Shown piece after piece: positions 1 to 64,000 of a stretch of 64,000 bases of DNA. Both the position numbers and the translations under genes were made by a program. The stretch spans positions 1,860,001-1,924,000 of the forward strand of contig NZ_CP009505.1 of assembly GCF_000970045.1 (NCBI RefSeq), read 5' to 3'. Below the pieces are notes generated by a model. It searched no databases, had not been told where the DNA came from, and was given only the letters and a program-made list of their open reading frames with translations. How positions within the stretch are numbered: position 1 is the stretch's first letter; every line of letters starts with the position of its first letter. Source of the stretch: Methanosarcina sp. MTP4. Lineage in GTDB: Archaea; Halobacteriota; Methanosarcinia; Methanosarcinales; Methanosarcinaceae.

Positions 1-626
1 AAGTCCTCACTGCCGAAGCCGTGATGTGGAGGCCCGAACCCCTCGTAGCCGTAAGTTCCGGACCCAGGGTTGCCGTGCAGTTGATGAAGGAACACGGGAT
101 TTCCTCGATCTTTGTGGTTGAAGGGAAAAACAGGATTTTGAAAGGTATCCTCATGATAGACGATGCCGTGCAAGCCCTGAAATCCAAAAAGAGTTTCGAG
201 CCCATGATCAGGGAAGTCCCCTCCGTACCCCCGGAAATGCCCCTGAACGAGATCATTCCCCTTATTGCGGACAGCGAATACCCTCTGCCCGTGGTCAATG
301 AAAACAGGAAGCTTAAAGGAATCATCGTTCGGGGTACCGTGCTCGGAGCCCTGGCAATGTCCGAGGATACCGCAAACGGTGAAGCCGAAGAGCTTGGAGC
401 TGACACAAAAAGCACAGCTGAAATGGAGTCTCCTGACCGGGTTTCCGGGGAAAGTACGCTTGAAGGGAGCAATACTTCAAAAAGCCCTGTCTCGGACGGA
501 CCCGAGGGAGAATTAAAGGGAAAAGCTCCTCCTGAGATCGAAGTGAATAAAGAGCTTGATAACAGGGAGCTTGATAATAAGGGACCCGGAAGTCTCGACA
601 AGGACCTGGATGTGAACGCATGTTAA
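1..626 (+). CDS. opuAA: Glycine betaine ABC transporter ATPase, C-terminal part
   Basis: The gene is cut by the window edge; the frame is open from base 3 to the stop at 624-626. What remains is the regulatory end of an OpuAA/ProV-type ATPase: two CBS motifs (around VAVQLMKEHGISSIFVV and PLNEIIPLIADSEYPLPVV) followed by an acidic, Glu/Ser/Lys-rich tail of about 85 residues that looks disordered. In this family the ATPase powers uptake of glycine betaine, and the CBS pair senses ionic strength. The stop overlaps the permease start by 7 nt (ATGTTAA), so the two are probably translationally coupled. The assignment rests on the CBS domains plus the following permease and binding protein, because the nucleotide-binding domain lies outside the window. 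Confidence 0.85.
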   Translation, partial: VLTAEAVMWRPEPLVAVSSGPRVAVQLMKEHGISSIFVVEGKNRILKGILMIDDAVQALKSKKSFEPMIREVPSVPPEMPLNEIIPLIADSEYPLPVVNENRKLKGIIVRGTVLGALAMSEDTANGEAEELGADTKSTAEMESPDRVSGESTLEGSNTSKSPVSDGPEGELKGKAPPEIEVNKELDNRELDNKGPGSLDKDLDVNAC

Positions 627-1450
627 TCCCCAAGCTTCCTATAGGTGACACCGTTGAGTTTGCGGTGGACTGGATCGAGGACCACTTTGGAGTTGTGCTG
701 GACCTGGTAAGTGACCAGCTGGATTTCCTGATCTCGGCGTTGAAAGACGTCCTGCTTTTCCTGCCTCCCGAAATCTTCATTCTCGCCCTCTCTCTCTTTG
801 CGTATTTTGCAGGGAAACGGAATACCAAGCTTGCTGTCGGGACGGCTGGAGGCTTTCTGCTGATCCAGAACATGGGGCTCTGGGCCCTTTCCATGGAAAC
901 CCTTGCCCTTGTGCTCTCGTCAGCCATGCTGGCCCTCTTTATCGGGATTCCGGTGGGCATCCTTTCCGCAAAAAGCGAGGTCCTTAACCACGTCGTAAGG
1001 CCGGTGCTTGACCTGATGCAGACTATGCCCTCTTTCGTCTACCTTATCCCTGCCCTGATCTTTTTCGGGCTCGGAAACGTCCCTGGTATGATCGCAACCG
1101 TGGTCTTTGCCATGCCCCCGGCAATCAGGCTCACGGACCTGGGGGTCCGGCAGGTCCCAAAAGAACTCGTGGAAGTTGCTGACGCCTTCGGGTCCACAGG
1201 CTGGCAGAAACTTGTGAAAGTGGAACTGCCGGTAGCCCTCCCGACTATTATGGCAGGGGTTAACCAGTGCATCATGCTCGCGCTTTCCATGGTGGTAATA
1301 GCGGCAATGATCGGGGCAAGGGGCCTTGGCTACCAGGTGCTTTTCGGCATCCAGAGGGTGGACATCGGCCTCGGTTTCGAAGCAGGCCTCGGGATCGTTA
1401 TTATTGCGGTTGTCCTGGACCGGCTCACCCAGCACCTGAGCCCCAGGTAA
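620..1450 (+). CDS. opuAB: Glycine betaine ABC transporter permease
   Basis: This 276-residue integral membrane protein is of the OpuAB/ProW type and forms the translocation path for glycine betaine or proline betaine. Several hydrophobic helices are visible, with the inner-membrane permease core from about residue 95 on. The EAA-like coupling loop is clear (EVADAFGSTGWQKLVKVELP, followed by VALPTIMAG), and DLMQTMPSFVYLIPAL is typical of the family. The gene overlaps the ATPase by 7 nt. The binding protein follows after a 396-nt gap holding a tandem repeat array. The corresponding Methanosarcina system is known as Ota; which paralogue this is cannot be told here. Confidence 0.93.
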   Translation: MLIPKLPIGDTVEFAVDWIEDHFGVVLDLVSDQLDFLISALKDVLLFLPPEIFILALSLFAYFAGKRNTKLAVGTAGGFLLIQNMGLWALSMETLALVLSSAMLALFIGIPVGILSAKSEVLNHVVRPVLDLMQTMPSFVYLIPALIFFGLGNVPGMIATVVFAMPPAIRLTDLGVRQVPKELVEVADAFGSTGWQKLVKVELPVALPTIMAGVNQCIMLALSMVVIAAMIGARGLGYQVLFGIQRVDIGLGFEAGLGIVIIAVVLDRLTQHLSPR

Positions 1451-1489
1451 TTGCTGTAAAAAATAATTGTTGTAAAAGATTATAGAAAT

Positions 1490-1515
1490 CCTTTTTACAT
1501 TTTTTTATTTTTTAA
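1490..1515 (+). terminator. Oligo-T terminator after the permease gene
   Basis: Three T-runs follow the permease stop within 65 nt, which is the usual form of an archaeal intrinsic terminator. It would separate the ATPase-permease transcript from the binding-protein gene. No stem is obvious. Called from base composition only. Confidence 0.3.
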
Positions 1516-1650
1516 AAAATATGTAAAGTTGCATGCATCTTTGTCGATGTGTTTTTTGAATATCCCTCCGAAATTAAGTCCCATATCAACTTAATTAAAT
1601 ATGTTACTTGAAATTTAAAAATATTTGCAGAAAAATAGTTATCCTATTTA

Positions 1651-1829
1651 GTTGTTAAATTAAGTTGTTAAATTAAGTCGTTGAATTAAGTCGTTATTAA
1701 GTCGTTGAATTAAGTCGTTGAATTAAGTCGTTGAATTAAGTCGTTGAATTAAGTTGTTAAATTAAGTTGTTGAATTAAGTCGTTGAATTAAGTTGTTAAA
1801 TTAAGTTGTTGAATTAAGTTGTTGAATTA
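1651..1829 (+). repeat. 13-bp tandem repeat array upstream of opuAC
   Basis: About 14 head-to-tail copies of a 13-bp unit, GTTGAATTAAGTC, with GTTAAATTAAGTT variants and one shortened copy near 1690. It ends 17 nt before the annotated start of the binding protein and fills much of the 396-nt gap. The unit has no palindrome and there are no spacers, so it is not CRISPR. It could affect transcription or leader structure of opuAC, but nothing here proves a role. Confidence 0.9.
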
Positions 1830-1846
1830 CAAGTGGTTGTGTTATA

Positions 1847-2788
1847 TTGAATGATATAAAGACAAATAATATGAAAAAACTTAAATTAATTTTCATAGTC
1901 GGGCTTGTCCTCGGTCTCTTCATTTTCGGAGCAGGCTGTGCTGACAACGGAGAAGAAGTTGAAGACGGCTCTGAGGAAGGTGCTGCAGGAACTGCTGAAG
2001 TTTCCGAACTTGATCAGCCTGTGAAGATCGGGTACGTCCTCTGGGATGGGGAAATTGCCAGTACCAATGTAATCCAGCAGGTCCTCCAGCAGGCTGGGTA
2101 TACCAATGTGGACATCATTGCAGTGGATGCAGGACCCCTTTACCAGGGTGTGGCCTCCGGTGAGTTCGACTTCACAACATCAGCGTGGCTCCCCCAGACC
2201 CAGGCAAACTACTGGGAAACCTACGGGGACCAGCTTGACTCCGTCCAGGTGAACCTGGAAGGCTGCAGGATCGGACTTGTTGTGCCCGCATATGTGGAAA
2301 TTGACTCCATCGAGGAACTCAATGCCAACAAGGACCAGTTCGACGGCGAAATCGTCGGAATCGACCCCGGATCGGGCATCATGCAGGTCACCGAAGATGC
2401 AATCACGGAATACGGACTCGACTACAACCTGGTATCGAGCAGCAGTGCAGGCATGACCGCTGCCCTAAAGAAAGCCGTGGACGACGAGGACCCCATCGTT
2501 GTAACCCTCTGGTCTCCCCACTGGACCTTCAACCGCTGGGAGCTTAAATACCTTGACGACCCCAAAGGCCTCTACGGAGAAGCCGACCACGTTGAGACCC
2601 TCGCAAGACTGGGTCTTGCAGAAGACATGCCAAACCTCTACGGCATCCTTGAAAGGTTTGTCTGGACCCATGACGACATCCAGTCCGTTATGATGGACAT
2701 CGAAAACGGCATGGCTCCTGAAGAGGCTGCCTCAAAGTGGGTCGAAAACAACCCCGAAAAAGTCAACGAATGGATCGGAGAGGAGTAA
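1847..2788 (+). CDS. opuAC: Glycine betaine-binding lipoprotein
   Basis: This is the substrate-binding component of the betaine transporter, about 305-313 residues. It begins with a basic stretch and a hydrophobic helix ending in a lipobox (IFGAGC, Cys31), so it is expected to be anchored outside the membrane. An acidic linker follows, then the OpuAC/ProX fold. VKIGYVLWDGEIASTNV, DFTTSAWLPQTQANYW and VVTLWSPHWTFNRW supply the Trp-rich segments that in this family form the aromatic cage for the quaternary amine. Neither ATG 1847 nor the in-frame ATG at 1871 has a clear Shine-Dalgarno site; 1871 would leave a more compact signal peptide. Confidence 0.93.
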   Translation: MNDIKTNNMKKLKLIFIVGLVLGLFIFGAGCADNGEEVEDGSEEGAAGTAEVSELDQPVKIGYVLWDGEIASTNVIQQVLQQAGYTNVDIIAVDAGPLYQGVASGEFDFTTSAWLPQTQANYWETYGDQLDSVQVNLEGCRIGLVVPAYVEIDSIEELNANKDQFDGEIVGIDPGSGIMQVTEDAITEYGLDYNLVSSSSAGMTAALKKAVDDEDPIVVTLWSPHWTFNRWELKYLDDPKGLYGEADHVETLARLGLAEDMPNLYGILERFVWTHDDIQSVMMDIENGMAPEEAASKWVENNPEKVNEWIGEE

Positions 2789-2902
2789 ATTTCTCTTCTC
2801 TTTCCCTTTCTATTTTTTGCATCTATTTAACATCATTTTAACATCTTTCTTAATATCTTTTATTTTCATCTATTCTTCAACGATTACCGATAACAGCTAA
2901 TA

Positions 2903-3100
2903 GCTTCAGTTGAAAATAACTTTACAGCTGAATATACCTCTCCAGCTGAAAATAACTTTCCAGCTAAAAATACCTCTCCAGCTGAAAATACCTCTCCAGC
3001 TGAAAATAACTTTCCAGCTAAAAATACATCTTCCACCAAAATATCTCTCCAGCTGAAAATACTCTTCCACCAAAATACCTCTCAGCTAAAAATACTATTC
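2903..3100 (+). repeat. Degenerate 18-bp tandem repeats
   Basis: Imperfect copies of an approximately 18-bp unit, CCAGCTGAAAATACCTCT with variants in AACTTT and CCACCAAAATA, run through most of the gap between opuAC and the methyltransferase gene. The repeat stops 13 nt before the methyltransferase start, so it lies in that gene's promoter or leader. Each unit contains CAGCTG, a 6-bp palindrome. Confidence 0.8.
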
Positions 3101-3113
3101 CGGGGCAGTTTTT

Positions 3114-4151
3114 ATGGAAAAACCAAACTTCAGGAAAGAAATCCTCAACGTTCTCTCAGGCAAGACCCCTGCAAACCCGCCGGTAGGCAGTTTCACAACC
3201 ACCCCTGTCCTCGAACTGATGGACCTTAGCGGGGCAGCCCGCCCGGAGGCTGACAGCCAGCCCGACAAAATGGCTTTGCTTGCCTTTTCCCAGTACGTGA
3301 ACGCTTCTTTTGAAACCCTCAGGTATCCCTTTGACGTGGTTGTGCTTGCAGAAGCCCTGGGTTGCAGCATTGACCCTGGCACGAAAGCCAGGCCCCCGGC
3401 AGTGACAAAAGGCATCGTCGGTCGTCCTCCTGTAATCCCCAAACTCCCCGAAGCTCCAGAAGTTCTCCTTAAAAAGGGCAGGATTCCGGCTGTCCTGGAA
3501 GCCACGGAAATCCTCCGGGAAAAAGCAGGCTCGAAGCTCCCGCTAATCGTGGGAATGGAAGGCCCCGGAGACCTTGCGACCTCCCTTTGCGGGATTTCGA
3601 ATTTCCTGAAGTGGACGATCAAAAGCCCCCACCTCGTAACCAGGCTGGTGGACCTCTGCACCGACGCCTGCATTATGTACGGCAGGGAGTGTCTGAAAAG
3701 AGGAGCAGATGTAGTCGTCATAGCCGATGCCGTCTCCTCCCCTGTCATGATTTCCCCGAATGCCTTCAGGAGCCTGATAAAACCGGGCATGGCAAGGATC
3801 CCGAAAGCCCTGGGGGGCAAAAGCGTCCTTCACATCTGCGGCTCCGCCGACCCGATTATTGCGGATATGGCCGAGTGCGGGTATGACGGGCTGAGTCTTG
3901 AGGAGAGCATAAAGGACCTGAAAAGCGCCGTGCACATAGCCCATGAGTGCGGGACTGCCGTCATCGGAAACGTCTCAACGTCGAGGACACTCTTTGCCGG
4001 AAAGCCGGAAGACGTTAAAAGAGGAGCATTCGAGTCCCTGCAAGCAGGCGTTGATGTGCTTGCTCCGGGCTGCGGGCTTGCGCCGGAAACCCCGCTTAAA
4101 AACCTGAAGGCTCTGGTGGAAGCAAGGAATGAGTTTTGCGGGAGAAAGTGA
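3114..4151 (+). CDS. UroD-family methylcobamide:CoM methyltransferase (MtaA/MtbA-like)
   Basis: A 345-residue TIM-barrel protein of the uroporphyrinogen decarboxylase superfamily, on the MtaA/MtbA/CmuA branch. The zinc site expected for thiol (coenzyme M) methylation is present: His240-x-Cys242 in VLHICGSADPII and Cys320 in LAPGCGLAPETPL. Such enzymes move a methyl group from a methylated corrinoid protein to coenzyme M in methylotrophic methanogenesis. No corrinoid protein or MttB-like partner is adjacent; its neighbours are the betaine transporter and an iron-sulfur flavoprotein. A link to betaine-derived methyl groups is conceivable but is only inference. The start at ATG 3114 lacks a strong ribosome binding site. 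Confidence 0.85.
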   Translation: MEKPNFRKEILNVLSGKTPANPPVGSFTTTPVLELMDLSGAARPEADSQPDKMALLAFSQYVNASFETLRYPFDVVVLAEALGCSIDPGTKARPPAVTKGIVGRPPVIPKLPEAPEVLLKKGRIPAVLEATEILREKAGSKLPLIVGMEGPGDLATSLCGISNFLKWTIKSPHLVTRLVDLCTDACIMYGRECLKRGADVVVIADAVSSPVMISPNAFRSLIKPGMARIPKALGGKSVLHICGSADPIIADMAECGYDGLSLEESIKDLKSAVHIAHECGTAVIGNVSTSRTLFAGKPEDVKRGAFESLQAGVDVLAPGCGLAPETPLKNLKALVEARNEFCGRK

Positions 4152-4199
4152 GTACAAAATAACCGAAGTGCCAAAAAAATAATAATTGGTTTTAGGGCA

Positions 4200-4270
4200 G
4201 GGTTTGTTCGACTACTGCAAATCGAACCCCATGCTCTCACCGGGCGCCGAAGGCGGCCGGCTTTTCCCTG
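4200..4270 (-). ncRNA. Hairpin element A (GTGAGAGC family)
   Basis: One of six intergenic elements in this window that share GGAAAAGCC, then a GC-rich hairpin, then GTGAGAGC. Here, on the minus strand, the first stem is built from GGCCGCC and GGCGCCC around a TTC loop. After GAGAGC comes a second stem, GTTCGA paired with TCGAAC. The stem sequence differs from the other copies while pairing is kept. It lies between two convergent genes. Whether it is a stable RNA, a terminator or a mobile extragenic element cannot be decided from sequence alone. Confidence 0.5.
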
Positions 4271-4440
4271 AATAAATCCTTGAATACGCAGAAATTGTTC
4301 CTTTCCTGCCATAAATTTCTGAAAATCTTCTCCATTTAGGGATTCATCAAGGGTTTCTGAATTGATTGAACTCAAAAATCAATCATCAATCTTTTTTTGA
4401 AAGTTTCTTCGCTTCACCGGCTTAGCCTCACTCCTCAGGC

Positions 4441-5037
4441 TCACCGGAGAGCCTCTGCCATCTTTTTTCCGCTTTCAAACGCCTTTTCGAGCAATTCTTC
4501 ATTCTTTGAAACCGTGCCCTTCGCAAAGCACTTTGTAGCAAGGAATTTTTCCACCACTTCATAACCCAGGGCTTCAAGAGGCATACCGAGGGCTTCGAGC
4601 GTAAAGCCCATTTCTTCAAGTTTCTCCTGCTCGCAGACTGTAAAAACAAGGGTCTTTCGTCCCTGGTCTCCAAGCTTGCTCGAGTAAGGTCCCGGGCGTT
4701 CGTCGGTGAAATTGTAGTAGGGGTAGAGCCGGTCGATGAAGGCTTTCATCGGGGCGGTTACGTTGTAGTTGTAGGTCGGGGAACCGAGGATAAGCCCCTT
4801 AGCTTCCTCGATTTCGGGATAAAGGAGTTCCATCCCGTCGTGGAACCTGATGCAGGTCCCGGCTTTCCGGCACCCTTCGCAGCCGACACAGGACTCGATT
4901 GAATATTCCCTTAACAGGACTTTTTTCGTCTCAGCTCCTGCTGATTCCGCTCCTTTCAAAAAGTTGTCGAGCAAGATGTCGGTATTCCCGCCTTTCCGGG
5001 GGCTTCCGCTTACTCCGAGAATTTTTACGGCATTCAT
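4441..5037 (-). CDS. Iron-sulfur flavoprotein (Isf family)
   Basis: A 198-residue cytoplasmic flavodoxin-fold protein. The N-terminal GVSGSPRKGGNTD is the FMN phosphate loop of the NADPH-dependent FMN reductase superfamily. A compact cysteine motif, Cys50-x2-Cys53-x2-Cys56-x5-Cys62, fits the [4Fe-4S] site of Methanosarcina Isf, a homodimeric electron carrier thought to pass electrons from ferredoxin to O2 or H2O2 reduction. GSPTYNYNVTAPMKAFIDR is the second conserved flavin region. Length matches the family. It is convergent with the methyltransferase gene and apparently transcribed alone. Confidence 0.88.
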   Translation of the reverse strand: MNAVKILGVSGSPRKGGNTDILLDNFLKGAESAGAETKKVLLREYSIESCVGCEGCRKAGTCIRFHDGMELLYPEIEEAKGLILGSPTYNYNVTAPMKAFIDRLYPYYNFTDERPGPYSSKLGDQGRKTLVFTVCEQEKLEEMGFTLEALGMPLEALGYEVVEKFLATKCFAKGTVSKNEELLEKAFESGKKMAEALR

Positions 5038-5180
5038 TATGTAAACCTCGTATTGTATCGGGAATAGCGGGTTAAATAAGTTCGGGAAATGGGCTATGTA
5101 GAAGCCCTCAACAAATGCAATTTGTTTTGGATTTGTGGAAATTAGGTTTAAAGGCAGAAATTAGATTTGCAGTCCCGGAA

Positions 5181-5323
5181 GTAAATATTTACACTTATTT
5201 TAAACCACGGATGACACGGAAAGCACGGAAGGATTGTTCCCCATTTCTTTTATTCCGTGTTTTCCGTGCTTTCTGTGGTTAAACTTTAACTTGAGATTGA
5301 TGAAGGAATTTGGGGCATTGACT
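5181..5323 (+). repeat. Dispersed palindromic repeat, copy 1
   Basis: A block of about 143 bp that recurs at 50634-50787 on the same strand with high similarity, from GTAAATATTTACACTTA to TTGACT. Its core is a long imperfect inverted repeat: AACCACGGATGACACGG on the left and CCGTGCTTTCTGTGGTT on the right, separated by a T-rich loop. No ORF is conserved between the two copies. It has the form of a REP- or MITE-like extragenic element. Confidence 0.85.
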
Positions 5324-5415
5324 GTAAAGGCAGAATATTGACGTCAAGTGAGTTGAATAAAAATAAAATCCAGTAATGGCAATTTAGTTTGCAAGCTCTT
5401 TTTTTTAGATATTTA

Positions 5416-5505
5416 GGGAAAGGCCGCCCGCAAAGCGGGCGGTGAGAGCCCCTGTTATCAATGCGATGAGGGAAAATCCCGGAACTGGGGGTCTATAGTA
5501 AACCC
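5416..5505 (+). ncRNA. Hairpin element B (GTGAGAGC family)
   Basis: Same architecture as element A: GGGAAAGGC, a hairpin with an 8-bp stem (CCGCCCGC and GCGGGCGG, AAA loop), then TGAGAGCCCC, and downstream a GGGAAAATCCC hairpin and a G-run that can pair back with the C-run. It lies between the Isf gene (divergent) and the TPR gene, over 300 nt from either. Confidence 0.5.
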
Positions 5506-5819
5506 TTCCACTAAAAACAGGGCCGTTTCAAGCAATATGTCAAGCAATACGACTGGATTTCTAAGGGATCTGAAAATGAGCTTCATATTTTGTAGAATCA
5601 GGGCTGGAAATTCTAGTCAGAATCAATGAACCTTATTAAATCTCAGAACATTATATATTATAAAACTTCAAATATTTATCTGGATAAATAACAGGTTTAA
5701 TAAACTGGTTTTGAATCCGGATACAAATTCTAATAATTATATTGATTCAGGTAATTTCGATAATTCCGGTAATATGGCAGTACCGGTAATCCCGATAGTT
5801 GTGGATATGAGGTAAAAAA

Positions 5820-6680
5820 ATGGCAAAAATGGCAAAAACGCTTAAAACCCTTGAAAAAGCCGCCGAAGAGAGCTCCGGCAAAGGCAGGGTCTTTTTCGAG
5901 ATGGATAAATATGAAGAAGCCCTGGAAGCATATGGGGAAGCCGCTGAGACCTGGAAAGAAATGGCAGACCTCCTTTTCGAAAATGGCAAAGAGGAGAGTG
6001 CAAACACCTTCCTGGGAAAGGTCTTTGAAGCAGAGTCCGGCTGCGGGATGGCTCTTTTCAAGCTCGGAAAGTACGAAGAAGCCCTGGAAGTCGTTGACAA
6101 AGCCCTGGAACTGAACCCCGACAGCCCAACCGAATGGTCCAACCGGGGTTTTGTGCTCTCGGCTCTCGGGCGAAATGAAGAAGCGCTCGAAGCCTTTGAT
6201 AAAGCGCTTTCCCTGGACCCAGAATCCCCCAAAACCATGACCAGCAAGGGCGTGGTTTATTTCAGGATGGGCTTTCCGGAAAGAGCCCTGGAGGTTTTCG
6301 AAGAAGCCCTGAAAATGGAGCCCAAAAAGGCTTCGGACTGGGCATGTAAGCTTCCCAGGTTCAGTTTCTTTTCCCGGAACAAGGCTCCCCTCATGCGTCC
6401 CGACAACGCCGAGACCTGGTACTGGAAAGCCAAAGCCTATCTGGAACTCGGGGAAAGGGAAAAAGCCCTGGAAGCCTACAAACATTCCCTGGAAAGTGAC
6501 CCCGACCACCTGAACTCCCTCTTCAGCGGAGGCGGACTCCTCTGCGAATTCGGGGAATACCGGGAGGCTTTCAAGTGCTATGCAAGGGCGCTGAAACTAA
6601 GCCCCGGGAATGAGGCTGCAAGGAAAGGAAAAGAGTTCTGTGAAGAGAAGATAAACGAGAAGCTTGAGGACGAAAAGTAA
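5820..6680 (+). CDS. TPR repeat protein
   Basis: A 286-residue protein made almost wholly of tetratricopeptide repeats: helix pairs such as GKYEEALEVVDKALELNPDS, GRNEEALEAFDKALSLDP, GFPERALEVFEEALKMEP and GEREKALEAYKHSLESDP recur about every 34 residues. An insertion at about residues 178-200 (KLPRFSFFSRNKAPLMRP) interrupts the array. There is no signal peptide or membrane helix, so it is probably a cytoplasmic scaffold for protein-protein contacts. GAGGT sits 6 nt before ATG 5820 and supports this start. The partner is unknown, since neighbours on both sides are separated by long intergenic regions. Confidence 0.88.
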   Translation: MAKMAKTLKTLEKAAEESSGKGRVFFEMDKYEEALEAYGEAAETWKEMADLLFENGKEESANTFLGKVFEAESGCGMALFKLGKYEEALEVVDKALELNPDSPTEWSNRGFVLSALGRNEEALEAFDKALSLDPESPKTMTSKGVVYFRMGFPERALEVFEEALKMEPKKASDWACKLPRFSFFSRNKAPLMRPDNAETWYWKAKAYLELGEREKALEAYKHSLESDPDHLNSLFSGGGLLCEFGEYREAFKCYARALKLSPGNEAARKGKEFCEEKINEKLEDEK

Positions 6681-7261
6681 AGAGGGAAAAATAAGGGTTG
6701 AAAGTGAAGATGTAAATTGAAGGCAGATTGAAGGTGGAAATAGAAGACGGAAATTTCACCAGAGTTTCCAGACTAATTGAAATTAGCTTCTAACAATGGA
6801 AAATATAAAATCAGATAGCGGAAGCTCTGCTTTAGATTGGAATTGCAACGCAGTTGAAAACTTAAATACCTTTCAGAATCAAACTTGCATTCTTTTCTGT
6901 TTCATTGATGTACAGGTTTCGATTGGATTCCCTGATTTTTATGACCATTGTCACCAATTTAGAATTTACTTCGTAGATAACACTCATAACTTATCTTGTG
7001 ACAGTTCCTTAGATTCTGAACTGCGTTTCTATAGTTTATAATATATATAAATTTGATAATAATTTTTGTGGCTTTTTGTGATTTCATTTACACATAGGTC
7101 GTCAATCATTACGGGCTGATATTTTGATAATAATCAGCATGTTATCAAATTCGATGAATAAAGGAAATTCTGAGAGTGTCAATTTGTGAATTTTCATCAA
7201 ACTAGACACATTGTCCCTTAACCGATGACCAATGAAAATCAGTTTGTAATGGAGGAGTGAA
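6681..7261. other. Intergenic, AT-rich
   Basis: No convincing gene is seen. An 81-codon open frame at 6796-7041 has no ribosome binding site and biased, unstructured composition. Base composition shifts here from the GC-richer TPR gene to clearly AT-rich DNA that persists to about 14.9 kb, so the left edge of the accessory block may lie in this stretch. GGAGGAGTG just before 7262 is the ribosome binding site of the next gene. Confidence 0.5.
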
Positions 7262-8782
7262 GTGCCGGATGACGAGTCTTATAAGAATGCTTTAACTGAA
7301 TGGAAAGAAGCTCGAGCTACTATATCTAAATGTGATGAATGTTTAGATGGTTTACGAAGATATGGTTTTACTGTAATTACTGGATTATTAGCCGTTGATG
7401 CTATTCAGTCTTACATCAAGTTAGGCAACCCTGCGAAAATAGGTCTAATTGTGATAACCATCGCATTTATCATTGGTTTGTATATTTTGGATATATACTA
7501 TCAAAGAATAATTGAGGCAGCCACAATTAGAGCAAGAATTCTCGAAACAACAGTATTAAATTTCGAGTTAAATGAAACGCTTTCCGACAGATTTGAGCAA
7601 GAAGATTTGAAGAAATATATCAAATGGATTTATATCGGGTTTATTTTGATAGCGGTATTAATTGGTATCATGGTTGTTATTTCCGCAGCTCCTAGTCCAC
7701 TAACAACTACTTCAATAAATTCAAGTATCAATACTACTTCATCAAATTCGGGTATCCCATCAAATATTTCAGTAAATTCTACTTTAGTACATTCTACTAG
7801 TACAAACATAGTAGACTCTGGCACTTTATCAACTAAGGTAGTAAATTCTAGTACTCTATCAACTAATGAAACAAATACCAGTACTTCATCAACTAAGGTA
7901 GTAAATTCCAGTACTCTGTCAACTAACGAAGCAAGTTATAAAGATTGGTCGCTTATTCAAGAAAATGATAAAAAAGGTATTTTGCTGTTTATTTCGCTTA
8001 TATTTCTTTTTATCATTATGCATAATAGGTATAAATCTCAAAAAGCCGATGATAAGAGAATAATATTATCGACGATTATTCATATGATTCTTGTGACTTT
8101 TGTTTTTGTTACTATTGCATATTATATAACTCCAAATTTGAATTACGAAGTTAATATCGTAAGTATTCTTATTTTTATCTTAGCTATTATCGGAGTGATT
8201 GGAGCATTCTTTATAGAGTTATTTACAAATATACGTATTAATTATTCAGTTAAAACGGGGAAACTTAAAAGAGAGTCAGAATATTTTGAAGATTGGGTAA
8301 TTGACAGAGTTTCGTGTAAATTAAATGAAAAAATAAGAATTACAGTCACAAATTTGGATAAAAAAAAGGAGTTAAAATTTAATTCAAATGGTGCATTTTG
8401 CGTAATTACATCAGAAGACAAGCGTTATAAAAATGGTCGTTATGAGCTTACTATAGATGCAAAAGCCAATATAGCTATACCCAAATATGGCACCTACTCA
8501 TGTCTTTGGGATACAAGCCAGAAAGATGCTGCTGGAAATACACCATTAGATGGGATTTACAGAATCACGCCACGCGACTGGAAAGTTCCGTTGAGACGTA
8601 CAATAGTTGTCTCAAAGGGCGCGAAGCAGGAGGAACCCACAGTCACAGGCAAGTGGAACTCCACAGTCACTAAGGGGAAAGGGGAATCCACATTTGCTCA
8701 TGGCAATTGGACAGTCACTAAGGGTGAGAGGGAAGCCCCAACCATTAAGGGCGAACGATATAAGGGGGAAGACACAACATAA
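7262..8782 (+). CDS. Six-helix membrane protein with Ser/Thr-rich loop
   Basis: Unrecognised 506-residue protein. Hydrophobic segments lie near residues 33-50, 60-80 and 122-145. A Ser/Thr/Asn loop of about 75 residues follows, with internal repeats of VVNSSTLSTNE type, then three more helices near 235-252, 270-290 and 295-318. The following soluble region of about 130 residues contains PLDGIYRITPRDWK. The final 50 residues are basic and repetitive (TVTKGKGES, TVTKGERE). The loop looks like an extracellular, possibly glycosylated spacer (many NSS/NTS sites). GTG 7262 is preceded by an excellent GGAGGAG site. AT-rich codon use sets it apart from the core genes and points to an accessory origin. 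Confidence 0.75.
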   Translation: MPDDESYKNALTEWKEARATISKCDECLDGLRRYGFTVITGLLAVDAIQSYIKLGNPAKIGLIVITIAFIIGLYILDIYYQRIIEAATIRARILETTVLNFELNETLSDRFEQEDLKKYIKWIYIGFILIAVLIGIMVVISAAPSPLTTTSINSSINTTSSNSGIPSNISVNSTLVHSTSTNIVDSGTLSTKVVNSSTLSTNETNTSTSSTKVVNSSTLSTNEASYKDWSLIQENDKKGILLFISLIFLFIIMHNRYKSQKADDKRIILSTIIHMILVTFVFVTIAYYITPNLNYEVNIVSILIFILAIIGVIGAFFIELFTNIRINYSVKTGKLKRESEYFEDWVIDRVSCKLNEKIRITVTNLDKKKELKFNSNGAFCVITSEDKRYKNGRYELTIDAKANIAIPKYGTYSCLWDTSQKDAAGNTPLDGIYRITPRDWKVPLRRTIVVSKGAKQEEPTVTGKWNSTVTKGKGESTFAHGNWTVTKGEREAPTIKGERYKGEDTT

Positions 8783-9211
8783 GGGGAAAGCCCCCACCCC
8801 CTAAGGGTGAATAACATTAATGATTCATTGGTGCACATTTTTTAGCACAAAACCTGTTTCTTTTTTTACCTGCAAAGGGTTTCTAAATGTGCAGATTTAG
8901 AAACTTTTAAGGTTTTTAGGTGAGGTAGCAATAAAAACGGCCAGGCAAAACATTTTTTAAAAGGTATAGTCAGCAAAATAACCGGGTACAGGGTTTCCCA
9001 TAGGTCAGACTCTACGCCTTCTTCTCTGGGGCCCTGGAACACTTCCGCGAGGTCTTGCGGCCTAGCCGAAGGTAAAAGTAATCCTTTTAATCCCGAGCGT
9101 ATACAGGTATGTAACCGGCTGGCGATGTTTCAATTATACAGATATCTGAAGACATAACTTTAAGAAAAGTAAAAATTAGTGAACTACTGATTCTCACGTT
9201 ATGCTTTTAAC
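8783..9211. other. Intergenic with a GC-rich segment
   Basis: Mostly AT-rich. A GC-rich stretch at about 8985-9085 stands out. On the minus strand it can be read without stops as a short peptide and contains CTATGGGAAACCCTG, loosely like the CCCTATGGAACGTGGGG found just after tnpB at 22.64 kb. It may be a relic of an IS200/IS605 right end, but the match is weak and I do not call it as such. Confidence 0.3.
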
Positions 9212-9941
9212 CTACACTTCATCCAGGTATCTCTGCAGCTTATCTGCAAGTTTTCCAATATGAATACCATCAACAAATGCATGATGAACCTGGACTGAAA
9301 ACGGCATCATAAGTTTGCCTTCTCTTTCATGATATTTACCCCAATCAAATATGGGCTGCGCTTTTTCCCGATTTCCAAAATCCGTGTGCGAAATATGCGT
9401 AAATGTTATCCACGGCAGGGCAGAGAATTGATATACATCATTTTCTACAGGTCCTGTAAAGTGTTCTTTTTGATTTTCTGCCGTTACGACTGCCAATTGT
9501 ACAAACTTCTCAATCGTATCCTGCATGGGAACATTTACTACCTTAAATAATTCTGTTTCTTTATCCAGATATGTAAATGATTTATCAATGGATTCATATA
9601 ACACAACTTCACCATCAAGAAAACGATACCGAAATTCCTCGATTTCATTTGCGCATTTCGTAACAGCAAATATAAACGCCATCGTAAATGGCCAATTATT
9701 TTCGGCTCTTCGTCATTCTCGATGGATTAGGTGATTTTCACTTCAAGCCCATGTTGTTTTTTGTGATGGCTTCCCACACAAGACAACGAAGAGCCTTATT
9801 TTCTTTAACGTGCTTTTTAAAATTTGTCACATCAAGTTCAAAACTCACACAATATTGAGGCTGCACAGCGCTCCTGTATATTTGACAATACTCTTTTCTT
9901 TTCCATGTTTCAAAATCTGTTATCTGGTATCTGTTTCCCAT
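9212..9941 (-). pseudogene. Chloramphenicol acetyltransferase gene disrupted by a MITE
   Basis: Type A CAT-like gene in two pieces. The N-terminal piece (9941 to 9738) reads YQITDFETWKRKEY and DVTNFKKHVKEN before leaving homology. The C-terminal piece (9682 to 9212) has EIEEFRYRFLDGEVVLYE and the active-site motif HHAFVDGIH. A 92-bp element (9704-9795) with 8-bp duplicated flanks lies between them. Removing the element and one duplicate (100 bp) joins the pieces in frame as KENNWPFTMAFIFAVTK and gives a 209-residue protein, normal for the family. GAAGGTG precedes the ATG at 9941. The family acetylates chloramphenicol or other acceptors; this copy should be inactive. Confidence 0.9.
9704..9795. 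mobile_element. 92-bp MITE with 10-bp TIRs and 8-bp TSD
   Basis: The element begins GGCTCTTCGT and ends ACGAAGAGCC, a perfect 10-bp terminal inverted repeat. It is flanked on both sides by TTATTTTC (9696-9703 and 9796-9803), an exact 8-bp target duplication. The interior is too short to code. GGCTCTTCG-type ends with an 8-bp duplication fit the ISL3 family, so it is probably a non-autonomous derivative moved in trans. No autonomous partner is present in the window. Confidence 0.9.
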
Positions 9942-10591
9942 AGTTTACACCTTCGTTCAACACAATCTACATTACGATATATTTCCTTTTTAGTTTCACG
10001 ACCTATTTTCGCTATAGATCTCATACATTACCGTTTCCTTAAGCCGTTTTCCTGACTCTTACCGCTCCACCTCGTGCCATGTCCCTTTGAGATACAAATA
10101 TTCAGATGTTAAAAGCTTGGGGAAAACAGGCCGCTTCCTTGATTCTTACTTGCTAGGGGTTTAACATACATATGCGTCCAGAATTTCCAGCAAAATGGAC
10201 GTTTGCATTTCCATGTAATCATATTCGGTATAAACTGGCTCCTCCTAATTTAGGCTTTAAAAAAATATGGGTCAGCTATGGTAGTGGTCCTATAGTGGAT
10301 ATATATGCTCTCCGACAGGATCGGGGGGCTGGACCTGGGCTCGTGAATCTCCTAGGACGCAGGCGGGAAGGCTCCTTCAGTATATCTATCTGATTATCTA
10401 GAAAAGAGCATGAGCCCCAAACCTGGCCTGACTTACTGGATATATAACATTCAGTTCAGGACAGCTTCCCAGAATATCAAACAATCTCCTGAAATGTACG
10501 AATTGCGAGGATATGGGCTCGGTTTGGTGTGGTTTCCAAATTAGAAAATAGAATAGACTGGCATTTGAGCTATTTATGCAGGAGTGAAAAA
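9942..10591. other. Intergenic, no clear gene
   Basis: No supported gene. A 73-codon frame at 10172-10393 lacks a ribosome binding site. Its last third is unusually GC-rich for this AT-rich block (around 10310-10385) and could be a decayed mobile-element end or RNA, but no defined structure was recognised. GGAGTG at 10581-10586 is the ribosome binding site of the small frame at 10592. Confidence 0.4.
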
Positions 10592-10780
10592 ATGTTTAAA
10601 GATTTGGGTTTATTTTGTAAATCTGGGGGCTGCTCTATAGGATATTTGAAAGAGGAAAATGTTATCCTGACCTGTTAGAGCTGTAAGGAAATTGCTCATA
10701 GAATCAGGGAAACAATTCAGAAACTTGAGGTTACAAGTAGAACCATTTATTTTATACTTCAGCATCTTCAGTCATATTGA
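10592..10780 (+). CDS. Small zinc-ribbon-like frame with in-frame TAG
   Basis: ATG 10592 follows a good GGAGTGA site. The frame reads 28 codons (FCKSGGCSIGYLKEENVILTC), meets TAG at 10676-10678, and continues 33 more codons to TGA (SCKEIAHRIRETIQKLE and on). The cysteines around the amber codon form a C-x2-C pair whose first x is the TAG, after an earlier C-x4-C pair, so a four-Cys zinc ribbon would exist only if the amber codon is read or was once sense. This could be a pseudogene, a 28-residue peptide, or a pyrrolysine read-through product. The 3' end overlaps the convergent gene by 29 nt. Confidence 0.35.
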
Positions 10781-11747
10781 TGAAATTTGTTATTTCTGTA
10801 CTGTTTATTTCATCCCTACAAAAAGGATTAGGATAAAAGAAACAGTCACTACTGTGGTCAAGTATTAAAATTGCACTTACATCATCCATTTTATCTAAAA
10901 CAAATATTCCCTCCTCATTTATATATGAGTTATTTGATGAATTTGGAATCAAGGAATATTTACTCAAAAAGGATCCCCATCCTTTACTTATTGCCTTCTG
11001 GATTTTTATCCATGAATCACGAGTCTGCACATCAGTGTTAACTTTTTCCCAATCTTCGAGTTTCGATCTTTCGTAAGCCTCTTCTGGAATACCCATAGTG
11101 TTTGAACCAAAACAGCATATATTCCCATATAATATTTTTCGAATATCCTCGTCGTTAATTCCCCATTCATGAATCTCGATGGCAATAATAAATGGATTTT
11201 TTGTGAGTTCGCTGGGAAAATCTTTTACTTTATTTTTGCCATCTATTTGTTTGTTTTCTAAAAGTTTCTTTGATCCAGGGACAGGAACTTCAATCCATTT
11301 ATCAGTCAAATCTGAAGAAAGGAAGATAGATAAAAAGTCTTCAAATTCGGTTCTATTTTTGAGGCTAGTTACTTCTATGCATATCGTAGAATCATTGTCT
11401 ATGCAAATTATGTCTGGAGATTTGTATGTCTCACCTTTCTTTTTCTTAAAACGTGGATCTTTTTCAGATAATAATTCAACGTCATACTTATTATTCAGTA
11501 ATATTTTTGCAACTTTTAGCTCAGAAACTGTTGACTTAAATGTTTCATTGGTATCTACACTATCGAATTTTGAGTTAAGTCCTCTACATCCAAGCTGATT
11601 AAGGTCGCAAATTAAAGTTTCGACTTCTAAAAGTTCCTCATCTCTATCTTTGTTTTCTTCAAAAATTTTAATTTTAACGTCAGAACTTTTGAGCAAACAA
11701 GATAGTTTGGGACATTTCACATCCATATCATTAACTGTTGCAAACAC
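10752..11747 (-). CDS. Putative PD-(D/E)XK-like nuclease-fold protein
   Basis: 331-residue cytoplasmic protein of unknown function. The central region carries a restriction-endonuclease-like pattern: ELKVAKILLNNKYDVELLSE (helix with conserved Glu), then SPDIICIDNDSTICIEVTSL, which fits PD...(x)n...E-x-T/K with Thr in the place usually held by Lys. The missing Lys makes catalytic activity uncertain. The rest has no recognised domain. The listed start is GTG 11747 without a strong ribosome site; ATG 11726 is an alternative. It is AT-rich and sits in a block with GIY-YIG and HEPN-like genes, suggesting a mobile or defence-related role, which is inference. Confidence 0.6.
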   Translation of the reverse strand: MFATVNDMDVKCPKLSCLLKSSDVKIKIFEENKDRDEELLEVETLICDLNQLGCRGLNSKFDSVDTNETFKSTVSELKVAKILLNNKYDVELLSEKDPRFKKKKGETYKSPDIICIDNDSTICIEVTSLKNRTEFEDFLSIFLSSDLTDKWIEVPVPGSKKLLENKQIDGKNKVKDFPSELTKNPFIIAIEIHEWGINDEDIRKILYGNICCFGSNTMGIPEEAYERSKLEDWEKVNTDVQTRDSWIKIQKAISKGWGSFLSKYSLIPNSSNNSYINEEGIFVLDKMDDVSAILILDHSSDCFFYPNPFCRDEINSTEITNFINMTEDAEV

Positions 11748-11994
11748 GATGACGCCTTCGATAAATAATTCTATTTTTCCTTCTATTCTTTCTTATAAAT
11801 TATTTTCATCTATTATTAAAGATTCATACACAGGTTTTAAAGTAAAACCTGTGTGTTTTCTTTGTTTCCTGCTAACAATGTGTTTTTCTAGTCTTATCCT
11901 CATTTCTCCATAAACATAGTTTTTGAGTTCTTATTTAAAATTGACCCTGAATCTTAAATAAAATTATTAATATGTTGTAGTCAATTTGGTTTAT

Positions 11995-12732
11995 ATGGAA
12001 TGTCTTAATTTACTAGAAAAAGAAATAGAGTCGATAACAGAAGAAAGAAGAGAAATCTCAGAAGATATCCTTAGTATCTCTAGAAGTATCAGCGATAGTT
12101 TGTCCACATCTTTGCAAAATCATTGTGACAAAATGTTCGACATATGGATACAGGAATTAAATAATAATGGTCTATGTAAACATGAGAGCGAACTTTTCTT
12201 ACATAAAATACCTTATACGTCAGCATCAGGCTATAAAATCTATCCTCTTTTTAAGCAGCCAGGAATTTACCTTTGGGGTCGTGATGACATACCCCGATAT
12301 ATAGGCAAAACAGAAAAATCATTTGAAAAGAGATTATTTAACAGATATATACCTCGAAAAAATGGTACAACATATAAAAGTCCAACTCAATGTGGCATCT
12401 CTGAAATTTTAAGAGATTATTATTCTAAACCAAAATTAGGCGGCTTTAAAAAAAAGTTAGAAAGTTACGATAAGAACGATAAGAAAATGATTAAGGAACG
12501 GATCGAAAAAGACCTGAAAATAACAATACGATCATATGAACGCCTATATGGAGCATTAGATTTCTCACAATTCGAAAAAGAAAGTATCTGGTTTGCAATA
12601 CTTCCTTTTGAAGACACAAATAAAAAATTTATAGATATATTTGAAACCCTATTTATACACTCGGCTCAGAAATATAACAAGAAAAATGGGTATGATGAAC
12701 TGCTAAACAAAGGAAAAATAGACAGTGAATAA
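11995..12732 (+). CDS. GIY-YIG domain protein
   Basis: 245-residue protein. An N-terminal helical, coiled-coil-like region of about 55 residues (EKEIESITEERREISEDILS) precedes a GIY-YIG nuclease core near residues 95-125: PGIYLWGRDDIPRYIGKTEK then SFEKRLFNRY, giving GIY, YIG and the conserved Arg. The distal Glu (FIDIFETLFIHSAQKYNKKNGY) fits the family's metal-binding residue. GIY-YIG proteins cut DNA in repair, homing or restriction. ATG 11995 is chosen over an upstream TTG. It is divergent from the PD-(D/E)XK-like gene, with about 250 nt between them. Confidence 0.75.
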   Translation: MECLNLLEKEIESITEERREISEDILSISRSISDSLSTSLQNHCDKMFDIWIQELNNNGLCKHESELFLHKIPYTSASGYKIYPLFKQPGIYLWGRDDIPRYIGKTEKSFEKRLFNRYIPRKNGTTYKSPTQCGISEILRDYYSKPKLGGFKKKLESYDKNDKKMIKERIEKDLKITIRSYERLYGALDFSQFEKESIWFAILPFEDTNKKFIDIFETLFIHSAQKYNKKNGYDELLNKGKIDSE

Positions 12733-13367
12733 GGGTAAATCTTTTAGTGTTTCTTTCAAATAAATGAAAGATGGTAGCTGAATGTTTTAATTATAATTCC
12801 ACAATCTAGTATTTCAACCTACATTCGGCAGCAACAACATTTAAACATATGAATATTTTAGATCGCATTATTATTGATACAAATCTAAAAATCACTATCA
12901 ATATAACTAAATATTTAAAGTATTTTGGAATATTCCTCTTCCACTATGAACCTAAATTTTAGAGGATATTGTCAACAGAGCAAAGGAATTTACACTAAAT
13001 AAATTCACAAACTATAGTAATAATCGATAGCGGTAAAAAATAAAATGAATTTTTATGTTTACCTGCCGAAAGCAGGTTTCAACAACTAAGTTTGGATAAT
13101 TTAAGTATTTTTAAGGCGTTAGGGCAATGTTAGCAACAGGGAAAACAACTCAGGTAAAGACTTTGGATTCCCTTTCCACTAGATACTGTATGAACTAGAT
13201 TAAATTTAAACAAAATCGAAAAAGAAATAATTATGGACTTAAATACACCTAAATGGTGTAGAAATGAAAGTTAGAGCTTTAGTCTCCTGTATCCTGTTGA
13301 AACATTGACAGCATGCATTGTTGACTTTTCCTAGACTCTTATTGATTGGTTTTAAAGGGTGATGTGC
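12733..13367. other. Intergenic, AT-rich
   Basis: No gene found in 635 nt. A short hairpin, CCTGC-CGAAA-GCAGG, lies at about 13063-13077, and a CTTTCA/TGAAAG hairpin at about 12755 just after the GIY-YIG stop could act in termination. The 3' end contains AAAGGGTGAT, the ribosome binding site of the next gene. Confidence 0.4.
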
Positions 13368-14012
13368 GTGAAAGAATTTATTTTAGAGTCCCTTAATAGT
13401 ATTATTGATATGGATAATTTTATGGATAATTTTAGTCATTGCTCTTATGATAATGTTGAAACAAATTTTGAAATATCACCAACAGATTTTCTTACATTTG
13501 CTGAGAAAGATTTGACAGCTAAGTACGATCACCACTTAGTAAATTCATTATCTAATTCTAAAAGAGCTATTGATGCTCAATTGGATTCCTTATTAATTGG
13601 ATTTGGCTTATCTGAAAGATCGAAAAAATGGAGATTCCCCCAAAAAATTGATTTCTTAAATAAAGTAGGGGTAATTTCACCTAGAATTTTGACTAAAATC
13701 AACAAGAAAAGAAATCTTTTAGAACATGAGTACAAGAATCCAAGCGAAGAAGAAGTTGAAGATGCTTTAGATGTAGCCATACTTTTCATAAATTACACAA
13801 ACAAATATCTGTTTCAGGCAATTTCTGATTTTGGTTTCAGTTATGGGGATGGCGAAGGAAGGTATTTAAATATATTAGAACTAGATTGTATTAATTCGAA
13901 GCTAATCTTTTCATGCCCTTCTCTTGGAGCAGAGGTAGAAATAAAAGCTGACGAAAAAGACTATGATGAATACCTGAGATTTTACCTTGATTTGTATAAT
14001 TTTATAAAGTAA
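13368..14012 (+). CDS. HEPN-like domain protein
   Basis: 214-residue, mostly helical protein. The motif KKRNLLEHEYKNPSEEEVED contains R-N-L-L-E-H, matching the R-x4-6-H signature of HEPN domains, many of which are RNases in toxin, abortive-infection and CRISPR-associated proteins. The helices before (RAIDAQLDSLLIGFGL) and after (ALDVAILFINYTNKYLF) fit the HEPN bundle. The C-terminal 60 residues look beta-rich. No nucleotidyltransferase antitoxin (MNT) gene is adjacent. GTG 13368 has GGTGAT 4 nt upstream; ATG 13362 and GTG 13359 are in frame but would overlap that site. Confidence 0.65.
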   Translation: MKEFILESLNSIIDMDNFMDNFSHCSYDNVETNFEISPTDFLTFAEKDLTAKYDHHLVNSLSNSKRAIDAQLDSLLIGFGLSERSKKWRFPQKIDFLNKVGVISPRILTKINKKRNLLEHEYKNPSEEEVEDALDVAILFINYTNKYLFQAISDFGFSYGDGEGRYLNILELDCINSKLIFSCPSLGAEVEIKADEKDYDEYLRFYLDLYNFIK

Positions 14013-14137
14013 AGACTGAAAATACAACAAAGGTAGACAAGGTATATAAGATTCCTCATAATCCTTAAATGAAATTCCTATAAACTCTAGAATCATTTAA
14101 TTGTAAAAAATAGCTTATTTTATACAGTTTATGTTTG

Positions 14138-14272
14138 CTTCAGGGTCACGATTCATTAACCTCTATGCGTCATTATCAGGATCTTGTCTTTTCAGATGAT
14201 GAATTAAGGAAGATAAAAAAAGCAATTAATAGCATGGGGCTTTTCTTTATAATGAACCTCCCCCAAAAGTAA
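14138..14272 (+). pseudogene. Tyrosine recombinase C-terminal relic
   Basis: An open stretch too short for most gene finders reads LQGHDSLTSMRHYQDLVFSD, then DELRKIKKAINSMG, and stops at TAA 14270. This fits the end of archaeal XerD/phage-type integrases: LxGH with the catalytic His, then S-x-x-x-Y with the nucleophile (here SMRHY). Nothing upstream in the frame matches the rest of the enzyme. It marks a lost integrated element near the right edge of the AT-rich block. Confidence 0.6.
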
Positions 14273-14307
14273 TGCGGTTAAATCAAGTTTTGGAATTAGC
14301 TAATTCG

Positions 14308-14748
14308 TTAATTATACAGTTTCCCATCCTGCAGTGTTTCCGGGAAGAAAATAGCTTGCATTAAGTTTCCAAAAAGTCGACATGAATCATTCATACCAGC
14401 ATGTTGCTTGCCATTCTTAAAAATGGTATCATTGCTGGCTCCTATTTCTATCTTTGAACCATCTCTAAGATTAAATGTGCATGTCGTATCAGCAGGTCCG
14501 CCATTGGCTTCTCCAAATCGAAAACTTAATACTTTTACAACATTGACCGCTTGCTCAATATCTTCATCATCAGTGAGAGTAATGGTTTTGTTTCCCTGCA
14601 TAAGTTGTACAGATGCGATATTATCTCTTCCCATTTCGTGAACAAGAGGGATACCATGTGCAAGATAAAAATATCCCAGTAAAATAATAGTTGTAATAAT
14701 AGTTGAAGTAACAATTGGCGTGATAAACTTTGTAATCTTTTTGATCAT
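14308..14748 (-). CDS. Single-pass membrane protein, unknown
   Basis: 146 residues. The N terminus is basic with one strong hydrophobic helix (about residues 11-31, PIVTSTIITTIILLGYFYLA), so the remaining 115 residues are probably outside the cell. That domain is beta-rich (ASVQLMQGNKTITLTDDEDI, TTCTFNLRDGSKIEIGASND) and holds two cysteines that could form a disulfide. It resembles small Gram-positive lipoprotein-type domains (DUF5301-like), but I am not certain. It stands alone. Confidence 0.65.
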   Translation of the reverse strand: MIKKITKFITPIVTSTIITTIILLGYFYLAHGIPLVHEMGRDNIASVQLMQGNKTITLTDDEDIEQAVNVVKVLSFRFGEANGGPADTTCTFNLRDGSKIEIGASNDTIFKNGKQHAGMNDSCRLFGNLMQAIFFPETLQDGKLYN

Positions 14749-14938
14749 TCTATTTTACTCCATCACATTTTACAAAGAATTTACTTTATTTTTCTCGTTA
14801 TTGGGCCTTTCCCTCCGGGAAGCTCTTTCAAATATCCTTTGTGGATCCAGAGAAAATTATTTTGGCTCGCAAGACCCGGATACATTATGCGCAAACCCCT
14901 CGTATAATTGATATACCTTTGAGACAATTCATACTGGT

Positions 14939-15436
14939 ATGATAGGCAGTAAATCCGAGGACTCAAATTCATCTTCACATTCATCCGAACATTCCAGGCA
15001 GGCCGCAGTGGGGGAAAATAAGGCATTAAACGTGACTCCGAATTACGAAACCGCAGCTTTTTCCAAACCCGCCCTTGACCAGTTTGACGGCGTATTTCCC
15101 GACCTGAACAGGCGGCTTTCCCAGGACAGGGATTTAGGGCTTTCCCCTTCCGGTCAGCCCAGACTCAGCTCCGAGACCAGACCAAGGCTTTTTTCAGGCC
15201 AGGGCTTCGGGCTCGGGACAGGCATGCCCATGGAAGCAAAACCTGAAGGGCTTGATTTTCCAGCCGGGAAAAGGCTTGAAATTAAACCCGACATCCCGGG
15301 AAGAACACTTTCCGGAGAGAAAGTCGTGTCCTTTTCCATTGGCGCTGATCTTCCACAGGGACCGGTTGAGAGCAGGCTGATGAGTCTCAGCAGCACCGGA
15401 GAGAAGCTGAAGAATGCTGAAAAGAACAGGAAATAA
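14939..15436 (+). CDS. Low-complexity hypothetical protein
   Basis: 165 residues, rich in Ser, Gly, Pro, Arg and Lys, with no predicted membrane helix or recognisable domain; probably disordered. GC content and codon use return to the host norm here, unlike the AT-rich genes before it. That, plus the lack of a conserved motif, makes this a moderate call. No clear ribosome binding site precedes ATG 14939. Confidence 0.5.
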   Translation: MIGSKSEDSNSSSHSSEHSRQAAVGENKALNVTPNYETAAFSKPALDQFDGVFPDLNRRLSQDRDLGLSPSGQPRLSSETRPRLFSGQGFGLGTGMPMEAKPEGLDFPAGKRLEIKPDIPGRTLSGEKVVSFSIGADLPQGPVESRLMSLSSTGEKLKNAEKNRK

Positions 15437-15720
15437 TCAGAAAGTAATCAGAAATAAAAAAGAATAAGGAAGTAATCAGGAAGTTCTCAGAAGTAAAAAG
15501 GAAGGAATCAGGGAAGCTTTCCTTTCTGATATGGGGCAGGGGGGCTGCTCTTTTTTCATTTTATTAGGCGGCTTGAAGCTGGCTTGATTTCAAAAAATCA
15601 GTGCCGGTTCAGCAAGGCTAATGTTATTTTTGAGGGGGGTTGGGAAAAACGGCGACTCTCACTATATATAATAAAAGAGTCAAAAAAGTATGTGGAAACT
15701 TTAGGGTTTAATGCTGAGGG

Positions 15721-15885
15721 TTATTCTCCAAATAAAAATTTCCGCCAGATAAATGGAAGAATAAACACAAAAACGGCCAGACCAAGCAGTAGGAAAAATA
15801 CCACTCCTATGCCCAAGAAATTTAGCAATATATCCCATACTCCCTCTCCCACAACTTCCATAATATTTTCAAACACAATTTCCAA
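15721..15885 (-). CDS. Small membrane protein
   Basis: A peptide of about 54 residues with one long hydrophobic helix (FLGIGVVFFLLLGLAVFVF) ending in IWRKFLFGE. TTG 15885 follows GAGGG on the minus strand; an internal ATG (MEVVGEGVWD) is an alternative, and the frame is open further upstream to 15930. The basic C terminus suggests N-out/C-in topology. Function unknown, stand-alone. Confidence 0.4.
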   Translation of the reverse strand: MEIVFENIMEVVGEGVWDILLNFLGIGVVFFLLLGLAVFVFILPFIWRKFLFGE

Positions 15886-16127
15886 TGCACCCTCTTTTAT
15901 ATAATCTTTTTGATGCCATATAATTGTCAATAGAGATCATTATTATTTTTTAACTATTATGCAGGAGCTGTGTTTTCTAAAAGGTCCTTGTTGCGCACAG
16001 TGAATAAACCGTTTCTTTCTGACAGTTTGATGGTTTGGCCATAAAAGGCATATATCCCTTTGTTCAACTACAAATATGAAATATTTGGGGCATGTTGTGA
16101 AGTTGTTCTCCAGAAGAGGGGATGCAA

Positions 16128-16538
16128 ATGCGAGATCTTAAGAAAATACTCATCCTTGTAGCAATGGTGCCCCTGGCTGCAATCGTGGGTTATTACGTAT
16201 TGATATTTCTGCTCGGCGGGCCGGCTTTGCCCCACTTTTTTGAGGTTGTAAACCATGATTCCGGCAGCCATGAAGTAACTGTCGAAATACTGGATTCGAA
16301 TAACAGATCCGTACTCAAAGAGACATACACCCCTGGCCCAAATGAAAAGGTCTCGGAAGAAAAGCCGTTTTCCCTCCGAAACTCCATTGAGATGAAAGAA
16401 TATACGTTCAGGATTACGCTGGATAACGGAACCGTAGAGGAAGAAGTACACGTAAGCCTGCACCGTTGGAGCACGGTTTTTATACATGTATATCAAGACA
16501 GCGAGTCCCCTATACTGATAGACATGATTACGGTTTGA
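16128..16538 (+). CDS. Membrane-anchored beta-domain protein
   Basis: 136 residues. A basic N terminus and one hydrophobic helix (ILILVAMVPLAAIVGYYVLIF) are followed by a domain of about 100 residues of beta-sandwich character: HEVTVEILDSNNRSVLKETY and YTFRITLDNGTVEEEVHV. This fits the Ig-like/DUF4352-type extracytoplasmic domains common in Methanosarcina surface proteins. GAGGGG sits 6 nt before ATG 16128, which is preferred over ATG 16122. Function unknown. Confidence 0.7.
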   Translation: MRDLKKILILVAMVPLAAIVGYYVLIFLLGGPALPHFFEVVNHDSGSHEVTVEILDSNNRSVLKETYTPGPNEKVSEEKPFSLRNSIEMKEYTFRITLDNGTVEEEVHVSLHRWSTVFIHVYQDSESPILIDMITV

Positions 16539-16763
16539 GAGTCCACGTCGAGAAAGAGAAATATAAGAGGACGATTGGAGGACTATCCTGAAATTCATAT
16601 TCGATTTTCCAGGGTTTCATTCCTCTTTTTGAATATATTTCAGGTTATCGTTATGCCTTTAGAATTCCTTAATGGTAAAATATCAGATAAATCACCCGGA
16701 TATCATCACCTTTTTCACCATTGTCTTCTTATCGATATCCAGGGAACTTTTGTGGGGTAAGTT

Positions 16764-17615
16764 ATGCACGATGACAGGGCCTTGAACAATGACCAGCTTG
16801 TGGACGACGGCCAGGTTCTAAACGACGACCAGGATGCATACGGCCACGAAATCTACGACTGCTTTAGAGGAAAATGCGCATCTGAGCTTGTAGAATGCGA
16901 ATACGGGCACTTATGCGTATCCGAAAGCCCGGAGGTTTATCTTTCCGAATATGAAGACTGGCCTTCATACCAGCAAAAAGCCATGGGCTACGTACGAGGG
17001 CGGGTTCTGGACATAGGTTGCGGAGCCGGAAGGCATGCCCTGTATCTTCAGGAAAAAGGGTTCGATGTCCTTGGTATAGATACTTCTCCCCTGGCGGTTG
17101 AAGTCTGTAAACTGAGGGGCCTTAAAAAAGTAAAAGTGATGTCCATAAGCGAGGTCTGTTCCGTGATTGATTCCAAAGTAGATTCCGGACCCGGAAAATT
17201 CGGGACCATTCTCATGCTGGGAAATAACTTCGGGCTTTTCGGGAGCTTCGAAAGGGCAAAGCTGCTGCTTGAAAAGTTCCATGAAATTACGGAGGATAAC
17301 GCGAGGATCATTGCCGAGAGCACCGATCCGTATAATTCGATTGATCCTTCTTACCTGCAATACCTGGAGTCCAACAAAAAGAGGGGGAGGATGCCCGGGC
17401 AGTTGAGACTTCGGGTTAGGTACGGTGGCTACGTGACTCCGTGGTTTGATTATTTGTATGTGTCAAAGGGCGAAATGAAAGAGATATTGAAGGGGAGCGG
17501 GTGGAGGGTTAGAAAGTTCATTGATTCGGGGGATTCGGTGTATGTGGCAGTTATTGAGAAAGAGGGAGGAGAGGAGAAGGGGTTTTTAGGCAGGGTTGTC
17601 GGGTTGATAAAATAA
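16764..17615 (+). CDS. Class I SAM-dependent methyltransferase
   Basis: 283 residues. The SAM-binding core is clear from about residue 75: RGRVLDIGCGAGRHALYLQE (motif I, DxGxGxG) and DVLGIDTSPLAVEVCKLRGL (acidic residue for the ribose, motif II). GTILMLGNNFGLFG is the motif IV region. The N-terminal 70 residues contain four Asp-rich short stretches and YLSEYEDWPSYQQKAMGY. The substrate is unknown. GGGG before the ATG is a weak ribosome binding site. A small Cys-rich gene follows by 21 nt and may be co-transcribed. Confidence 0.85.
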   Translation: MHDDRALNNDQLVDDGQVLNDDQDAYGHEIYDCFRGKCASELVECEYGHLCVSESPEVYLSEYEDWPSYQQKAMGYVRGRVLDIGCGAGRHALYLQEKGFDVLGIDTSPLAVEVCKLRGLKKVKVMSISEVCSVIDSKVDSGPGKFGTILMLGNNFGLFGSFERAKLLLEKFHEITEDNARIIAESTDPYNSIDPSYLQYLESNKKRGRMPGQLRLRVRYGGYVTPWFDYLYVSKGEMKEILKGSGWRVRKFIDSGDSVYVAVIEKEGGEEKGFLGRVVGLIK

Positions 17616-17636
17616 GATGGTTAAGGGGTGTTTTCA

Positions 17637-17804
17637 TTGCTTGAGGGATGGGTGGTAAATTGTCCAAAGATCGGGAAAAGCGTAAGGTTTACGGAGTGCA
17701 GGAAATGCGAACACTTCACAAAGCTGGACTGCATTTTCATAATCTGCGGGTATAGAGGGAGGTATTCCAAAAGAAATATAAAGTATGGGAAGGTTAGCTT
17801 GTAG
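17637..17804 (+). CDS. 55-residue Cys-rich protein
   Basis: A small frame starting at TTG 17637 with GGGGTG about 6 nt upstream. The sequence holds VNCPKIGKSVRFTECRKCEH, then LDCIFIICGY: five cysteines in a Cys-x11-Cys-x2-Cys-x7-Cys-x4-Cys order, typical of small metal-binding proteins of methanogens. The C terminus is basic (YRGRYSKRNIKYGKV). It lies 21 nt downstream of the methyltransferase and is likely in the same transcript. Function unknown. Confidence 0.55.
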   Translation: MLEGWVVNCPKIGKSVRFTECRKCEHFTKLDCIFIICGYRGRYSKRNIKYGKVSL

Positions 17805-17888
17805 ACTAAAAGGGTATTTTAAGGAAGTTGATGTGATTCTCTATCTGGGAATCTTTTTCGGGTTTAAAATTCAGTTGAATGAATTTTT

Positions 17889-19220
17889 TCAGAACTCCGT
17901 CTTGGGTTTATTTTTGTTTATTAACCTAATGGTTTGATTTATTTCCATCCGATCAACTCCTTCCAAAAACAATCCATCATCTATAAATTCTTCAGTTATT
18001 AAGCCTTCTTTTAACAGGCCAATACGATGAATTAGCTCAATTTTTTTTAAGCCAGTTCCTTCTAAGTTTCCAGCTAGCATAACTTGACATAATGCATGAT
18101 CTTTCTTAAATTCGATATCGTTTAATGATATCACTGGATGATTCAGGGGACTAACAACAGAATCATCAGGTGACAAAGGTGTTGGGTCATCTGTTACTTG
18201 AAATGTAAAACCATTATCAAACATTCCCCCCATCAAAGCTTTAAATCCTTGGTCTGTAACCAAACCTCCACTTGGAGATACGTTGAAATATCTTGATACA
18301 ATCGCATGCCAGATTTCTATCAACCTTCTGTATTCTGTTGAAACCTGTTCAGGGTTTAGAAGTGCATGAGGTAAAATTACTTTATCTTTGGCATGAAAAA
18401 GGGGACATCGCGTTGATATATACTGATTTTTGAAAATAAAATCTACAGGATTTTCCATCCTTTCAGATGGTACATATTCTGAAAGGTTAATCTTTTTATT
18501 TATACTATACAATGCATCTTTTAGCCACTTTCCCTCTCCCTCTTTACTTTTTGTATGTATTTCATTTAATAATGATTCGAAGCCCAAGTAAAGATTCCTA
18601 TAGGCTTCATACAGGTCGTTAGTTGACTGAGATAGACGATAGTATCGAAATGCTGGTAACCATTCAGGTTCTGGTTGAACCGGTTCGGGAACAATATTTC
18701 CATTCTTGTCCATTTTAGTAACTGATACTTCAAATGAAATAGCTAAATCTACCATTGAAACTTCTCTGAGTATGTACTTGTTTTTTTCTTTGAAAAGTAA
18801 TATGTGTGAAGTTCCTGGATCTTTAAGTATCATATTTTTCTTATGAATGACAGATATGAGATCCAAAGCTTTCTGGCATGCTTCGAAACCATATTTTAAT
18901 ATTTGGCCGGGGCTTAAAGAGTGGGGGCATCTTGCAACAATCGATTTGTGGTCTTTTTTTACTTCTACTTCCCACATACCGTCATCTAAAGAAAATGTCT
19001 CATTATTTTCAATGCTTAAAGGTGGTGTTTCATCAAAAAATGAAAATGTTTTCTCAATTTCAGTAACTAATGGAAAACTTTCATTTGACCTACAATTTAA
19101 TGAATAAAGTTTGCTAATTTCACTATTTGAAGCAAGAAAAAAACCGACACCACTATTAAACGTTTGATTTGGACTTATATTCTTAGTTCCTCCAAGGTGA
19201 ATGCCGCCTAACCTAGCCAT
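17889..19220 (-). CDS. Hypothetical protein, MauJ-like
   Basis: 443-residue soluble protein with AT-rich codon use. FRYYRLSQSTNDLYEAYRNL followed by YLGFESLLNEI resembles the conserved segment of proteins annotated as 'methylamine utilization protein MauJ', a poorly understood helical, HEPN-like family found in many mobile contexts; the name does not imply methylamine use. A C-terminal part (about residues 330-430) looks beta-rich. No partner gene is adjacent. The family call is from memory of the motif and is tentative. Confidence 0.6.
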   Translation of the reverse strand: MARLGGIHLGGTKNISPNQTFNSGVGFFLASNSEISKLYSLNCRSNESFPLVTEIEKTFSFFDETPPLSIENNETFSLDDGMWEVEVKKDHKSIVARCPHSLSPGQILKYGFEACQKALDLISVIHKKNMILKDPGTSHILLFKEKNKYILREVSMVDLAISFEVSVTKMDKNGNIVPEPVQPEPEWLPAFRYYRLSQSTNDLYEAYRNLYLGFESLLNEIHTKSKEGEGKWLKDALYSINKKINLSEYVPSERMENPVDFIFKNQYISTRCPLFHAKDKVILPHALLNPEQVSTEYRRLIEIWHAIVSRYFNVSPSGGLVTDQGFKALMGGMFDNGFTFQVTDDPTPLSPDDSVVSPLNHPVISLNDIEFKKDHALCQVMLAGNLEGTGLKKIELIHRIGLLKEGLITEEFIDDGLFLEGVDRMEINQTIRLINKNKPKTEF

Positions 19221-19383
19221 GATACCACATCATAAAAGTTATCACGACTTTACGGTTAGATTTTAAAAACAGATTAAGTTATCGGAGTTTGGGATTCAGA
19301 TTTTGAAAAACTAATTTTATGAAGAAAATTGAGATGTTCTATATATTAATCCGATCTTTCATTTCCTCTTACTCCACTTCTTT

Positions 19384-19439
19384 CCGGAAAAGCCCGTGCT
19401 GAGCACGGTAACAATAACCATGTGAGACGGCTATTCCGG
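19384..19439 (+). ncRNA. Hairpin element G (GTGAGAGC family, variant)
   Basis: GGAAAAGCC is followed by a stem of CGTGCT and AGCACG, then a spacer of about 13 nt, then GTGAGACGGC. Compared with elements A-D it has an insertion between the hairpin and the GTGAGA box, and its flanks (CCGGAAAAGCC and GGCTATTCCGG) can pair as an outer stem. It lies between two genes on the opposite strand. Confidence 0.4.
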
Positions 19440-19509
19440 CCACACTGGCTTTTTTTTCTATCAGACTTTTCCGGCTACAGCAATTTTCAAAAAAAACACG
19501 AACCTTCTT

Positions 19510-20826
19510 TCACCTCACTCCCCTCTTCACCGCCTCTTCAAACCTCTCCAGCCCCTTATCAGCCTCCTCTTCTGTCATAACCAGCGGCGGTGAAAACCTT
19601 ATCACAGATTCCCCGCAGCCCAGGAGCATGATGCCCTGTTTGTAGCCTTCCCGGACGATGCGGTTCCGGGTTGCGGGGTCGATGGACTTGTCGGGTTTGA
19701 CGATTTCGGCGCCGATCATGAGGCCGAGGCCCCGGACGTCGCCTATGCAGGGGTAGGAGTCCTGGAGTTCCCGGAGGCGCTGCTGGATATGGGAGCCGAG
19801 GGACCTGGCGTGGGCTCCGGTTTTTTCTTTTTCCATGAATTCCAGGGCTGCAAGGGAGCCTGCTGAGGCGAGGAGGTTTCCGCCGAAGGTGTTTGAGTGG
19901 ACACCGGGGGGCCAGTCCATGAGAGAGGCGTCGGCGAGCATTGCGCCCATGGGAAGGCCTGAGCCGAGGGCTTTTGCAAGGCAGGAGATGTCGGGTTTTA
20001 CTCCAAAGTTTTCCATGGCAAGGAAGGGGCCGGTGCGGAAGCAGCCTGCCTGCACTTCGTCGGCTGCCAGGAGGACGTCGTTATCGGTGCAGATTTTCCG
20101 GAGCTCTTTGTGGAACTCGGGGGGAGGGACGATGTAGCCGCCTTCGCCCTGGATGGGTTCTACGAAAACGGCTGCTGTGTCTTCGGGGTTCAGTTCTTTC
20201 CTGAAGATCAGGTTTTCGATCTGCTTTGCGCACTCGACCCCGCAGCCGGGGTATTCCAGGTTCAGGGGGCAGCGGTAGCAGTAGGCGTAGTGGGTGTGCA
20301 CGGTGCGGATGCCGGGGAAGTGCTCTTTCTGCCGGGCTTTGGAGGAGGTGAGGGAAAGCGAGCCTAAGGTCCTGCCGTGGAAGGAGTTGTAAAAGCCGAT
20401 CAGGTTCTGCTTACCGGTCTTCCAGGTGGCAAGTTTGATTGCGGCTTCCACGGCTTCGGTCCCGCTGTTGCAGTAGAAGACTTTCGAGTAGCCGGAAAGT
20501 TCCCGGAGTTTTCGGGCAAGTTTCAGGGGAGGCTCGGCAAAAAAGTCCGCAGAACAGCAGTGCGTCATTTTTTCAAGCTGGGCGGAGATGGCAGCCTGTA
20601 CAGCCGGGTTCGAGTGGCCTGCGTTCAGGACCGCGATCCCGGCAACGAAATCGATGTACTCCCTGCCGTCCAGGTCCGTTACTACGGAACCTTTCGCCCT
20701 GTCCACCACCAGGGGGTAGGGACGGGTCTCGCAGGCGGACATCACGTTGCAGTCCTCTTCGATCACTTCAAGGGACCTTGGACCGATGGTGTCAAGCATT
20801 CCGATTTCCTGCATCTGAGGATTCAT
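19510..20826 (-). CDS. Class III (GABA/ornithine-type) PLP aminotransferase
   Basis: 438-residue PLP enzyme of the 4-aminobutyrate/acetylornithine aminotransferase family. Visible features are YCNSGTEAVEAAIKLA (phosphate contact), GFYNSFHGRTLGSLSLT, VFVEPIQGEGGY, LLAADEVQAG (Asp for the pyridine nitrogen) and CLAKALGSGLPMGAM (Schiff-base Lys). With the aldehyde dehydrogenase upstream on the same strand it could convert 4-aminobutyrate via succinate semialdehyde to succinate. Archaeal members of this family include amino-acid racemases, so the reaction is not certain. AGGAGAT directly before ATG 20826 fixes the start; the frame upstream to 20898 is Lys/Arg/Glu low complexity. Confidence 0.85.
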   Translation of the reverse strand: MNPQMQEIGMLDTIGPRSLEVIEEDCNVMSACETRPYPLVVDRAKGSVVTDLDGREYIDFVAGIAVLNAGHSNPAVQAAISAQLEKMTHCCSADFFAEPPLKLARKLRELSGYSKVFYCNSGTEAVEAAIKLATWKTGKQNLIGFYNSFHGRTLGSLSLTSSKARQKEHFPGIRTVHTHYAYCYRCPLNLEYPGCGVECAKQIENLIFRKELNPEDTAAVFVEPIQGEGGYIVPPPEFHKELRKICTDNDVLLAADEVQAGCFRTGPFLAMENFGVKPDISCLAKALGSGLPMGAMLADASLMDWPPGVHSNTFGGNLLASAGSLAALEFMEKEKTGAHARSLGSHIQQRLRELQDSYPCIGDVRGLGLMIGAEIVKPDKSIDPATRNRIVREGYKQGIMLLGCGESVIRFSPPLVMTEEEADKGLERFEEAVKRGVR

Positions 20827-21039
20827 TTTATCTCCTGTTCCCATTCCGTGCTCTTCCTTTCTTTCCCTTTTTCTTTCCCCTTTTCTTTTATCTTCCACAA
20901 ACCATTCCCCCTCGTTCTTAATCCTTTTAGCTGGTATCCCCTATCTTTGATCTTTTTATCTGGTATCCCCTGCTCTGAATCCCCTTTTTCAAATCCTTTT
21001 CGTCAATTCCCTTCTTTCAGCTCTTTCTTTCAAATCCCT

Positions 21040-22524
21040 TCAATCGGTATCGATCTGGGCCTTTTGCAGCTTCCCGCTGTAGTCGATGTACACGGCTTTT
21101 ACTTCCGTAAACTCCCTTATGGCATCGGTCCCTGCTTCCCGGAAACCGTTTCCTGTCCCTTTTACGCCCCCGAAGGGCAGGTGGACTTCGGCGCCTATGG
21201 TGGGAGCGTTGACGTAGGTGATCCCGGTTTCGAGCATTTCGACTGCCCGGAAGGCGTTTCCCATGTTTTCCGTGTAGATGGCAGAGGATAAGCCGAATTG
21301 GGTGTTGTTTGCGACTTCTATTGCTTCTTCGAAGCTTGAAACCGTGATGATGCTGAGCACCGGGCCGAAGATTTCCTCCTGGGCGATTCGCATGTCCGGA
21401 TTAACGTCGGTAAAGACCGTGGGTTCGAAGAAATAGCCGGAGAGGCCAGAGGTTTCCGGGGCAATGAGCTTTCCCCCGATAAGCAGTTTTGCTCCTTCCT
21501 CCTGCCCTATCCGGACGTAGCGTTCGATCTTTTCGAGCTGGGCTTTGTTAATCACAGGTCCCACGTCGGTTTCGGGAAGGAGGCCGTCCCCTACCCTGAG
21601 GGCTCTGGTCTTTGCAAGCAGCCGGGCGGTAAATTCTTCCCTTACCTTTTCGTGCAGGATCAGGCGGCTGGTTGCGGTGCAGCGCTGGCCGGTTGTCCCG
21701 AAGGCTCCCCAGAGGACACCGTCAAGGGCAAGGTCCAGGTCGGCGTCGTCCATGACTATCACAGGGTTTTTGCCACCCAGTTCCAGGGAGACCCGCTTCA
21801 TGGCTTTTGCGCATTCCCCCATGATCCATTTCCCGGTCTCAAGGCTGCCGGTAAAGGAAATTGCCCGGATATCCGGGTGCCGGACGATTGCTTTTCCGAC
21901 AGTCCCCCCGGGCCCGGTCACCAGATTTATGACCCCCGGGGGCAGACCGGCTTCCATCAGGATTTCCACCAGTTTGATTGCAAGGAGCGGGGTATCGCTT
22001 GCCGGCTTGAAGACGATCGAGTTTCCGGCGGCAAGGGCTGGCATGATTTTCCAGGCAGGAATAGCAATCGGAAAGTTCCAGGGTGCAATCAGGCCCACAA
22101 TCCCCAGGGGCCGGAGCACGGTCATGCAGAACTTGTCCCGGAGTTCCGAAGTCGTGGTCTCCCCGAACATCCGGCGTCCCTCGCCTGCGGCGTAATATGT
22201 GATATCGATGGCTTCCTGCACGTCCCCCCTGGTTTCGGCAAGCACCTTTCCCATTTCCTGCGTCATCAGGGAGGCAAGCTCTTCCTTTCGCCCCTGCAAG
22301 ATCCGGGCAGCCCTGAAAAGCACCTCAGCCCTTTTCGGAGGCGGAGTCTTGCTCCACAGCTCAAATCCCGCCTTTGCAGCTTCAACTGCCCTGTTCACAT
22401 CATCTATACCGGCAACCTGCAGCACAGCTAAATTCTCCAGGGTTGCCGGGTTCATATCATCAAAAGTTTCTCCTGTTGAAGAATCCGTCCACTCTCCACC
22501 TATAAGCAGTCCATACTCCTGCAT
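21040..22524 (-). CDS. NAD(P)-dependent aldehyde dehydrogenase (succinate-semialdehyde type)
   Basis: 494 residues, a full-length ALDH. WNFPIAIPAWKIMPALAAGN is the cofactor-binding region, FTGSLETGKWIM follows it, SLELGGKNPVIV holds the general-base Glu, and GTTGQRCTATSRL holds the catalytic Cys. EIFGPVLSI and PFGGVKGTGNGFREAG are conserved C-terminal motifs. It is upstream of and on the same strand as the class III aminotransferase, which suggests a two-step amine-to-acid route, though about 210 nt separate them. GGGGGATG precedes the ATG at 22524. A TnpB element sits immediately upstream. Confidence 0.9.
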   Translation of the reverse strand: MQEYGLLIGGEWTDSSTGETFDDMNPATLENLAVLQVAGIDDVNRAVEAAKAGFELWSKTPPPKRAEVLFRAARILQGRKEELASLMTQEMGKVLAETRGDVQEAIDITYYAAGEGRRMFGETTTSELRDKFCMTVLRPLGIVGLIAPWNFPIAIPAWKIMPALAAGNSIVFKPASDTPLLAIKLVEILMEAGLPPGVINLVTGPGGTVGKAIVRHPDIRAISFTGSLETGKWIMGECAKAMKRVSLELGGKNPVIVMDDADLDLALDGVLWGAFGTTGQRCTATSRLILHEKVREEFTARLLAKTRALRVGDGLLPETDVGPVINKAQLEKIERYVRIGQEEGAKLLIGGKLIAPETSGLSGYFFEPTVFTDVNPDMRIAQEEIFGPVLSIITVSSFEEAIEVANNTQFGLSSAIYTENMGNAFRAVEMLETGITYVNAPTIGAEVHLPFGGVKGTGNGFREAGTDAIREFTEVKAVYIDYSGKLQKAQIDTD

Positions 22525-22561
22525 ATTTCATCCCCCAGAATGCATTGAATATAATAGGAGG

Positions 22562-22700
22562 TGAACTACCCGCTAAATCTAAAGATTTAACGGGCTTCTT
22601 GCTTCATTTTCCCTAGCATCCTAGACGAATCCACAAGCTTAACCCCACGTTCCATAGGGATTATATGACTATCAAATTTTGATCTTGCAAAGCAAACTTT
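22562..22700 (-). ncRNA. Candidate omega (re)RNA of the TnpB element
   Basis: By analogy with characterised TnpB elements, the guide RNA is transcribed from the 3' end of tnpB through the right end, with the guide lying beyond the element. Here that would be the minus-strand segment from the last tnpB codons through the hairpin at 22569-22594, with the guide read into the 5' leader of the aldehyde dehydrogenase gene. Position is inferred; no RNA evidence is available. Confidence 0.3.
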
Positions 22701-23776
22701 TTAATGTTTATAGCTGCGTTTATGTCCCTATCATGTTCTGTTTTGCATTTGGGACATACCCATTCCCTTATTTTTAGGGTAATGTCCTTGTTATGATAGC
22801 CGCAAACATTACACAATTTTGTTGATGGCTCAAACTGGCCTATTCTCAGAATGGTTTTTCCGTACCATTCGGCTTTATACTCCATTTTTGTTATGAAGCT
22901 TGACCATGAAGCATCACTTATGGCCTGTGCAAGACAGTGATTTTGTACCATGTTCTCGACTTTCAGAGTTTCAAACGCTATTGCTTGGTTCTCGCGGATT
23001 AATCTTGATGAAACTTTGTGCTGAAAATCAGTTCTTTGATTTGTTACCTTTTCATGGATTTTAGCAAGCCTTTTTATTGCTTTTTTCCGGTTATTAGAGC
23101 CTTTAACCTTCTTACTTACTTGTTTTTGAACTACCTTAAGACGCTGTAAAGATTTTGAAAGATATTTCGGATTATCTATTTTTTCTCCATTTGACAAAAC
23201 AGCAAAATCCTTTATTCCAACATCAACACCTACTGTAGTATTTTCTGTGAATGTTTGCTTTTCGGGCAAATCCTTTTCATCATCCACCAATATACTAATG
23301 AAATATTTTCCGGTTAAAGTTCTGGATACTGTTGCTGTTTTTAATTTACCTTCAAAATTCCTATGCAGGACAGCTTTAATTTTCCCTATTTTAGGAAGTT
23401 TTATTATATTTTTGTCAAAATCAACTATGTAATGTTGAGGTATTTCGAAGGATTGAACTGGATTCTTCTTTGATTTAAAGTTTGGAAAACCTGCTTTTTC
23501 TCTAAAGAACTTAGTAAAAGCATTTTCCACATTTTTAGTCATTGCTTGCAATGACTGAGAATTTGATTCCTTTAACCATTCATGTTCTTTTTTCAGTTCT
23601 GGAATCATCTTATTAATGTCATATCTGGAAAACGATTTTCCTTCTTCTTGGTATGATTTAATTTTTAGTTCTAAAGCCCAATTAAAAACAAATCGACAGC
23701 TACCTATATGTTTTGCTATCATCGTTTTTTGTTCAGTTGTAGGATACAACCTGAATTTATAGGCTTTTAACATCAT
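22661..23776 (-). CDS. tnpB: RNA-guided endonuclease TnpB
   Basis: 371 residues, a normal length. The RuvC-like active site looks complete: TTVGVDVGIKDFAVLS (first Asp), AIAFETLKVENM (Glu) and EHDRDINAAINI (last Asp). The zinc ribbon is CNVCGYHN and WVCPKC, two C-x2-C pairs. The N terminus (KAYKFRLYPTTEQKTMI) is the classic OrfB/helix-turn-helix start. TnpB cuts DNA next to a short target-adjacent motif with an omega RNA and helps retain the element. Intact catalytic residues suggest the protein may still be active. Confidence 0.93.
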   Translation of the reverse strand: MMLKAYKFRLYPTTEQKTMIAKHIGSCRFVFNWALELKIKSYQEEGKSFSRYDINKMIPELKKEHEWLKESNSQSLQAMTKNVENAFTKFFREKAGFPNFKSKKNPVQSFEIPQHYIVDFDKNIIKLPKIGKIKAVLHRNFEGKLKTATVSRTLTGKYFISILVDDEKDLPEKQTFTENTTVGVDVGIKDFAVLSNGEKIDNPKYLSKSLQRLKVVQKQVSKKVKGSNNRKKAIKRLAKIHEKVTNQRTDFQHKVSSRLIRENQAIAFETLKVENMVQNHCLAQAISDASWSSFITKMEYKAEWYGKTILRIGQFEPSTKLCNVCGYHNKDITLKIREWVCPKCKTEHDRDINAAINIKKFALQDQNLIVI

Positions 23777-24159
23777 ATCACCATATGCTTTAACGGTTTA
23801 TATACGTTCTAGTAAACGTAAAAAGAAGTTAGCAGGGAAACTTTAGAAATATATATGCGGAATCAGGGTTAAGTTTACGCTTATATCCCCTAGGCTAAAG
23901 ACCTAGGGTTTTTACGCTCTTATTTATAAATATATTCCCGGAAAATAGATCCAGCAGAAACTAAGAGCAGGAGCTCAAAACAAATTCCTCAAAGCAGATC
24001 TCTTAAAACAAATCTCTCAAAAAAGATTGTTCAAATAGGCCGTTCAAAGCGGTTTGTTCGGAATTGTTGGAGAATAAAATGAATCAAAAAAGGGTAAAGA
24101 GGGAAAAAGGATACAAGGGTAAAGAGGGAAAAACCGTGCAAAAGTGCAGGAACTCTTTT

Positions 24160-24555
24160 TCACCTTTGGAAGAAGCTTGCAGCCCTGTTTTCTGCGATCC
24201 GTTCTATTTGCCTGGATAGTTCGGAATACTGGGTTTTGGGGTCTCCTCCCTTCTGGATATAGGAATTTGCACCGTTTTCAATGGCCCTGTGCATGACTTC
24301 TTCTTTTCCTATGCCCGTAAACAGGATGAAGGGAACGTTGATACTTTTCTCACGGAGAGATTTCAGGAAGGTGATGCCGTCCATGGCAGGCATGTCATAG
24401 TCCGAGACTATCACGTCATAGGCATCCTTTTGCAATTTATTGATTGCTTCTCCTGCAGAATCCACCGTATCGGAGTAAATATTATGGAACATTTCCAGGA
24501 ACGTTTTTGATAATTCCAGGAATGAGGGGTCGTCATCTACAAGCAGTACTCTCAT
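24160..24555 (-). CDS. Single-domain response regulator
   Basis: 131-residue CheY-like receiver with no output domain. LLVDDDPSF gives the acidic pocket, VSDYDMPAMDG the phosphoacceptor Asp, LFTGIGKE the switch Thr and YIQKGGDP the conserved Lys. The C terminal extension (QYSELSRQIERIAENRAA) is shared with the two similar regulators that follow. GGAG lies 8 nt before ATG 24555. Such proteins relay phosphate between kinases or act by protein contact. No kinase gene is adjacent; the nearest is at 31.2 kb. Confidence 0.9.
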   Translation of the reverse strand: MRVLLVDDDPSFLELSKTFLEMFHNIYSDTVDSAGEAINKLQKDAYDVIVSDYDMPAMDGITFLKSLREKSINVPFILFTGIGKEEVMHRAIENGANSYIQKGGDPKTQYSELSRQIERIAENRAASFFQR

Positions 24556-25001
24556 GGGGTTTTCTCCAATTTTCTTATTGGGGTTAAATAAATCCGTTTT
24601 GCAGGAATGATATGTTCCGACTTTTTGTGTACTTTTAGTACGTTTATGAGGGTTGGATTTCTTTGATTTTATATTATTTTACGGGACTACTAATTGTTAC
24701 TATGATGTATATATTAGTTAAATGTTATACTGTGAATAATAGAAACGATTCAAATAATATAAAAAGTTAACATTCCAACTTATTTTCATATTCTAACTTA
24801 TTTTCATATTCCAACTTATTTTCATGAACCTTGCTCAATTTTAAGGCTGCTTTTTTTCGGGTCCTGCTTCCACTCCCGGGTTTCCCAATAGAGATTTCGG
24901 TGATAATCAGGATTTTCCGGATCAAAAAACCTTATCTCGTGAGATTTGCTTAATTCCTTTTCGAAGCCCGTTCTTTTATGCCCCGGGAAGCCTGTCCAGA
25001 C
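24556..25001. other. Intergenic with 18-19-bp tandem repeats
   Basis: No gene. Three copies of a unit reading ATTCCAACTTATTTTCAT lie at about 24773-24825. The remainder is AT-rich next to the regulator start and returns to mixed composition near 24850. It separates two paralogous response-regulator genes, so they are probably not one operon. Confidence 0.5.
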
Positions 25002-25415
25002 TTATCCTGTTATGGGAAAGAATCCGGTCTCAAGCTGTGTTTTCCTTCCCACGGCTTCCTGGATATGTTCAGAGAGTTCGGCATACAGGGCTTTCGGTTC
25101 TTTTCCTTTCTGCAGGAAAAAGCTGGCTCCGCTCTCCAGGGCTCTTATCAGTACATCTTCTTTGCCTGCACCGGTAAACAGGATGAAAGGTGTTTCAATA
25201 CCCTTTTCCCGGATAGTCTTCAAAAAAGTTATTCCATCCATGCCAGGCATCCGGTAATCCGAGACCACGGCGTCAAAGGTTCCGGTCCTGAGTTTGGGTA
25301 TGGCTTCGCCTGCAGAACATGCAGTATCAACTTCAATCTCGTAAAAAATTTCGAGATAATCTTTTGAAAGTTCCAGAGATGCTGGGTCGTCATCCACGAG
25401 TAAAATCCTTAACAT
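25002..25415 (-). CDS. Single-domain response regulator
   Basis: 137 residues, clearly paralogous to the regulators on both sides. LLVDDDPASLELS, AVVSDYRMPGMDGITFLK (phosphoacceptor Asp), FILFTGAGKEDV (Thr) and FFLQKGKEP (Lys) are all present. The phrase KEDVLIRALESGASFFLQKG parallels the same region of the other two. The C terminus is longer (AVGRKTQLETGFFPITG). ATG 25415 has GGAGGG upstream; the frame extends eight codons further, without support. Confidence 0.9.
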   Translation of the reverse strand: MLRILLVDDDPASLELSKDYLEIFYEIEVDTACSAGEAIPKLRTGTFDAVVSDYRMPGMDGITFLKTIREKGIETPFILFTGAGKEDVLIRALESGASFFLQKGKEPKALYAELSEHIQEAVGRKTQLETGFFPITG

Positions 25416-25784
25416 GTTTGTCCCTCCGGCTTCTTTCATGTGCTGGCTGGGTTTGCTTGAACTATTCAGGTTTCAGGGACATAAGGCTTCTATGAGTCCT
25501 TCATGACAGGTCAGGTTTGAGTTTTTCTGGGGTGGGACAAGTACTCGGGTCTGGGGTTCGTTTTTCAATTTTCTACTCAGTCGAATTTGCCTGTCATTCT
25601 ATATAAATTTTAACTCTTCCTTCACATTTTTGTGACGTAAGGGTCAGTTTCCCGTTAGAATTTCCCTGAATTGGAAAATCGCCGATGAAGTATTCCATTT
25701 GAAGCATTAACAACTCAAGCTGAAGCATTAACAACTGAAATTTCTAATAACTGGCTGGGCAAGACCCGAAGCCCTGCAGAATTC
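25416..25784. other. Intergenic
   Basis: No gene seen in 369 nt. A short direct repeat, GAAGCATTAACAACT, occurs twice at about 25700-25740. The rest is unremarkable leader and spacer DNA. Confidence 0.4.
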
Positions 25785-26174
25785 CTAATTCATCCCGCCT
25801 TTCTCCCTGGCAGCCTCTTCTATCTGTCGGGAAAGGGCTGAATACTGGGCCTTAAGGTCTCCCCCTTTATGGAGACATGCACTGGCTCCGTTTTCCATAG
25901 CTTCAAACATGACGTCTTCTTTGTTTCTTCCGGTGAACAGGATAAACGGGACATTGATACTCTGTTCCCTGATTTTCTTCAGGAAGATTATGCCGTTCAT
26001 CCCTGGCATCTCGTAATCCGAAACCACTGCGTCATAGCCACCTGTCTGCAGTTTTGGAATTGCTTCACATGGCGATCCTGCAGTTTCAACCTTAATGTCC
26101 GGGTATGGTTTAAGAAATTCTTCTGATAGCTTGAGGAAGAAAGGATCATCGTCTACTAGTAAAACTTTAGCCAT
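25785..26174 (-). CDS. Single-domain response regulator
   Basis: 129 residues, third paralogue of the set. LLVDDDPFFLKLSEEFL, VSDYEMPGMNGIIFLK (phosphoacceptor Asp; Asn replaces the usual following Asp), FILFTGRNKEDV and CLHKGGDLKAQYSALSRQIE are visible. It is closest to the 24160 protein in the KGGD-x-K-x-QYS-x-LSRQIE tail. GGAG precedes ATG 26174. The three genes look like local duplications. Confidence 0.9.
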   Translation of the reverse strand: MAKVLLVDDDPFFLKLSEEFLKPYPDIKVETAGSPCEAIPKLQTGGYDAVVSDYEMPGMNGIIFLKKIREQSINVPFILFTGRNKEDVMFEAMENGASACLHKGGDLKAQYSALSRQIEEAAREKGGMN

Positions 26175-26625
26175 GTTCTTTGCTCCGATTTTCGGAATTA
26201 ATGGATTTGTGTGATACGAGTTTGTTCCAGTGTTCAGCGATGTTTTCGGAAATCCCGTTTTTTTTAAAATAAGAGACCTTGATCCCGGTATAAGTACCGA
26301 TTTTTTATGCTAATGATCGTTAGTTTTATAATCAACATCTTATGATCATTTGTATCGATTTTTTAGCTTTCAAGGGATTATTTATGCTAATATTTTATGA
26401 TTATTTCATATTTTAAATTAGTTTTTTCATACAAAATACATGTCTTTGTATATAAATTTTTATAAATTATTCGGTTTTCGTGCAGCCAAATTAAAAAATG
26501 GAATTAAGAAAAAGATCAACAAACAAAATTAATGTGCTATATTAAAATGGAATTAAGAAAAAGATCAATAAACAAAATTAATGTGTTATATTAAAAAAGA
26601 AAAAAAATAAAAGCTGGACCGGGTT
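26175..26625. other. Intergenic with a 49-bp tandem duplication
   Basis: No gene. A 49-bp unit beginning AAAATGGAATTAAGAAAAAG is present twice in direct tandem at about 26495-26596, nearly identical, immediately past the gatE stop. The upstream part is very AT-rich. Confidence 0.7.
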
Positions 26626-28527
26626 TTAGCCCTGGTCCATGAAGCTGTCGATTTCCTTTTTGAGCATCTGGCTCAGGATTTTCCCGTCGACTTTGCCCCT
26701 GTACTCCTTCATGACTATGCCCATGAGGGGGCCGAGGGCTGCCGGACCTTTCTCCCTTATGAAATCGCCTCTTTCCCTTACCATTTCCTTGATGAAGTTT
26801 TCGATTTCCGCAGGGTCAAAGGTGCTGAGTCCGAGCTGGGAAATGGCTTCTTCGGCGCTGAGTTCCGGCTCTTTTGCAAGGGCGGTCAGGAGCTCCTGGA
26901 TGGCTTCTTTTGCAATCTCCTGGGCTGAGATGGCTGCAAAGAGTCCTTTGAAGTGCTCTTCGTTGAGATGGTCGGTCTCCACGCCGCTCCGCCGGAGTTC
27001 CGGGACGAGTCCAACGAGCGTCCTGGCTATTAGGGTTGCGTTTACAATTGCGTCTTTTTTGTAGGTTTCGAGCAGGTTTTCGAAGAGGGGAAGGTCCTTT
27101 GAGTAGGCGACCTTTTCGGCAAGTTCCTTATTCAGCTCGAATTCGGATACAAAGCGTTTTGCCCTTTCGGTCAGGAGTTCCGGGGTTTCGATTGAATTGT
27201 AATATTCGTGGGAAATTTCGATTTGCGGGACATCGGTTTCCGGGTACATCCTTGCTGCTCCCGGAAGCGGGCGCATATAGGCGGTGTTTCCGTCAGGAAG
27301 GGCTCTTCTCGTCTCTTCGGGGATGCCTTCCAGGACTTCCCTTGCCCTTGTGATGACGGCTTCGATGGCGAGCCTCGCTTTATCTGCGTTGTCTGCGACC
27401 ATGACCACGGCGTCATCGGGTTTTGCCCCGATCGCGTCCCTGAGGGCCTGGACTTCATATTTTGTGATCCCGTAGTTCGGGAGTTCGTCGGTGTGGAAGA
27501 CCCCGCCTACTCCTGCGGTCTTTGCCCGGTCCGAGAACTCGGTCCCGAGCCTTCTTCCGGGCTGGACTTCTCTTCCCACTAGCCCGTCGAACTTCCGGAG
27601 GTGGGCTGCAAGGATTGCCCCTTTCTTCACTCCCCGCTGCAGGACCTTGGACTTGGTGTCCAGGAAAAGCCCGGTCACGTCAAAGACTTCCTGGCAGACA
27701 AAGGCGTTTCTTTCAATAAGTTCCTGCCTGATGAACAGGAGGTTGAGCTGCCTTTCGACTTCCCGCCGGACTATGTCCTCGATCAGGTCCAGGGCCTGGA
27801 CTCCTTTAATCTCGACCCTTGCCCCTTCGGCAATGGAGATGTTCACGTCCTGCCTGATGGTCCCAAGCCCCCGCTTGACCTTCCCGGTGGAGCGCAGGAT
27901 CATCCCGATCTGCTCGGCAACTTCCCGGGCATGCCTGGGGGATATGATATCGGGCGCGGTTGCGATTTCCACTAGCGGGATCCCAAGCCTGTCCAGGGAA
28001 TAGACGATGGAATCTCCTATTTCCTCGATCTTCTGGGCGGCTTCCTCTTCCACACAGAGACTGTCAATCCCGCAGGGCCCTTCCGAGGTCTCGATTTCCC
28101 CGCCGCTTGCCAGGAGCGCTGTCCTCTGGAACCCGCTGGTATTCGACCCGTCCACGACGATCTTCCTCATGACGTGCATCTGGTCAACCGGCTTCATGGT
28201 CAGGAGCTTTGCAACCCCAAGGGAGATCTCCAGGGCTTCCCGGTTCATCCCTCTCGGAGGCTCCTCATCATTTTCGACCAGGCAGGTCGTATCATAAGCC
28301 TTATAGATGTACTTTCTCCTGACTTTGGTCTGCTCCACGGCAGCCCTGTCCTTTTCTCCCATCTCACTTTCCGTAGCCCGGAGGTACCTGAAAAACTCGA
28401 AGTTCGACTCTCCGGTATCCCTTATCCGCGTAGGACACCTGCAGAAAAGTTTCTCCTCCGAATCCAGCTGCTGATGAATTTCAAGCCCGGCTTTTAGCCC
28501 TAGTTCACTGTAATCGTATTTTTCCAT
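26626..28527 (-). CDS. gatE: Glu-tRNA(Gln) amidotransferase subunit E
   Basis: 633 residues, the archaea-specific GatE. With GatD (not in this window) it converts Glu-tRNA(Gln) to Gln-tRNA(Gln). [20 protein letters not shown] is the GatB/GatE signature start; [30 protein letters not shown] and [17 protein letters not shown] are core motifs. An AspRS-like insertion (about residues 290-420, [17 protein letters not shown]) separates GatE from bacterial GatB. The C-terminal YqeY-like tail ends [25 protein letters not shown] before ATG 28527 marks the start; the open frame runs upstream to 28611 without support. Confidence 0.97.
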
Positions 28528-29129
28528 ATTCTCACCCGAATCTAAGCAGGAAGCGCCCGTATTTTTCTTCAAGTCCAGCTCTTTTTGTTCTCCCTTTCCT
28601 TTTAACTCCATCGCCTAAAACAGTCTCTTTGGGCTCCGGATTTCCTTTCTTAGCTCTTTTAGGTGCTGTAATTCTTGTATTTGATGATATGAAACTGAAT
28701 GTAAAAGGTGTGCCTGAAGGTATAAAGGTATCTATTGGCAAAGTTGCGCCAGCCGAGTTGCGGCTCGGCATCAGAAAAATCTTTGATTTTTCTTTTAGTT
28801 GCGATGAAATCGCAACAGTACGCTGTCCGTTTCGCTCGCTACGCTCGCTCAAGCGGAATGAAATTTTCAAGACTTGATTTTTATATTATGCCGGTTGGAG
28901 GGCAGCTGCGTGCACTTCACCAAAGCAGCCTTTAGCTAATAATTTCCAATAATTTTTCAGATAAGGGTTGTTATGTCTTACAAATTGCTTCTTCTTTTTC
29001 ATTTCAGTCAAGGAAAAGCCGGTCAGCAAGCTGACCGGTGAGAGCCCCGTTTCCCGAAAGTCGATAGAACCCCCGCATCCATATCGATACTGAAGAAAAA
29101 AGAGATACTCTGGATTTGGGGTTTTCCCC
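28528..29129. other. Intergenic with a run of perfect hairpins
   Basis: Upstream of gatE. Three short hairpins follow one another: GCCGAG/CTCGGC at 28752-28769, AGAAAAATC/GATTTTTCT with TTT loop at 28773-28793, and GTTGCGAT/ATCGCAAC with GAA loop at 28798-28816. A tandem CGCTCGCTA motif follows at about 28832-28850. Open frames on both strands here (28629-28877 plus, 28532-28870 minus) are by-products. Element C lies further on. Confidence 0.5.
29011..29076 (+). ncRNA. Hairpin element C (GTGAGAGC family)
   Basis: GGAAAAGCC, an 8-bp stem (CGGTCAGC and GCTGACCG around AA), then GTGAGAGCCCC, then a G/C-run pair (CCCCG ... CCCCCG context) around GTCGATAG. The core of about 32 nt is identical to element D at 51298, although flanks differ. 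It lies between gatE and a decayed gene, about 480 nt from gatE. Confidence 0.5.
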
Positions 29130-29300
29130 TCAATCCGGAAATATCAACGTATACGTCACCGGAGTCCCCTCACCCATCTAAAAATTATAAAGTTGAAACC
29201 CCGTTTTTTCAATTATCTTCTCCGTCCTCACCCCGAGCCCAATGAGACAGGCTTACGAAAGGAGATTGGGTGAGGCCCTGTCTGGGTCTGCGCCGTACAG
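29130..29300 (-). pseudogene. Decayed DUF2284 gene, 3' end
   Basis: On the minus strand this stretch resembles the last 55 codons of the intact DUF2284 gene at 29628-30281. VRTEKIIEKTGFQLYNF matches VRMDKTLEKLGTPLQNF, then after TAG, MGEGTPVTYTLIFPD matches MDDTAPSPYTLVLLD. The preceding PHPISFRKPVSLGSG is in a different frame and matches HHPTLRRPCLMGLG. So at least one frameshift and one stop are present and the 5' two-thirds are missing. It is a tandem duplicate in decay. Confidence 0.75.
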
Positions 29301-29627
29301 TTTCACTTATCATATCAACATAAACTGTTTTGCTAAGAGGTATAGTAAAATGATCAGGCAAAGAAAAAGGAATGAATGCAGCAATATTGCAATCATTACT
29401 TCACGATTTACCTTATGAGCTTTCAAAGAGGAGATGTTTTGTTTCAAAGGGGAGGGGGAATTCTTAGGAGAGTCTGTCATAAATTATACAATAATTTCCT
29501 CCCATATATAGAATTATAGTTTTGTCGTTAATCGAAACTTCCTGCAATTACTAATCCAGTCTCTAATTTAGTATTGGGGGCTCAACCCCGGAAAAAGGGG
29601 CAGAAGCCCTGAAATGCCTGATTTTCT

Positions 29628-30281
29628 TCAATCCAGCAGAACCAGTGTATAAGGCGATGGAGCCGTATCATCCATCGGGAAGTTCTGAAGGGGCGTTCCC
29701 AGCTTTTCAAGCGTTTTGTCCATTCTTACCCCGAGCCCCATGAGGCAGGGCCTGCGGAGGGTCGGGTGGTGGCAGGGGCCAGAGCCTGCGCATTTTACGT
29801 CCGAATAGTCGCTGGTAGCGCACCAGGTGCACATGCCCGGGAAGGTGGCAAGGGCGGTGTTGTAACCAAGGGTCCAGGCGAGTTTTTCGATTTCGAGGAC
29901 TCCGGGCTGGATTGTTTCTTTGCGGTCTTTCATTACGGTTTTCAAATTTTCAAAAAACCGGTTTTTCGTTTCTTCGCTTTCGGGGGGTTCGACGCTGAAT
30001 TTTATAAAGTTCTCGCTAACTTCCCGGGAAAAGACGTTTTCGGATTTCCATTCAACGAGGAGGGCCCAGTCGTAGTCGGCAAGCATTTTCTTGAACTCAT
30101 CCACGCCTGGGATGTAAGGGGGACAGACCCGGCTTCCGTAGCCGTTGCAGCCGAAGATGCACTTTAAAATTGTCCGGTTCTCGACCACGATGGTTTCTGC
30201 GGGGATCAGCCGGACGGCTTTTGCGCCCAGTGCTTTTGCTTTTTCTTCAAGGAGGCGGTAGTTGTCGGCGTTGATCATCAT
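29628..30281 (-). CDS. DUF2284 metal-binding protein
   Basis: 217-residue cytoplasmic protein of the DUF2284 family (predicted metal-binding). Cysteine clusters are CIFGCNGYGSRVCPPYIPG near residue 40 and CTWCATSDYSDVKCAGSGPC, with RRPCLMGLGVRMDKTLEK, in the C-terminal third: at least eight cysteines suited to a Fe-S cluster or zinc. The family is frequent in methanogens and anaerobic bacteria but has no settled function. No ribosome binding site is clear. A decayed second copy lies about 330 nt downstream. Confidence 0.85.
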   Translation of the reverse strand: MMINADNYRLLEEKAKALGAKAVRLIPAETIVVENRTILKCIFGCNGYGSRVCPPYIPGVDEFKKMLADYDWALLVEWKSENVFSREVSENFIKFSVEPPESEETKNRFFENLKTVMKDRKETIQPGVLEIEKLAWTLGYNTALATFPGMCTWCATSDYSDVKCAGSGPCHHPTLRRPCLMGLGVRMDKTLEKLGTPLQNFPMDDTAPSPYTLVLLD

Positions 30282-30359
30282 GGCTTATACAACAGGGTAT
30301 AAAATAAAAATAGTTTCGTGCATCGGGATGACCCACGGAGGTGCCTGATGCATTGGGCT

Positions 30360-30514
30360 GACCTTTTGAGATGACCTTTTGAGATGACCTTTTGAGATGA
30401 CCTTTTGAGATGACCTTTTGAGATGACCTTTTGAGATGACCTTTTGAGATGACCTTTTGAGATGACCTTTTTCAGGACAGGCCTTTTTCAGGACAGGCCT
30501 TTTTCAGGACAGGC
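30360..30514 (+). repeat. Two adjacent tandem arrays (13 bp x 8, 16 bp x 3)
   Basis: Eight perfect copies of GACCTTTTGAGAT (30360-30463) run into three perfect copies of CTTTTTCAGGACAGGC (about 30467-30514). The arrays lie in the divergent promoter region between the DUF2284 and universal stress protein genes. Perfect identity of units suggests recent slippage expansion. Confidence 0.93.
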
Positions 30515-30603
30515 CTTTTTATTTCCGGAATTTATTTTCCTGAAAATTCGATGCCATTATATTTCTTGCATGCGGATAGTTAATAGTTAATGGGGGGGAC
30601 TGC

Positions 30604-31071
30604 ATGGCAGGTGCGAGAAGTTCTACTTTTAAGAAAATCATGGTCGCTACGGACGGTTCGGAATGTTCGAAGGAGGCTGTCTCTGCAGGGATCGAACTGG
30701 CCCGTCTGAGCGAGGGAGTTGTGTATGCGGTGTACGTCGTGTCAACGGACTATTTTTCTTCCATGGCGGTTGACGCGGGCTGGGAATCGATGTACGAGTT
30801 CCTGAAAAAAGAGGGAAAGGAAACCCTTGAATACGTAGCTGCTGCCTGTAAGGAAGCAGGGGTCCCGGTAGAGCCCGTCATGCTTGAAGGACATCCGGCT
30901 CCCGAGCTGATCGATTTTGCAGAAGATACCGCGATGGACCTCGTTGTCATGGGGACGACCGGCAGGACAGGCCTGAACCGGATTTTGCTGGGGAGTGTTG
31001 CAGGGCATGTTGTCAGGCATTGCAAGGTACCGGTGATGGTTGTAAGGAGAAAAAGCCAGCCTGGAAATTAA
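30604..31071 (+). CDS. Universal stress protein, UspA family
   Basis: 155 residues, single Usp domain. FKKIMVATDGSECSKEAVSA is the N-terminal strand and loop. The C-terminal VVMGTTGRTGLNRILLGSVA has the G-x2-G-x9-G-S/V pattern of ATP-binding UspA proteins, followed by GHVVRHCKVPVMVVR. Such proteins form dimers and modulate stress responses; targets here are unknown. A G-run (GGGGGGACTGC) precedes the ATG. A sensor kinase gene follows after 121 nt on the same strand. Confidence 0.93.
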   Translation: MAGARSSTFKKIMVATDGSECSKEAVSAGIELARLSEGVVYAVYVVSTDYFSSMAVDAGWESMYEFLKKEGKETLEYVAAACKEAGVPVEPVMLEGHPAPELIDFAEDTAMDLVVMGTTGRTGLNRILLGSVAGHVVRHCKVPVMVVRRKSQPGN

Positions 31072-31192
31072 GCTAAAGTTAAAGGTTCAGTTTCAGTTTC
31101 AGGATTGAGGGAGCGGGAGCAGGAGAGGGAATTGAACGTTTATCTTCTTCAAAGCTTCCTACACAATTTTATTCAGGACAAGAAGGGCATAA

Positions 31193-33043
31193 ATGCACAG
31201 AAAGCCGGATGTGAGGGGCATTAAAGAGACTGAGCAGCCTGAAAGGCAGTTTGAAAAAGGGGAATATCAGGAACACTGGATGGAGGAATTCCTTGCAACA
31301 AGCCAGAATCTCGTGTTCCTGACGGGAAAAGACGGAAGGATTCTCTATGCAAACAGGGCAGGGGATTTTCTCCTCAGGGAATGGGGACTCCGGGTAGGAG
31401 ATAAACTGCCGCAAACAATTGAAAATCCTGCGAAAACATCGATTTCCCGGGGTGAGCAGGAAGAGTTAGAGCTCAGGGTCGGAGAAAAGGTTTTTTTACT
31501 TGTGTTTCACCCTGTCCCGGAAAAGAGGTATGTAACTATCTGCGGCTTTGACATAACAAAGCAGAAGCGTACGGAAGAAAAACTGAGGAAAAGCGAGGAA
31601 AAGTACCGGCACTTTGCAGAACAGGCAGGACAGTTCATTCTGGACTACGATGTAAAAACAGGATGTTTTGAGTGGGCGGGAGCCATTGAGGAACTTACGG
31701 GATACTCTGCGGAAGAGTTCCGGAAATTTGACCTCCATACCTTTACGAAGCATATTCACCCCGAAGACCGGGAAAAAGCCCTGGAAGCTCATGCAAGATG
31801 CATGAGAACCGGAAAAAAGTACCACGGGGAGTGCAGGTTCAGGAGGAAAGACGGGAGTTATATTTGTGTAGAAGGCACCGGGATCTGTTTAAGGGATGAG
31901 TCAGGCTCCGTCTACCGGGTTCTTGCCATGGTAAAGGACATAACGGATAAGAAACTTGCACGGGAGAGACTGGAAAAGAACGAGGAGCGTTTCCGGCTCA
32001 TTGTGGAGCAGACCGGGCAGGGGATCTACGACTACGACGTTTTTGCGGACCGCCTGAGCTGGGAAGGGGCTGTGGAAAAGATCACGGGCTACTCCTGTGA
32101 AGACCCCTGCCTGGCCTCAAAAAAACTCTGGATATCCCACATCCATCCCAAAGACCAGAAGAGGGCAGCCGAATTTTTTGGAAAGGCCCTGAAAAAGGGC
32201 GGGAAGTACCATCAGGAATATCGGGTGGAAAGAAAAGACGGAACTTATGCCCACGTGGACGTTAGCGGGATCTTCCTGAAAGACAAAGCCGGACGGGTCT
32301 ACCGGTTGATCGGGATAATAAAGGACATTACGGAAAGAAAGCTCTCAGAAGAAGCCATCAGGAGGGCTGAAGAAATCAGCAAGAAAGAAATTCATCACCG
32401 GATCAAGAATAACCTGCAGGTGATCTCCTCCCTCCTCGACCTCCAGGCCGACTTTTTCAGGGACAGAAAAGTAATAGATGCCTTCCGGGAAAGCCAGAAC
32501 CGGGTGATTTCCATGGCTCTTATCCACGAAGAGCTTTACAGGTCCGAAGACGTCGAAACCCTTGATTTTTCGGCTTACCTCATGAAACTAAGTTCCGGCC
32601 TCTTCGAGTCCTACCGGGTAGGAAACAGTAAAATCCGGCTCCGAGTGGAGGCTGAAAAGAAGATTTACCTCTACATGGATACCGCAATTCCCCTGGGGAT
32701 AATTGTCAACGAACTCGTCTCAAATTCCCTGAAATACGCTTTTCCCGAAGGGGGGGAAGGGGAAATCCGGATTCAGCTCTACAGCATGGAAAACTGTGCC
32801 AGGAATGGGGACAGTGGTGGAACAGAAGGCGATATGAAAAAAGGCAGGTGCTGCGAAAATTTCAGGTGCCTGCTGATCGTTTCGGACAACGGCTCAGGTT
32901 TCCCGAAAAACATCGATTTTGAAAACCCCGAGACCCTGGGTCTCCAGCTCGTAAACACTCTGGTGAAACAGATCGACGGGGATATCGAGCTTAAAACAAA
33001 CGGGGGGACAGAGTTCAGGATAGGGTTCGGGAAGGCAAAGTAA
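31193..33043 (+). CDS. PAS-domain sensor histidine kinase (HisKA_2 type)
   Basis: 616 residues, soluble. Three PAS domains occur in series: about residues 20-125 (NLVFLTGKDGRILYANRAGD), 135-260 (FILDYDVKTGCFEWAG, with a PAC segment ending AMVKDITDKK) and 265-385 (IYDYDVFADRLSWEGA, ending GIIKDITERK). Then comes a HisKA_2 dimerisation box (KKEIHHRIKNNLQVISSLLD, phosphorylated His) and an HATPase_c domain with GIIVNELVSNSLKYAF (N box) and IVSDNGSGFP (G1). No membrane helix, so it probably senses a cytoplasmic signal such as redox state or a ligand. The orphan receivers at 24-26 kb are possible partners, by inference only. Confidence 0.93.
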   Translation: MHRKPDVRGIKETEQPERQFEKGEYQEHWMEEFLATSQNLVFLTGKDGRILYANRAGDFLLREWGLRVGDKLPQTIENPAKTSISRGEQEELELRVGEKVFLLVFHPVPEKRYVTICGFDITKQKRTEEKLRKSEEKYRHFAEQAGQFILDYDVKTGCFEWAGAIEELTGYSAEEFRKFDLHTFTKHIHPEDREKALEAHARCMRTGKKYHGECRFRRKDGSYICVEGTGICLRDESGSVYRVLAMVKDITDKKLARERLEKNEERFRLIVEQTGQGIYDYDVFADRLSWEGAVEKITGYSCEDPCLASKKLWISHIHPKDQKRAAEFFGKALKKGGKYHQEYRVERKDGTYAHVDVSGIFLKDKAGRVYRLIGIIKDITERKLSEEAIRRAEEISKKEIHHRIKNNLQVISSLLDLQADFFRDRKVIDAFRESQNRVISMALIHEELYRSEDVETLDFSAYLMKLSSGLFESYRVGNSKIRLRVEAEKKIYLYMDTAIPLGIIVNELVSNSLKYAFPEGGEGEIRIQLYSMENCARNGDSGGTEGDMKKGRCCENFRCLLIVSDNGSGFPKNIDFENPETLGLQLVNTLVKQIDGDIELKTNGGTEFRIGFGKAK

Positions 33044-33129
33044 TCGTAAAAAGCAGACGTTAATGGGCAGAATAATGATCCAGAACAAATTTTAGAATCA
33101 ATACTCTTATTCACATTTTTGGTATAAAT

Positions 33130-33306
33130 ATGAATCCTGAAGCTCTCAAACAATTACTGACCTTTCTGGATATCGATCCTGATAACATTGAAGATGAAAC
33201 GTATGCCAAAATTATTCGTACTCTACTTTTTATCATTAAGGGACAGAACAGAGAGATTGAATTCCTTAAAGCAGAAACACAGAAGCTTCGAGATGAAATC
33301 AACTTA
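33130..33306 (+). pseudogene. IS66-like transposase, N-terminal fragment
   Basis: About 59 codons, ending where the IS5 element begins at 33307. YAKIIRTLLFIIKGQNREIE and FLKAETQKLRDEIN are nearly identical to the start of the second copy at 38092. The leucine-heptad pattern is the coiled-coil N terminus typical of IS66-type transposases. Truncated by insertion plus internal deletion. Confidence 0.8.
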
Positions 33307-34160
33307 GAGCCTATCCGAAAAGTCCCGCTGCTCTGAAAGTAACCCATGAGCATGCGAAATGAAGCATAGCAAAGTAATTCTCAAGCTTCTTTTCCCATCG
33401 AATTAGCAGTCTTCTGAATCGATTCAGCCAAGAATACGTCCTTTATAGAACCCACCTTCTTGCCTTATGACTTGGTATCTTTTTCTATTTTTTCTTCTCC
33501 ACGTCTTGGGATATGGGCAGTATATCCATATTCTTCAACCAATTTTCTGATATCAGGAAAATCATATCCCTTATCCATGCACATATTCTGAATTACTTCA
33601 TGTGAAGGTCTTTCAATAATTGTGGCATCAAGAGTTTCTTTTACAAGCATTTTATCGTGACGATTGGCTCCATCCACGGCAACAGAAAGTGGTATGTCTT
33701 TACCCTCAGTAAACATACTCCCTTTTGTTCCTTTTTTACCACGGTCAGTAGGATTAGCACCGCTTCCATCTCCTCCCAATGGTGCTTTTGTCATAGCTCC
33801 ATCAATTGCTTGCCACTCCCACTCTAATCCTTTTTTGTTGTCATACTCTGCCACATTGTCTCAAATAATCCTGCCCTTTGCCATTCCTGAAATATATCAT
33901 GTACAGTGCTTGGAGCTCCATAACATCTTGGCAAGGCTTTCCATTGACAGCCAGTGCGAAGGAGATAATAAATACCGTTCATTATTTTCCGATCGTCTTC
34001 TCGCCGTCTTCCAGGCTTCTTTTTCGTCTTTGGGAGTGGTATTTAAGATTTGACTATATTCCAGAATTCGTCTGAGATCTCGTAGTTATGTCCCTTTTTT
34101 CGTTTTGTCACTACTACAAATTACCATACATAGCAGTTCTTTTACTTTTCGGATAGGCTC
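33307..34160 (-). mobile_element. IS5-family (IS427-group-like) element, 854 bp
   Basis: Ends are a perfect 17-bp terminal inverted repeat: GAGCCTATCCGAAAAGT at 33307-33323 and its complement ACTTTTCGGATAGGCTC at 34144-34160. It is flanked by TA on both sides (33305-33306 and 34161-34162), the target duplication usual for this group. The transposase inside is broken, so the copy is dead unless moved in trans. Confidence 0.9.
33465..34111 (-). pseudogene. IS5-family transposase, broken
   Basis: Starts at GTG 34111 (MTKRKKGHNYEISDEFWN), hits an in-frame TAA after IVKS, resumes as KIMNGIYYLLRTGCQWKALP and PSTVHDIFQEWQ, then changes frame near 33850 to EWEWQAIDGAMTKAPLGGDG (first catalytic Asp region). 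GSMFTEGKDIPLSVAVDGAN and MCMDKGYDFPDI carry the second Asp. One stop and one frameshift make it non-functional. A DDE transposase of IS427 type would normally be expressed as two overlapping frames, so the frameshift may partly be natural. Confidence 0.8.
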
Positions 34161-34162
34161 TA

Positions 34163-34498
34163 AAAAAGGATATGAAAATTTCGATGATAGAACCAGTAAG
34201 ACGAAAGAAAACAATTAAAGTCTATTGATGGTATTAACTTTGCCAGAGATTCCTTTGCGTAACAATGCGGCAGAATTAGCAGCAAGAGCAAAGATCTGAA
34301 AAAGGAATGTAAGCCTTAACTCTGTGACAGATGAAGGAACAAAGGCAAATGATACATTCATGACAAATATTCAAAAAGCAAAGAAATTGTGTTTAAATGC
34401 ATATGATTACATCCTTGATAGAATGAGCAATAAATTTGAGATGCAATCTCTGGTTCAACTCATCAAAGAAAAAAGTGCATTGAGTTGAAAGTGAAGAG
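34163..34498 (+). pseudogene. IS66-like transposase, C-terminal fragment
   Basis: Matches the end of the second copy: LLMVLTLPEIPLRNNAAELA, ARAKI, then an in-frame TGA, then SLNSVTDEGTKANDTFMTNI. In this copy the frame after KANDT stays open longer than in copy 2 (YDYILDRMSNKFEMQSLVQL) and ends at TGA 34498. PLRNNAAEL-type sequence is the conserved DDE C-terminal region of IS66 transposases. Non-functional. Confidence 0.75.
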
Positions 34499-34667
34499 CT
34501 TGCCACTAAATTTGAAAAGGATAGATAATTCTCAATATTATTTATAACAATAATCTAATTTTATATTGGACTAAGCCGTACTCAAGAAAGAGGGAAAAGG
34601 GGTTTCTTTCCAGTATCATTTGTCCAATAGGTGTTCACACGAACACTGTAATTGAAAGGTGATTATG

Positions 34668-34931
34668 ATGGGTCAGCGTATAGTATTTGAATTCATTGAA
34701 AATCCCACCCGAGAGCCAGAAAAGTGGGCCAAGGTCAAGAAGATTATTCTGGACGCAGGAGGAACTCACCTTTCCGAACCACACGGAATCCCTCCTCACA
34801 TTATGACGGCTGTTTTGCCCAACGAAGTGCAAGCACGCAAAGTAATCGCACTACTTCGTACAACAGATGGGGTAGACCAAGCCGATTTGGATGCAATGAG
34901 CAAGGCGCTCGGGGGAAATGATGATGTCTAA
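34668..34931 (+). CDS. Small protein of the protease/ATP-grasp cassette
   Basis: 87 residues, not recognised. It looks like an alpha/beta ferredoxin-like fold (GQRIVFEFIENP, KVKKIILDAGGTHL, HIMTAVLPNEVQARKVIALL), the same general shape as subtilisin I9 propeptides and inhibitors, so it may be a trans-acting chaperone or inhibitor of the subtilisin encoded 25 nt downstream. That is inference from fold impression and position. AAAGGTGAT lies 4 nt before ATG 34668; the frame also has ATG at 34665 and GTG at 34659. Confidence 0.65.
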   Translation: MGQRIVFEFIENPTREPEKWAKVKKIILDAGGTHLSEPHGIPPHIMTAVLPNEVQARKVIALLRTTDGVDQADLDAMSKALGGNDDV

Positions 34932-34956
34932 TAAATTAAAAGAAGGTGAATAACAA

Positions 34957-36885
34957 GTGTCTACAAAAGGAACTAAGGATATTCAAGAAGGTATTCCGTT
35001 CGGTCCAGACTTTGATAATCGCGTTCCTGGAGAGTTGCTAGTGAAGATTAACCAGGAAGCCGAGATGAGTATAACTGAAAGCATGCCTTCTGGACCTATT
35101 CGTCGCGTCTCTTCAACGCTACCGACTCATTTTGGTATCGAAGCTTTGGATCAGGTAATTGAGGAATTCGAAATCAAGTCTATCTCAAAAGTTCACAGTC
35201 CCATATCGAATATAACCATGGCGGGGATTGATGAACTCTTTACTGAAGAGATTCCTGGTCTCGTCTCAAGGAGACCTGCACAAACTCGGTTGGCGAGCAC
35301 AGCTGAAGAAATGAGTGCGACCTATCGCCTGCGTTTTAACCCTGCAAAGGATTTGAACAATGCGGCTGAAAAGCTCTCCAATGTCGAATCTGTAGTCGAG
35401 GTATCTCCTAACTACTTTAGGTTCTCTTTGGTGACTCCAAACGACCCGCTGTACAGCACGGAATGGGGCTTAGAGAAGATTAACTGCTCAGAGGCGTGGA
35501 ACCGGACTACGGGAAGTGCTTCCGTGACTGTGGCTGTTGTTGATACGGGCGTAGACCTCGATCATCCTGATCTCCAAGAGAACCTGCTGCCAGGCTATGA
35601 TATGGTTGATCTGGTTGGCGTTTCTCCAGAGCCAGGATGGCATTTTGAGGGCGATTTTCTGACTCGTGACAACAACCCACAGGATGAAGTAGGTCATGGC
35701 ACTCATGTTGCAGGCACAATCGCTGCCCTTACGAACAACGCCATTGGCGTTGCAGGAGTTACTTGGAAATGCAAGATACTGCCAGTGAAAGTCCTAGCGC
35801 GCATTGTGCACAATATTCACGGCTGGGTTTCAGGTGTTGGTTCTGCTGTGGATATCGCTGCTGGCATTCGCCATGCAGCAGACCATGGAGCACATATAAT
35901 CAATTTGAGTTTGGGCGGCTATAACGATACCTTCGTTGAGAGAAATGCTGTCGCTTATGCTATAATGAAAGGTTGCGTGGTGGTTGCCGCTATGGGCAAC
36001 GATGATGTTAGTGATCTATCATATCCTGCCGCCTATCCTGATGTAGTGGCTGTTGGAGCCATCAATCAGAGCGAACAGCGTGTAACGAAAAAGAATACGA
36101 ACGGTTGGTGGGGATCCAACACTGGCTCCCATATTGATCTCGTAGCCCCTGGTCTCATGATTCGTAGCACCGATTGGAACAACACATATTCTCACAAAAG
36201 TGGCACTTCGATGGCTGCGCCTCACGTGTCCGGTGTAGCCGCACTGGTTAAGTCTTGCAACCCCAACCTGACAGGCTCCCAAGTTGCTCAAATTCTGCGA
36301 GACACGACTCGTGCACTTAGAGACAAAGCAGATGATCCAGTGCCAAATGATAACTACGGTTATGGTCTTGTGGATGCTAAAGCTGCCGTTAACAGAGCAT
36401 GCCCTAAACTGAAATTTGTAGATGGTCCAAAGTTTAAGTTTCAGGATGATCAACCAAAGTTTAAGTTTCAGGATGATCAACCAAAGTTTAAGTTTCAGGA
36501 TGATCTACCAAAGTTTAAGTTTACAGATGACCCTATAAAGCTGAAGTTTCGGGATGATCCACCAAAATTTAAGTTTAGAGATGAACCTAAGCAGCCGGGC
36601 CTTGATCAGGGCCGTCCACCTTACTTGCCAGAAAGGTGTGCACCATTCATACTTGCAACACCTCACCATTCTGATGCCTGGGTTGCATCTTATCCTGCAG
36701 ATTATCCGGCTATGGCTGGAAACTACGAGGTCAATCTCGCAAACCTTGCGTCAAATATAGCTTTGCTAGAAGAGGTAGGTCAACAGAATGGACTAACTGA
36801 AAATGGAATGCAGAAACTTGAATATTTGCGCCAGCAGTATCAGGCATTACTTTCAGAATATCAAGAAATAACTCAACAGGGTTAA
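34957..36885 (+). CDS. Subtilisin-like (S8) peptidase with KFKFxDD repeats
   Basis: 642 residues, no signal peptide, so probably cytoplasmic. A propeptide-like region lies near residues 118-155. The S8 catalytic domain follows with Asp196 (VAVVDTGVDLDHPD), His247 (GHGTHVAGT), oxyanion Asn348 (VAAMGNDD) and Ser418 (SGTSMAAPHVSG), all intact. Residues 483-544 are seven tandem 8-9-residue units of the form P-K-F-K-F-x-D-D-x. A helical tail of about 95 residues ends the protein. The repeats resemble substrate segments for the ATP-grasp ligase encoded 84 nt downstream. GTG 34957 is preceded by AAGGTGA. Codon use differs from the core genes, fitting horizontal transfer. Confidence 0.93.
   Translation: MSTKGTKDIQEGIPFGPDFDNRVPGELLVKINQEAEMSITESMPSGPIRRVSSTLPTHFGIEALDQVIEEFEIKSISKVHSPISNITMAGIDELFTEEIPGLVSRRPAQTRLASTAEEMSATYRLRFNPAKDLNNAAEKLSNVESVVEVSPNYFRFSLVTPNDPLYSTEWGLEKINCSEAWNRTTGSASVTVAVVDTGVDLDHPDLQENLLPGYDMVDLVGVSPEPGWHFEGDFLTRDNNPQDEVGHGTHVAGTIAALTNNAIGVAGVTWKCKILPVKVLARIVHNIHGWVSGVGSAVDIAAGIRHAADHGAHIINLSLGGYNDTFVERNAVAYAIMKGCVVVAAMGNDDVSDLSYPAAYPDVVAVGAINQSEQRVTKKNTNGWWGSNTGSHIDLVAPGLMIRSTDWNNTYSHKSGTSMAAPHVSGVAALVKSCNPNLTGSQVAQILRDTTRALRDKADDPVPNDNYGYGLVDAKAAVNRACPKLKFVDGPKFKFQDDQPKFKFQDDQPKFKFQDDLPKFKFTDDPIKLKFRDDPPKFKFRDEPKQPGLDQGRPPYLPERCAPFILATPHHSDAWVASYPADYPAMAGNYEVNLANLASNIALLEEVGQQNGLTENGMQKLEYLRQQYQALLSEYQEITQQG
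36403..36588 (+). repeat. Seven coding repeats within the peptidase gene
   Basis: DNA encoding one 8-residue and six 9-residue units: PKLKFVDG, three of PKFKFQDD(Q/L), PKFKFTDDP, IKLKFRDDP and PKFKFRDEP. Units 2-4 are nearly identical in DNA (27-bp period), indicating recent duplication. Later units diverge in DNA but keep two Lys, Phe and two acidic residues, which suggests selection on the peptide pattern. Confidence 0.95.
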
Positions 36886-36969
36886 TAGTGTTGTAGATGT
36901 GGTGGCTTGCCGAGTTGAAGTTCTCTCACTTGGTTTGCCTCCTCTCTACGAGCTAACGGAGGTAGGAAT

Positions 36970-37917
36970 TTGATTCTTATTATTTCATCACAAAGCGACG
37001 ACCACGCGAAAATTGTAATGGAGAAACTGATGCAGATGGGAGCAAATGCCAGTTTGCTTGACCTGTCTAAATTTCCCCAGCAAATGCATCTAACCATGTC
37101 TTATAAAAACTCCATCCGCAATTTTTCCCTATGCCTATCAAATCAGGTCGATCTTCCACTAGGGGACTGCAAGGTCATTTGGTCTCGACGCCCACAACCG
37201 TTTGACCCACATCCTGAAATTGTTCAAGAATCGCATCGCAGATTTGCTTACAGTGAAAGTCATGAGGCGTTTTCTGGTTTGTGGCAGGCAATAGATGCCT
37301 TTTGGATTAACCATCCAATTCGTGACGAGGTTGCTAGTCATAAAGCCTACCAACTTCGGATCGCTCAAGAAGTAGGTTTTAACATCCCAACCACTCTCAT
37401 CACCAATGATCCTGGCGCTGCACAGAACTTCATAGCCGACCAAGGCTATGACAAGACTGTTTACAAATCATTTCTTGCGACCGAACAGGAATGGCGCGAA
37501 ACCCGCCTCCTAAGACATGAAGAACTAGCTCTAATAGACTGCGTACGCTATGCACCTGTAATCTTTCAAGAGTATATTCCTGCGGGAATTGACCTCAGAA
37601 TCACAATTGTTGGAGAGCAAATTTTTGCTTCAGCAATTCATTCCAAAGATGTGAACTATAAAGTCGACTACCGCATGGAAATGTCACGTGCTCGAATCGA
37701 GCCTTTTCATCTTCCAGAAGATATTGAGCAAAAATTGCATAAATACATGAAAAAACTCGGCATAGTCTATGGCGCAATCGATATGCGTGTGACTCCCGAA
37801 GGACGCTATGTATTTTTTGAAATAAACCCGGCGGGACAGTGGCTTTTCATTGAGGAACGAACTGGCCAACCAATAACAACTGCCTTTGCTAACTTGCTCG
37901 CTGAACACGATCGATAA
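36970..37917 (+). CDS. ATP-grasp ligase, graspetide (MvdC/MvdD) type
   Basis: 315 residues. The N-terminal preATP-grasp part has KVIWSRRPQPFD and QAIDAFWINHPIRDEVASHK. The ATP-grasp core has KAYQLRIAQEVGFNIPTTLI, VIFQEYIPAGIDLRITIVGE, and the metal/ATP signature DMRVTPEGRYVFFEINPAGQ followed by WLFIE and TGQPIT. This pattern matches ligases that close omega-ester or omega-amide rings between acidic side chains and Thr/Ser/Lys in microviridin-like peptides. TTG 36970 with GGAGGT upstream sets the start. No separate precursor peptide gene is seen, so the repeat-bearing subtilisin next door is the likely substrate (inference). Confidence 0.88.
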   Translation: MILIISSQSDDHAKIVMEKLMQMGANASLLDLSKFPQQMHLTMSYKNSIRNFSLCLSNQVDLPLGDCKVIWSRRPQPFDPHPEIVQESHRRFAYSESHEAFSGLWQAIDAFWINHPIRDEVASHKAYQLRIAQEVGFNIPTTLITNDPGAAQNFIADQGYDKTVYKSFLATEQEWRETRLLRHEELALIDCVRYAPVIFQEYIPAGIDLRITIVGEQIFASAIHSKDVNYKVDYRMEMSRARIEPFHLPEDIEQKLHKYMKKLGIVYGAIDMRVTPEGRYVFFEINPAGQWLFIEERTGQPITTAFANLLAEHDR

Positions 37918-38756
37918 TTTTGTCGTATAATTGGTTGGTTTTGTAGAAAATCTCAGGAATAGCAATACTATTTTCCACAAAACCAACAGATATGCAATTA
38001 ATCGTATCCTCTTTAAATCTGATGGATTTTCAATCACAGGAAAAATATAATAGTTGTTCCATGTACTCTTATTCACATTTTTGGTATAAAAATGAATCAT
38101 GGAACTCTCACAAAATTATTGACATCTTTATATGTCGATCCAGATGACATTGAAAATGAAAACTATGCCAAAATTATTCGCACTCTACTTTTTATCATTG
38201 AGGAACAGAACAGAGAGATTGAATTCCTTAAAGCAGAAAACCAGAAGCTTCGAGATGAAATCAACTTACTCAAAGGTGAACAAGCCAAACCTCAAATTCG
38301 TGGCTCAAAAAAGAATCGTGACATCTCTTCTGAAAAAGAAAGAAAAATAAGAACCCCTCCATAGATTAGGGGTTATAATTCAAGAAAAGATAAAATCGAG
38401 ATTCATCATACTGAAACTTACAAAGTTGATAAATCTACTTTACCTGGCGATGCATGTTTTAAAGGTTATCGTTGCGTAACGGTTAGAGATATCATTGTGA
38501 AACCCTGGAATACCAACCATCTGATAGAGGTTTTTTACTCACCTTCAGAAGGTAAAACATATTCAGCCTGACTTTGACAGTTTCCACTAATTTTAATTAA
38601 AATTTCCTTCAGTTTTCCCGATTTTTGTCAGAAAAAGGTATTTGACAGTTCAAATAAATTTGTCAATTTTTCTAAGAAATTCCCTGTTTTTGGGTTAAAA
38701 TCAAGCGATTTATGGAATCAAAATTGGCATAAATATAAGTTTTATTCTTATTCTTC

Positions 38757-40024
38757 GATAGCGTACCGAAAGTTCTGTAAAATATGATTGACTCTGTATC
38801 CTTTTCCTTTCACCACAAAAAAAACAGGATGCAGAGTCAATGATCAATGTATTACCACTTATTAGAGATTATCTTATCGATCAGGAAGAAGGACTTCGCC
38901 AGTTAATTACCTGGTTTTTAAACCTTGTAATGGAAGAGGAAGCCCTTCTACAGTCAGGTGCAGAACGCTACGAGAGGACTGATTCCCACAGAGCCAATCG
39001 AAACGGTTACAAACCTCGTACTCTCCTTACGAAATATGGTCAACTGGAACTCTCCAAACCTCAATTCCGAGAGTTTTCGTTCGAGACAGAAGTGTTTGAG
39101 AAGTATTCTCGAGTTGAGAAGGCCATCTTGACAGCCGTAACAGAGTCCTACTTACAGGGAGTCTCCACCCGAAGGGTGGATAAAATTATGACTGCCCTGG
39201 GAGTGGGAAATATCTCAGCATCTTCTGTATCCAGGATTACTAAAGAGCTGGATGAGAAGGTTGAAGAATTCCTTACAAAGCCGATTGAGCATGAAATTAA
39301 ATATCTTTTTGTTGACGCAACTTATTTTAAAGTAAGAGACGGGCTCCATTATAGAAGCAAGGCCCTCTTCGTCGTTGCCGGCATCAGGGAAGACGGTTAC
39401 CGTGAAATCCTTGGAACAAGATTAGCAGACAGTGAAGACTCTCTTTTCTGGGAAGATCTCTTTGACGATTTGAAGGAAAGAGGCTTGAGAGGTGTTGAAC
39501 TAATCGTTTCTGACGGCCATAAAGGGATACAGAAGGCAGTAAAGGAGTCTTTTATCGGTGCAAGCTGGCAAATGTGTCACGTACATTTGATAAGGCAAGC
39601 TCTTAAGAAGGTACCAAAAAAGAAGCACAAAGAGATAGCAGACAAGATTAAAGAAGCATTACAAGACCCGGAAAAGTTGAGGGATTTAATCAGGGAACTT
39701 GATGGAAGTGGATACAAAAGTGCAGCAAATACCATTGAAAGTTTCCAGTTTGATTTACTGAATTATATGCAGTTTCCAAAAAAACATTGGAGAAGGGTAA
39801 GAACAACCAATATGGTGGAGAGGACAAATAAGGAGCTCAAAAGGAGAAGCAGGGTAGTTGGAGCATTCCCGAGTCAGGAGTCAGTATTGAGACTTGCAGT
39901 CTCAATACTGATAGACATCAACGAAGATTGGATTACAGGCAACAGATATTTAGTAATGGAAGAGTAATCAAAATAGAGAGTAGAGGGTACAGAGAGAATT
40001 TTACAGAAAACAAGGGACACTATC
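38757..40024 (+). mobile_element. IS256-family element inserted in the IS1634-type element
   Basis: Imperfect inverted ends begin GATAGCGTACC on the left and GATAGTGTCCC (complement) on the right and share TTCTGTAAAAT 16 nt further in. Length about 1268 bp. The expected 8-bp target duplication is not exact: TATTCTTC at left versus TATTCAGA at right. The right end supplies the last codons and stop of the IS1634 transposase. Confidence 0.8.
38840..39967 (+). CDS. IS256-family (mutator-type) transposase
   Basis: 375 residues, apparently intact. The DDE catalytic set is visible: IKYLFVDATYFKVRDGLHYR (first Asp), GVELIVSDGHKGIQKAVKES (second Asp), and RVRTTNMVERTNKELKRRSR followed by VVGAFPSQES (Glu, mutator signature). 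YERTDSHRANRNGYKPRTL is the usual N-terminal zinc-less DNA-binding part. It lies wholly within its element and is probably active. Confidence 0.93.
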   Translation: MINVLPLIRDYLIDQEEGLRQLITWFLNLVMEEEALLQSGAERYERTDSHRANRNGYKPRTLLTKYGQLELSKPQFREFSFETEVFEKYSRVEKAILTAVTESYLQGVSTRRVDKIMTALGVGNISASSVSRITKELDEKVEEFLTKPIEHEIKYLFVDATYFKVRDGLHYRSKALFVVAGIREDGYREILGTRLADSEDSLFWEDLFDDLKERGLRGVELIVSDGHKGIQKAVKESFIGASWQMCHVHLIRQALKKVPKKKHKEIADKIKEALQDPEKLRDLIRELDGSGYKSAANTIESFQFDLLNYMQFPKKHWRRVRTTNMVERTNKELKRRSRVVGAFPSQESVLRLAVSILIDINEDWITGNRYLVMEE

Positions 40025-41372
40025 TATTCAGAAAATCTACGGTAACTGTCAAATTCGATAGGCTCTTTTTTATGAATTTTGTTGACGTATGCTTGAGTTC
40101 TTTGAACTCATATCGCATCAGCGATATGAGTAATTGAGCAATGAATCCTATGATTATTGCTCCGTAGATGCTTTCATCCGTCCAGACCCTTAGTGGTTTT
40201 ATTTCGATTTCGTTTTTCAGCGAGTTAAATATTTTTTCAAGTGAGTCCTTTTTCCTGTAGGTTTCAAGAGCATCTATAAGTGTCAAATTCTTTCTTGATT
40301 TTAGGCAGAAAAATCCTTCTCTTCCGTTAATTACCTCTTCTTCAAGGAGATCAAAGGCTTCTTTTTCAGTCATCTCAACCAGCTTTGTCTGGTATGAATA
40401 ACTTATATCAATGAGTTTATTATTGATTCTGAATTTCTTAGGAAGTTTCTTATTCTCATCAATTGATTTCTGTATCTCTTTTGCCTCTTCCACCATTCTC
40501 TGCACTTTTCTGACTCTTGCTTCCAGTTGCTGTTTTTTTAAAGCTTCTGAGAAATAGAGGTAGTTTGTACTACTGGGTTTTGCGATCTTTATTCCATAGA
40601 TTCCCTTCTCTTTATCAACGACTTCAGTTTCAAGCTGATCAAACCTTTTAATCAGCTTATCATCACTGGTGTTGAGCTTTTTCGCAGTAAGGTAATTCAT
40701 TTCATCTTCTTTGATCAGAGCTAGATTTTTTATGCTATTTGCACCTTTGTCAAAAACAACAAGTGACTCTTTATTAAGTCTGCTTTTTACCTGCTGATAC
40801 GTTTTTTTAAAATGAGTCTGATCGGGAACGTTTCCTTTTTCTACAGTAATTCCAACAGGTAAGTTTATTGGATCTGCAAGTTCGCTTACTCCTAAAGTAA
40901 TCTGTTTTTTATCCGGACGATGGTTGCGGCTGTAACCATATTTACCAAGTGGAGACTTGTCACCATAAAGAACGATACTTGTCCAGTCCATGTTGATATT
41001 AGTGTGTTCAAAATTGTATATGGAGAACAAAACATCCTGAATATCCAGAATGATCTCTTCCTTATTACTTCCCAAAGTTTGAAGGGTTCTGTACAGAACC
41101 CTTTCATTGAATTTTTCAAGATTGAAAAATTCCAGGACTTCGTCCTGGTTAATCCATTTATGAGCCCGATCAATGCTAAAGTTCTCTGTAAGTTTATAGC
41201 TAAGCAAAGCTTTGATCAAAGAATTGAAGTCGATACCTCTAGTCTTATGCTTTCCTAAAATTGAGGAAAAATTAAGCTGTTCATACAGGTTTTCAACAGC
41301 AAGAATGGTTCCGATGGGAAAGCATATATTCTCGTTAGGAGTTATTTCGTATGTTCTTAGTTTTGCTTGCAT
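40020..41372 (-). CDS. IS1634-family transposase
   Basis: 450 residues, DDE type of the IS4-like superfamily. INMDWTSIVLYGDKSPLGKY with GYSRNHRPDKKQITLG (first Asp region), SLVVFDKGANSIKN (second Asp) and FFCLKSRKNLTLIDALETYR with KKDSLEKIFNSLK (Glu, YREK-like) are recognisable. The IS256 element entered at the extreme 3' end, so the last two codons and the stop come from IS256 DNA; the original C terminus was a few residues different. Otherwise intact. Confidence 0.9.
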   Translation of the reverse strand: MQAKLRTYEITPNENICFPIGTILAVENLYEQLNFSSILGKHKTRGIDFNSLIKALLSYKLTENFSIDRAHKWINQDEVLEFFNLEKFNERVLYRTLQTLGSNKEEIILDIQDVLFSIYNFEHTNINMDWTSIVLYGDKSPLGKYGYSRNHRPDKKQITLGVSELADPINLPVGITVEKGNVPDQTHFKKTYQQVKSRLNKESLVVFDKGANSIKNLALIKEDEMNYLTAKKLNTSDDKLIKRFDQLETEVVDKEKGIYGIKIAKPSSTNYLYFSEALKKQQLEARVRKVQRMVEEAKEIQKSIDENKKLPKKFRINNKLIDISYSYQTKLVEMTEKEAFDLLEEEVINGREGFFCLKSRKNLTLIDALETYRKKDSLEKIFNSLKNEIEIKPLRVWTDESIYGAIIIGFIAQLLISLMRYEFKELKHTSTKFIKKSLSNLTVTVDFLNR

Positions 41373-42626
41373 TTTGGTCGATCAAACATTACTAAGAACT
41401 ATGATTTTTATTTAACTGTCAAACTTAGGATTCAGGTAAATTGCCAGATGGTATCAAAGGTGAATTTGGTCCTGGACTCAGGACCCTTGTCCTGACGTTA
41501 TACCATGTTGCCAATGTTTCAGAACCTAAAATCCACGAGTTTCTGGAAAATATGGATGTTTTCATATCCAAAGCCACAATTTCTCGGATGCTGACAAAAA
41601 ATATTAATTACCTCCATAAAGAGAAAACTGAGATTTTTCAAGCAGGTCTCAATTCCACAAAGTACCAGCAAATCGATGACACAAGTGCTAGAGTTAATGG
41701 AGATAATTGGTATACTCAGATCCTTTGCAATCCTCATTACACTGCTTATTTTACAGTTCCATGTAAGAATCGGGGAACAATTTTAGAGATACTACAATGT
41801 GGAAATGAAAAAACATACTGCTTCAATGAAGAAGCATTTGATTTGATGGAAACGTTTAACATAGCAAAAAAGTGGCAACAAAAACTTTCTGCTTTCAAAA
41901 ACAAAGTATTCAGTGACGAGGAAATGCATCGGAAACTGGATCTTCTTTTCTCACCTGATGGATATAAAACCATTAAGAAGAGAATCCTTGAAGCCTGTGA
42001 AATTGCTTCATATCATCAGATGACAAACATACCTGTGGTTACCACTCTTTTAAGTGATGATGCACGTCAATTCAAGCAACTTACATACCATCATGCCCTA
42101 TGCTGGATTCATGATGGGAGGAATTACAAGAAGTTGCGTCCAGTAGTACCTTATCGTAAGGAAAAGCTGAAAGCTTTTCTGGATAGATACTGGGATTATT
42201 ATGGAAAACTTTGTGAGTTTAGAGAAAATCCAAAATCAGAGGTAGCGGAGCGGTTATCCACTGAGTTTAATAAGTTATTTTCGACCAAAACAGGATATGA
42301 ACAGCTCGATGATAGAATCAGTAAGACAAAAGAAAACAAGGAAAGTCTATTGATGGTATTAATTTTGCCAGAAATACCTTTGCATAACAACGCAGCAGAA
42401 TTAGCAGCAAGAGCAAAGGTCAGAAAAAGAGATGTGAGCCTTCACTCTGTAACAGATGAAGGAACAAAGGCAAATGATACACATGACAAATGTTCAAAAA
42501 GCAAAGAAATTGGGTGTAAGTGCATATGATTACAACTTTGATATAATGAGGCTTTCCACCCAATTTGAAAAGGATAAATCTTCAAAACAAATTCGCACTT
42601 AAAAATATAAAGAAGTTTGATGCCAA

Positions 42627-44009
42627 TCAAACTTCCATCTTCTTTTTCACCGCAATAAGGACGTTTTCTGCAGTATCCTTTTCCCAGAGTTTCCTGACCT
42701 TTGCGTTCTTGAGGGCAGGCATAAGTGAGTCGATCTTTGCCTGGACGGCTGCAAGCCTCTCCTCGTCGACTTCGGGAGGTTCGACTCCCAGGAACTTCTG
42801 GGCTTTGAGGGTCTCGGTTTCCCGGAAGACAGCTTTGTCCACTCCGCTCCGGACGCCGGTCTTCAATGAATCGATGGCGTCTCTCCACTGGGCTGCCCAG
42901 GGGGTCTCGGGGATTTCGGTGTGGTGGACTTCGGTCCTCTCGACTTTTATGGCTTGCAGGTGGCAGGCCTGTACGCAGGCTCCGCAGTAGGTGCAGTATT
43001 CCTCGACAAAGGCGATCTTCCGTGGGTCTTCGGGGTCTGTGGGGACGTACCAGAGGTCCGAGGGGCAGACGTTGAAACAGCCGCGGCAGCCCTGAGGGTC
43101 ACACTCTTTCAGGTTTGCTTCGATGAGGCTGAGCTGCCCTTCCATGGGCTTTTGCAGGTCCACGGCCTCATAGGGGCAGACTGCCTGGCAGCGGCCGCAG
43201 AGGGTGCATTTCTCGTCGTCCACTTTGACGTTGCCTTCCACCTTTGGGGCTTCGCAGGGGCGTTCCCCTTTGACCTTTATCGCCTCTTCCGGGCAGATGT
43301 CCTGGCAGAGCACACAGTAGTCGCACTGGTCCTCGTCTACCAGGAGCTGCTCGAAAGGCACCAGGTTGTCCGGGGTGGGCTCGCGTTCGAGCAGGATGAA
43401 AGCGTCACAGAAACGGGCGCATATGCCGCAGAAGTTGCACTTGTCCATGTCGATTTCGATTTCCCCTTCGGCACCTTCTTTCAGGGGCGCGATTTCTTCT
43501 TTTTTCGGGAAGGTGAACTCGACTTCGATTGCGTCTTGGGGGCAGGCTCCCTCACAGAGGGCGCAGGGCAGGCACTTTTCGTTGATATCGACGTAAGTGT
43601 CGTACTTCGGGTACTTGTCCTCCTCCGGGACCTCGCCCACGGCTTCGAAACTGATGGCGTGGACAGGGCAGAGGTTCGAGCACATTCTGCAGAAGGTGCA
43701 CTTGTCAAGGTCCATCATCACGGCAGGGGCGTCAAGCCCGGTTGCAATCTCGTGAATAGGCCCCAGTTCCAGGGCGTCCGTGGGGCAGATCTCCACACAG
43801 ATCCCACAGCCGTTGCAGCGCTTGTAATCGTAGTCAATGGTCTTGATGGACTTTTCCGTGGCCTGGGTGTAGAGGAAATGGGAACCCTGCAGGTCCATGG
43901 TCGTGGTGACCGTGATCTTGTCCTGGCCTTCTTCTTCGGCTCCGGTTTCTTCAGCTCCGGTTTCTTCGGCTTCCTGTTCGGAAAGCTCTTCGGGGTATTC
44001 TTCGCTCAC
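42627..44009 (-). CDS. Polyferredoxin with about eight [4Fe-4S] motifs
   Basis: 460 residues. Eight C-x2-C-x2-C-x3-C or near-variants follow one another: CNGCGICVEICP, CTFCRMCSNLCP, CLPCALCEGACP, CNFCGICARFCD, CDYCVLCQDICP, CTLCGRCQAVCP, CRGCFNVCPSD and CTYCGACVQACH. An acidic N terminus (EELSEQEAEETGAEE) precedes them. It overlaps hdrA by 4 nt (ATGA), so the two are co-translated; it probably carries electrons to or from HdrA in the cytoplasm. In Methanosarcina an hdrA1-polyferredoxin pair is known from methylotrophic growth; this appears to be that pair. Confidence 0.93.
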   Translation of the reverse strand: MSEEYPEELSEQEAEETGAEETGAEEEGQDKITVTTTMDLQGSHFLYTQATEKSIKTIDYDYKRCNGCGICVEICPTDALELGPIHEIATGLDAPAVMMDLDKCTFCRMCSNLCPVHAISFEAVGEVPEEDKYPKYDTYVDINEKCLPCALCEGACPQDAIEVEFTFPKKEEIAPLKEGAEGEIEIDMDKCNFCGICARFCDAFILLEREPTPDNLVPFEQLLVDEDQCDYCVLCQDICPEEAIKVKGERPCEAPKVEGNVKVDDEKCTLCGRCQAVCPYEAVDLQKPMEGQLSLIEANLKECDPQGCRGCFNVCPSDLWYVPTDPEDPRKIAFVEEYCTYCGACVQACHLQAIKVERTEVHHTEIPETPWAAQWRDAIDSLKTGVRSGVDKAVFRETETLKAQKFLGVEPPEVDEERLAAVQAKIDSLMPALKNAKVRKLWEKDTAENVLIAVKKKMEV

Positions 44010-46360
44010 TGTGCCACCTCCTCCAGTTCGGTCCCGATCGGGCCTATTTCTTCCAGCTCCTTAACAAACTCGGTAATGGTATTCGAGAAGCGTTCTCCTT
44101 CCGCAGCCGAGATCCAGAGGGTCCGGATCCTCTTCGGATCAAGCCCGACTTCCCCGATCACGTCTTTCAGGACTTCTATCCGCTTCTTTTCGTCGTAGTT
44201 CCCGTGGATGTAGTGGCACTCATCCATCCGACAGCCCGCAATAAGGACTCCGTCAGCTCCTCCTTTCAGGGCTTCGAGCACGAACTCGGGGTTGACCCTT
44301 GCCGAGCACATGGTCCGGATTACCCTGATGTTTGTGGGGTAGCGCAGCCGCGACATCCCGGTCAGGTCGGCACAGGCGTAGCTGCACCAGTTGCAGAGGA
44401 AAGCCACGACAAAGGGGCTCTGGGACTTGTGGGCAGTTGCTTCCCTGACCTGGGCCAGGATCTGTTCGTTTTCGAAGTTCCGCATCTGGATGGCTCCGAC
44501 CGGGCAGGCTGCACTGCAGTCCCCGCAGCCGTAACAGGAGACTTCGTCAACAACGGCTTTCTTGTCCACGATGCTGATCGTCCCGAACTTACAGACTTCC
44601 ACACAGGTCCGGCACCCGATGCACTTCTCGGGGTCGACGTGGGCTCCCATGGGGTCGGCTTCGAGCTCACCTTTCCCGAGGAGTTGCATTGCTTTTGAAG
44701 CACAGGCGCTCCCCTGGGCAATCGAGACCTGGATTTCCTTGGGGCCCGAGGCGCAGCCTGCAAGGAAGACCCCGCTTACCGGGGCATCAACAGGGCGCAT
44801 TTTCGGGTGGGCAGGAGCAAAGAAGCGGTCCGGCCGCCTTGCAAGGTTCAGCATCCTGCCTATCCCTTCCGCGGCTTTTGTGGGCTCGTAGCCCGTGGAG
44901 AGCACGACCATGTCATGGATGTCCTCTGCAGCCCGGCATTCCAGGGTGTTTTCATAGCGGAGGGCAAGCCTCCCGTCTTCCGAAGGCTGGATTTCCGCTA
45001 CCTTTCCGCGGATGAAGTCCACACCCATACCCTGGGTCCTTGTGTAGTATTCCTCGTACATCTCCCCGGCTGCCCGGATGTCGATGTAGTGGATGGTAAC
45101 GTCCGTGTCCGGGTAACGCTCCCTGATCATCTGGGAGTTCTTGAGGGCTGCCATACAGCAGGCTCTTGAACAGTATTCGTTCCCTACGGTCTTGTCCCTT
45201 GACCCGACACACTGGATAAATGCAACACTCTTTGGGGGTACCCCGTCGGAGGGTTTGAGGACTCTTCCTCCTGTCGGCCCTGCGGAGTTCAGCATCCGCT
45301 CGAGCTGCATGTTGGTGATAACGTCCGGGTATTTCCCGAAACCCAGTTCCGGTTTCCTCCTGGCATCAAAAAGCTGGTACCCGGTTGCAACGATGACGGC
45401 TCCGGCTACGAACTCGATTTCCTCGGGTTTCTGTTCGTAGTCAACCGCTTCGGCAGGGCAGGCCTGCTGGCAGAGCCCGCAGCCCACGCATTTTTCCGGG
45501 TCAATGAGCACGACCTGGGGGACCGACTGGGGGATGGGCATGTAGATTGCCCGGGTTTTTCCAACCCCGTAATTCATGGGGTTTTCGATCTCCACGGGGC
45601 AGACCTCGGAACAGAGGTCAACGCAGCCCTTGCACCTGTCCTCCAGGATGAACCTGGGTTTTTTGGTAACCTTTACGTGGAACTTTCCGACCGAGCCTGA
45701 GATGTCGGTGACTTCGGAATAGGTGTAGAGGTTGATGTTGGGGTGGTTCTGGACTTCCGTCATCTTGGGGGCGAGCACGCAGATGGAACAGTCGTTTGTG
45801 GGAAAGACCTCGTTCATCAGGGCCATCTTTCCCCCTATTGTGGATTCCCTTTCAACCATGGTCACGGGAAAGCCGGCCTCGGCCAGGTTCAGGGCGGACT
45901 CTATCCCTGCAACCCCGCCTCCCACGATGAGGACGTTTTTGCTTGCTTCCGAGTGGCTTGCGCTGAGTTCCTTGAGGAACTTAGCTTTTGCAACCCCCAT
46001 CCTGATCAGGTCAAAGGCTTTCTGGGTCGCCATCTGGGGGTCGTCGGCATGCACCCAGGAACACTGTTCCCTGATGTTTACCATCTCCATCAGGTAAGGG
46101 TTCAGGCCTGCCTTTTCCACCACGCCCCGGAACGTTTTTTCATGAAGGCGGGGGGAACAGGCTGCTATCACAATCCTCTCGAGTTTTTCGTCCTTGATAT
46201 CCTTGATAATGCCTTCCTGCCCGGAATCGGAACACAGAAACTGCACTTCCCGAGCAAGCACTACATCATCCAGTTTGCTTGCCATCTCCTGCAGTGCAAC
46301 GACGTCTATGACGCCTGCAATGTTCAGTCCGCAATGGCAAACATATACTCCGATTCTCAT
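44006..46360 (-). CDS. hdrA: HdrA-type heterodisulfide reductase subunit fused to MvhD domain
   Basis: 784 residues. N-terminal HdrA part with GVYVCHCGLNIAGVIDV, an FAD-binding Rossmann core (NVLIVGGGVAGIESALNLAE, ending GGKMALMNEVFPTNDCS), then [4Fe-4S] motifs CKGCVDLCSEVCP, CVGCGLCQQACP, CIGCRTCVEVCK and CYGCGDCSAACP. The C-terminal 135 residues (FLCNWCSYACADLTG, IRVIRTMCSARVNPEFVLEA, GCRMDECHYIHGNYD) are an MvhD/FrhD-like [2Fe-2S] domain. HdrA is the flavin subunit that can bifurcate electrons between ferredoxin and CoM-S-S-CoB; HdrB and HdrC are not adjacent. The next gene is the polyferredoxin. Confidence 0.95.
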   Translation of the reverse strand: MRIGVYVCHCGLNIAGVIDVVALQEMASKLDDVVLAREVQFLCSDSGQEGIIKDIKDEKLERIVIAACSPRLHEKTFRGVVEKAGLNPYLMEMVNIREQCSWVHADDPQMATQKAFDLIRMGVAKAKFLKELSASHSEASKNVLIVGGGVAGIESALNLAEAGFPVTMVERESTIGGKMALMNEVFPTNDCSICVLAPKMTEVQNHPNINLYTYSEVTDISGSVGKFHVKVTKKPRFILEDRCKGCVDLCSEVCPVEIENPMNYGVGKTRAIYMPIPQSVPQVVLIDPEKCVGCGLCQQACPAEAVDYEQKPEEIEFVAGAVIVATGYQLFDARRKPELGFGKYPDVITNMQLERMLNSAGPTGGRVLKPSDGVPPKSVAFIQCVGSRDKTVGNEYCSRACCMAALKNSQMIRERYPDTDVTIHYIDIRAAGEMYEEYYTRTQGMGVDFIRGKVAEIQPSEDGRLALRYENTLECRAAEDIHDMVVLSTGYEPTKAAEGIGRMLNLARRPDRFFAPAHPKMRPVDAPVSGVFLAGCASGPKEIQVSIAQGSACASKAMQLLGKGELEADPMGAHVDPEKCIGCRTCVEVCKFGTISIVDKKAVVDEVSCYGCGDCSAACPVGAIQMRNFENEQILAQVREATAHKSQSPFVVAFLCNWCSYACADLTGMSRLRYPTNIRVIRTMCSARVNPEFVLEALKGGADGVLIAGCRMDECHYIHGNYDEKKRIEVLKDVIGEVGLDPKRIRTLWISAAEGERFSNTITEFVKELEEIGPIGTELEEVAQ

Positions 46361-46431
46361 TTTTGTAACTCCTTGTATCTATGGCTAATGTTAAAGGGTT
46401 TGGGCATGATATAGCTTTTGATATGTTTTCC

Positions 46432-46447
46432 TATATAATTTATAAGT
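46432..46447 (-). promoter_or_regulatory. Candidate TATA box for hdrA-polyferredoxin
   Basis: On the minus strand, ACTTATAAATTATATAGG lies about 75 nt upstream of the hdrA ATG, a good match to an archaeal TATA box. Start site and BRE are not verified. Confidence 0.35.
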
Positions 46448-47378
46448 TATAATTTCAGGTCTCGAATTTTTTCCGAATAATATTCCTCTGAATAATATTC
46501 CTGTGATTTTATCTCTCTGAACAATATCCCTGAGATTTTATTTCTCTGAACAATATCCCTGAGATTTTATCTCTCTGAATAATATCCCTGAGAGTTTCCC
46601 TTTTGGGCACAGAAAAAATTAATTCAACGAGGATTTCCCCCGGAATCCGGAAATTCCTGTTTTTTGCGGTTTCCGGGGCTTTTCAGTTCTTAATATAATT
46701 TTTCTCCTGAACCGGATAAAAATATAGTTATTTTGTACAAAATCAAAACCTTTATTTTATAAGGGTTTTTTTAATTTTTTAACTATAATGTGCTAGCTTG
46801 CCTGCGGCCGATGTTTGATATATAAAGGCTCATTTGCAAGAAAACGTTGCGGAGGACGTTGCAGAGGACGTTGCAGAGGACGTTGCGGAGGACGTTGCGG
46901 GAGAAAGGCATGGCAGCCTTAAGTGAAATGACTTCCGCCGGGCTTGAGGTCATGGCTTCAGGAGTTATATGTATGATGAACATCAGGTGGCTTTATTGCC
47001 AGGATCTAACAATAAATATCATTATGCATTTATATGACATCCTTTATATATAAAACCCAATATTAAATATTTTTGATATTCGGTAACTGATATCCTGCAA
47101 GCATTGTTCTGCCATTTGCCGCTGAACCATCTGCCTGACCGGGTATCTCCCAACTACTTTATAGTTTGAGATATTATTCGTAATCGAGTTTAAGGGCTGA
47201 AATTTGATTGTAGTTTAGCAAGCAATTTCCAATTCTACCGGTTGCTTCTTTTAATTTAATGATTATATAAGCAACTGATGATATTTTGGAATTACCGGTT
47301 ACCTGAAATTCGGTTACCTGACTAAGAATTCGGTTACCTGATCATTGTTATTTCTAACCAAAAACAAAGGGATTTCAC
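46448..47378. other. Long intergenic region with two tandem arrays
   Basis: No supported gene in 931 nt. Array 1 at about 46480-46590 has roughly 29-bp units containing AATATCCCTGAGATTTTAT. Array 2 at 46849-46901 has five near-perfect copies of the 12-bp GAGGACGTTGCA/G. An open frame at 46847-47053 only exists because the 12-bp unit has no stops. The right half is AT-rich with TTACCGGTTAC-type short repeats near 47290-47340, close to the next gene's promoter. Confidence 0.6.
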
Positions 47379-47660
47379 ATGAGTGAGCACGAAGACTTAA
47401 AAAATAAAATGTACGAATGGACGGAAAAATACGCTGACAAAGCAGGCTATCAGCTCAATCCCGATAAGGAGGGACTTGATTATGTGCTTGACGGGCTTGC
47501 TGCAAGGCTTGAGAAGTTTGGGAAACGCTACTGTCCCTGCAGGATAGTAACCGGGAATGAGAGTGAAGATAAGAAAATAATCTGTCCCTGCATCTATCAT
47601 AAAGATGAAATCGAAAGGGACGGCAAATGCCACTGCGAACTCTTCTTCAAAGCCGATTGA
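47379..47660 (+). CDS. Ferredoxin:thioredoxin reductase, catalytic subunit
   Basis: 93 residues, the catalytic (beta) subunit of FTR. Six cysteines in the diagnostic pairs Cys52-Pro-Cys54, Cys69-Pro-Cys71 and Cys84-His-Cys86 supply the [4Fe-4S] cluster and the redox-active disulfide. The enzyme passes electrons from reduced ferredoxin to thioredoxin-like proteins. In methanogens the variable subunit is absent and the protein works alone, fitting a stand-alone gene. Proximity to hdrA and fwd genes is consistent with ferredoxin-centred metabolism. Confidence 0.93.
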   Translation: MSEHEDLKNKMYEWTEKYADKAGYQLNPDKEGLDYVLDGLAARLEKFGKRYCPCRIVTGNESEDKKIICPCIYHKDEIERDGKCHCELFFKAD

Positions 47661-48065
47661 CCTGTGTTTCCTTCAGGACTACCGGCCCGTTCTTTTGCTC
47701 GGTTCCCTCCCGGGAAAATGCCTTTTTCGGGGATAAAAGGCGCATTTCGGCTTGTTTAAATATATTTCCCTTTCCGGAAGCCGGGACTTTAAGATGCGGC
47801 TTTCATTAGCTCCTGATAGGGTTCGGGATTCCAATATAGGGGCCGAAAAGCTTAAAAAAGGTGTTAACGCCGCAAATATGGCTTAACGCTGCAAATTAAA
47901 ATGCAATAATTTAAGATAAGGTACTTAATACACTTTAATTAAATAATATTTGATTTAAATTCTAAGGGATTTCACTAAACTAATTTGGTTCATGGATTTC
48001 TGTCCAATGGATTTATGCCCAATGGATTTATGCCCAATGGAATTTGACTCAAGGGTGATGTGAAA
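47661..48065. other. Intergenic, fwdG leader with 17-bp repeats
   Basis: No gene. Three to four copies of a unit CCAATGGATTTATGC lie at about 47992-48042, just upstream of the fwdG ribosome binding site (GGGTGAT at 48053-48059). AT-rich sequence at 47890-47960 with TTAAATAATATTT probably holds the promoter. Confidence 0.5.
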
Positions 48066-48530
48066 ATGACAAGTACAATGGAACTCTATCAACTGCTTCC
48101 AAAGACCAACTGCAAGGAATGTGGGAAAAACTCCTGTATGGCTTTTGCAGCTGCTCTCATGGCCCGCGAGCTCACGCCGGATGACTGCCCTCCTATGAAG
48201 AATGACCCGAAGTATAAAGAGAACTATGAAACCGTAAGCGGTATGTTCTCCACTACCGAAGGTGCGACAGAAACCGGCCTGATCGTGCACGAGGAGCTTT
48301 GCTTTGGCTGCGGAAACTGTGTGGTTGCCTGCCCGGTAAACGTGGCAAACGACCCTCACGGAGTCGGGGCGGGAAAAGCCCCGAAAAGCACCGATAAGCT
48401 TATCCTGATAATCGAGGATGGGATCGTAAAAGCCCAGAATGTAGACGAGTGCCGGCGTTTCGGGAAAAACAAGATTCTCTGCACTGGCTGTATCGTGACC
48501 TGCCCGGTAGAGGCAATCGAGTTTGTGTGA
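48066..48530 (+). CDS. fwdG: Formylmethanofuran dehydrogenase-associated ferredoxin (FwdG-like)
   Basis: 154 residues. N-terminal [4Fe-4S] domain TNCKECGKNSCMAFAAALMA with a following Cys (DDCPPM), then a ferredoxin-like pair: CFGCGNCVVACPVNVAND and CTGCIVTCPVEAIEF. FwdG-type proteins hand electrons to the tungsten/molybdenum formylmethanofuran dehydrogenase core. It precedes fwdB by 10 nt. ATG 48066 is preferred because GGGTGAT lies 6 nt upstream; an in-frame GTG at 48060 is adjacent to the ribosome site. Confidence 0.88.
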   Translation: MTSTMELYQLLPKTNCKECGKNSCMAFAAALMARELTPDDCPPMKNDPKYKENYETVSGMFSTTEGATETGLIVHEELCFGCGNCVVACPVNVANDPHGVGAGKAPKSTDKLILIIEDGIVKAQNVDECRRFGKNKILCTGCIVTCPVEAIEFV

Positions 48531-48540
48531 GGTGAAGCTG

Positions 48541-49791
48541 ATGGAAGGGAACTATTATGTATGTACCGGCTGTGGGCTGCTCTGCGACGATATTGAGGTT
48601 GAGCTTGAGAAAGACTCGGTAAGCAAGGTTTACACAGCTTGCAGGGTAGGGGTTGCCCATATGAAGGAAGGCAGCAGGGAAGCTGTCTCCCAGGTGGACG
48701 GAAAGCCCGCAGAAGAAGCCTCAGCAATCGAAAAGGCTGCGGAGATCCTGAAGAACGCAAAGAACCCCCTCATCTTTGGGCTTGGGACGTCCACGAACGA
48801 AGCCCAGAAAAAAGCACTTGAACTTGCAAAAAAACTGAATGCAACTCTGGACGACACCTCATCCTTCTGCCTGGGGCCGGTGGTCGAAGCTCTCCTTCAG
48901 GAGAAGTTCAATACCTGCACCCTTGACGATGTGCGGCACAAGGGAGATGTAATGGTCTTCTGGGGCGCAGACCCTTCGGATTCCCACCCGCGCCACCTTT
49001 CAAAATTCTCCTACTTCCCCCGTGGGGAACAGAAGCAGAAGGGCTGGGAAGAAGAGAGGACTGCCATTGCAATTGATGTCAGGAAGTCCCATACCGCAAA
49101 GATCTGCGGGAGCAACTTCTTCCAGATCCCGCCCGGTGGAGATACCGAGTTTATAAATGCCCTGATTGACGGGGTTTCCGGTAAACTGCCAAAGACGTCC
49201 TACAAATTCCCCCCGAAAAGGCTCCTGGAACTTGCCAATATGCTGAAAGGAGCAAAGTTCGGGACGATCTTCATGGGCCTGGGCCTGCTCTATTCCCTGG
49301 ATGACCTTGACCCGATAATCCGGCTCGTGGAAGTCCTGAACGAAAAGGCGAAAGGGGAGTTCCATCTGATCCCCATGGTCGGACATTACAACATGCGGGG
49401 CTTTAACGAAAACCTCTTTGCCGAGACTGGCTACGTGAACTGCGTGAAGTTCGAAAACGGGGAGGCAAAGCACGGGCCCGAATATTCAACCGTGGAAGCC
49501 CTGAAAGCAAAGGCTGTGGACGCAGCCCTTATCATCGGTTCCGACCCCCTGGCAAGCCTGCCCCATTCGATTGTGAAGAACCTGCTCGATATCCCCATAA
49601 TTTCAATAGACCCCTGCGAGACCCTTACCTCCAGGAAGGCAAAGGTCCATTTCAGCACGGCAGTTACAGGGGTTGAGTGCGGAGGCAGTGCGACCCGGAT
49701 GGACGGGGTTGAGGTAAAATTCGACCCGATACTTGAGACAAAACGTCCCACGGATGAAGAAATTCTCACAAAAATCATGGAGGCGCTCTGA
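48541..49791 (+). CDS. fwdB: Formylmethanofuran dehydrogenase subunit B
   Basis: 416 residues. The molybdopterin-enzyme subunit of Fwd/Fmd, related to formate dehydrogenase. YYVCTGCGLLCDDIEVEL is the [4Fe-4S] ligand segment; YTACRVGVAHMK holds a Cys in the position family members use as metal ligand or nearby; GDVMVFWGADPSDSHPRHLS and IIGSDPLASLPHSIVK are cofactor-binding regions. It catalyses the CO2/formate half of formylmethanofuran formation. ATG 48541 follows GAGGTGA. The stop overlaps the fwdD start by one base. No subunit A or C gene follows. Confidence 0.93.
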   Translation: MEGNYYVCTGCGLLCDDIEVELEKDSVSKVYTACRVGVAHMKEGSREAVSQVDGKPAEEASAIEKAAEILKNAKNPLIFGLGTSTNEAQKKALELAKKLNATLDDTSSFCLGPVVEALLQEKFNTCTLDDVRHKGDVMVFWGADPSDSHPRHLSKFSYFPRGEQKQKGWEEERTAIAIDVRKSHTAKICGSNFFQIPPGGDTEFINALIDGVSGKLPKTSYKFPPKRLLELANMLKGAKFGTIFMGLGLLYSLDDLDPIIRLVEVLNEKAKGEFHLIPMVGHYNMRGFNENLFAETGYVNCVKFENGEAKHGPEYSTVEALKAKAVDAALIIGSDPLASLPHSIVKNLLDIPIISIDPCETLTSRKAKVHFSTAVTGVECGGSATRMDGVEVKFDPILETKRPTDEEILTKIMEAL

Positions 49792-50189
49792 TGGATTTCG
49801 GATCTTTCCTGGCAGCCCCTGAAATTAAGGTAAAAATCATAACCTACAGGGACATTTTCCAGAACAAGGCAATGATCGAGGACCGTTTCGGGGAAGAGTA
49901 CAAAAATACTTCTGCCCTCATAAAAATGGATCCCGCAGACCTCAAGCAAATGAGCGTAAAGAAAGGCGACACGGTTATCGTGAAAAATTCTTTCGGGAAC
50001 ATCGTGGTCAAAGTCGAAGAATCCGGCTACGAAACCCCCCACAAAGGCATTGCGTATATGCCAAACAGCCCCTGGTCCAACATGCTTGTCTCGGACGAAA
50101 CCGGCGGCATGGGAGTCCCTAAGTTCAAGGACATCGAAGCCACGGTAACCTCTGCCAAGGGAGCAAAGGTAACGGACCTTGATTTGTGA
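49791..50189 (+). CDS. fwdD: Formylmethanofuran dehydrogenase subunit D
   Basis: 132 residues, the molybdopterin dinucleotide-binding beta-barrel subunit. SALIKMDPADLKQMSVKKGD, TVIVKNSFGNIVVKVE, and KGIAYMPNSPWSNML are typical. The gene overlaps fwdB by 1 nt and ends the cluster; the next gene is unrelated. Together with FwdB it forms the metal/pterin catalytic half. FwdA (amidohydrolase) and FwdC would need to come from another locus. Confidence 0.92.
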   Translation: MDFGSFLAAPEIKVKIITYRDIFQNKAMIEDRFGEEYKNTSALIKMDPADLKQMSVKKGDTVIVKNSFGNIVVKVEESGYETPHKGIAYMPNSPWSNMLVSDETGGMGVPKFKDIEATVTSAKGAKVTDLDL

Positions 50190-50314
50190 ATATTTGATTT
50201 CTTAAAGGGTCCTTACGGACCCCCCAAAAAACGTTTCCCTGTTTTTTATGGTCCGTATCTGTCTTCCACCCCTGTCTAACTTCCCTCCAGAAAAACGAAG
50301 CCTGAGATGGAACT

Positions 50315-50611
50315 ATGGATGATGTTAATGATAATATGTTTCTGAAATTCTCCCCTCTCCTGAAAAACGGAAAAACTCTTTACCGTTTCGAAGCTTTCGA
50401 AAACGTAAAGCCCAAATGGGAACTTCCCTGCGAGTACCTGAGCGGGCTGCATTTTACTGCCTGGAACCGGGTTTTACTGTATTCGGATGGGAGTTTTGTC
50501 CGAAAAGTCCTCACAGGCAGTGAGCTTTCCGAAGAAGAATACCTGGAATTAATGAAGATAGTTGAACTCGGAAAAGCACGGCTGAAGGAAATCCGGGCAA
50601 GATTGCCGTGA
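50315..50611 (+). CDS. Hypothetical protein
   Basis: 98 residues, not recognised. Compact and soluble: FLKFSPLLKNGKTLYRFEAF, LSGLHFTAWNRVLLYSDGSF and SEEEYLELMKIVELGKARLK (helical end). Codon use matches the core genes, which supports it being real. It lies 125 nt after fwdD on the same strand. The ribosome site is weak. A palindromic repeat follows 22 nt beyond the stop. Confidence 0.65.
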   Translation: MDDVNDNMFLKFSPLLKNGKTLYRFEAFENVKPKWELPCEYLSGLHFTAWNRVLLYSDGSFVRKVLTGSELSEEEYLELMKIVELGKARLKEIRARLP

Positions 50612-50633
50612 AAAAATGATTATAGTCCCTAAC

Positions 50634-50787
50634 GTAAATATTTACACTTACTTTATAACCACGGAAGACACGGAAAGCACGGAAGACACGGAAGGATTGT
50701 GCCCCTATTTCCTTTATTCCGTGTTTTCCGTGCTTTCTGTGGTTAAAATTTCACTTGAGATTGGTGAAAGAATTTGGGTACTTGACT
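50634..50787 (+). repeat. Dispersed palindromic repeat, copy 2
   Basis: Second copy of the element at 5181-5323, same orientation, with an extra internal GGAAGACACGG unit in the left arm. AACCACGGAAGACACGG and CCGTGCTTTCTGTGGTT form the arms. An open frame at 50616-50900 runs through it but is not conserved in copy 1, so it is not a gene. Confidence 0.85.
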
Positions 50788-50984
50788 ATATCTCACTTTT
50801 CGCAGATGTACACAAATGTATCATTCATTTACCGATTTGTCCGATATTCTTTGTATTATTGCGAGTTGGTTTTTATTTCATAACCATATTGAGAAAATAG
50901 ATGGCATTTTTGTGGACTTCTGCGGAAGGTCAGCTATATTGTATTCTGATTACTTTTAACTTAGTTTTGTTATTTTCTGATTTG

Positions 50985-51160
50985 CCAGATAACCTTTACA
51001 GTTATTTCAATATTCATTTTGGGTATCCGGGTGACTTTTAAAGTTATCACGATGTCCTTTTTGGGTGCCCTGATGACTTTTAAAGTTATCACGATATTCT
51101 TTTTGGGTATCTAGATAACTTTTACAGTTACCCCAAGATTTTTTTGGTGTTCGGATGCCC
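50985..51160 (+). repeat. Degenerate 42-bp tandem repeats
   Basis: About four imperfect copies of a unit of roughly 42 bp containing CTTTTAAAGTTATCACGAT and CTTTTTGGGT. Each copy contains ACTTTTAAAGT, a palindrome. Part of a 1.3-kb region without genes between 50611 and 51910. Confidence 0.75.
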
Positions 51161-51297
51161 TTTCTGTGATTGATATTTTAATTCCAAATATTGTTGTGTT
51201 TGAATTCAATTCTCATTTTTCAATTTTTAATTTCTATTTTTCAATTCTCATTTTTCATTTTTCAACTTTCAATTTTCAATTCCCAGTTCTCAATTTT

Positions 51298-51350
51298 GGA
51301 AAAAGCCGGTCAGCAAGCTGACCGGTGAGAGCGCCGGTACCCGATGAGCA
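51298..51350 (+). ncRNA. Hairpin element D (GTGAGAGC family)
   Basis: Core identical over about 32 nt to element C at 29011: AAAAGCC, stem CGGTCAGC/GCTGACCG, then GTGAGAGC. The downstream part differs (GCCGGTACCCGATGAG). It lies in the gene-free region upstream of the FtsZ-like operon. Confidence 0.5.
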
Positions 51351-51609
51351 GATCAAAAAAGGCTTGTGGGAATAAGTTATTGCCTGTATTACGGTTGCTT
51401 CGTTCGGATATATGGCTGGATGTGTGACCGGATACAGGACTTTCAAGTTGCTGCAAGTTTTGAATGTTAGATAATCTTTTCACTCGTACAAATTTATACA
51501 ATATCTCAAAATTTTTATAATTCCATTTTAATACCATGTATGGGTTTTATCATTCTTTCTTTATAAATTAATTTAAAAAATAGTTATTTATTGATATATG
51601 AAGAATTTG

Positions 51610-51900
51610 AATAGGAATATTAGGTTCAATTGAAGACCGGTTTGGGATGGGAATATTTTCAATTGAAGGCCATTTCGGTATGGGGTTGTTAAAGTCAGTT
51701 TAAAGGTCATTTCGATATGGGGCTGTTAAATCCAGGCTCAGGTCATTCAGGTCTGGAGATTAAGGTCAGTTTAAAGGTCATTTTGAGATGGGGATATTAA
51801 GCTCGATTAAAGGTTATTTTGATATGGGGACATTAAGCTCGATTAAAGGTCGTTTTGATATGGGGACATTAAGTTCAGGTTTGGATCCTTTTGATAGGGG
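51610..51900 (+). repeat. 36-bp tandem repeats upstream of the FtsZ-like operon
   Basis: Six to seven imperfect copies of a unit of about 36 bp containing AAAGGTCATTTTGATATGGG and ATTAAGCTCGATT. The array runs to within about 10-20 nt of the first gene of the operon; its last unit (TTTTGATAGGGGGAATC) contributes the GGGGG ribosome site of that gene. Confidence 0.85.
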
Positions 51901-51909
51901 GAATCAAAT

Positions 51910-52689
51910 ATGGGAGCGAGGGGAGCAAGGGGAGCCGGGCATAAAGCTGTTTGCGTGATTGCGTTAGGTTTCCTGTTATTCCTTCTGTTTGCGGGTTCGG
52001 GGGCTGTGCTGGCAACCCAGATCGAGGTGGAGGGAGAGCTGCCCGGAGAGGTTGAGGAAAAGCAGGTGATAAGCCTCGTCCTTACTATAAGCAATATTCC
52101 CGCTGCTGCGGATTTTATCTCTTTTGATACGGACCTGGTAAGATACGGTAAGCAACCGATCTATAATTTTACGGGGCTGGAGCTTCAAAGCAATAAGAGC
52201 AGCTTTGTGCTTCCCGTTGAGGACAACCGGGATAAAATCGTTGTCCGCTTAAATGGGCGGGTTCCGGTAATAAGGGAAGTTAAGCAGTGCGACGAGCTTA
52301 CCCTGATAAAATACGACCCCAAGCTGACAGGGTACGCTTACTACAGGGTCAGGTTGACCGATGAGGACGGAAACCCCCTGGGGGAGAGTGATACCCGCAC
52401 GTTTACGATAGTGGCTACCGAGATCGAAGATTTCAGGGGGAAAATGACGCTTGTGGACGACTCTTTTTTCAGCGTATACCTGCAGGACATGTTCGATAAG
52501 GGGCTTGTGACCGAGGCAAACGAAATCGCGGACCATGTGATCGAAGAAGAGGAAAAGGAAAGGAAAGAGAAAGAAGAAGAGGAAAGCCCCTTTAGCCTGG
52601 GCTATGTGCTTGGAGGGATTGCCCTGCTGGCGCTGGGCTTTATCCTGGGGATCAGGTTCGGCGGATCTGAAGAGGAGGAAGAGGAATGA
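51910..52689 (+). CDS. Membrane protein, first gene of the FtsZ-like operon
   Basis: 259 residues, unrecognised. A signal-peptide-like N terminus (VCVIALGFLLFLLFAGSGAV, then LATQ) is followed by an extracytoplasmic, beta-rich region of about 140 residues (ISFDTDLVRYGKQPIYNF, LTGYAYYRVRLTDEDGNP). A charged coiled stretch (EEEEKERKEKEEEE) and a C-terminal helix (LGYVLGGIALLALGFILGIR) end in an acidic tail. It is most likely a bitopic surface protein with its tail in the cytoplasm. The stop overlaps the FtsZ-like start by 4 nt (ATGA). Confidence 0.85.
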   Translation: MGARGARGAGHKAVCVIALGFLLFLLFAGSGAVLATQIEVEGELPGEVEEKQVISLVLTISNIPAAADFISFDTDLVRYGKQPIYNFTGLELQSNKSSFVLPVEDNRDKIVVRLNGRVPVIREVKQCDELTLIKYDPKLTGYAYYRVRLTDEDGNPLGESDTRTFTIVATEIEDFRGKMTLVDDSFFSVYLQDMFDKGLVTEANEIADHVIEEEEKERKEKEEEESPFSLGYVLGGIALLALGFILGIRFGGSEEEEEE

Positions 52690-55600
52690 ACGGAAGGGAA
52701 AGTAGCTATTCTACATTGCAGCTTCCTACGGACCTTACCATTGTTGGGATCGGAGGCTGTGGGAAACGCCTTTGCGGGGAGATCTGCAGGCACGAATGGA
52801 TCCTTGGCAATTACCTTGCTTCAGGAAAAAGGCTCAGGATCTATACCATGGATACGGATGCCAACGAGAAAGTGGAAGACGAGGTGCAGAGAAGCGAGTT
52901 TCGGGCTGGGATCCAGGAAATGGGGGCCAGGGGGAATATCGAATACAATTACTATTACCTCCCTTCCCTGGCAAACATAAACCAGGTCTCGGACCTGGCA
53001 AGCCAGGAGGTCGCAACCAAGATCAAGGAAAGGAAATCGGACCCTGCCGTAAGCACCTGGTGGCTGAACGATCCGGGGGCAGAGGGGCTGAGTTTTGAGG
53101 AGCTCAGGACAATCGACCCCTTTTTGATTGACGATTTCGGAGGGGGAGTGCACCGACGAAGGGCGATTTCAAAGGCGATCTTCTACAAGGTCCTGAGCCA
53201 GGGGCAGGCAAGCGGCTTTCCGACTTTCCCGAGTACCGGGACAACGGCAATTATTGTCGGGCTCGGGGGAGGGACCGGGGCAGGGATGTTCATTGATCTT
53301 GCGCGGTATATCCGGGCTCTGCGGGGGGAGGCTACCCAGATCTGGCTCTTTGCGGTGATTCCCACCACAAAAGAAGGGGAAATGGAGCAGCTAAATGCCG
53401 CAATTGCACTTACCGAACTCGAATACCTGAACATTAACGAGAGGCTTTTCAACTATGTGGTGCTCAGCTCCCTGGGGCCGACGGGTTATAAAAAGGGGGA
53501 AGAGGCCAGGGTAGAGGTGCATGAGTTCGATTCCATGTTCCCCCACATCCTGACGAATTTCTTCCATATCGAAAAAGGGGATATCAACCTCAGCGACTCA
53601 AAACGCCTGTATTCCTCGTTTATTTTTGCAGATGCCCATGTAATCCAGTACCCCGTCGAAGAGCTGAAGACCCTGAAAAAACAGTATGAAGAAATCATCC
53701 TGGAACTCGAAAAAATCAGCGGGGCAAGAAAAGAAATCAACAGGGCCGTAAAAACTCTGCTGGACAGCTCCGGGATGTTCAGGGAACTGCCTCCTACCCG
53801 GACAGATTCCGAGTTTATTAAAAAAGAATACACAAACGCCGAGAAAGTCTGGAAAAACGAAATCGGAAAACTCCTTAACTACCAGACCCCCGGAGCCGTG
53901 GAGTTTTTCATACGCAACAACATCTCGGCAGACGCCGGGATTGAAAACATAAGCAGCTATGAGGACCTGCTGGACTTTATCTCCAGGGTGAAAAGCTTTA
54001 GCGGCAGCGTAAAGGAAGACGAGTTGAAGGACGAAAATGACAAGAAGCTCTTTCGCCTGATTCCCGAGACCCTGCAGGGGATCGAAGATACGGCAAGGCT
54101 TTTCAAGCGGGTCGCGGGCATTGAGGAGGAAGCTGCAAGAGCCGTGCTCATAAATGTCCTGAAAGGCAAACAGGAACTTGTGGCTTCTGTTGACCGGCTC
54201 AACGCTAAAACCAGGGTGCTCAAGGAAGAGAGCCTGGGAACAAAAGCCGAAATCGAAAGTAAACAGGTTGAAAAGGATTATCTGGAACAGGTGAATTCCC
54301 GGGTCGAAAAAGAAGTCGATAAGGCCTTAAGCGATAACGACCGGGACATTGAACAGTACTTTTCCCGGAAGAAGAAGCTGGATAACATCCGGGACCATGA
54401 GAAGCAGTTGAAATCGGAAATTGACATCTTCATCAGCAATTTCGGGGCAGGAAATTTCAAAAGCACGGATAAGGAGACCTGGCTGACCCTGACCGGGGTC
54501 CCGGAACTCCAGAGAGAAATTACTGCCATGTCCCATGAGCTTGAAATAGACCTCCAGGCCCTTTCCAAACTCGTGGAATCGATTTCTCTCTACTACTATT
54601 ACGATTACAGGATCACCCGGATCGAAAAAGGGGGCTTTAAGGAGAAACTGGTCGGGGCCGTAAAGGGGAATAAAAAGAAGCTTCTCAGGAGGTTTGAAGC
54701 CCAGAAACGGAGCATGGAGGATTATATCAAGAGCTCGGGAAGGGACTATGTCCAGGTAAACCCTCCTTTCGAATTTTACGTCCCTGAAAATTTCCTGAGT
54801 GAAAGCCAGAACAAAAAGGCCGAGGAATTTAAAACCGGGATCATGGATTCCCTCTTTTTCGACCTGAACAGGAAAGCCGCCGATCTTGAGGAAATCGACC
54901 GGGCGTTTAAGTCGGGAGACAGGCCGAAATTGAGGAGCCTCCTGAGAGAGGTCCTGACCCTCTACTACCTGCAGAGGGAAGACTATTCAGGGAAACTGGA
55001 TCGGATCGAGACGGAGTTTCGGGAGCTTGAAGGAAACCTTGAGGCTCAGAATTTCCTTTCCGATTTCCTCGGGAAAACCGAGGTCCTTACTGAGGAAACC
55101 CTTGTTTACAGAAGGGACCTTTCCAGGGAATACGATAAATTTTACGAGCATTTCACAAAACTCAGTGATGTCAGGACTTCGGGGAGCAAAGCTGGCAGCA
55201 AGACCCTGAGCAGTCTTTACATGACAAAGTTCGGGGATATCAACCCCAAAATCCTCTCCCTTATCGACGAGAGTTCCGATATGAGGGACCTTGACTGGGA
55301 CGAGAGCGGGAAACGCGAACTTGACAAACTCATCGGGGAAATCCAGGTAACTTACAAAAACCTGATAGAAAGTTACAAGCTCGGGATCCATAACCTGATG
55401 ATCCCTATCAGCACCACCGAACGCTGGAATTTCGGAAAAGCCGCCCTGGTGGTTTCTTCGCGGTCCTCCTACATTTCAAGCCGGATTGCAAGTGAACCCA
55501 TAGCTGACGGGATAAAAGAAGAAATAAACGGGGTCCTGGCTCTCAGCAACAGCAATGATGCAAAACTTGCCACCCACAGCCACACAAAGCCCTGGGACAT

Positions 55601-55904
55601 TGCCCTTACCTTCTTTTCAGCCACGGGTTTCCTGGACAATATCTCACCCCTGACCGCCGGGGGAGGCTTCTGGGAGGTGTATGAAAATAAGAAGGATAAC
55701 CTGCTGCACCACGTGCTCAAACTCCATGAAGGAAAATACGTAACCCGAAAAGCCCTGCTCGACCTGAAGGAAGCCGGGGAACTGGCAAACCTGGAAAAGA
55801 AAGGGGTAAACGTCGGGGCAAGGATCAATGAACTGTATGAAGAAAAAAGCTTGAGAGAGGCTTTGAAAAATGAGGATACACAGCAGCCTGAAACTCCTTT
55901 ATGA
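52686..55904 (+). CDS. FtsZ/tubulin-like GTPase with coiled-coil region
   Basis: 1072 residues. The first 330 residues are a tubulin-superfamily GTPase: DLTIVGIGGCGKRL (first glycine loop), YTMDTDANEK, AIIVGLGGGTGAGMFIDLA (tubulin signature GGGTG-A/S-G), FAVIPTTKEGEMEQLNAAIA (T5/T6 with the guanine-contacting Asn), and INLSDSKRLY as a possible T7 loop. Residues about 335-850 are long helices and coiled coils; the rest is mixed. This fits the large tubulin-like families (FtsZl/Tubulin_2) predicted to work in membrane remodelling rather than canonical FtsZ. It overlaps both neighbours, so all four genes are probably translated together. Confidence 0.88.
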   Translation: MNGRESSYSTLQLPTDLTIVGIGGCGKRLCGEICRHEWILGNYLASGKRLRIYTMDTDANEKVEDEVQRSEFRAGIQEMGARGNIEYNYYYLPSLANINQVSDLASQEVATKIKERKSDPAVSTWWLNDPGAEGLSFEELRTIDPFLIDDFGGGVHRRRAISKAIFYKVLSQGQASGFPTFPSTGTTAIIVGLGGGTGAGMFIDLARYIRALRGEATQIWLFAVIPTTKEGEMEQLNAAIALTELEYLNINERLFNYVVLSSLGPTGYKKGEEARVEVHEFDSMFPHILTNFFHIEKGDINLSDSKRLYSSFIFADAHVIQYPVEELKTLKKQYEEIILELEKISGARKEINRAVKTLLDSSGMFRELPPTRTDSEFIKKEYTNAEKVWKNEIGKLLNYQTPGAVEFFIRNNISADAGIENISSYEDLLDFISRVKSFSGSVKEDELKDENDKKLFRLIPETLQGIEDTARLFKRVAGIEEEAARAVLINVLKGKQELVASVDRLNAKTRVLKEESLGTKAEIESKQVEKDYLEQVNSRVEKEVDKALSDNDRDIEQYFSRKKKLDNIRDHEKQLKSEIDIFISNFGAGNFKSTDKETWLTLTGVPELQREITAMSHELEIDLQALSKLVESISLYYYYDYRITRIEKGGFKEKLVGAVKGNKKKLLRRFEAQKRSMEDYIKSSGRDYVQVNPPFEFYVPENFLSESQNKKAEEFKTGIMDSLFFDLNRKAADLEEIDRAFKSGDRPKLRSLLREVLTLYYLQREDYSGKLDRIETEFRELEGNLEAQNFLSDFLGKTEVLTEETLVYRRDLSREYDKFYEHFTKLSDVRTSGSKAGSKTLSSLYMTKFGDINPKILSLIDESSDMRDLDWDESGKRELDKLIGEIQVTYKNLIESYKLGIHNLMIPISTTERWNFGKAALVVSSRSSYISSRIASEPIADGIKEEINGVLALSNSNDAKLATHSHTKPWDIALTFFSATGFLDNISPLTAGGGFWEVYENKKDNLLHHVLKLHEGKYVTRKALLDLKEAGELANLEKKGVNVGARINELYEEKSLREALKNEDTQQPETPL

Positions 55905-57366
55905 ACTTCCGGCAGTAGGCCTGGTCCTGCTTTTGTCTTTCTTTTTTTTATGGTTTGCAGGGACATTAGCTTTCTCACAGGTTTCCTGGCCAGGAGCTTT
56001 TTTGCTGAGTTTCTTTCCGGCATTCTTCGTTGCAAGCGCTTCAGGGATGTTTTTCCACGAACAGTCAAGAAAAGGGGGTTTCTTTTTAATTGCGGTCTTT
56101 TTGCCTTTCCTGTATTTTCTTTCTTTTGACCTGGGGATCCTGAGGGCAAACGGGCTGCTCCTGGGCCTCCTGGCAGGTGGACTTCTGGACTGGCAGGCTC
56201 TCCACAATAACAGGTTCAACCTGCTTACGGGCTATGCAAGGGCAGGTGCGAGACTCTTTTTTTTTGCCCTGGGCGTCTACATCCTTGTCCTTGTCCTGGA
56301 ACTCATGTACCCGTTTTCAGGTGAAAGGCTGGGGGCTTTCCTTGAAAGCGGGTCTGAAAGACCCCTGGACCTGGGGCTGGCTTTGCTGGTGGTGCTTTCC
56401 CTGTACCAGCTGACAGGGCTTATCCGGGATGTCCGGATTTCCGATGTCTTCATATACGGGCCTTCAAGATCGGGAAAGACCTTTCTCCTGCTTGCCCTGT
56501 ACAACCATTTCGTGAACTTTTACGGAGGCACGCACAGGGAAATCATCCTTTCCTATGACACGCAGGGGAAGCTCTCGAAAGCAAACGAGGACCGGCTGAG
56601 AATCGAGTCCATGCTTGCGGAAATCGAATCAGGGGACATGCCAAGGAGCACCAGCCGTGCGGATATGGCAATGTATGAGCTTTCCGGGAAAAAAGGGGCA
56701 ATCCCCATAGAATTTTCTTTCATCGATTACAGCGGGGAGTATACCGCCGACCTGGGCCCCGAGAATTACGCCCTGGCTGTCAATAAGCTCGATGAAAAAC
56801 TGGAACGTTTCAATATAAACACCATCTACAGGCGGATCGGGACTATCAGCTTCCTGGAACAGCTGAAAAAAGACTACGCAAAGGAGCTCCAGGGAGAATT
56901 CCACGACCTGATCCTGGCCTCCATATACAAAAAAATGGAAACTGCCGGGAAAATCATTTTCCTCGTGGACGGGGATTACCTCCTGGACTACCACCTGGAA
57001 GGAAGAATGGAATTAACCCGCCTCTTCGGGCTTTACTCCCGGCTCATGGACCTCCTGGGAAGCGACAAGTCCTACGCCCTCGTGGTAACAAAAATCGACA
57101 AGTTCAAAGACCTGTCCGAAATTCCGGAAGAGTCGGCAGAAGCCCGGGAAATCGAAGAGGAAATCTACAAACTCCTGAGCAAAACCGATACCTTCAGGGA
57201 AATCCTCCACAGGGCCCGGAAAGTCCCTATCTACTTTTACACCGTAAGCGTGGACGCAACGCTCACCCCCCAGTTTTCAAAAGAAGGAAAAATGATCGAA
57301 GAACAGCAGAGAATTACCCAGATTTTCCCATGGAGGGTCGGTGAAATTGCGAAATTCGGCTTCTGA
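55870..57366 (+). CDS. Membrane-anchored P-loop GTPase
   Basis: 498 residues. Four to five hydrophobic helices occupy residues 1-185 (LPAVGLVLLLSFFFLWFAGT, FFLIAVFLPFLYFLSFDLGI, LFFFALGVYILVLVLELMY). A cytoplasmic GTPase domain follows: Walker A GPSRSGKTFLLLAL, G3 FSFIDYSGEYT (D-x-x-G), and G4 ALVVTKIDKFKD (T/N-K-x-D). The pattern is of SRP-receptor-beta or double-GTPase-associated type, not of a transporter ATPase. It overlaps the FtsZ-like gene by 35 nt and the next gene by 26 nt. The likely role is membrane docking or switching for the FtsZ-like polymer; inference from operon structure. Confidence 0.85.
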   Translation: MRIHSSLKLLYELPAVGLVLLLSFFFLWFAGTLAFSQVSWPGAFLLSFFPAFFVASASGMFFHEQSRKGGFFLIAVFLPFLYFLSFDLGILRANGLLLGLLAGGLLDWQALHNNRFNLLTGYARAGARLFFFALGVYILVLVLELMYPFSGERLGAFLESGSERPLDLGLALLVVLSLYQLTGLIRDVRISDVFIYGPSRSGKTFLLLALYNHFVNFYGGTHREIILSYDTQGKLSKANEDRLRIESMLAEIESGDMPRSTSRADMAMYELSGKKGAIPIEFSFIDYSGEYTADLGPENYALAVNKLDEKLERFNINTIYRRIGTISFLEQLKKDYAKELQGEFHDLILASIYKKMETAGKIIFLVDGDYLLDYHLEGRMELTRLFGLYSRLMDLLGSDKSYALVVTKIDKFKDLSEIPEESAEAREIEEEIYKLLSKTDTFREILHRARKVPIYFYTVSVDATLTPQFSKEGKMIEEQQRITQIFPWRVGEIAKFGF

Positions 57367-59608
57367 TTCCGGTTCCGGTTCCGGTTCCGGTTCTGGTTCC
57401 GGTTCTGGTTCTGGTTCCGGTTCCGGTTCCGGTTCCAATCCCGGTCATGGTTCTGATTACGGTCATGGTCATGCTTTCGGGGTATTCAGCTCAAGCGGAA
57501 AGCTGCTGGCAGGAAATAAGGACTTTAAAGAGTACTCCGAACTTGCCAAAAAGCTGGACATTAAAAGAAGCGCCCTGTATGTCGAGACCGGAGACATGAC
57601 GGGGGACATGCCCGGAGACATGCCCGGAAAAAGGGAAATTCTTCTCGGCTGCAGCCTTCTGGCTAAAATAAAGCTAGGCAGGGAAGAAAGGGTTGTCTTT
57701 ATCTCGAAAATCCCGCCGGAGGAGTTTGACCGGGAGGGGACCTGGCTCAAGAAGTTCTATAAGGATGCCAGGGCGAAAACCGAAGCTCTGGAGTCAATCC
57801 GGTATGACATAATCGGTTTGTGGAAAGCAGGTGATCTGGATTCACTGGTCTCTCCGGATTTTCCGGGTTTTCTTGATTCTTCGAGTTTCCTGAATTCTTT
57901 TTCTTCCCCGGAAAAATTCCCTGCCGGATCCCTTGCCAAATCCCTTGCTCAGCTTGCGGGAATCCTTCTCTCAAACCGGCCGGTCTCGGTCAGGACTTCC
58001 AAACTTGAGGACGGGCTTTTGCTGCTTTTCAGCCTTGTTTCGGGCTTGAAGCCTGCTTTTCACCTGCCTTTCAGGTTTGCCCTTTCCCTCTATCCGTCCG
58101 GGCTTGACCTGTCCGCCGGGCCCGGGGAGCCTGACCCTGACTTTTTCTTTGAAAACGGGGACCTGAGATCCAACCTGGCTTCGCGGGGTCCGGAGCCTTC
58201 CTATCCTGTGGAATATTACGAATTTCTCTACAGGGCTTTCGTCCGCATGGCAGAGCAGCAGGAATACCCGGGGTATGAAGAAAGTTTCCGGGAAAGGACC
58301 GGGGACCGGGAGGAACTGCTGGAGGAAGTCCGGAGGGGTATGATCGAACATTTCGGGCCCGAAATAACCGACAGTTTCATGGCAAAGGGAGAAATCGAAA
58401 CCCTCTTCGAACTTTACAGGGAAAAGCCCGAGTCCCTGAAAGCGCTGGCTGATTCCCTGGTTGCCAGGGGCTGGGCTGACAGGGTCTTCGTGTTCCGGGA
58501 CAAGGAACTTGCAGCTGAAGTGATAAAGAAACTGAGCGGAACGGATTCCGTAAGCAAAGGGCTTGAAGCCTTCATTCTGGAGCTGTACCGGGGGCTTAAC
58601 AGCATAGGTGAAAAAGAAGAGGTCCAGCGCTACCTCCTGGAAAACGGTTTCTTTTACGAAGACTTCGTCTCCGAACTTGCCCTGATGCTCGAGGAAGGCT
58701 TCCGCAAAGGCGAGCCCTCCCCTTACCTCCCCTCCCTGCTCGCCCTAACTGCCGACGTTTCCTTTTACGGGAACCCCCACGGAAAGGAAACATTCACCTG
58801 GGGGCTTCGCAAAGGGTTCGACCCCCTGAGCCCGCATGAAGCTGTGAACTTTTTAAAGAATGTCCTCTCAACCCTGCCCGCTGTGGGAGAAGGCGGGAAA
58901 CTGCTCCTCAAGCTCCTCATAGAGCAAAAAGCCTCAGCCTTCAAGACCACGGACAAACGTGCAACGGGGACAGGAGACGACTTTGTCCTGGAACTCAGCG
59001 AAAAGCAAGCCGAAAAGCTGGACTCCTGGCTTGGAAGCAACTACGCCGGGTCAAGGGATGAAAAAATCCATACCCGCAGGAAAAAGCTTATGAAACGCGT
59101 CCGAAGCTTCATCCTTATCCTCCTGGCTTTAGCAGTCCTCGGCGCACTTGCCCTTGCATTCTTCAACTACGGCCCCCAAATCCCCGGAATGGAGAACGTC
59201 TCCCCTGAAGCCGAAAACACGTCAGGGGCTGAGAATGAATCCGTTGTGCAGGAAGGAAACGCTTCAAAAAGCGTTGGGGTAACCGGGTCTTCAGGTTCCG
59301 CTGATTCAGCGGGCTCTGGCAATTCTACCGATTCTGCTGATTCGGTGGGTTTTGCTGGCTCTGTAGATTCTGCTGGCTTTGTAGATTCTGCTGACTCTGC
59401 CGACCCCGTGAGTCCTGAGAATCTTTCCGATGAGGAATCCAATCAGACCACCGCCGATAACAGTAGCAATGAATCGGACATTAAAAACAGTAGCAATGAA
59501 TCGGACATTAAAGCCCCGGAACCCGATGACCCTGAAAACACGACTTCTGAAAACACGACTTCCAAGGAAGTCAACTATGATTCCCTTTCACACTGGCAAT
59601 TCCGGTAA
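57341..59608 (+). CDS. Gly-Ser-rich single-pass membrane protein, last gene of the operon
   Basis: 755 residues from GTG 57341, which has GGAGGG just upstream. An N-terminal (Ser-Gly)n tract (about residues 8-33) is encoded by a GGTTCC/GGTTCT simple repeat. A cytoplasmic region of about 550 residues follows, mostly helical in its second half. One helix (FILILLALAVLGALALAFF) lies near residue 590, and an external tail of about 145 residues is rich in Ser, Asp, Asn and Glu with repeats (SADSAGSGNSTDSADS, NSSNESDIK twice). It is the fourth overlapping gene of the FtsZ-like operon. No known domain was recognised. Confidence 0.8.
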   Translation: MKLRNSASDSGSGSGSGSGSGSGSGSGSGSGSNPGHGSDYGHGHAFGVFSSSGKLLAGNKDFKEYSELAKKLDIKRSALYVETGDMTGDMPGDMPGKREILLGCSLLAKIKLGREERVVFISKIPPEEFDREGTWLKKFYKDARAKTEALESIRYDIIGLWKAGDLDSLVSPDFPGFLDSSSFLNSFSSPEKFPAGSLAKSLAQLAGILLSNRPVSVRTSKLEDGLLLLFSLVSGLKPAFHLPFRFALSLYPSGLDLSAGPGEPDPDFFFENGDLRSNLASRGPEPSYPVEYYEFLYRAFVRMAEQQEYPGYEESFRERTGDREELLEEVRRGMIEHFGPEITDSFMAKGEIETLFELYREKPESLKALADSLVARGWADRVFVFRDKELAAEVIKKLSGTDSVSKGLEAFILELYRGLNSIGEKEEVQRYLLENGFFYEDFVSELALMLEEGFRKGEPSPYLPSLLALTADVSFYGNPHGKETFTWGLRKGFDPLSPHEAVNFLKNVLSTLPAVGEGGKLLLKLLIEQKASAFKTTDKRATGTGDDFVLELSEKQAEKLDSWLGSNYAGSRDEKIHTRRKKLMKRVRSFILILLALAVLGALALAFFNYGPQIPGMENVSPEAENTSGAENESVVQEGNASKSVGVTGSSGSADSAGSGNSTDSADSVGFAGSVDSAGFVDSADSADPVSPENLSDEESNQTTADNSSNESDIKNSSNESDIKAPEPDDPENTTSENTTSKEVNYDSLSHWQFR
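57364..57446 (+). repeat. Hexanucleotide coding repeat (Ser-Gly tract)
   Basis: About 13 copies of GGTTCC or GGTTCT starting two bases before the upstream gene's stop, within the last operon gene. Mostly third-base differences keep Gly-Ser. Unit loss or gain would not shift the frame, so tract length may vary between strains. Confidence 0.95.
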
Positions 59609-59627
59609 AAATGAACACCTTACCCCT

Positions 59628-60302
59628 TTAAAAGGTACGATTCCCCGGTTTCCTCGCAGAAAGGACGGCAAAGCCTCCTTCCCCCGTACCTCTCTTCGGC
59701 AGCTCCACTTTCTCAAGCTCCTCGGGAATTCCTGAAAGCGTCTGGCAGCTTTCGAGCTTTTCATACCCGAGTCCTGCCAGCAGCCCCGAAACCTCAGCTA
59801 CCGAAAGAAAACGGGCACCCGAAGAAAAGCTGCTCTCCTTCTGTTTTGCCACATAATACTGCCCGAGCGGGCTTTCCCTGTCGAGCATTCCGATTATGAG
59901 CTGCCCGCCGGGTTTCAGGACCCTTACAGCTTCCCTCAGGCCCTGAGCCGGGTCTGTGAAGAAAGCGAGGGCTGTTACGATCAAAATCAGGTCGAAGGTC
60001 TGGGTTTCGAAGGGCAGGGCTTCGGCAATGCCCCGGACTACCTCGATATCCCTTTTTTTAGCTAAAAGCGCCATTGCCTTTGAAGGCTCAACCCCGTATC
60101 CGATTCCGAGGGGAGAGGCAAACCTCCCGGTGCCGACCCCGATTTCCAGGGCTCTCAGCTTTTCCGGGTGAGCGGGGAGGAATTGTTTCAGGGCGAGGAG
60201 TTCGGACTCGTAGGCAGGCCTGTATTTATCATACCAGGCATCGTATTCACTGGCGTGTTTTTCGAAGGCATCGAATGGTTTTGTGGAATTTGGTTTTTTC
60301 AT
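59628..60302 (-). CDS. Class I SAM-dependent methyltransferase
   Basis: 224 residues, UbiE/Methyltransf_11 type. KHASEYDAWYDKYRPAYESE is the typical N terminus. LRALEIGVGTGRFASPLGIG is motif I, YGVEPSKAMALLAKKRDIEV motif II, GIAEALPFETQTFDLILIVT motif IV, and REAVRVLKPGGQLIIGMLDR the post-motif loop. It probably methylates a small molecule or metal species; substrate unknown. It is convergent with the FtsZ-like operon with 19 nt between stops. Confidence 0.9.
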   Translation of the reverse strand: MKKPNSTKPFDAFEKHASEYDAWYDKYRPAYESELLALKQFLPAHPEKLRALEIGVGTGRFASPLGIGYGVEPSKAMALLAKKRDIEVVRGIAEALPFETQTFDLILIVTALAFFTDPAQGLREAVRVLKPGGQLIIGMLDRESPLGQYYVAKQKESSFSSGARFLSVAEVSGLLAGLGYEKLESCQTLSGIPEELEKVELPKRGTGEGGFAVLSARKPGNRTF

Positions 60303-60968
60303 TTCTACTGGAATATTTGTGCCGGAGGTTTTTAAGTTTGAAGGGTGGTGCTGGGACTAATTTTATTCTATCAATTAAGGTTAGAGGAGGTATTCTGGCC
60401 GCCAGGGTTTTTTGATGATTCATCTGGAAATACGGTTGATTTTTTTTATTTCCCAGATTTTGAAGCCGCGGCCCTCACTGGTTGGTAGTTCCAGGCAGCA
60501 GTCCCGTTTGCGGTAGCAAACGGCCTTTCCCCAAAAAATGAAGTATATGAATAAAAAATTAGACACCTGCAACCGTTTTCTTTCGCAGTTTGCAGCAAAT
60601 GCACCTCTTAATTTGCTTTCTTATTTTCTTGAATCTTTTTCGGGGATTTCCTGGAAAAGCCGAACTTCGTGCGGACAAGAACGGTTGAAGACGGCATTCC
60701 GGTTACGTTGTTTTCCAATACGTGAATAATCGGATATGCCCCTGTTTTCCCAGTTGAGTTGCTGTTCAACAATGCGATATCCGTTTCGGTCGCTTAGCTC
60801 CCTCAAGTGAACTAATCTATGTACGAATAACTTTTTTCGCTCCTCTCAGGGTTAAATTCCATAATTTTATTTGCAAAGGTAGCCTGGCTGGGGACTTGCT
60901 AAATCCTGGTGAAGTCGTCGCTTCTTCGTGATCTTATTCCTTATATAGCATGGAGTTTATAACCTATC
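60303..60968. other. Intergenic
   Basis: No supported gene in 666 nt. Contains hairpin element F (60467-60532). An open frame at 60538-60729 starts directly next to the element and lacks any recognisable motif or ribosome site. Confidence 0.4.
60467..60532 (-). ncRNA. Hairpin element F (GTGAGAGC family, variant)
   Basis: Read on the minus strand: GGGGAAAGGCC, an 8-bp stem (CCGTTTGC and GCAAACGG, TACC loop), an insertion of about 25 nt that includes a TGGTTGGTAGTTCCA-like pairing, then AGTGAGGGC. The insertion between the hairpin and the GTGAG box parallels element G. Confidence 0.4.
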
Positions 60969-61274
60969 ATGATGGCAGCAATTGAAAAAGTAAGGCTTGA
61001 GGGGAAGACCCTGGGAGATATTTTTAAAGAAGATTTCCTGAATAAGATAGCTGACTCGGGTGAGAATATATTCCCTATAAACGTTGCCTTTGTAAGAGAG
61101 TTTGAAAGAGACGGGAAATTGCATGCCAGCCTGATTACTTTTAGCCACCAGAATAATGATGAGGTCAAAAACAAAGTCCTGCATTTAGAATCCGAAGACC
61201 CGGAATTACTTGACATTTTTTTGAAAATAATAGAGGGAAAGCACAATGGTAAAGGTTCGGAAAACAAGTCCTGA
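60969..61274 (+). CDS. Hypothetical protein upstream of toxin-antitoxin genes
   Basis: 101 residues, not recognised. Soluble, mixed alpha/beta: GKTLGDIFKEDFLNKIADSG, VNHVAFVREFE-like centre (NVAFVREFERDGKLHASLIT) and LLDIFLKIIEGK. It overlaps the antitoxin-like gene by 29 nt, so it is part of the same three-gene unit. No clear ribosome site precedes ATG 60969 or 60972. Confidence 0.65.
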   Translation: MMAAIEKVRLEGKTLGDIFKEDFLNKIADSGENIFPINVAFVREFERDGKLHASLITFSHQNNDEVKNKVLHLESEDPELLDIFLKIIEGKHNGKGSENKS

Positions 61275-61509
61275 AGACCACGTTTATCAGAGCAGGCTGG
61301 ATAAGGACATGGTCTTCGAAACATCCGAGGGCCTGCAGGTAAGTGCAAAAATAAGTTACATGAAAGGAGACGTCATTGAGTACCTGCTCTCTGAAATCCA
61401 GGAATTGAAGCTGAAAGTTAAAGCTCTTGAAAGCAAGAGGACCATTACCGAGGATTCCTTAGCATCCTTCTGGGATAACGAATATGATGAAGCCTGGAAC
61501 GAATGTTAA
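61246..61509 (+). CDS. Putative antitoxin
   Basis: 87 residues. A short N-terminal beta region (EGLQVSAKISYMKGDVIEYL) leads to a helix (LSEIQELKLKVKALE) and the tail EDSLASFWDNEYDEAWNEC. Tails of the type S-L-x-x-F-W-D-N-x-x-D-x-x-W are common in antitoxins paired with PemK/MazF toxins and probably wrap the toxin. GAGGG lies before the ATG. It overlaps both neighbours (29 and 26 nt). Confidence 0.75.
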   Translation: MVKVRKTSPEDHVYQSRLDKDMVFETSEGLQVSAKISYMKGDVIEYLLSEIQELKLKVKALESKRTITEDSLASFWDNEYDEAWNEC

Positions 61510-61861
61510 GCAGAGGGATATTGTCCTCATCCCATTCCCCTTTTCCGACCTTTCCACAAGCAAACGAAGGCCTGCCATTATCATTTCTAACAGTTCTTAC
61601 AACACGCATAACGATGACGTAATCTGCTGTGCGATCACCAGCAACCCTAAAAATTATGCAGGCTGCGTGGTAATAAACAATTCCGACCTCGATGAAGGCT
61701 ATCTCAATTATGAAAGCAGAATCAAACCCACCAAGATTTTTACACTAAACAGGAAACTAATAGTCAAATATCTTGCGAAATTAAACATTGAAAAAAGTAA
61801 AGAAGTCCTTCGGAACCTTAATTCTTCCATCAATATTGAAGATGTAGCTCTTGAAGAATGA
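61484..61861 (+). CDS. PemK/MazF-family toxin
   Basis: 125 residues. NVKQRDIVLIPFPFSDLSTS and KRRPAIIISNSSYNT are the classic MazF/PemK beta-barrel start; DDVICCAITSN and GYLNYESRIKPTKIFTLNRK complete the fold. These toxins are sequence-specific endoribonucleases neutralised by the antitoxin encoded just upstream. The gene overlaps the antitoxin by 26 nt. Start ATG 61484 or 61487. Confidence 0.9.
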   Translation: MMKPGTNVKQRDIVLIPFPFSDLSTSKRRPAIIISNSSYNTHNDDVICCAITSNPKNYAGCVVINNSDLDEGYLNYESRIKPTKIFTLNRKLIVKYLAKLNIEKSKEVLRNLNSSINIEDVALEE

Positions 61862-62067
61862 AGGTTTTTCAAGAGCTCCCTCAAGCGGACCAGCATCACT
61901 CTTTTTTTATATTTCCCCCGCAGCCCCACAGGCAAATGATTCAATCCTGCCCTCCTCTCCTAATTACACCGGAGAAACAACAAGAAATATAAATCTTAAT
62001 ACCGATTCGTATCCTGAATCCTCAACTATATTTTACGAGTAATATTATTGGGAAAAACCGGGATTTG

Positions 62068-64000
62068 ATGATAAAACACAGACTGAGCCCTTCGCTAATA
62101 GCCAGATTTTTTTACCACAACTGTGAGCGCTATCTCCGCTACAATTCGACACCCCTGCAGGAAAGGGCCCGATCCGGGATCCCGGAGGTCAGGCCGGACC
62201 AGAGCCCGGCTACGAAAGCTCTTCTGGAGGCGGGGAACCGGTGGGAAGAGCTTGTGGTCCTTGAAAAACTGAAGGACAATTTACTGATCCCTGAAGGCGA
62301 GGGGGCTCTTCATGAGAGGGCTCATTCCGTAAAGGAAAGCCTGGAAATTTTCAGGAGCTTGAAAAAAGGGGATGCAGTCTACCAGCCTACGCTTTTAGTC
62401 CCGCCCCGGTTTTATCGGAAGTACAATTTATCCCCTGAGCTGTGCAGGTTTTCGGCTTGTAGGCCTGACCTGGTGCGGGTTGTTAAGAAGGAGCCGATGG
62501 ACTCAAAGGACCCGACCAGCCCAGGCAAGCCAGGCGGGTCCGGTGAGCTCTGCCTCCAGGTAATCGATGTAAAAGCCAGTGACGAACTGAGTTCGAGCCA
62601 CCGTATCCAGGCTACGTTATATGCCCTGATGCTCAGAGAGGTGCTGGAGGAAAACGGCATTGATATGCAGGTGGACATGGATCAGGCAGGCATCTGGCTT
62701 TACGGGCAGGATGAGCCGGAACTTTTTAAGCTGAATTTCAATATCAGGATTATCGAGGAATTTTTGAGGTACCGCCTGCCAAAAATCCTTACAGAACCTC
62801 TCGAAGATGTGCCCTGGCACGTTTATCACCGCTGCGAGTTATGCGATTTTTACAGGCACTGCAGGGAAGAGGCTGAAAAAAGCGGTTCAGTCTCCCTTAT
62901 CCCTTACCTTTCGGTAAGCGGGAGGGAATATCTCCGGGAGGCGGAGTGGGACAGCAAGACGTCGATAAACACCCTGTCCGAACTGGAGGCTTTTCTTGAA
63001 GCCGGGGGAAGCGAGGGAAGCAAGGACACAAAAGGTGTCGAAGGTTCTGAAGGTGCCGAGGGAACCGGAAAGGTTGAAGAAATCCTGGACAGGTGCGGCT
63101 CTTTGCGTGGGAAAGGGGAGTTTTTGCGAAACACTCTCCGGGCTCTGAAGGAAAAGGAGGTCGTGCTTAACAGGGGAGTTTCCCTTCCGCTGCCTAAAAA
63201 TGAGGACGTAAGCCTTTTTCTCACCCTGCAGAGAGACCCGGTTTCGGGCAAGATTTACTCGGCGGGTTTTCGGCGCTTCAAGGGGAAAGCCGTTTACGGA
63301 AGTCCGGTAAACGAAAGGATTTATGTGGCGGAAAGCCCTGAAAAATGTGAAGAGATACAGCGGAGATTCCTGCTGGATTTATTTGACGAGCTGAAAATTC
63401 TGCATGATTATAACGAAGCTTATAATGAAGCCAACGGAGCCAACGGAGCCACCAGTAACGAATCCACTGGCAATGAAGCTAATAAAACTAATGAATCCAC
63501 TGCAAACGAACCCGCTGCCAACGAATCCTCTGAAGCTAATGAAACCCTGAAATGGAAGGAACAAAAGTCCCTGCAGACATACGTTTATGACAGCTACGAA
63601 GCCTCTTTGTTCAGGGAACTCCTCCGGGAAGCGGTAAAAATCCCGGAACTGGCACCGGTTGCCCTTGAACTCTTATTCTACTATCAGGACCCTTCGTTGT
63701 TCGGGGAAAAGCAGCACCCTTTTGCAAAAGTATCGTTCCCGCTTGTTGTGCTGACCGAGGAGATCCGGAAGCTGGTATGTTTGCCGATCCCCTTTTCCCT
63801 CCGGCTTCCCGAGGTGACGGAGGCTTTGCCGAAAGCCGATTTCGATTTTAAGCTTGACCCTGGGGACCTGTTCTGGTTCGAGCACGGCAATGCGCTTAAG
63901 AGTGACGCAATCTCGATGGCATGGGAGAGGAAGAAGGTTGAAGCGGCTGGCTGGATCGAAAAGGAACTTTCGATGCGGCTCCTTGCAGCGAGCAGCGTCC
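62068..64000 (+). CDS. RecB-like PD-(D/E)XK nuclease protein, 5' part
   Basis: The frame is open from ATG 62068 to the window end (over 640 codons), so the gene is cut. The start HRLSPSLIARFFYHNCERYL is the Cas4/RecB-type N-terminal Cys motif. ACRPDLVRVV and CLQVIDVKASDELSSSHRIQ supply the PD...D-x-K nuclease core and QxxxY (QATLYALMLREV). CELCDFYRHCREEA with the early Cys could bind a [4Fe-4S] cluster. A Glu/Asn/Thr-rich spacer near residue 450-500 is low complexity. This matches the TM0106-like family of RecB nucleases, which usually carry a helicase domain further on; that part is outside the window. Confidence 0.85.
   Translation, partial: MIKHRLSPSLIARFFYHNCERYLRYNSTPLQERARSGIPEVRPDQSPATKALLEAGNRWEELVVLEKLKDNLLIPEGEGALHERAHSVKESLEIFRSLKKGDAVYQPTLLVPPRFYRKYNLSPELCRFSACRPDLVRVVKKEPMDSKDPTSPGKPGGSGELCLQVIDVKASDELSSSHRIQATLYALMLREVLEENGIDMQVDMDQAGIWLYGQDEPELFKLNFNIRIIEEFLRYRLPKILTEPLEDVPWHVYHRCELCDFYRHCREEAEKSGSVSLIPYLSVSGREYLREAEWDSKTSINTLSELEAFLEAGGSEGSKDTKGVEGSEGAEGTGKVEEILDRCGSLRGKGEFLRNTLRALKEKEVVLNRGVSLPLPKNEDVSLFLTLQRDPVSGKIYSAGFRRFKGKAVYGSPVNERIYVAESPEKCEEIQRRFLLDLFDELKILHDYNEAYNEANGANGATSNESTGNEANKTNESTANEPAANESSEANETLKWKEQKSLQTYVYDSYEASLFRELLREAVKIPELAPVALELLFYYQDPSLFGEKQHPFAKVSFPLVVLTEEIRKLVCLPIPFSLRLPEVTEALPKADFDFKLDPGDLFWFEHGNALKSDAISMAWERKKVEAAGWIEKELSMRLLAASSV

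Follow-up and report, generated by a model that had tools for sequence, protein, structure and literature searches.

A 92-bp non-autonomous element with ISL3-type ends interrupts a CatA-like gene of Methanosarcina sp. MTP4

A gene of Methanosarcina sp. MTP4 (genome G000) that matches the Pfam family PF00302 and is encoded on the minus strand is cut in two by an element of 92 bp. The best overall explanation, which we consider highly probable, is that a non-autonomous element (MITE) was moved in trans by an ISL3-family transposase into this CatA-like gene. The MITE would have inserted into the 8-bp target TTATTTTC, presumably by cut-and-paste movement, with duplication of the target, and the enzyme function would have been lost with the interruption of the reading frame. 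The event is a well documented example of an ordinary kind. It provides a base-precise case of a non-autonomous element that disrupts an archaeal accessory gene, with uninterrupted sites in many relatives. Positions are those of the window, which is the whole stretch of 64,000 nucleotides that was analysed (contig NZ_CP009505.1, 1,860,001 to 1,924,000).

The element and the gene that it interrupts

The locus has the following features:
9796-9941, minus strand: CatA-like gene, 5' piece with 48 whole codons from the start codon at 9941
9212-9695, minus strand: CatA-like gene, 3' piece with 160 codons and the stop, HHAFVDG motif included
9738-9941, minus strand: truncated 67-residue ORF left by the insertion, with its stop inside the element at 9738
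9212-9682, minus strand: 156-residue ORF from an internal ATG (9682), without the N-terminal part
9704-9795, plus strand: non-autonomous element (MITE) with ISL3-type ends, 92 bp
9704-9713, plus strand: left terminal inverted repeat GGCTCTTCGT, from the repeat search
9786-9795, minus strand: right terminal inverted repeat, ACGAAGAGCC on the plus strand, from the repeat search
9696-9703, no strand: target duplication copy 1, TTATTTTC, a single copy in relatives without the element
9796-9803, no strand: target duplication copy 2, TTATTTTC, a single copy in relatives without the element

The segment 9696-9803 is composed of TTATTTTC, the 92 bp of the element (GGCTCTTCGT...ACGAAGAGCC) and a second TTATTTTC. 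The repeat search returns a single inverted pair (9704-9713 and 9786-9795), complementary at 10 of 10 positions. The borders proposed in the sequence-only reading of this DNA (92 bp, perfect inverted ends of 10 bp, 8-bp duplication) are confirmed to the base. The element has no genes of its own and codes for no transposase. It is assigned to the MITEs because it is short, lacks a transposase gene, has inverted ends and a flanking duplication, belongs to a multicopy family and has ends related to those of an autonomous element. The closed 4.21-Mb genome has a single site with its pattern, detected on both strands as the pattern is a palindrome; the same pattern written backwards, used as control, has 0 occurrences. 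A chance repeat is rejected on these counts and on the duplications that flank members of the family beyond the level of crossed pairs (see below). The folded single strand of the element is stable (z -3.74), which may be explained by the inverted ends alone. The region 9000-10700 has no Rfam match and no tRNA was found in the window. Searches for a carrier of the element gave no plasmid match and, with a degenerate core pattern, 0 viral contigs.

The interrupted gene consists of 48 whole codons, one codon straddling the junction, 160 codons and the stop. Subtraction of the insertion from the gene length (730 - 100 = 630) leaves 210 codons, i.e. 209 residues, a size also found in nine of ten uninterrupted relatives (the gene of G001, the nearest relative, has 222 codons); the earlier proposal that removal of 100 bp joins the pieces in frame agrees with this. 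Both pieces score above the PF00302 gathering cut-off of 23.5 bits, with profile positions 3-47 in the 5' piece ORF (E 2.4e-7, 31.4 bits) and 53-205 in the 3' piece ORF (E 1.4e-26, 94.2 bits). Apart from the element, they are open and undamaged. The element supplies an in-frame stop, so that the CatA-like frame ends after 48 native residues and an ORF of 67 residues remains. According to a protein search the gene is the sole copy in G000, and the insertion very probably inactivated it.

Almost the whole of the G001 orthologue can be aligned with type A chloramphenicol acetyltransferases (CatA1, PDB 1noc, E 4.9e-34; type 3, 6x7q), and it carries the HHA..DG motif. It differs from them in its score of 146.5 bits, under the NCBIfam CatA equivalog cut-off of 270 bits, and the 3' piece shares about 32-33% identity with plasmid CatA1. 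The score under the cut-off is the reason why the gene is filed as CatA-like only: it should be called CatA-like, with chloramphenicol acetyltransferase as a putative function. The term "CAT gene" of the first reading is thus kept for a CatA-like gene of PF00302 and given up for a tested function.

Uninterrupted sites and copies of the element in relatives

By protein search, 23 of the 111 family genomes, G000 included, have the CatA-like gene whole or in pieces. Seventeen loci from gene-bearing genomes were compared with the initial 25 kb of the window, the gene pieces of G101, G108, G116, G023, G010 and G128 lying outside this comparison. One locus (G123) stops short of the site. The other 16, from 15 genomes (G127 twice), span it and all of them lack the element. 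In 13 of the 15 genomes (G001, G103, G104, G105, G106, G107, G109, G110, G111, G115, G125, G127, G129) the alignments of the two flanks share exactly 8 bases of the relative, equivalent to one target copy; the overlap is 7 bases in G112 and 3 bases in G114, which has a small difference at the site. The uninterrupted gene whose search in relatives had been advised is therefore present in 15 of 15 site-spanning genomes, which rejects an old shared insertion. In G001 the gene is in the same place and the neighbouring blocks are colinear with the window on both sides, so that its site is the orthologous place. G106 and G109 have CatA-like fragments that stop a few bases beyond the target; as the element is absent there, they were not taken as evidence for an insertion hot spot.

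Some of these loci have additional particularities. G106, G109, G114 and G127 (L105, L107, L110, L122) carry two or more CatA-like copies or fragments within about 4-12 kb and in the same orientation, the aligned pairs being 85.6-97.5% identical, a pattern of decaying copies left repeatedly close to the gene's locus. In the window, about 4.8 kb (10060-14850) separate the CatA-like gene from the colinear block that follows it; this DNA is absent from G001, where the two flanking blocks nearly touch. The ORFs of this segment have 331, 248 and 217 residues, the first of them without a Pfam match.

The element or its relatives are found in 22 of the 111 family genomes, G000 included, with copy numbers that are lower bounds as at most 8 candidates were scored per genome. 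When 60 genomes were searched separately with the 92-base sequence, seven had matches, G000 included: one copy in G000, 10 matches in G001 (9 of full length) and 11 matches in G033. The search for other copies suggested at the outset thus yields none further in G000 and members in other family genomes, among them one G001 copy (L002) with 100% identity to the window copy, at a different site. From the fetched loci 51 distinct copies were gathered, and 40 full-ended ones were retained after 11 with poor ends were dropped. The 8-base flanks are identical in 13 of these 40 and agree in at least 7 of 8 bases in 15, against 2 (8/8) and 11 (at least 7/8) of 1560 crossed flank pairs from different copies; the remaining 25 full-ended copies miss a good duplication. 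The duplicated targets of the 15 copies are A+T-rich (87.5%). Most members of the family have 90-92 bp and there is in addition a form of 99-102 bp. Among the 16 full-ended 92-bp copies, G at position 18 together with T at position 54 is found in the window copy and L002 alone.

In G105 a relative of the MITE (L109:5556-5671) follows the 3' end of the CatA-like gene at a distance of about 65 bp. It has its own 8-bp duplication and is an independent insertion. Chance is a fair explanation of its closeness to the gene because G105 has at least 8 element matches.

The insertion sites of the window copy and of L002 are both lineage-specific. G000 has a stretch that matches the L002 flanks without the element; it is not a clean empty site, as similarity breaks off immediately ahead of the L002 target and is regained about 2 kb farther along. 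The G000 and G001 flanks are 82.7-93.1% identical at the CatA-like locus (blocks of at least 175 bp) and, at the L002 locus, 88-92% in two main blocks and 73% in a third, weaker block. The chance that 92 bp stay identical at 8% divergence is about 0.0005 by arithmetic. Full identity of the element amid diverged flanks means that the two copies share a recent source, and these comparisons make it likely that the element moved between the G000 and G001 lineages. It would have reached the host lineage by a recent transfer from a G001-like lineage, or from a source shared with one. An identical element at different sites of two clearly diverged lineages is evidence of short gene-less elements moving between methanogen lineages. 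The DNA of the CatA-like gene (window 9182-10052) is about 95% identical to that of G111 (L106), of another genus by the grouping used, and about 93% to that of the genus mate G001; the closer match to G111 suggests recombination or transfer of the gene.

The G000 gene has 9 synonymous and 4 nonsynonymous unique changes (two of the 4 in one codon), versus 67 and 53 in the ten uninterrupted genes together, a comparison that leaves out G114 L110 and G112 L050 by the extraction rule (L050 has a stop). On these numbers the gene gives no sign of relaxed constraint. Such absence of decay fits a recent loss and, with the full identity to the G001 copy, sustains the view that the insertion is recent.

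ISL3-type ends and competing explanations

The ISL3 transposase domain (PF01610) is found in 32 of the 111 family genomes. An intact ISL3 frame lies between GGCTCTTCGC ends in G002, a genome of the same genus; the element has a 31-nt inverted pair (77% complementary), an 8-bp duplication (ATCTTTTC) as long as that of the MITE, and the same GGCTCTTCG ends as the MITE. These ends, of about 24 bp, are shared by ISL3-family insertion sequences with intact frames (G002 L026, G103 L120, G113 L121), which differ from the MITE in their size of 1.3-1.5 kb and their transposase frame of 405 codons. For the left end of the MITE the best match is 20 of 24 bases, in L093 of G127, and for the right end it is 21 of 24, in L121 and L079, two loci that hold one and the same G113 element. 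With shuffled loci the left end reaches at best 13-17 matches in 25 trials. Matches of 20 and 22 bases in L113 were left out as they come from another MITE copy that adjoins an ISL3 element. The likeness does not extend beyond roughly the outer 24 bp, and the inner parts showed nothing in common. No autonomous element bearing both ends of the MITE was found. The ISL3-type character attributed earlier to the ends is upheld by their matches, the 8-bp duplication and the intact G002 element, and we infer that an ISL3 transposase was the agent that moved the MITE. The complete ISL3 element that was to be sought in G000 was not encountered: a search for an intact ISL3 transposase yields a 39-residue remnant in G000 and a 56-position remnant with a stop in G001.

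An ISL3-linked MITE is already known in Methanosarcina. Table 4 of PMC3852290 lists for Methanosarcina acetivorans an ISL3-associated MITE of 179 bp in 6 copies, with ISMac21 as partner, inverted repeats of 22 bp and direct repeats of 7 bp. Compared by description only, it resembles the element studied here in its host group, ISL3-type partner, multiple copies, inverted ends and direct repeats, and differs in size (179 bp versus 90-92 or 99-102 bp). Similarity to the partner insertion sequence at the ends only is also described there for archaeal MITEs.

That the element belongs to another transposon family and has GGCTCTTCG ends alike by chance is very improbable. This reading could draw on the missing autonomous partner with both ends and on inner parts without visible ISL3 match, but it has to account for end matches well above those of the 25 shuffled searches, for a duplication of the same length of 8 bp and for ISL3 transposase matches in 32 of the 111 family genomes. 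A less improbable reading, although still an unlikely one, places the transposition elsewhere and has the gene acquired with the element already inside, by recombination with another strain. The single copy and lack of an intact ISL3 transposase in G000 would agree with it, as would the hint of recombination given by the nearness of the gene to that of G111 (about 95%, against about 93% for G001). The gene is, however, in the same place as in G001, its interrupted form is found in none of the compared genomes, and such an acquisition merely shifts the event to an unsampled strain.

Loss of function could in turn be contested if the 156-residue ORF from ATG 9682 were made and working, perhaps through a promoter in the element. 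This ORF retains HHAFVDG and shows no decay, but its first 53 residues are missing, in a region where CatA also aligns with the intact orthologue, a recent event would account equally well for the sequence being retained, and the promoter is hypothetical; we regard a kept function as scarcely credible. Transposition of the MITE in trans, followed by inactivation of the CatA-like gene, is the preferred reading.

Split-frame ISL3 transposases

The transposase of 8 of the 11 compared ISL3 elements is encoded in two overlapping frames (G129 three times, G105, G122, G113 twice and G004; L116, L113-L115, L117, L118, L119, L029). The frames of the G105 element extend over about nt 96-929 and 854-1309. 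The three others (G103, G002, G113c) have a single frame of 405 codons. All eight split elements have one base fewer than the others at the same place, in a run of 8 or 9 A (about nt 865-885). In six copies that were looked at more closely, the zero-frame codons across the run have the right phase for a -1 slip (CAA AAA AAA in five, AAA AAA AAG in G122). Outside about 20 columns left out on each side of the run, neither half has a stop in six of the eight copies, while two G129 copies have 2 and 1 stops in the first half. Six pairwise comparisons among G105, G122, G113b and G004 give dN/dS values of 0.10-0.28 for the first half and 0.12-0.20 for the second (computable in five of six), indicating that both halves are under purifying selection.

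The A8/A9 run looks like a candidate site of programmed -1 frameshifting or slippage. An excerpt of PMC8211752 describes archaeal -1 frameshifting in some viruses and in a Sulfolobus gene that has A-AAA-AAT, and mentions transposases for pyrrolysine only; section 24 of PMC5009743 does not name them. No report of frameshifted ISL3 transposases in archaea was found in the literature searched, mostly as judged from titles and the beginnings of abstracts. It is conceivable, although rather doubtful, that one ISL3 lineage with MITE-like ends uses a programmed -1 frameshift or transcriptional slippage at the A8/A9 run, in which case spread of the MITE, including the identical G000 and G001 copies, would depend on recoding. 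The helper of the MITE may belong either to the split-frame or to the single-frame ISL3 lineage. With these related ISL3 transposases, recoding in archaea could be put to the test. Identical 8-base duplications flank the G129b, G129c, G105 and G004 elements, which therefore either transposed while having the split frame or were mobilised in trans.

Follow-up and report, generated by a model that had tools for sequence, protein, structure and literature searches.

In the window, which is the whole 64,000-nucleotide stretch of Methanosarcina sp. MTP4 DNA that was analysed, an apparent operon is located on the + strand. Its first gene (34668..34931) encodes a small protein of 87 residues, the second (34957..36885, GTG start) encodes an S8 protease of 642 residues with a fused tail resembling a graspetide precursor, and the third (36970..37917, TTG start) encodes an ATP-grasp ligase of 315 residues similar to MvdC, MvdD and TIGR04187. 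The ribosome-binding sites of all three ORFs, judged by eye, are plausible. The S8 catalytic domain corresponds to the residues 189–470 (35521..36366, +) and matches Pfam Peptidase_S8 with E = 8e-55. The catalytic triad is intact: Asp196 is located in VVDTGVD, His247 in GHGTH and Ser418 in GTSMAAP. No signal peptide was seen by eye at the N-terminus of the protease. The ORF coordinates, the Pfam match and the motifs agree with the preliminary description of this DNA, which reported an intact S8 protease and an ATP-grasp gene 84 nt downstream.

The catalytic domain is followed by seven units of [PI]-K-x-K-F-x-D-[DEG] (residues 483–543; 36403..36585, +), namely PKLKFVDG, PKFKFQDD (three times), PKFKFTDD, IKLKFRDD and PKFKFRDE. 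These seven were already recorded, and an eighth unit, PKQPGLDQ (residues 544–551; 36586..36609, +), had been overlooked. Its K-x-P-x-x-D form recurs in all of the relatives. The DNA contains a tandem array at 36427–36584 with a period of 27 nt, 5.9 copies and a score of 207; therefore, the repeat is not due to chance. After the eighth unit comes PFILATPHHS (residues 563–572; 36643..36672, +), a leader-like candidate motif for recognition by the ligase, which is C-terminal to the core. The protein ends with a C-terminal segment of 70 residues, whose conserved L-x3-YQ-x-L-x2-EYQ pattern (36754..36882, +) appears coiled-coil-like by eye. The statement that the locus has no separate precursor peptide fits these observations, as the tail looks like a precursor in its own right, down to the leader-like motif missed earlier.

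The protease–ligase genes are flanked by two direct copies of one IS66-like element, both of which are decayed. The left copy (33102..34427, +) and the right copy (38064..42550, +; DDE_Tnp_IS66) have direct repeats in common, 205, 195 and 69 nt long, with 89–90% identity. The right copy is interrupted by two other ISs, with an IS256/Mutator-type transposase (38840..39967, +) and a DDE_Tnp_1 transposase (40020..41372, −). The G+C content is lower in the IS surroundings than in the flanking host genes. HdrA2 and the archaeal GatE, encoded near the protease–ligase genes, mark the host as a methanogen. The region has the layout of a composite transposon, and the protease–ligase pair was probably acquired horizontally by the methanogen. 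No match was found among the 149 relatives that were searched. This result and the position of the genes between two IS copies bear out the view that such a system is unusual in a methanogen. An antiphage defence system was also considered and rejected, as only generic subtilase models and weak IetS models matched.

The 87-residue protein has no Pfam or NCBIfam match. Its AF2 model, calculated from the single sequence (pLDDT 82.6), is ferredoxin-like, and the fold search with this model gave no significant match (best E 0.02). An I9-like subtilisin inhibitor was rejected, since POIA1 was found only at rank 25 (E 0.13) and the model is ferredoxin-like. Homologues were found neither in the related loci nor in plasmids. 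According to the homologue and structure searches, the role of chaperone or inhibitor once suggested for this protein is unsupported.

The third gene product is an MvdC/MvdD-related ATP-grasp ligase. It contains the MvdD pre-ATP-grasp domain, which passes the Pfam cutoff with E = 3e-13, and its profile matches the structure chains MdnC, MdnB, CdnC and PsnB. The best NCBIfam model is TIGR04187 (253.6 bits against a cutoff of 350), while TIGR04184 scores 202 against 475 and TIGR04185 scores 195.7 against 425; these cutoffs are naming thresholds and not biological requirements.

Six relatives of the ligase, with 46–58% identity in the best-matching segment, came from a scan of a genome collection, and a seventh (53%; Burkholderia stagnalis) was found among plasmids. 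The tail signature is present on the directly upstream gene in all seven cases. In six of them the tail is fused to an intact protease, and none of these six complete proteins lacks its active-site motifs. The protease is S8 of another subfamily than in the window in Acidobacteria (L002) and Phycisphaerae (L003), trypsin-like S1 in Cytophagales (L004) and Caulobacter hibisci (L006), and an M43 zincin in Planctomycetota (L005) and on the B. stagnalis plasmid (L009). The remaining relative is a Nitrosopumilus MAG contig (L007) that starts inside the tail, and the N-terminal part is not covered. Each relative with a visible N-terminus thus adjoins a tailed protease, and the outcome that the preliminary description had named as a refutation, ligase homologues never beside KFKFxDD proteases, did not occur. 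The protease and ligase genes overlap by 4 nt in L005, L006 and L009, and the largest gap among the loci is 96 nt. The association spans six phyla and two domains in a sample of eight loci, several of which come from MAGs. When the tail alone was searched against 7.3 Gb of plasmids, one record was matched, and this is the same record that holds the 53%-identical ligase. The tail search of phages gave no match, and no relatives were found in three scans of viral contigs. At strict thresholds, about 2000 genomes, chosen to sample phyla, classes, orders or families, contained no further tailed locus. Thus, the system is rare.

The window S8 domain shows 24–28% identity over about 200 residues to the S8 domains of L002 and L003; ordinary S8 proteases from related archaea are closer to it (33–38%). 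Neither the S1 nor the M43 domains are related to these S8 domains. Across the catalytic types, the ligases align with 44–57% identity and the tails with 26–44%, the latter values including repetitive sequence that was searched without filtering. For this reason, the conserved motif PF[IVG][LI][AS]TPHH is the firmer evidence of kinship among the tails. According to these alignments, one tail and one ligase are common to four sequence-distinct catalytic types (S8-A, S8-B, S1 and M43). Some relatives of the M43 and S1 domains have neither the tail nor the ligase. Tail-less M43 proteases of Rhizobium adjoin the same small lipocalin-like gene as L005 and L009. Its products in L005 and L009 are homologous to each other; the lipocalin identity was rejected, as the match is below the Pfam cutoff and its AF2 model (pLDDT 48.6) is not good enough to use. 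In the ligase tree, the two S1-linked ligases group with full support although their hosts belong to Bacteroidota and Pseudomonadota, which suggests that the whole protease–ligase pair moved horizontally. The clade of the eight tailed ligases and the ligase of G1091, a locus with a non-protease repeat protein, has a support of 95/96. Monophyly of the tailed ligases is neither established nor rejected (AU p 0.47).

PF[IVG][LI][AS]TPHH is present C-terminal to the core in all seven complete tails, and it occurs 0 times in 20,000 shuffles, the motif having been chosen after it was seen. In the Nitrosopumilus tail, APFVLSTPHM precedes five K-x-P-x-x-D units. PFILATPHHS fits the leader consensus Phhx(1,2)h of Makarova et al. 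(PMC8939145). An adjacent precursor with such a leader motif is therefore found, but the motif is placed after the core. The small putative precursor of one distant ligase carries a similar motif at its N-terminus (MVPFILSQ), and the candidate precursors of distant ligases often have N-terminal leader-like motifs (MVPFILSQ, MKPFIFQ, PFGIEFLEE and PFFARYLE). The matches with weaker E-values have other putative precursors, namely a 53-aa ORF with MKPFIFQ (G262), a DPK-repeat protein (G1091), ORFs of the PFGIEFLEE type (G945 and G957) and microviridin-like ORFs with PFFARYLE. The G1091 protein, a non-protease of 375 residues, ends with GPFILTTNWPY. Since the candidate precursors of distant ligases carry related motifs, the leader-like motif, as judged from these comparisons, tracks the ligase, and its C-terminal placement is not confined to proteases. 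In the engineered follower arrangement of fuscimiditide, the rate is lowered only two-fold (Johnson et al., 2026; PMC13003496), and a graspetide synthetase acts on fused, protein-containing substrates (Choi et al., 2025; PMC12291112). Thus, a natural arrangement with C-terminal recognition is plausible.

For the core, 55 units from the eight proteins were aligned, the frame being set by eye on K/T/S at position 2 and D at position 7. Position 2 is K in 39 units, T in 14 and S in two, with no other residue, and position 7 is D in all 55; these letters were partly used in defining the units. Position 4 is K in 37 units, P in 13, A in four and S in one. D or E is found at position 8 in 35 of the 37 units with K4 and in none of the 18 units without K4 (Fisher p = 1e-12, an overstatement, as the units of one protein are related by descent and were framed by eye). 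The two exceptions are PKLKFVDG and IKWKWADA. Every protease tail shows the covariation again in its last unit, which has the K-x-P form. In the Burkholderia tail, where mostly Thr replaces Lys, the sole unit with K4 is also the sole unit with an acid at position 8. The simplest reading of this covariation, behind which there are few lineages, suggests two rings per full unit, 2–7 and 4–8. The nested pairing 2–8/4–7 is disfavoured, because it predicts that position 7 is lost with K4, and this was not seen. Known graspetides use K/T/S donors and D/E acceptors, and the core contains such paired residues. Corallotide has a proven Lys–Asp isopeptide of the i,i+4 type (Carter 2026; PMC13097080). 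The Lys–Asp isopeptide links proposed earlier fit the pairing of Lys and Asp, but they are not the complete picture: as the relatives carry Thr or Ser at position 2, ester links are expected too.

The preliminary description proposed the tail as the substrate, and this is well supported by the co-occurrence across unrelated protease types, the leader-like motif and the donor/acceptor covariation. We consider it likely, with a probability of roughly 0.8, that the protease tail is cross-linked by the neighbouring ligase. The two genes would form a graspetide-type module whose precursor is carried by the protease as its C-terminal tail. The ligase putatively recognises PFILATPHHS downstream of the repeats, and this sequence would be a natural follower and not a leader. 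In each unit, K, T or S at position 2 would be linked to Asp7 (i,i+5), and Lys4, where present, would be joined to Asp or Glu at position 8 (i,i+4). The product would be a chain of beads, each of them a macrolactam or a macrolactone. The sequences themselves show the conserved gene pair, the common tail on four distinct protease types, the leader-like motif, the residue alphabet and the covariation; from these we infer the cross-link chemistry, the ring connectivity and the recognition.

If the tail is modified, we presume, weakly and at about even odds, that it is retained on the protease and acts for this enzyme in cis, either as a regulatory element or as a stiff extension that resists proteolysis. 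This role is favoured because the catalytic activity looks retained everywhere and because tail-less relatives of M43 and S1 exist. As a protease can exist without the tail, the cis role is slightly favoured over a precursor that has borrowed a peptidase. With a somewhat lower probability, a mobile tail-plus-ligase module may fit unrelated proteases with a cross-linked appendage, which would stay on the enzyme and control its stability, activity or location. The ligase would then be a protein-modifying enzyme and not a natural-product enzyme.

A rival reading is a self-processing precursor, in which the fused protease would cut off its own cross-linked tail and set free one graspetide or several. 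The tail is the ligase substrate in this reading as in the cis reading, and the two differ only on the role. The active-site motifs retained in all complete proteins of four types are compatible with this release, and no other peptidase or transporter is obvious beside the window genes in the ORF list. S8 peptidases mature other RiPPs, and NisP is auto-cleaved near its C-terminus (PMC10885120). The swapping of catalytic domains would then be understandable, as unrelated peptidases can take on such a task. However, no conserved cleavage site of the GG type or another type was seen by eye between the catalytic domain, the core and the leader motif, and no export gene is present. The M43 and S1 relatives without tail or ligase, including the Rhizobium M43 protease with its partner gene, also argue against it. 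We regard self-release as rather unlikely, though it survives best among the alternatives.

One particular form of the cis role would make the cross-linked tail an intramolecular inhibitor of the protease, a zymogen-like switch. Inhibition of serine proteases is known for microviridin and plesiocin, and according to Makarova et al. every graspetide characterised up to 2022 inhibits proteases (PMC8939145). The potency of plesiocin rises with the number of repeats (Carter 2026; PMC13097080). Position 2 is K in the S8 tails and mostly T or S in the M43 tails, though ancestry alone may explain this difference. The same tail is also carried by M43 metalloproteases, and we find the switch improbable. 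A peptidase that feeds the ligase with peptides cut from other cellular proteins, the tail being incidental, is the hypothesis published for loci of unrelated peptidase families without a detected precursor (branches 7 and 8 of Makarova et al. 2022; PMC8939145). It is highly improbable here, as the tail shows a leader motif, covariation and an alphabet of donors and acceptors, and persists where one protease has been swapped for another. Although tandem repeats expand easily, a structural or ion-binding linker that lies by coincidence beside a ligase modifying something else is the least credible reading, given the association across six phyla and two domains, the conserved motif and the tight gene spacing.

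The locus resembles the TIGR04187/MvdC/MvdD systems of microviridin and plesiocin in its full-length homologous ligase, the precursor encoded next door, the Phhx(1,2)h-type leader motif, the K/T/S donors and the D/E acceptors. It differs from them in that the candidate precursor is the C-terminus of a protease of 460–640 residues, the motif follows a K-x-K-x-x-D-D core, and the ligase scores under the NCBIfam cutoffs. The locus is not a microviridin locus: microviridin has a short precursor with an N-terminal PFFARFL-type leader, a cage core and two ligases, whereas one ligase, a C-terminal PFILATP and a repeated KxKxxDD core are found here. Corallotide (group 15) also has a long repeat precursor, and the Lys–Asp i,i+4 link in its KIVADDP resembles K4-x-x-D-D8; it has a 2OG oxygenase, a beta-lactamase, one ring per repeat and no protease fusion (Carter 2026; PMC13097080). 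Neither the oxygenase nor the beta-lactamase is present among the window neighbours, which are the 87-aa ORF and IS elements. In the engineered fuscimiditide, the core is followed by a C-terminal recognition sequence and is modified there by its ligase; that arrangement is called unnatural (PMC13003496), whereas the present one appears natural.

An association of graspetide ligases with peptidases is already known from Makarova et al. 2022 (PMC8939145) and Carter 2026 (PMC13097080). Branches 7 and 8 of the former, compared by locus content alone, likewise have peptidases of unrelated families beside the ligase and no small precursor; their substrates are proposed to lie elsewhere, whereas the peptidase tail is the candidate here. 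Group 32 of the latter has diverse neighbouring protease families, and an overlap with our loci is possible; its main text treats the proteases as maturation or resistance genes. A peptidase that carries the precursor is not stated in the main texts of the literature covered, and it may have been noticed earlier.

The tail is a candidate answer to the peptidase-linked ligases that Makarova et al. 2022 (PMC8939145) report without a precursor. If such loci are among them, the substrate would be fused to the peptidase, and searches for short precursor genes would have overlooked it. The hosts are extended by one methanogen and, on a MAG contig, by one Nitrosopumilus. If the present reading is true, these loci would show that graspetide recognition sequences also lie after the core in nature; they would provide a ring topology derived from sequence (2–7 and 4–8) and perhaps an instance in which RiPP chemistry modifies a working enzyme.

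The protease-ligase pair of the window is flanked by two decayed copies of an IS66-like element in direct orientation (33102-34427 and 38064-42550), and the arrangement is the layout of a composite transposon. Two tandem repeats with 13-bp units are also present in the window, at 1646-1829 (14.3 copies) and at 30359-30471 (8.7 perfect copies).

At locus L024, a related ATP-grasp gene is located directly downstream of the gene for a 375-aa DPK-repeat protein (6401-7528 in reverse-complement coordinates, reverse strand). This protein is not a protease; it carries many DPK repeats and ends with GPFILTTNWPY. It is a putative further large precursor with a leader-like motif at the C-terminus. In the acidobacterial genome of L025, three ATP-grasp genes are arranged in tandem (7348-11925), and small ORFs with PFG[IV]EF motifs precede at least the first of them.

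Relatives of the tailed proteases without the tail are found in clusters of several hydrolases (M43, M28, M4, S8, S1 and murein hydrolases) on plasmids of the unrelated bacteria Rhizobium, Priestia, Geminocystis and Sinorhizobium (L054, L055, L056 and L057). A gene for a lipocalin-like protein of 105-111 aa adjoins M43 proteases both with the tail and without it (planctomycetotal L005, 3744-4061; Burkholderia L009, 4066-4401; plasmid locus L054, 6113-6442). This shared neighbourhood suggests that the lipocalin-like protein is a protease-specific partner, perhaps an inhibitor.
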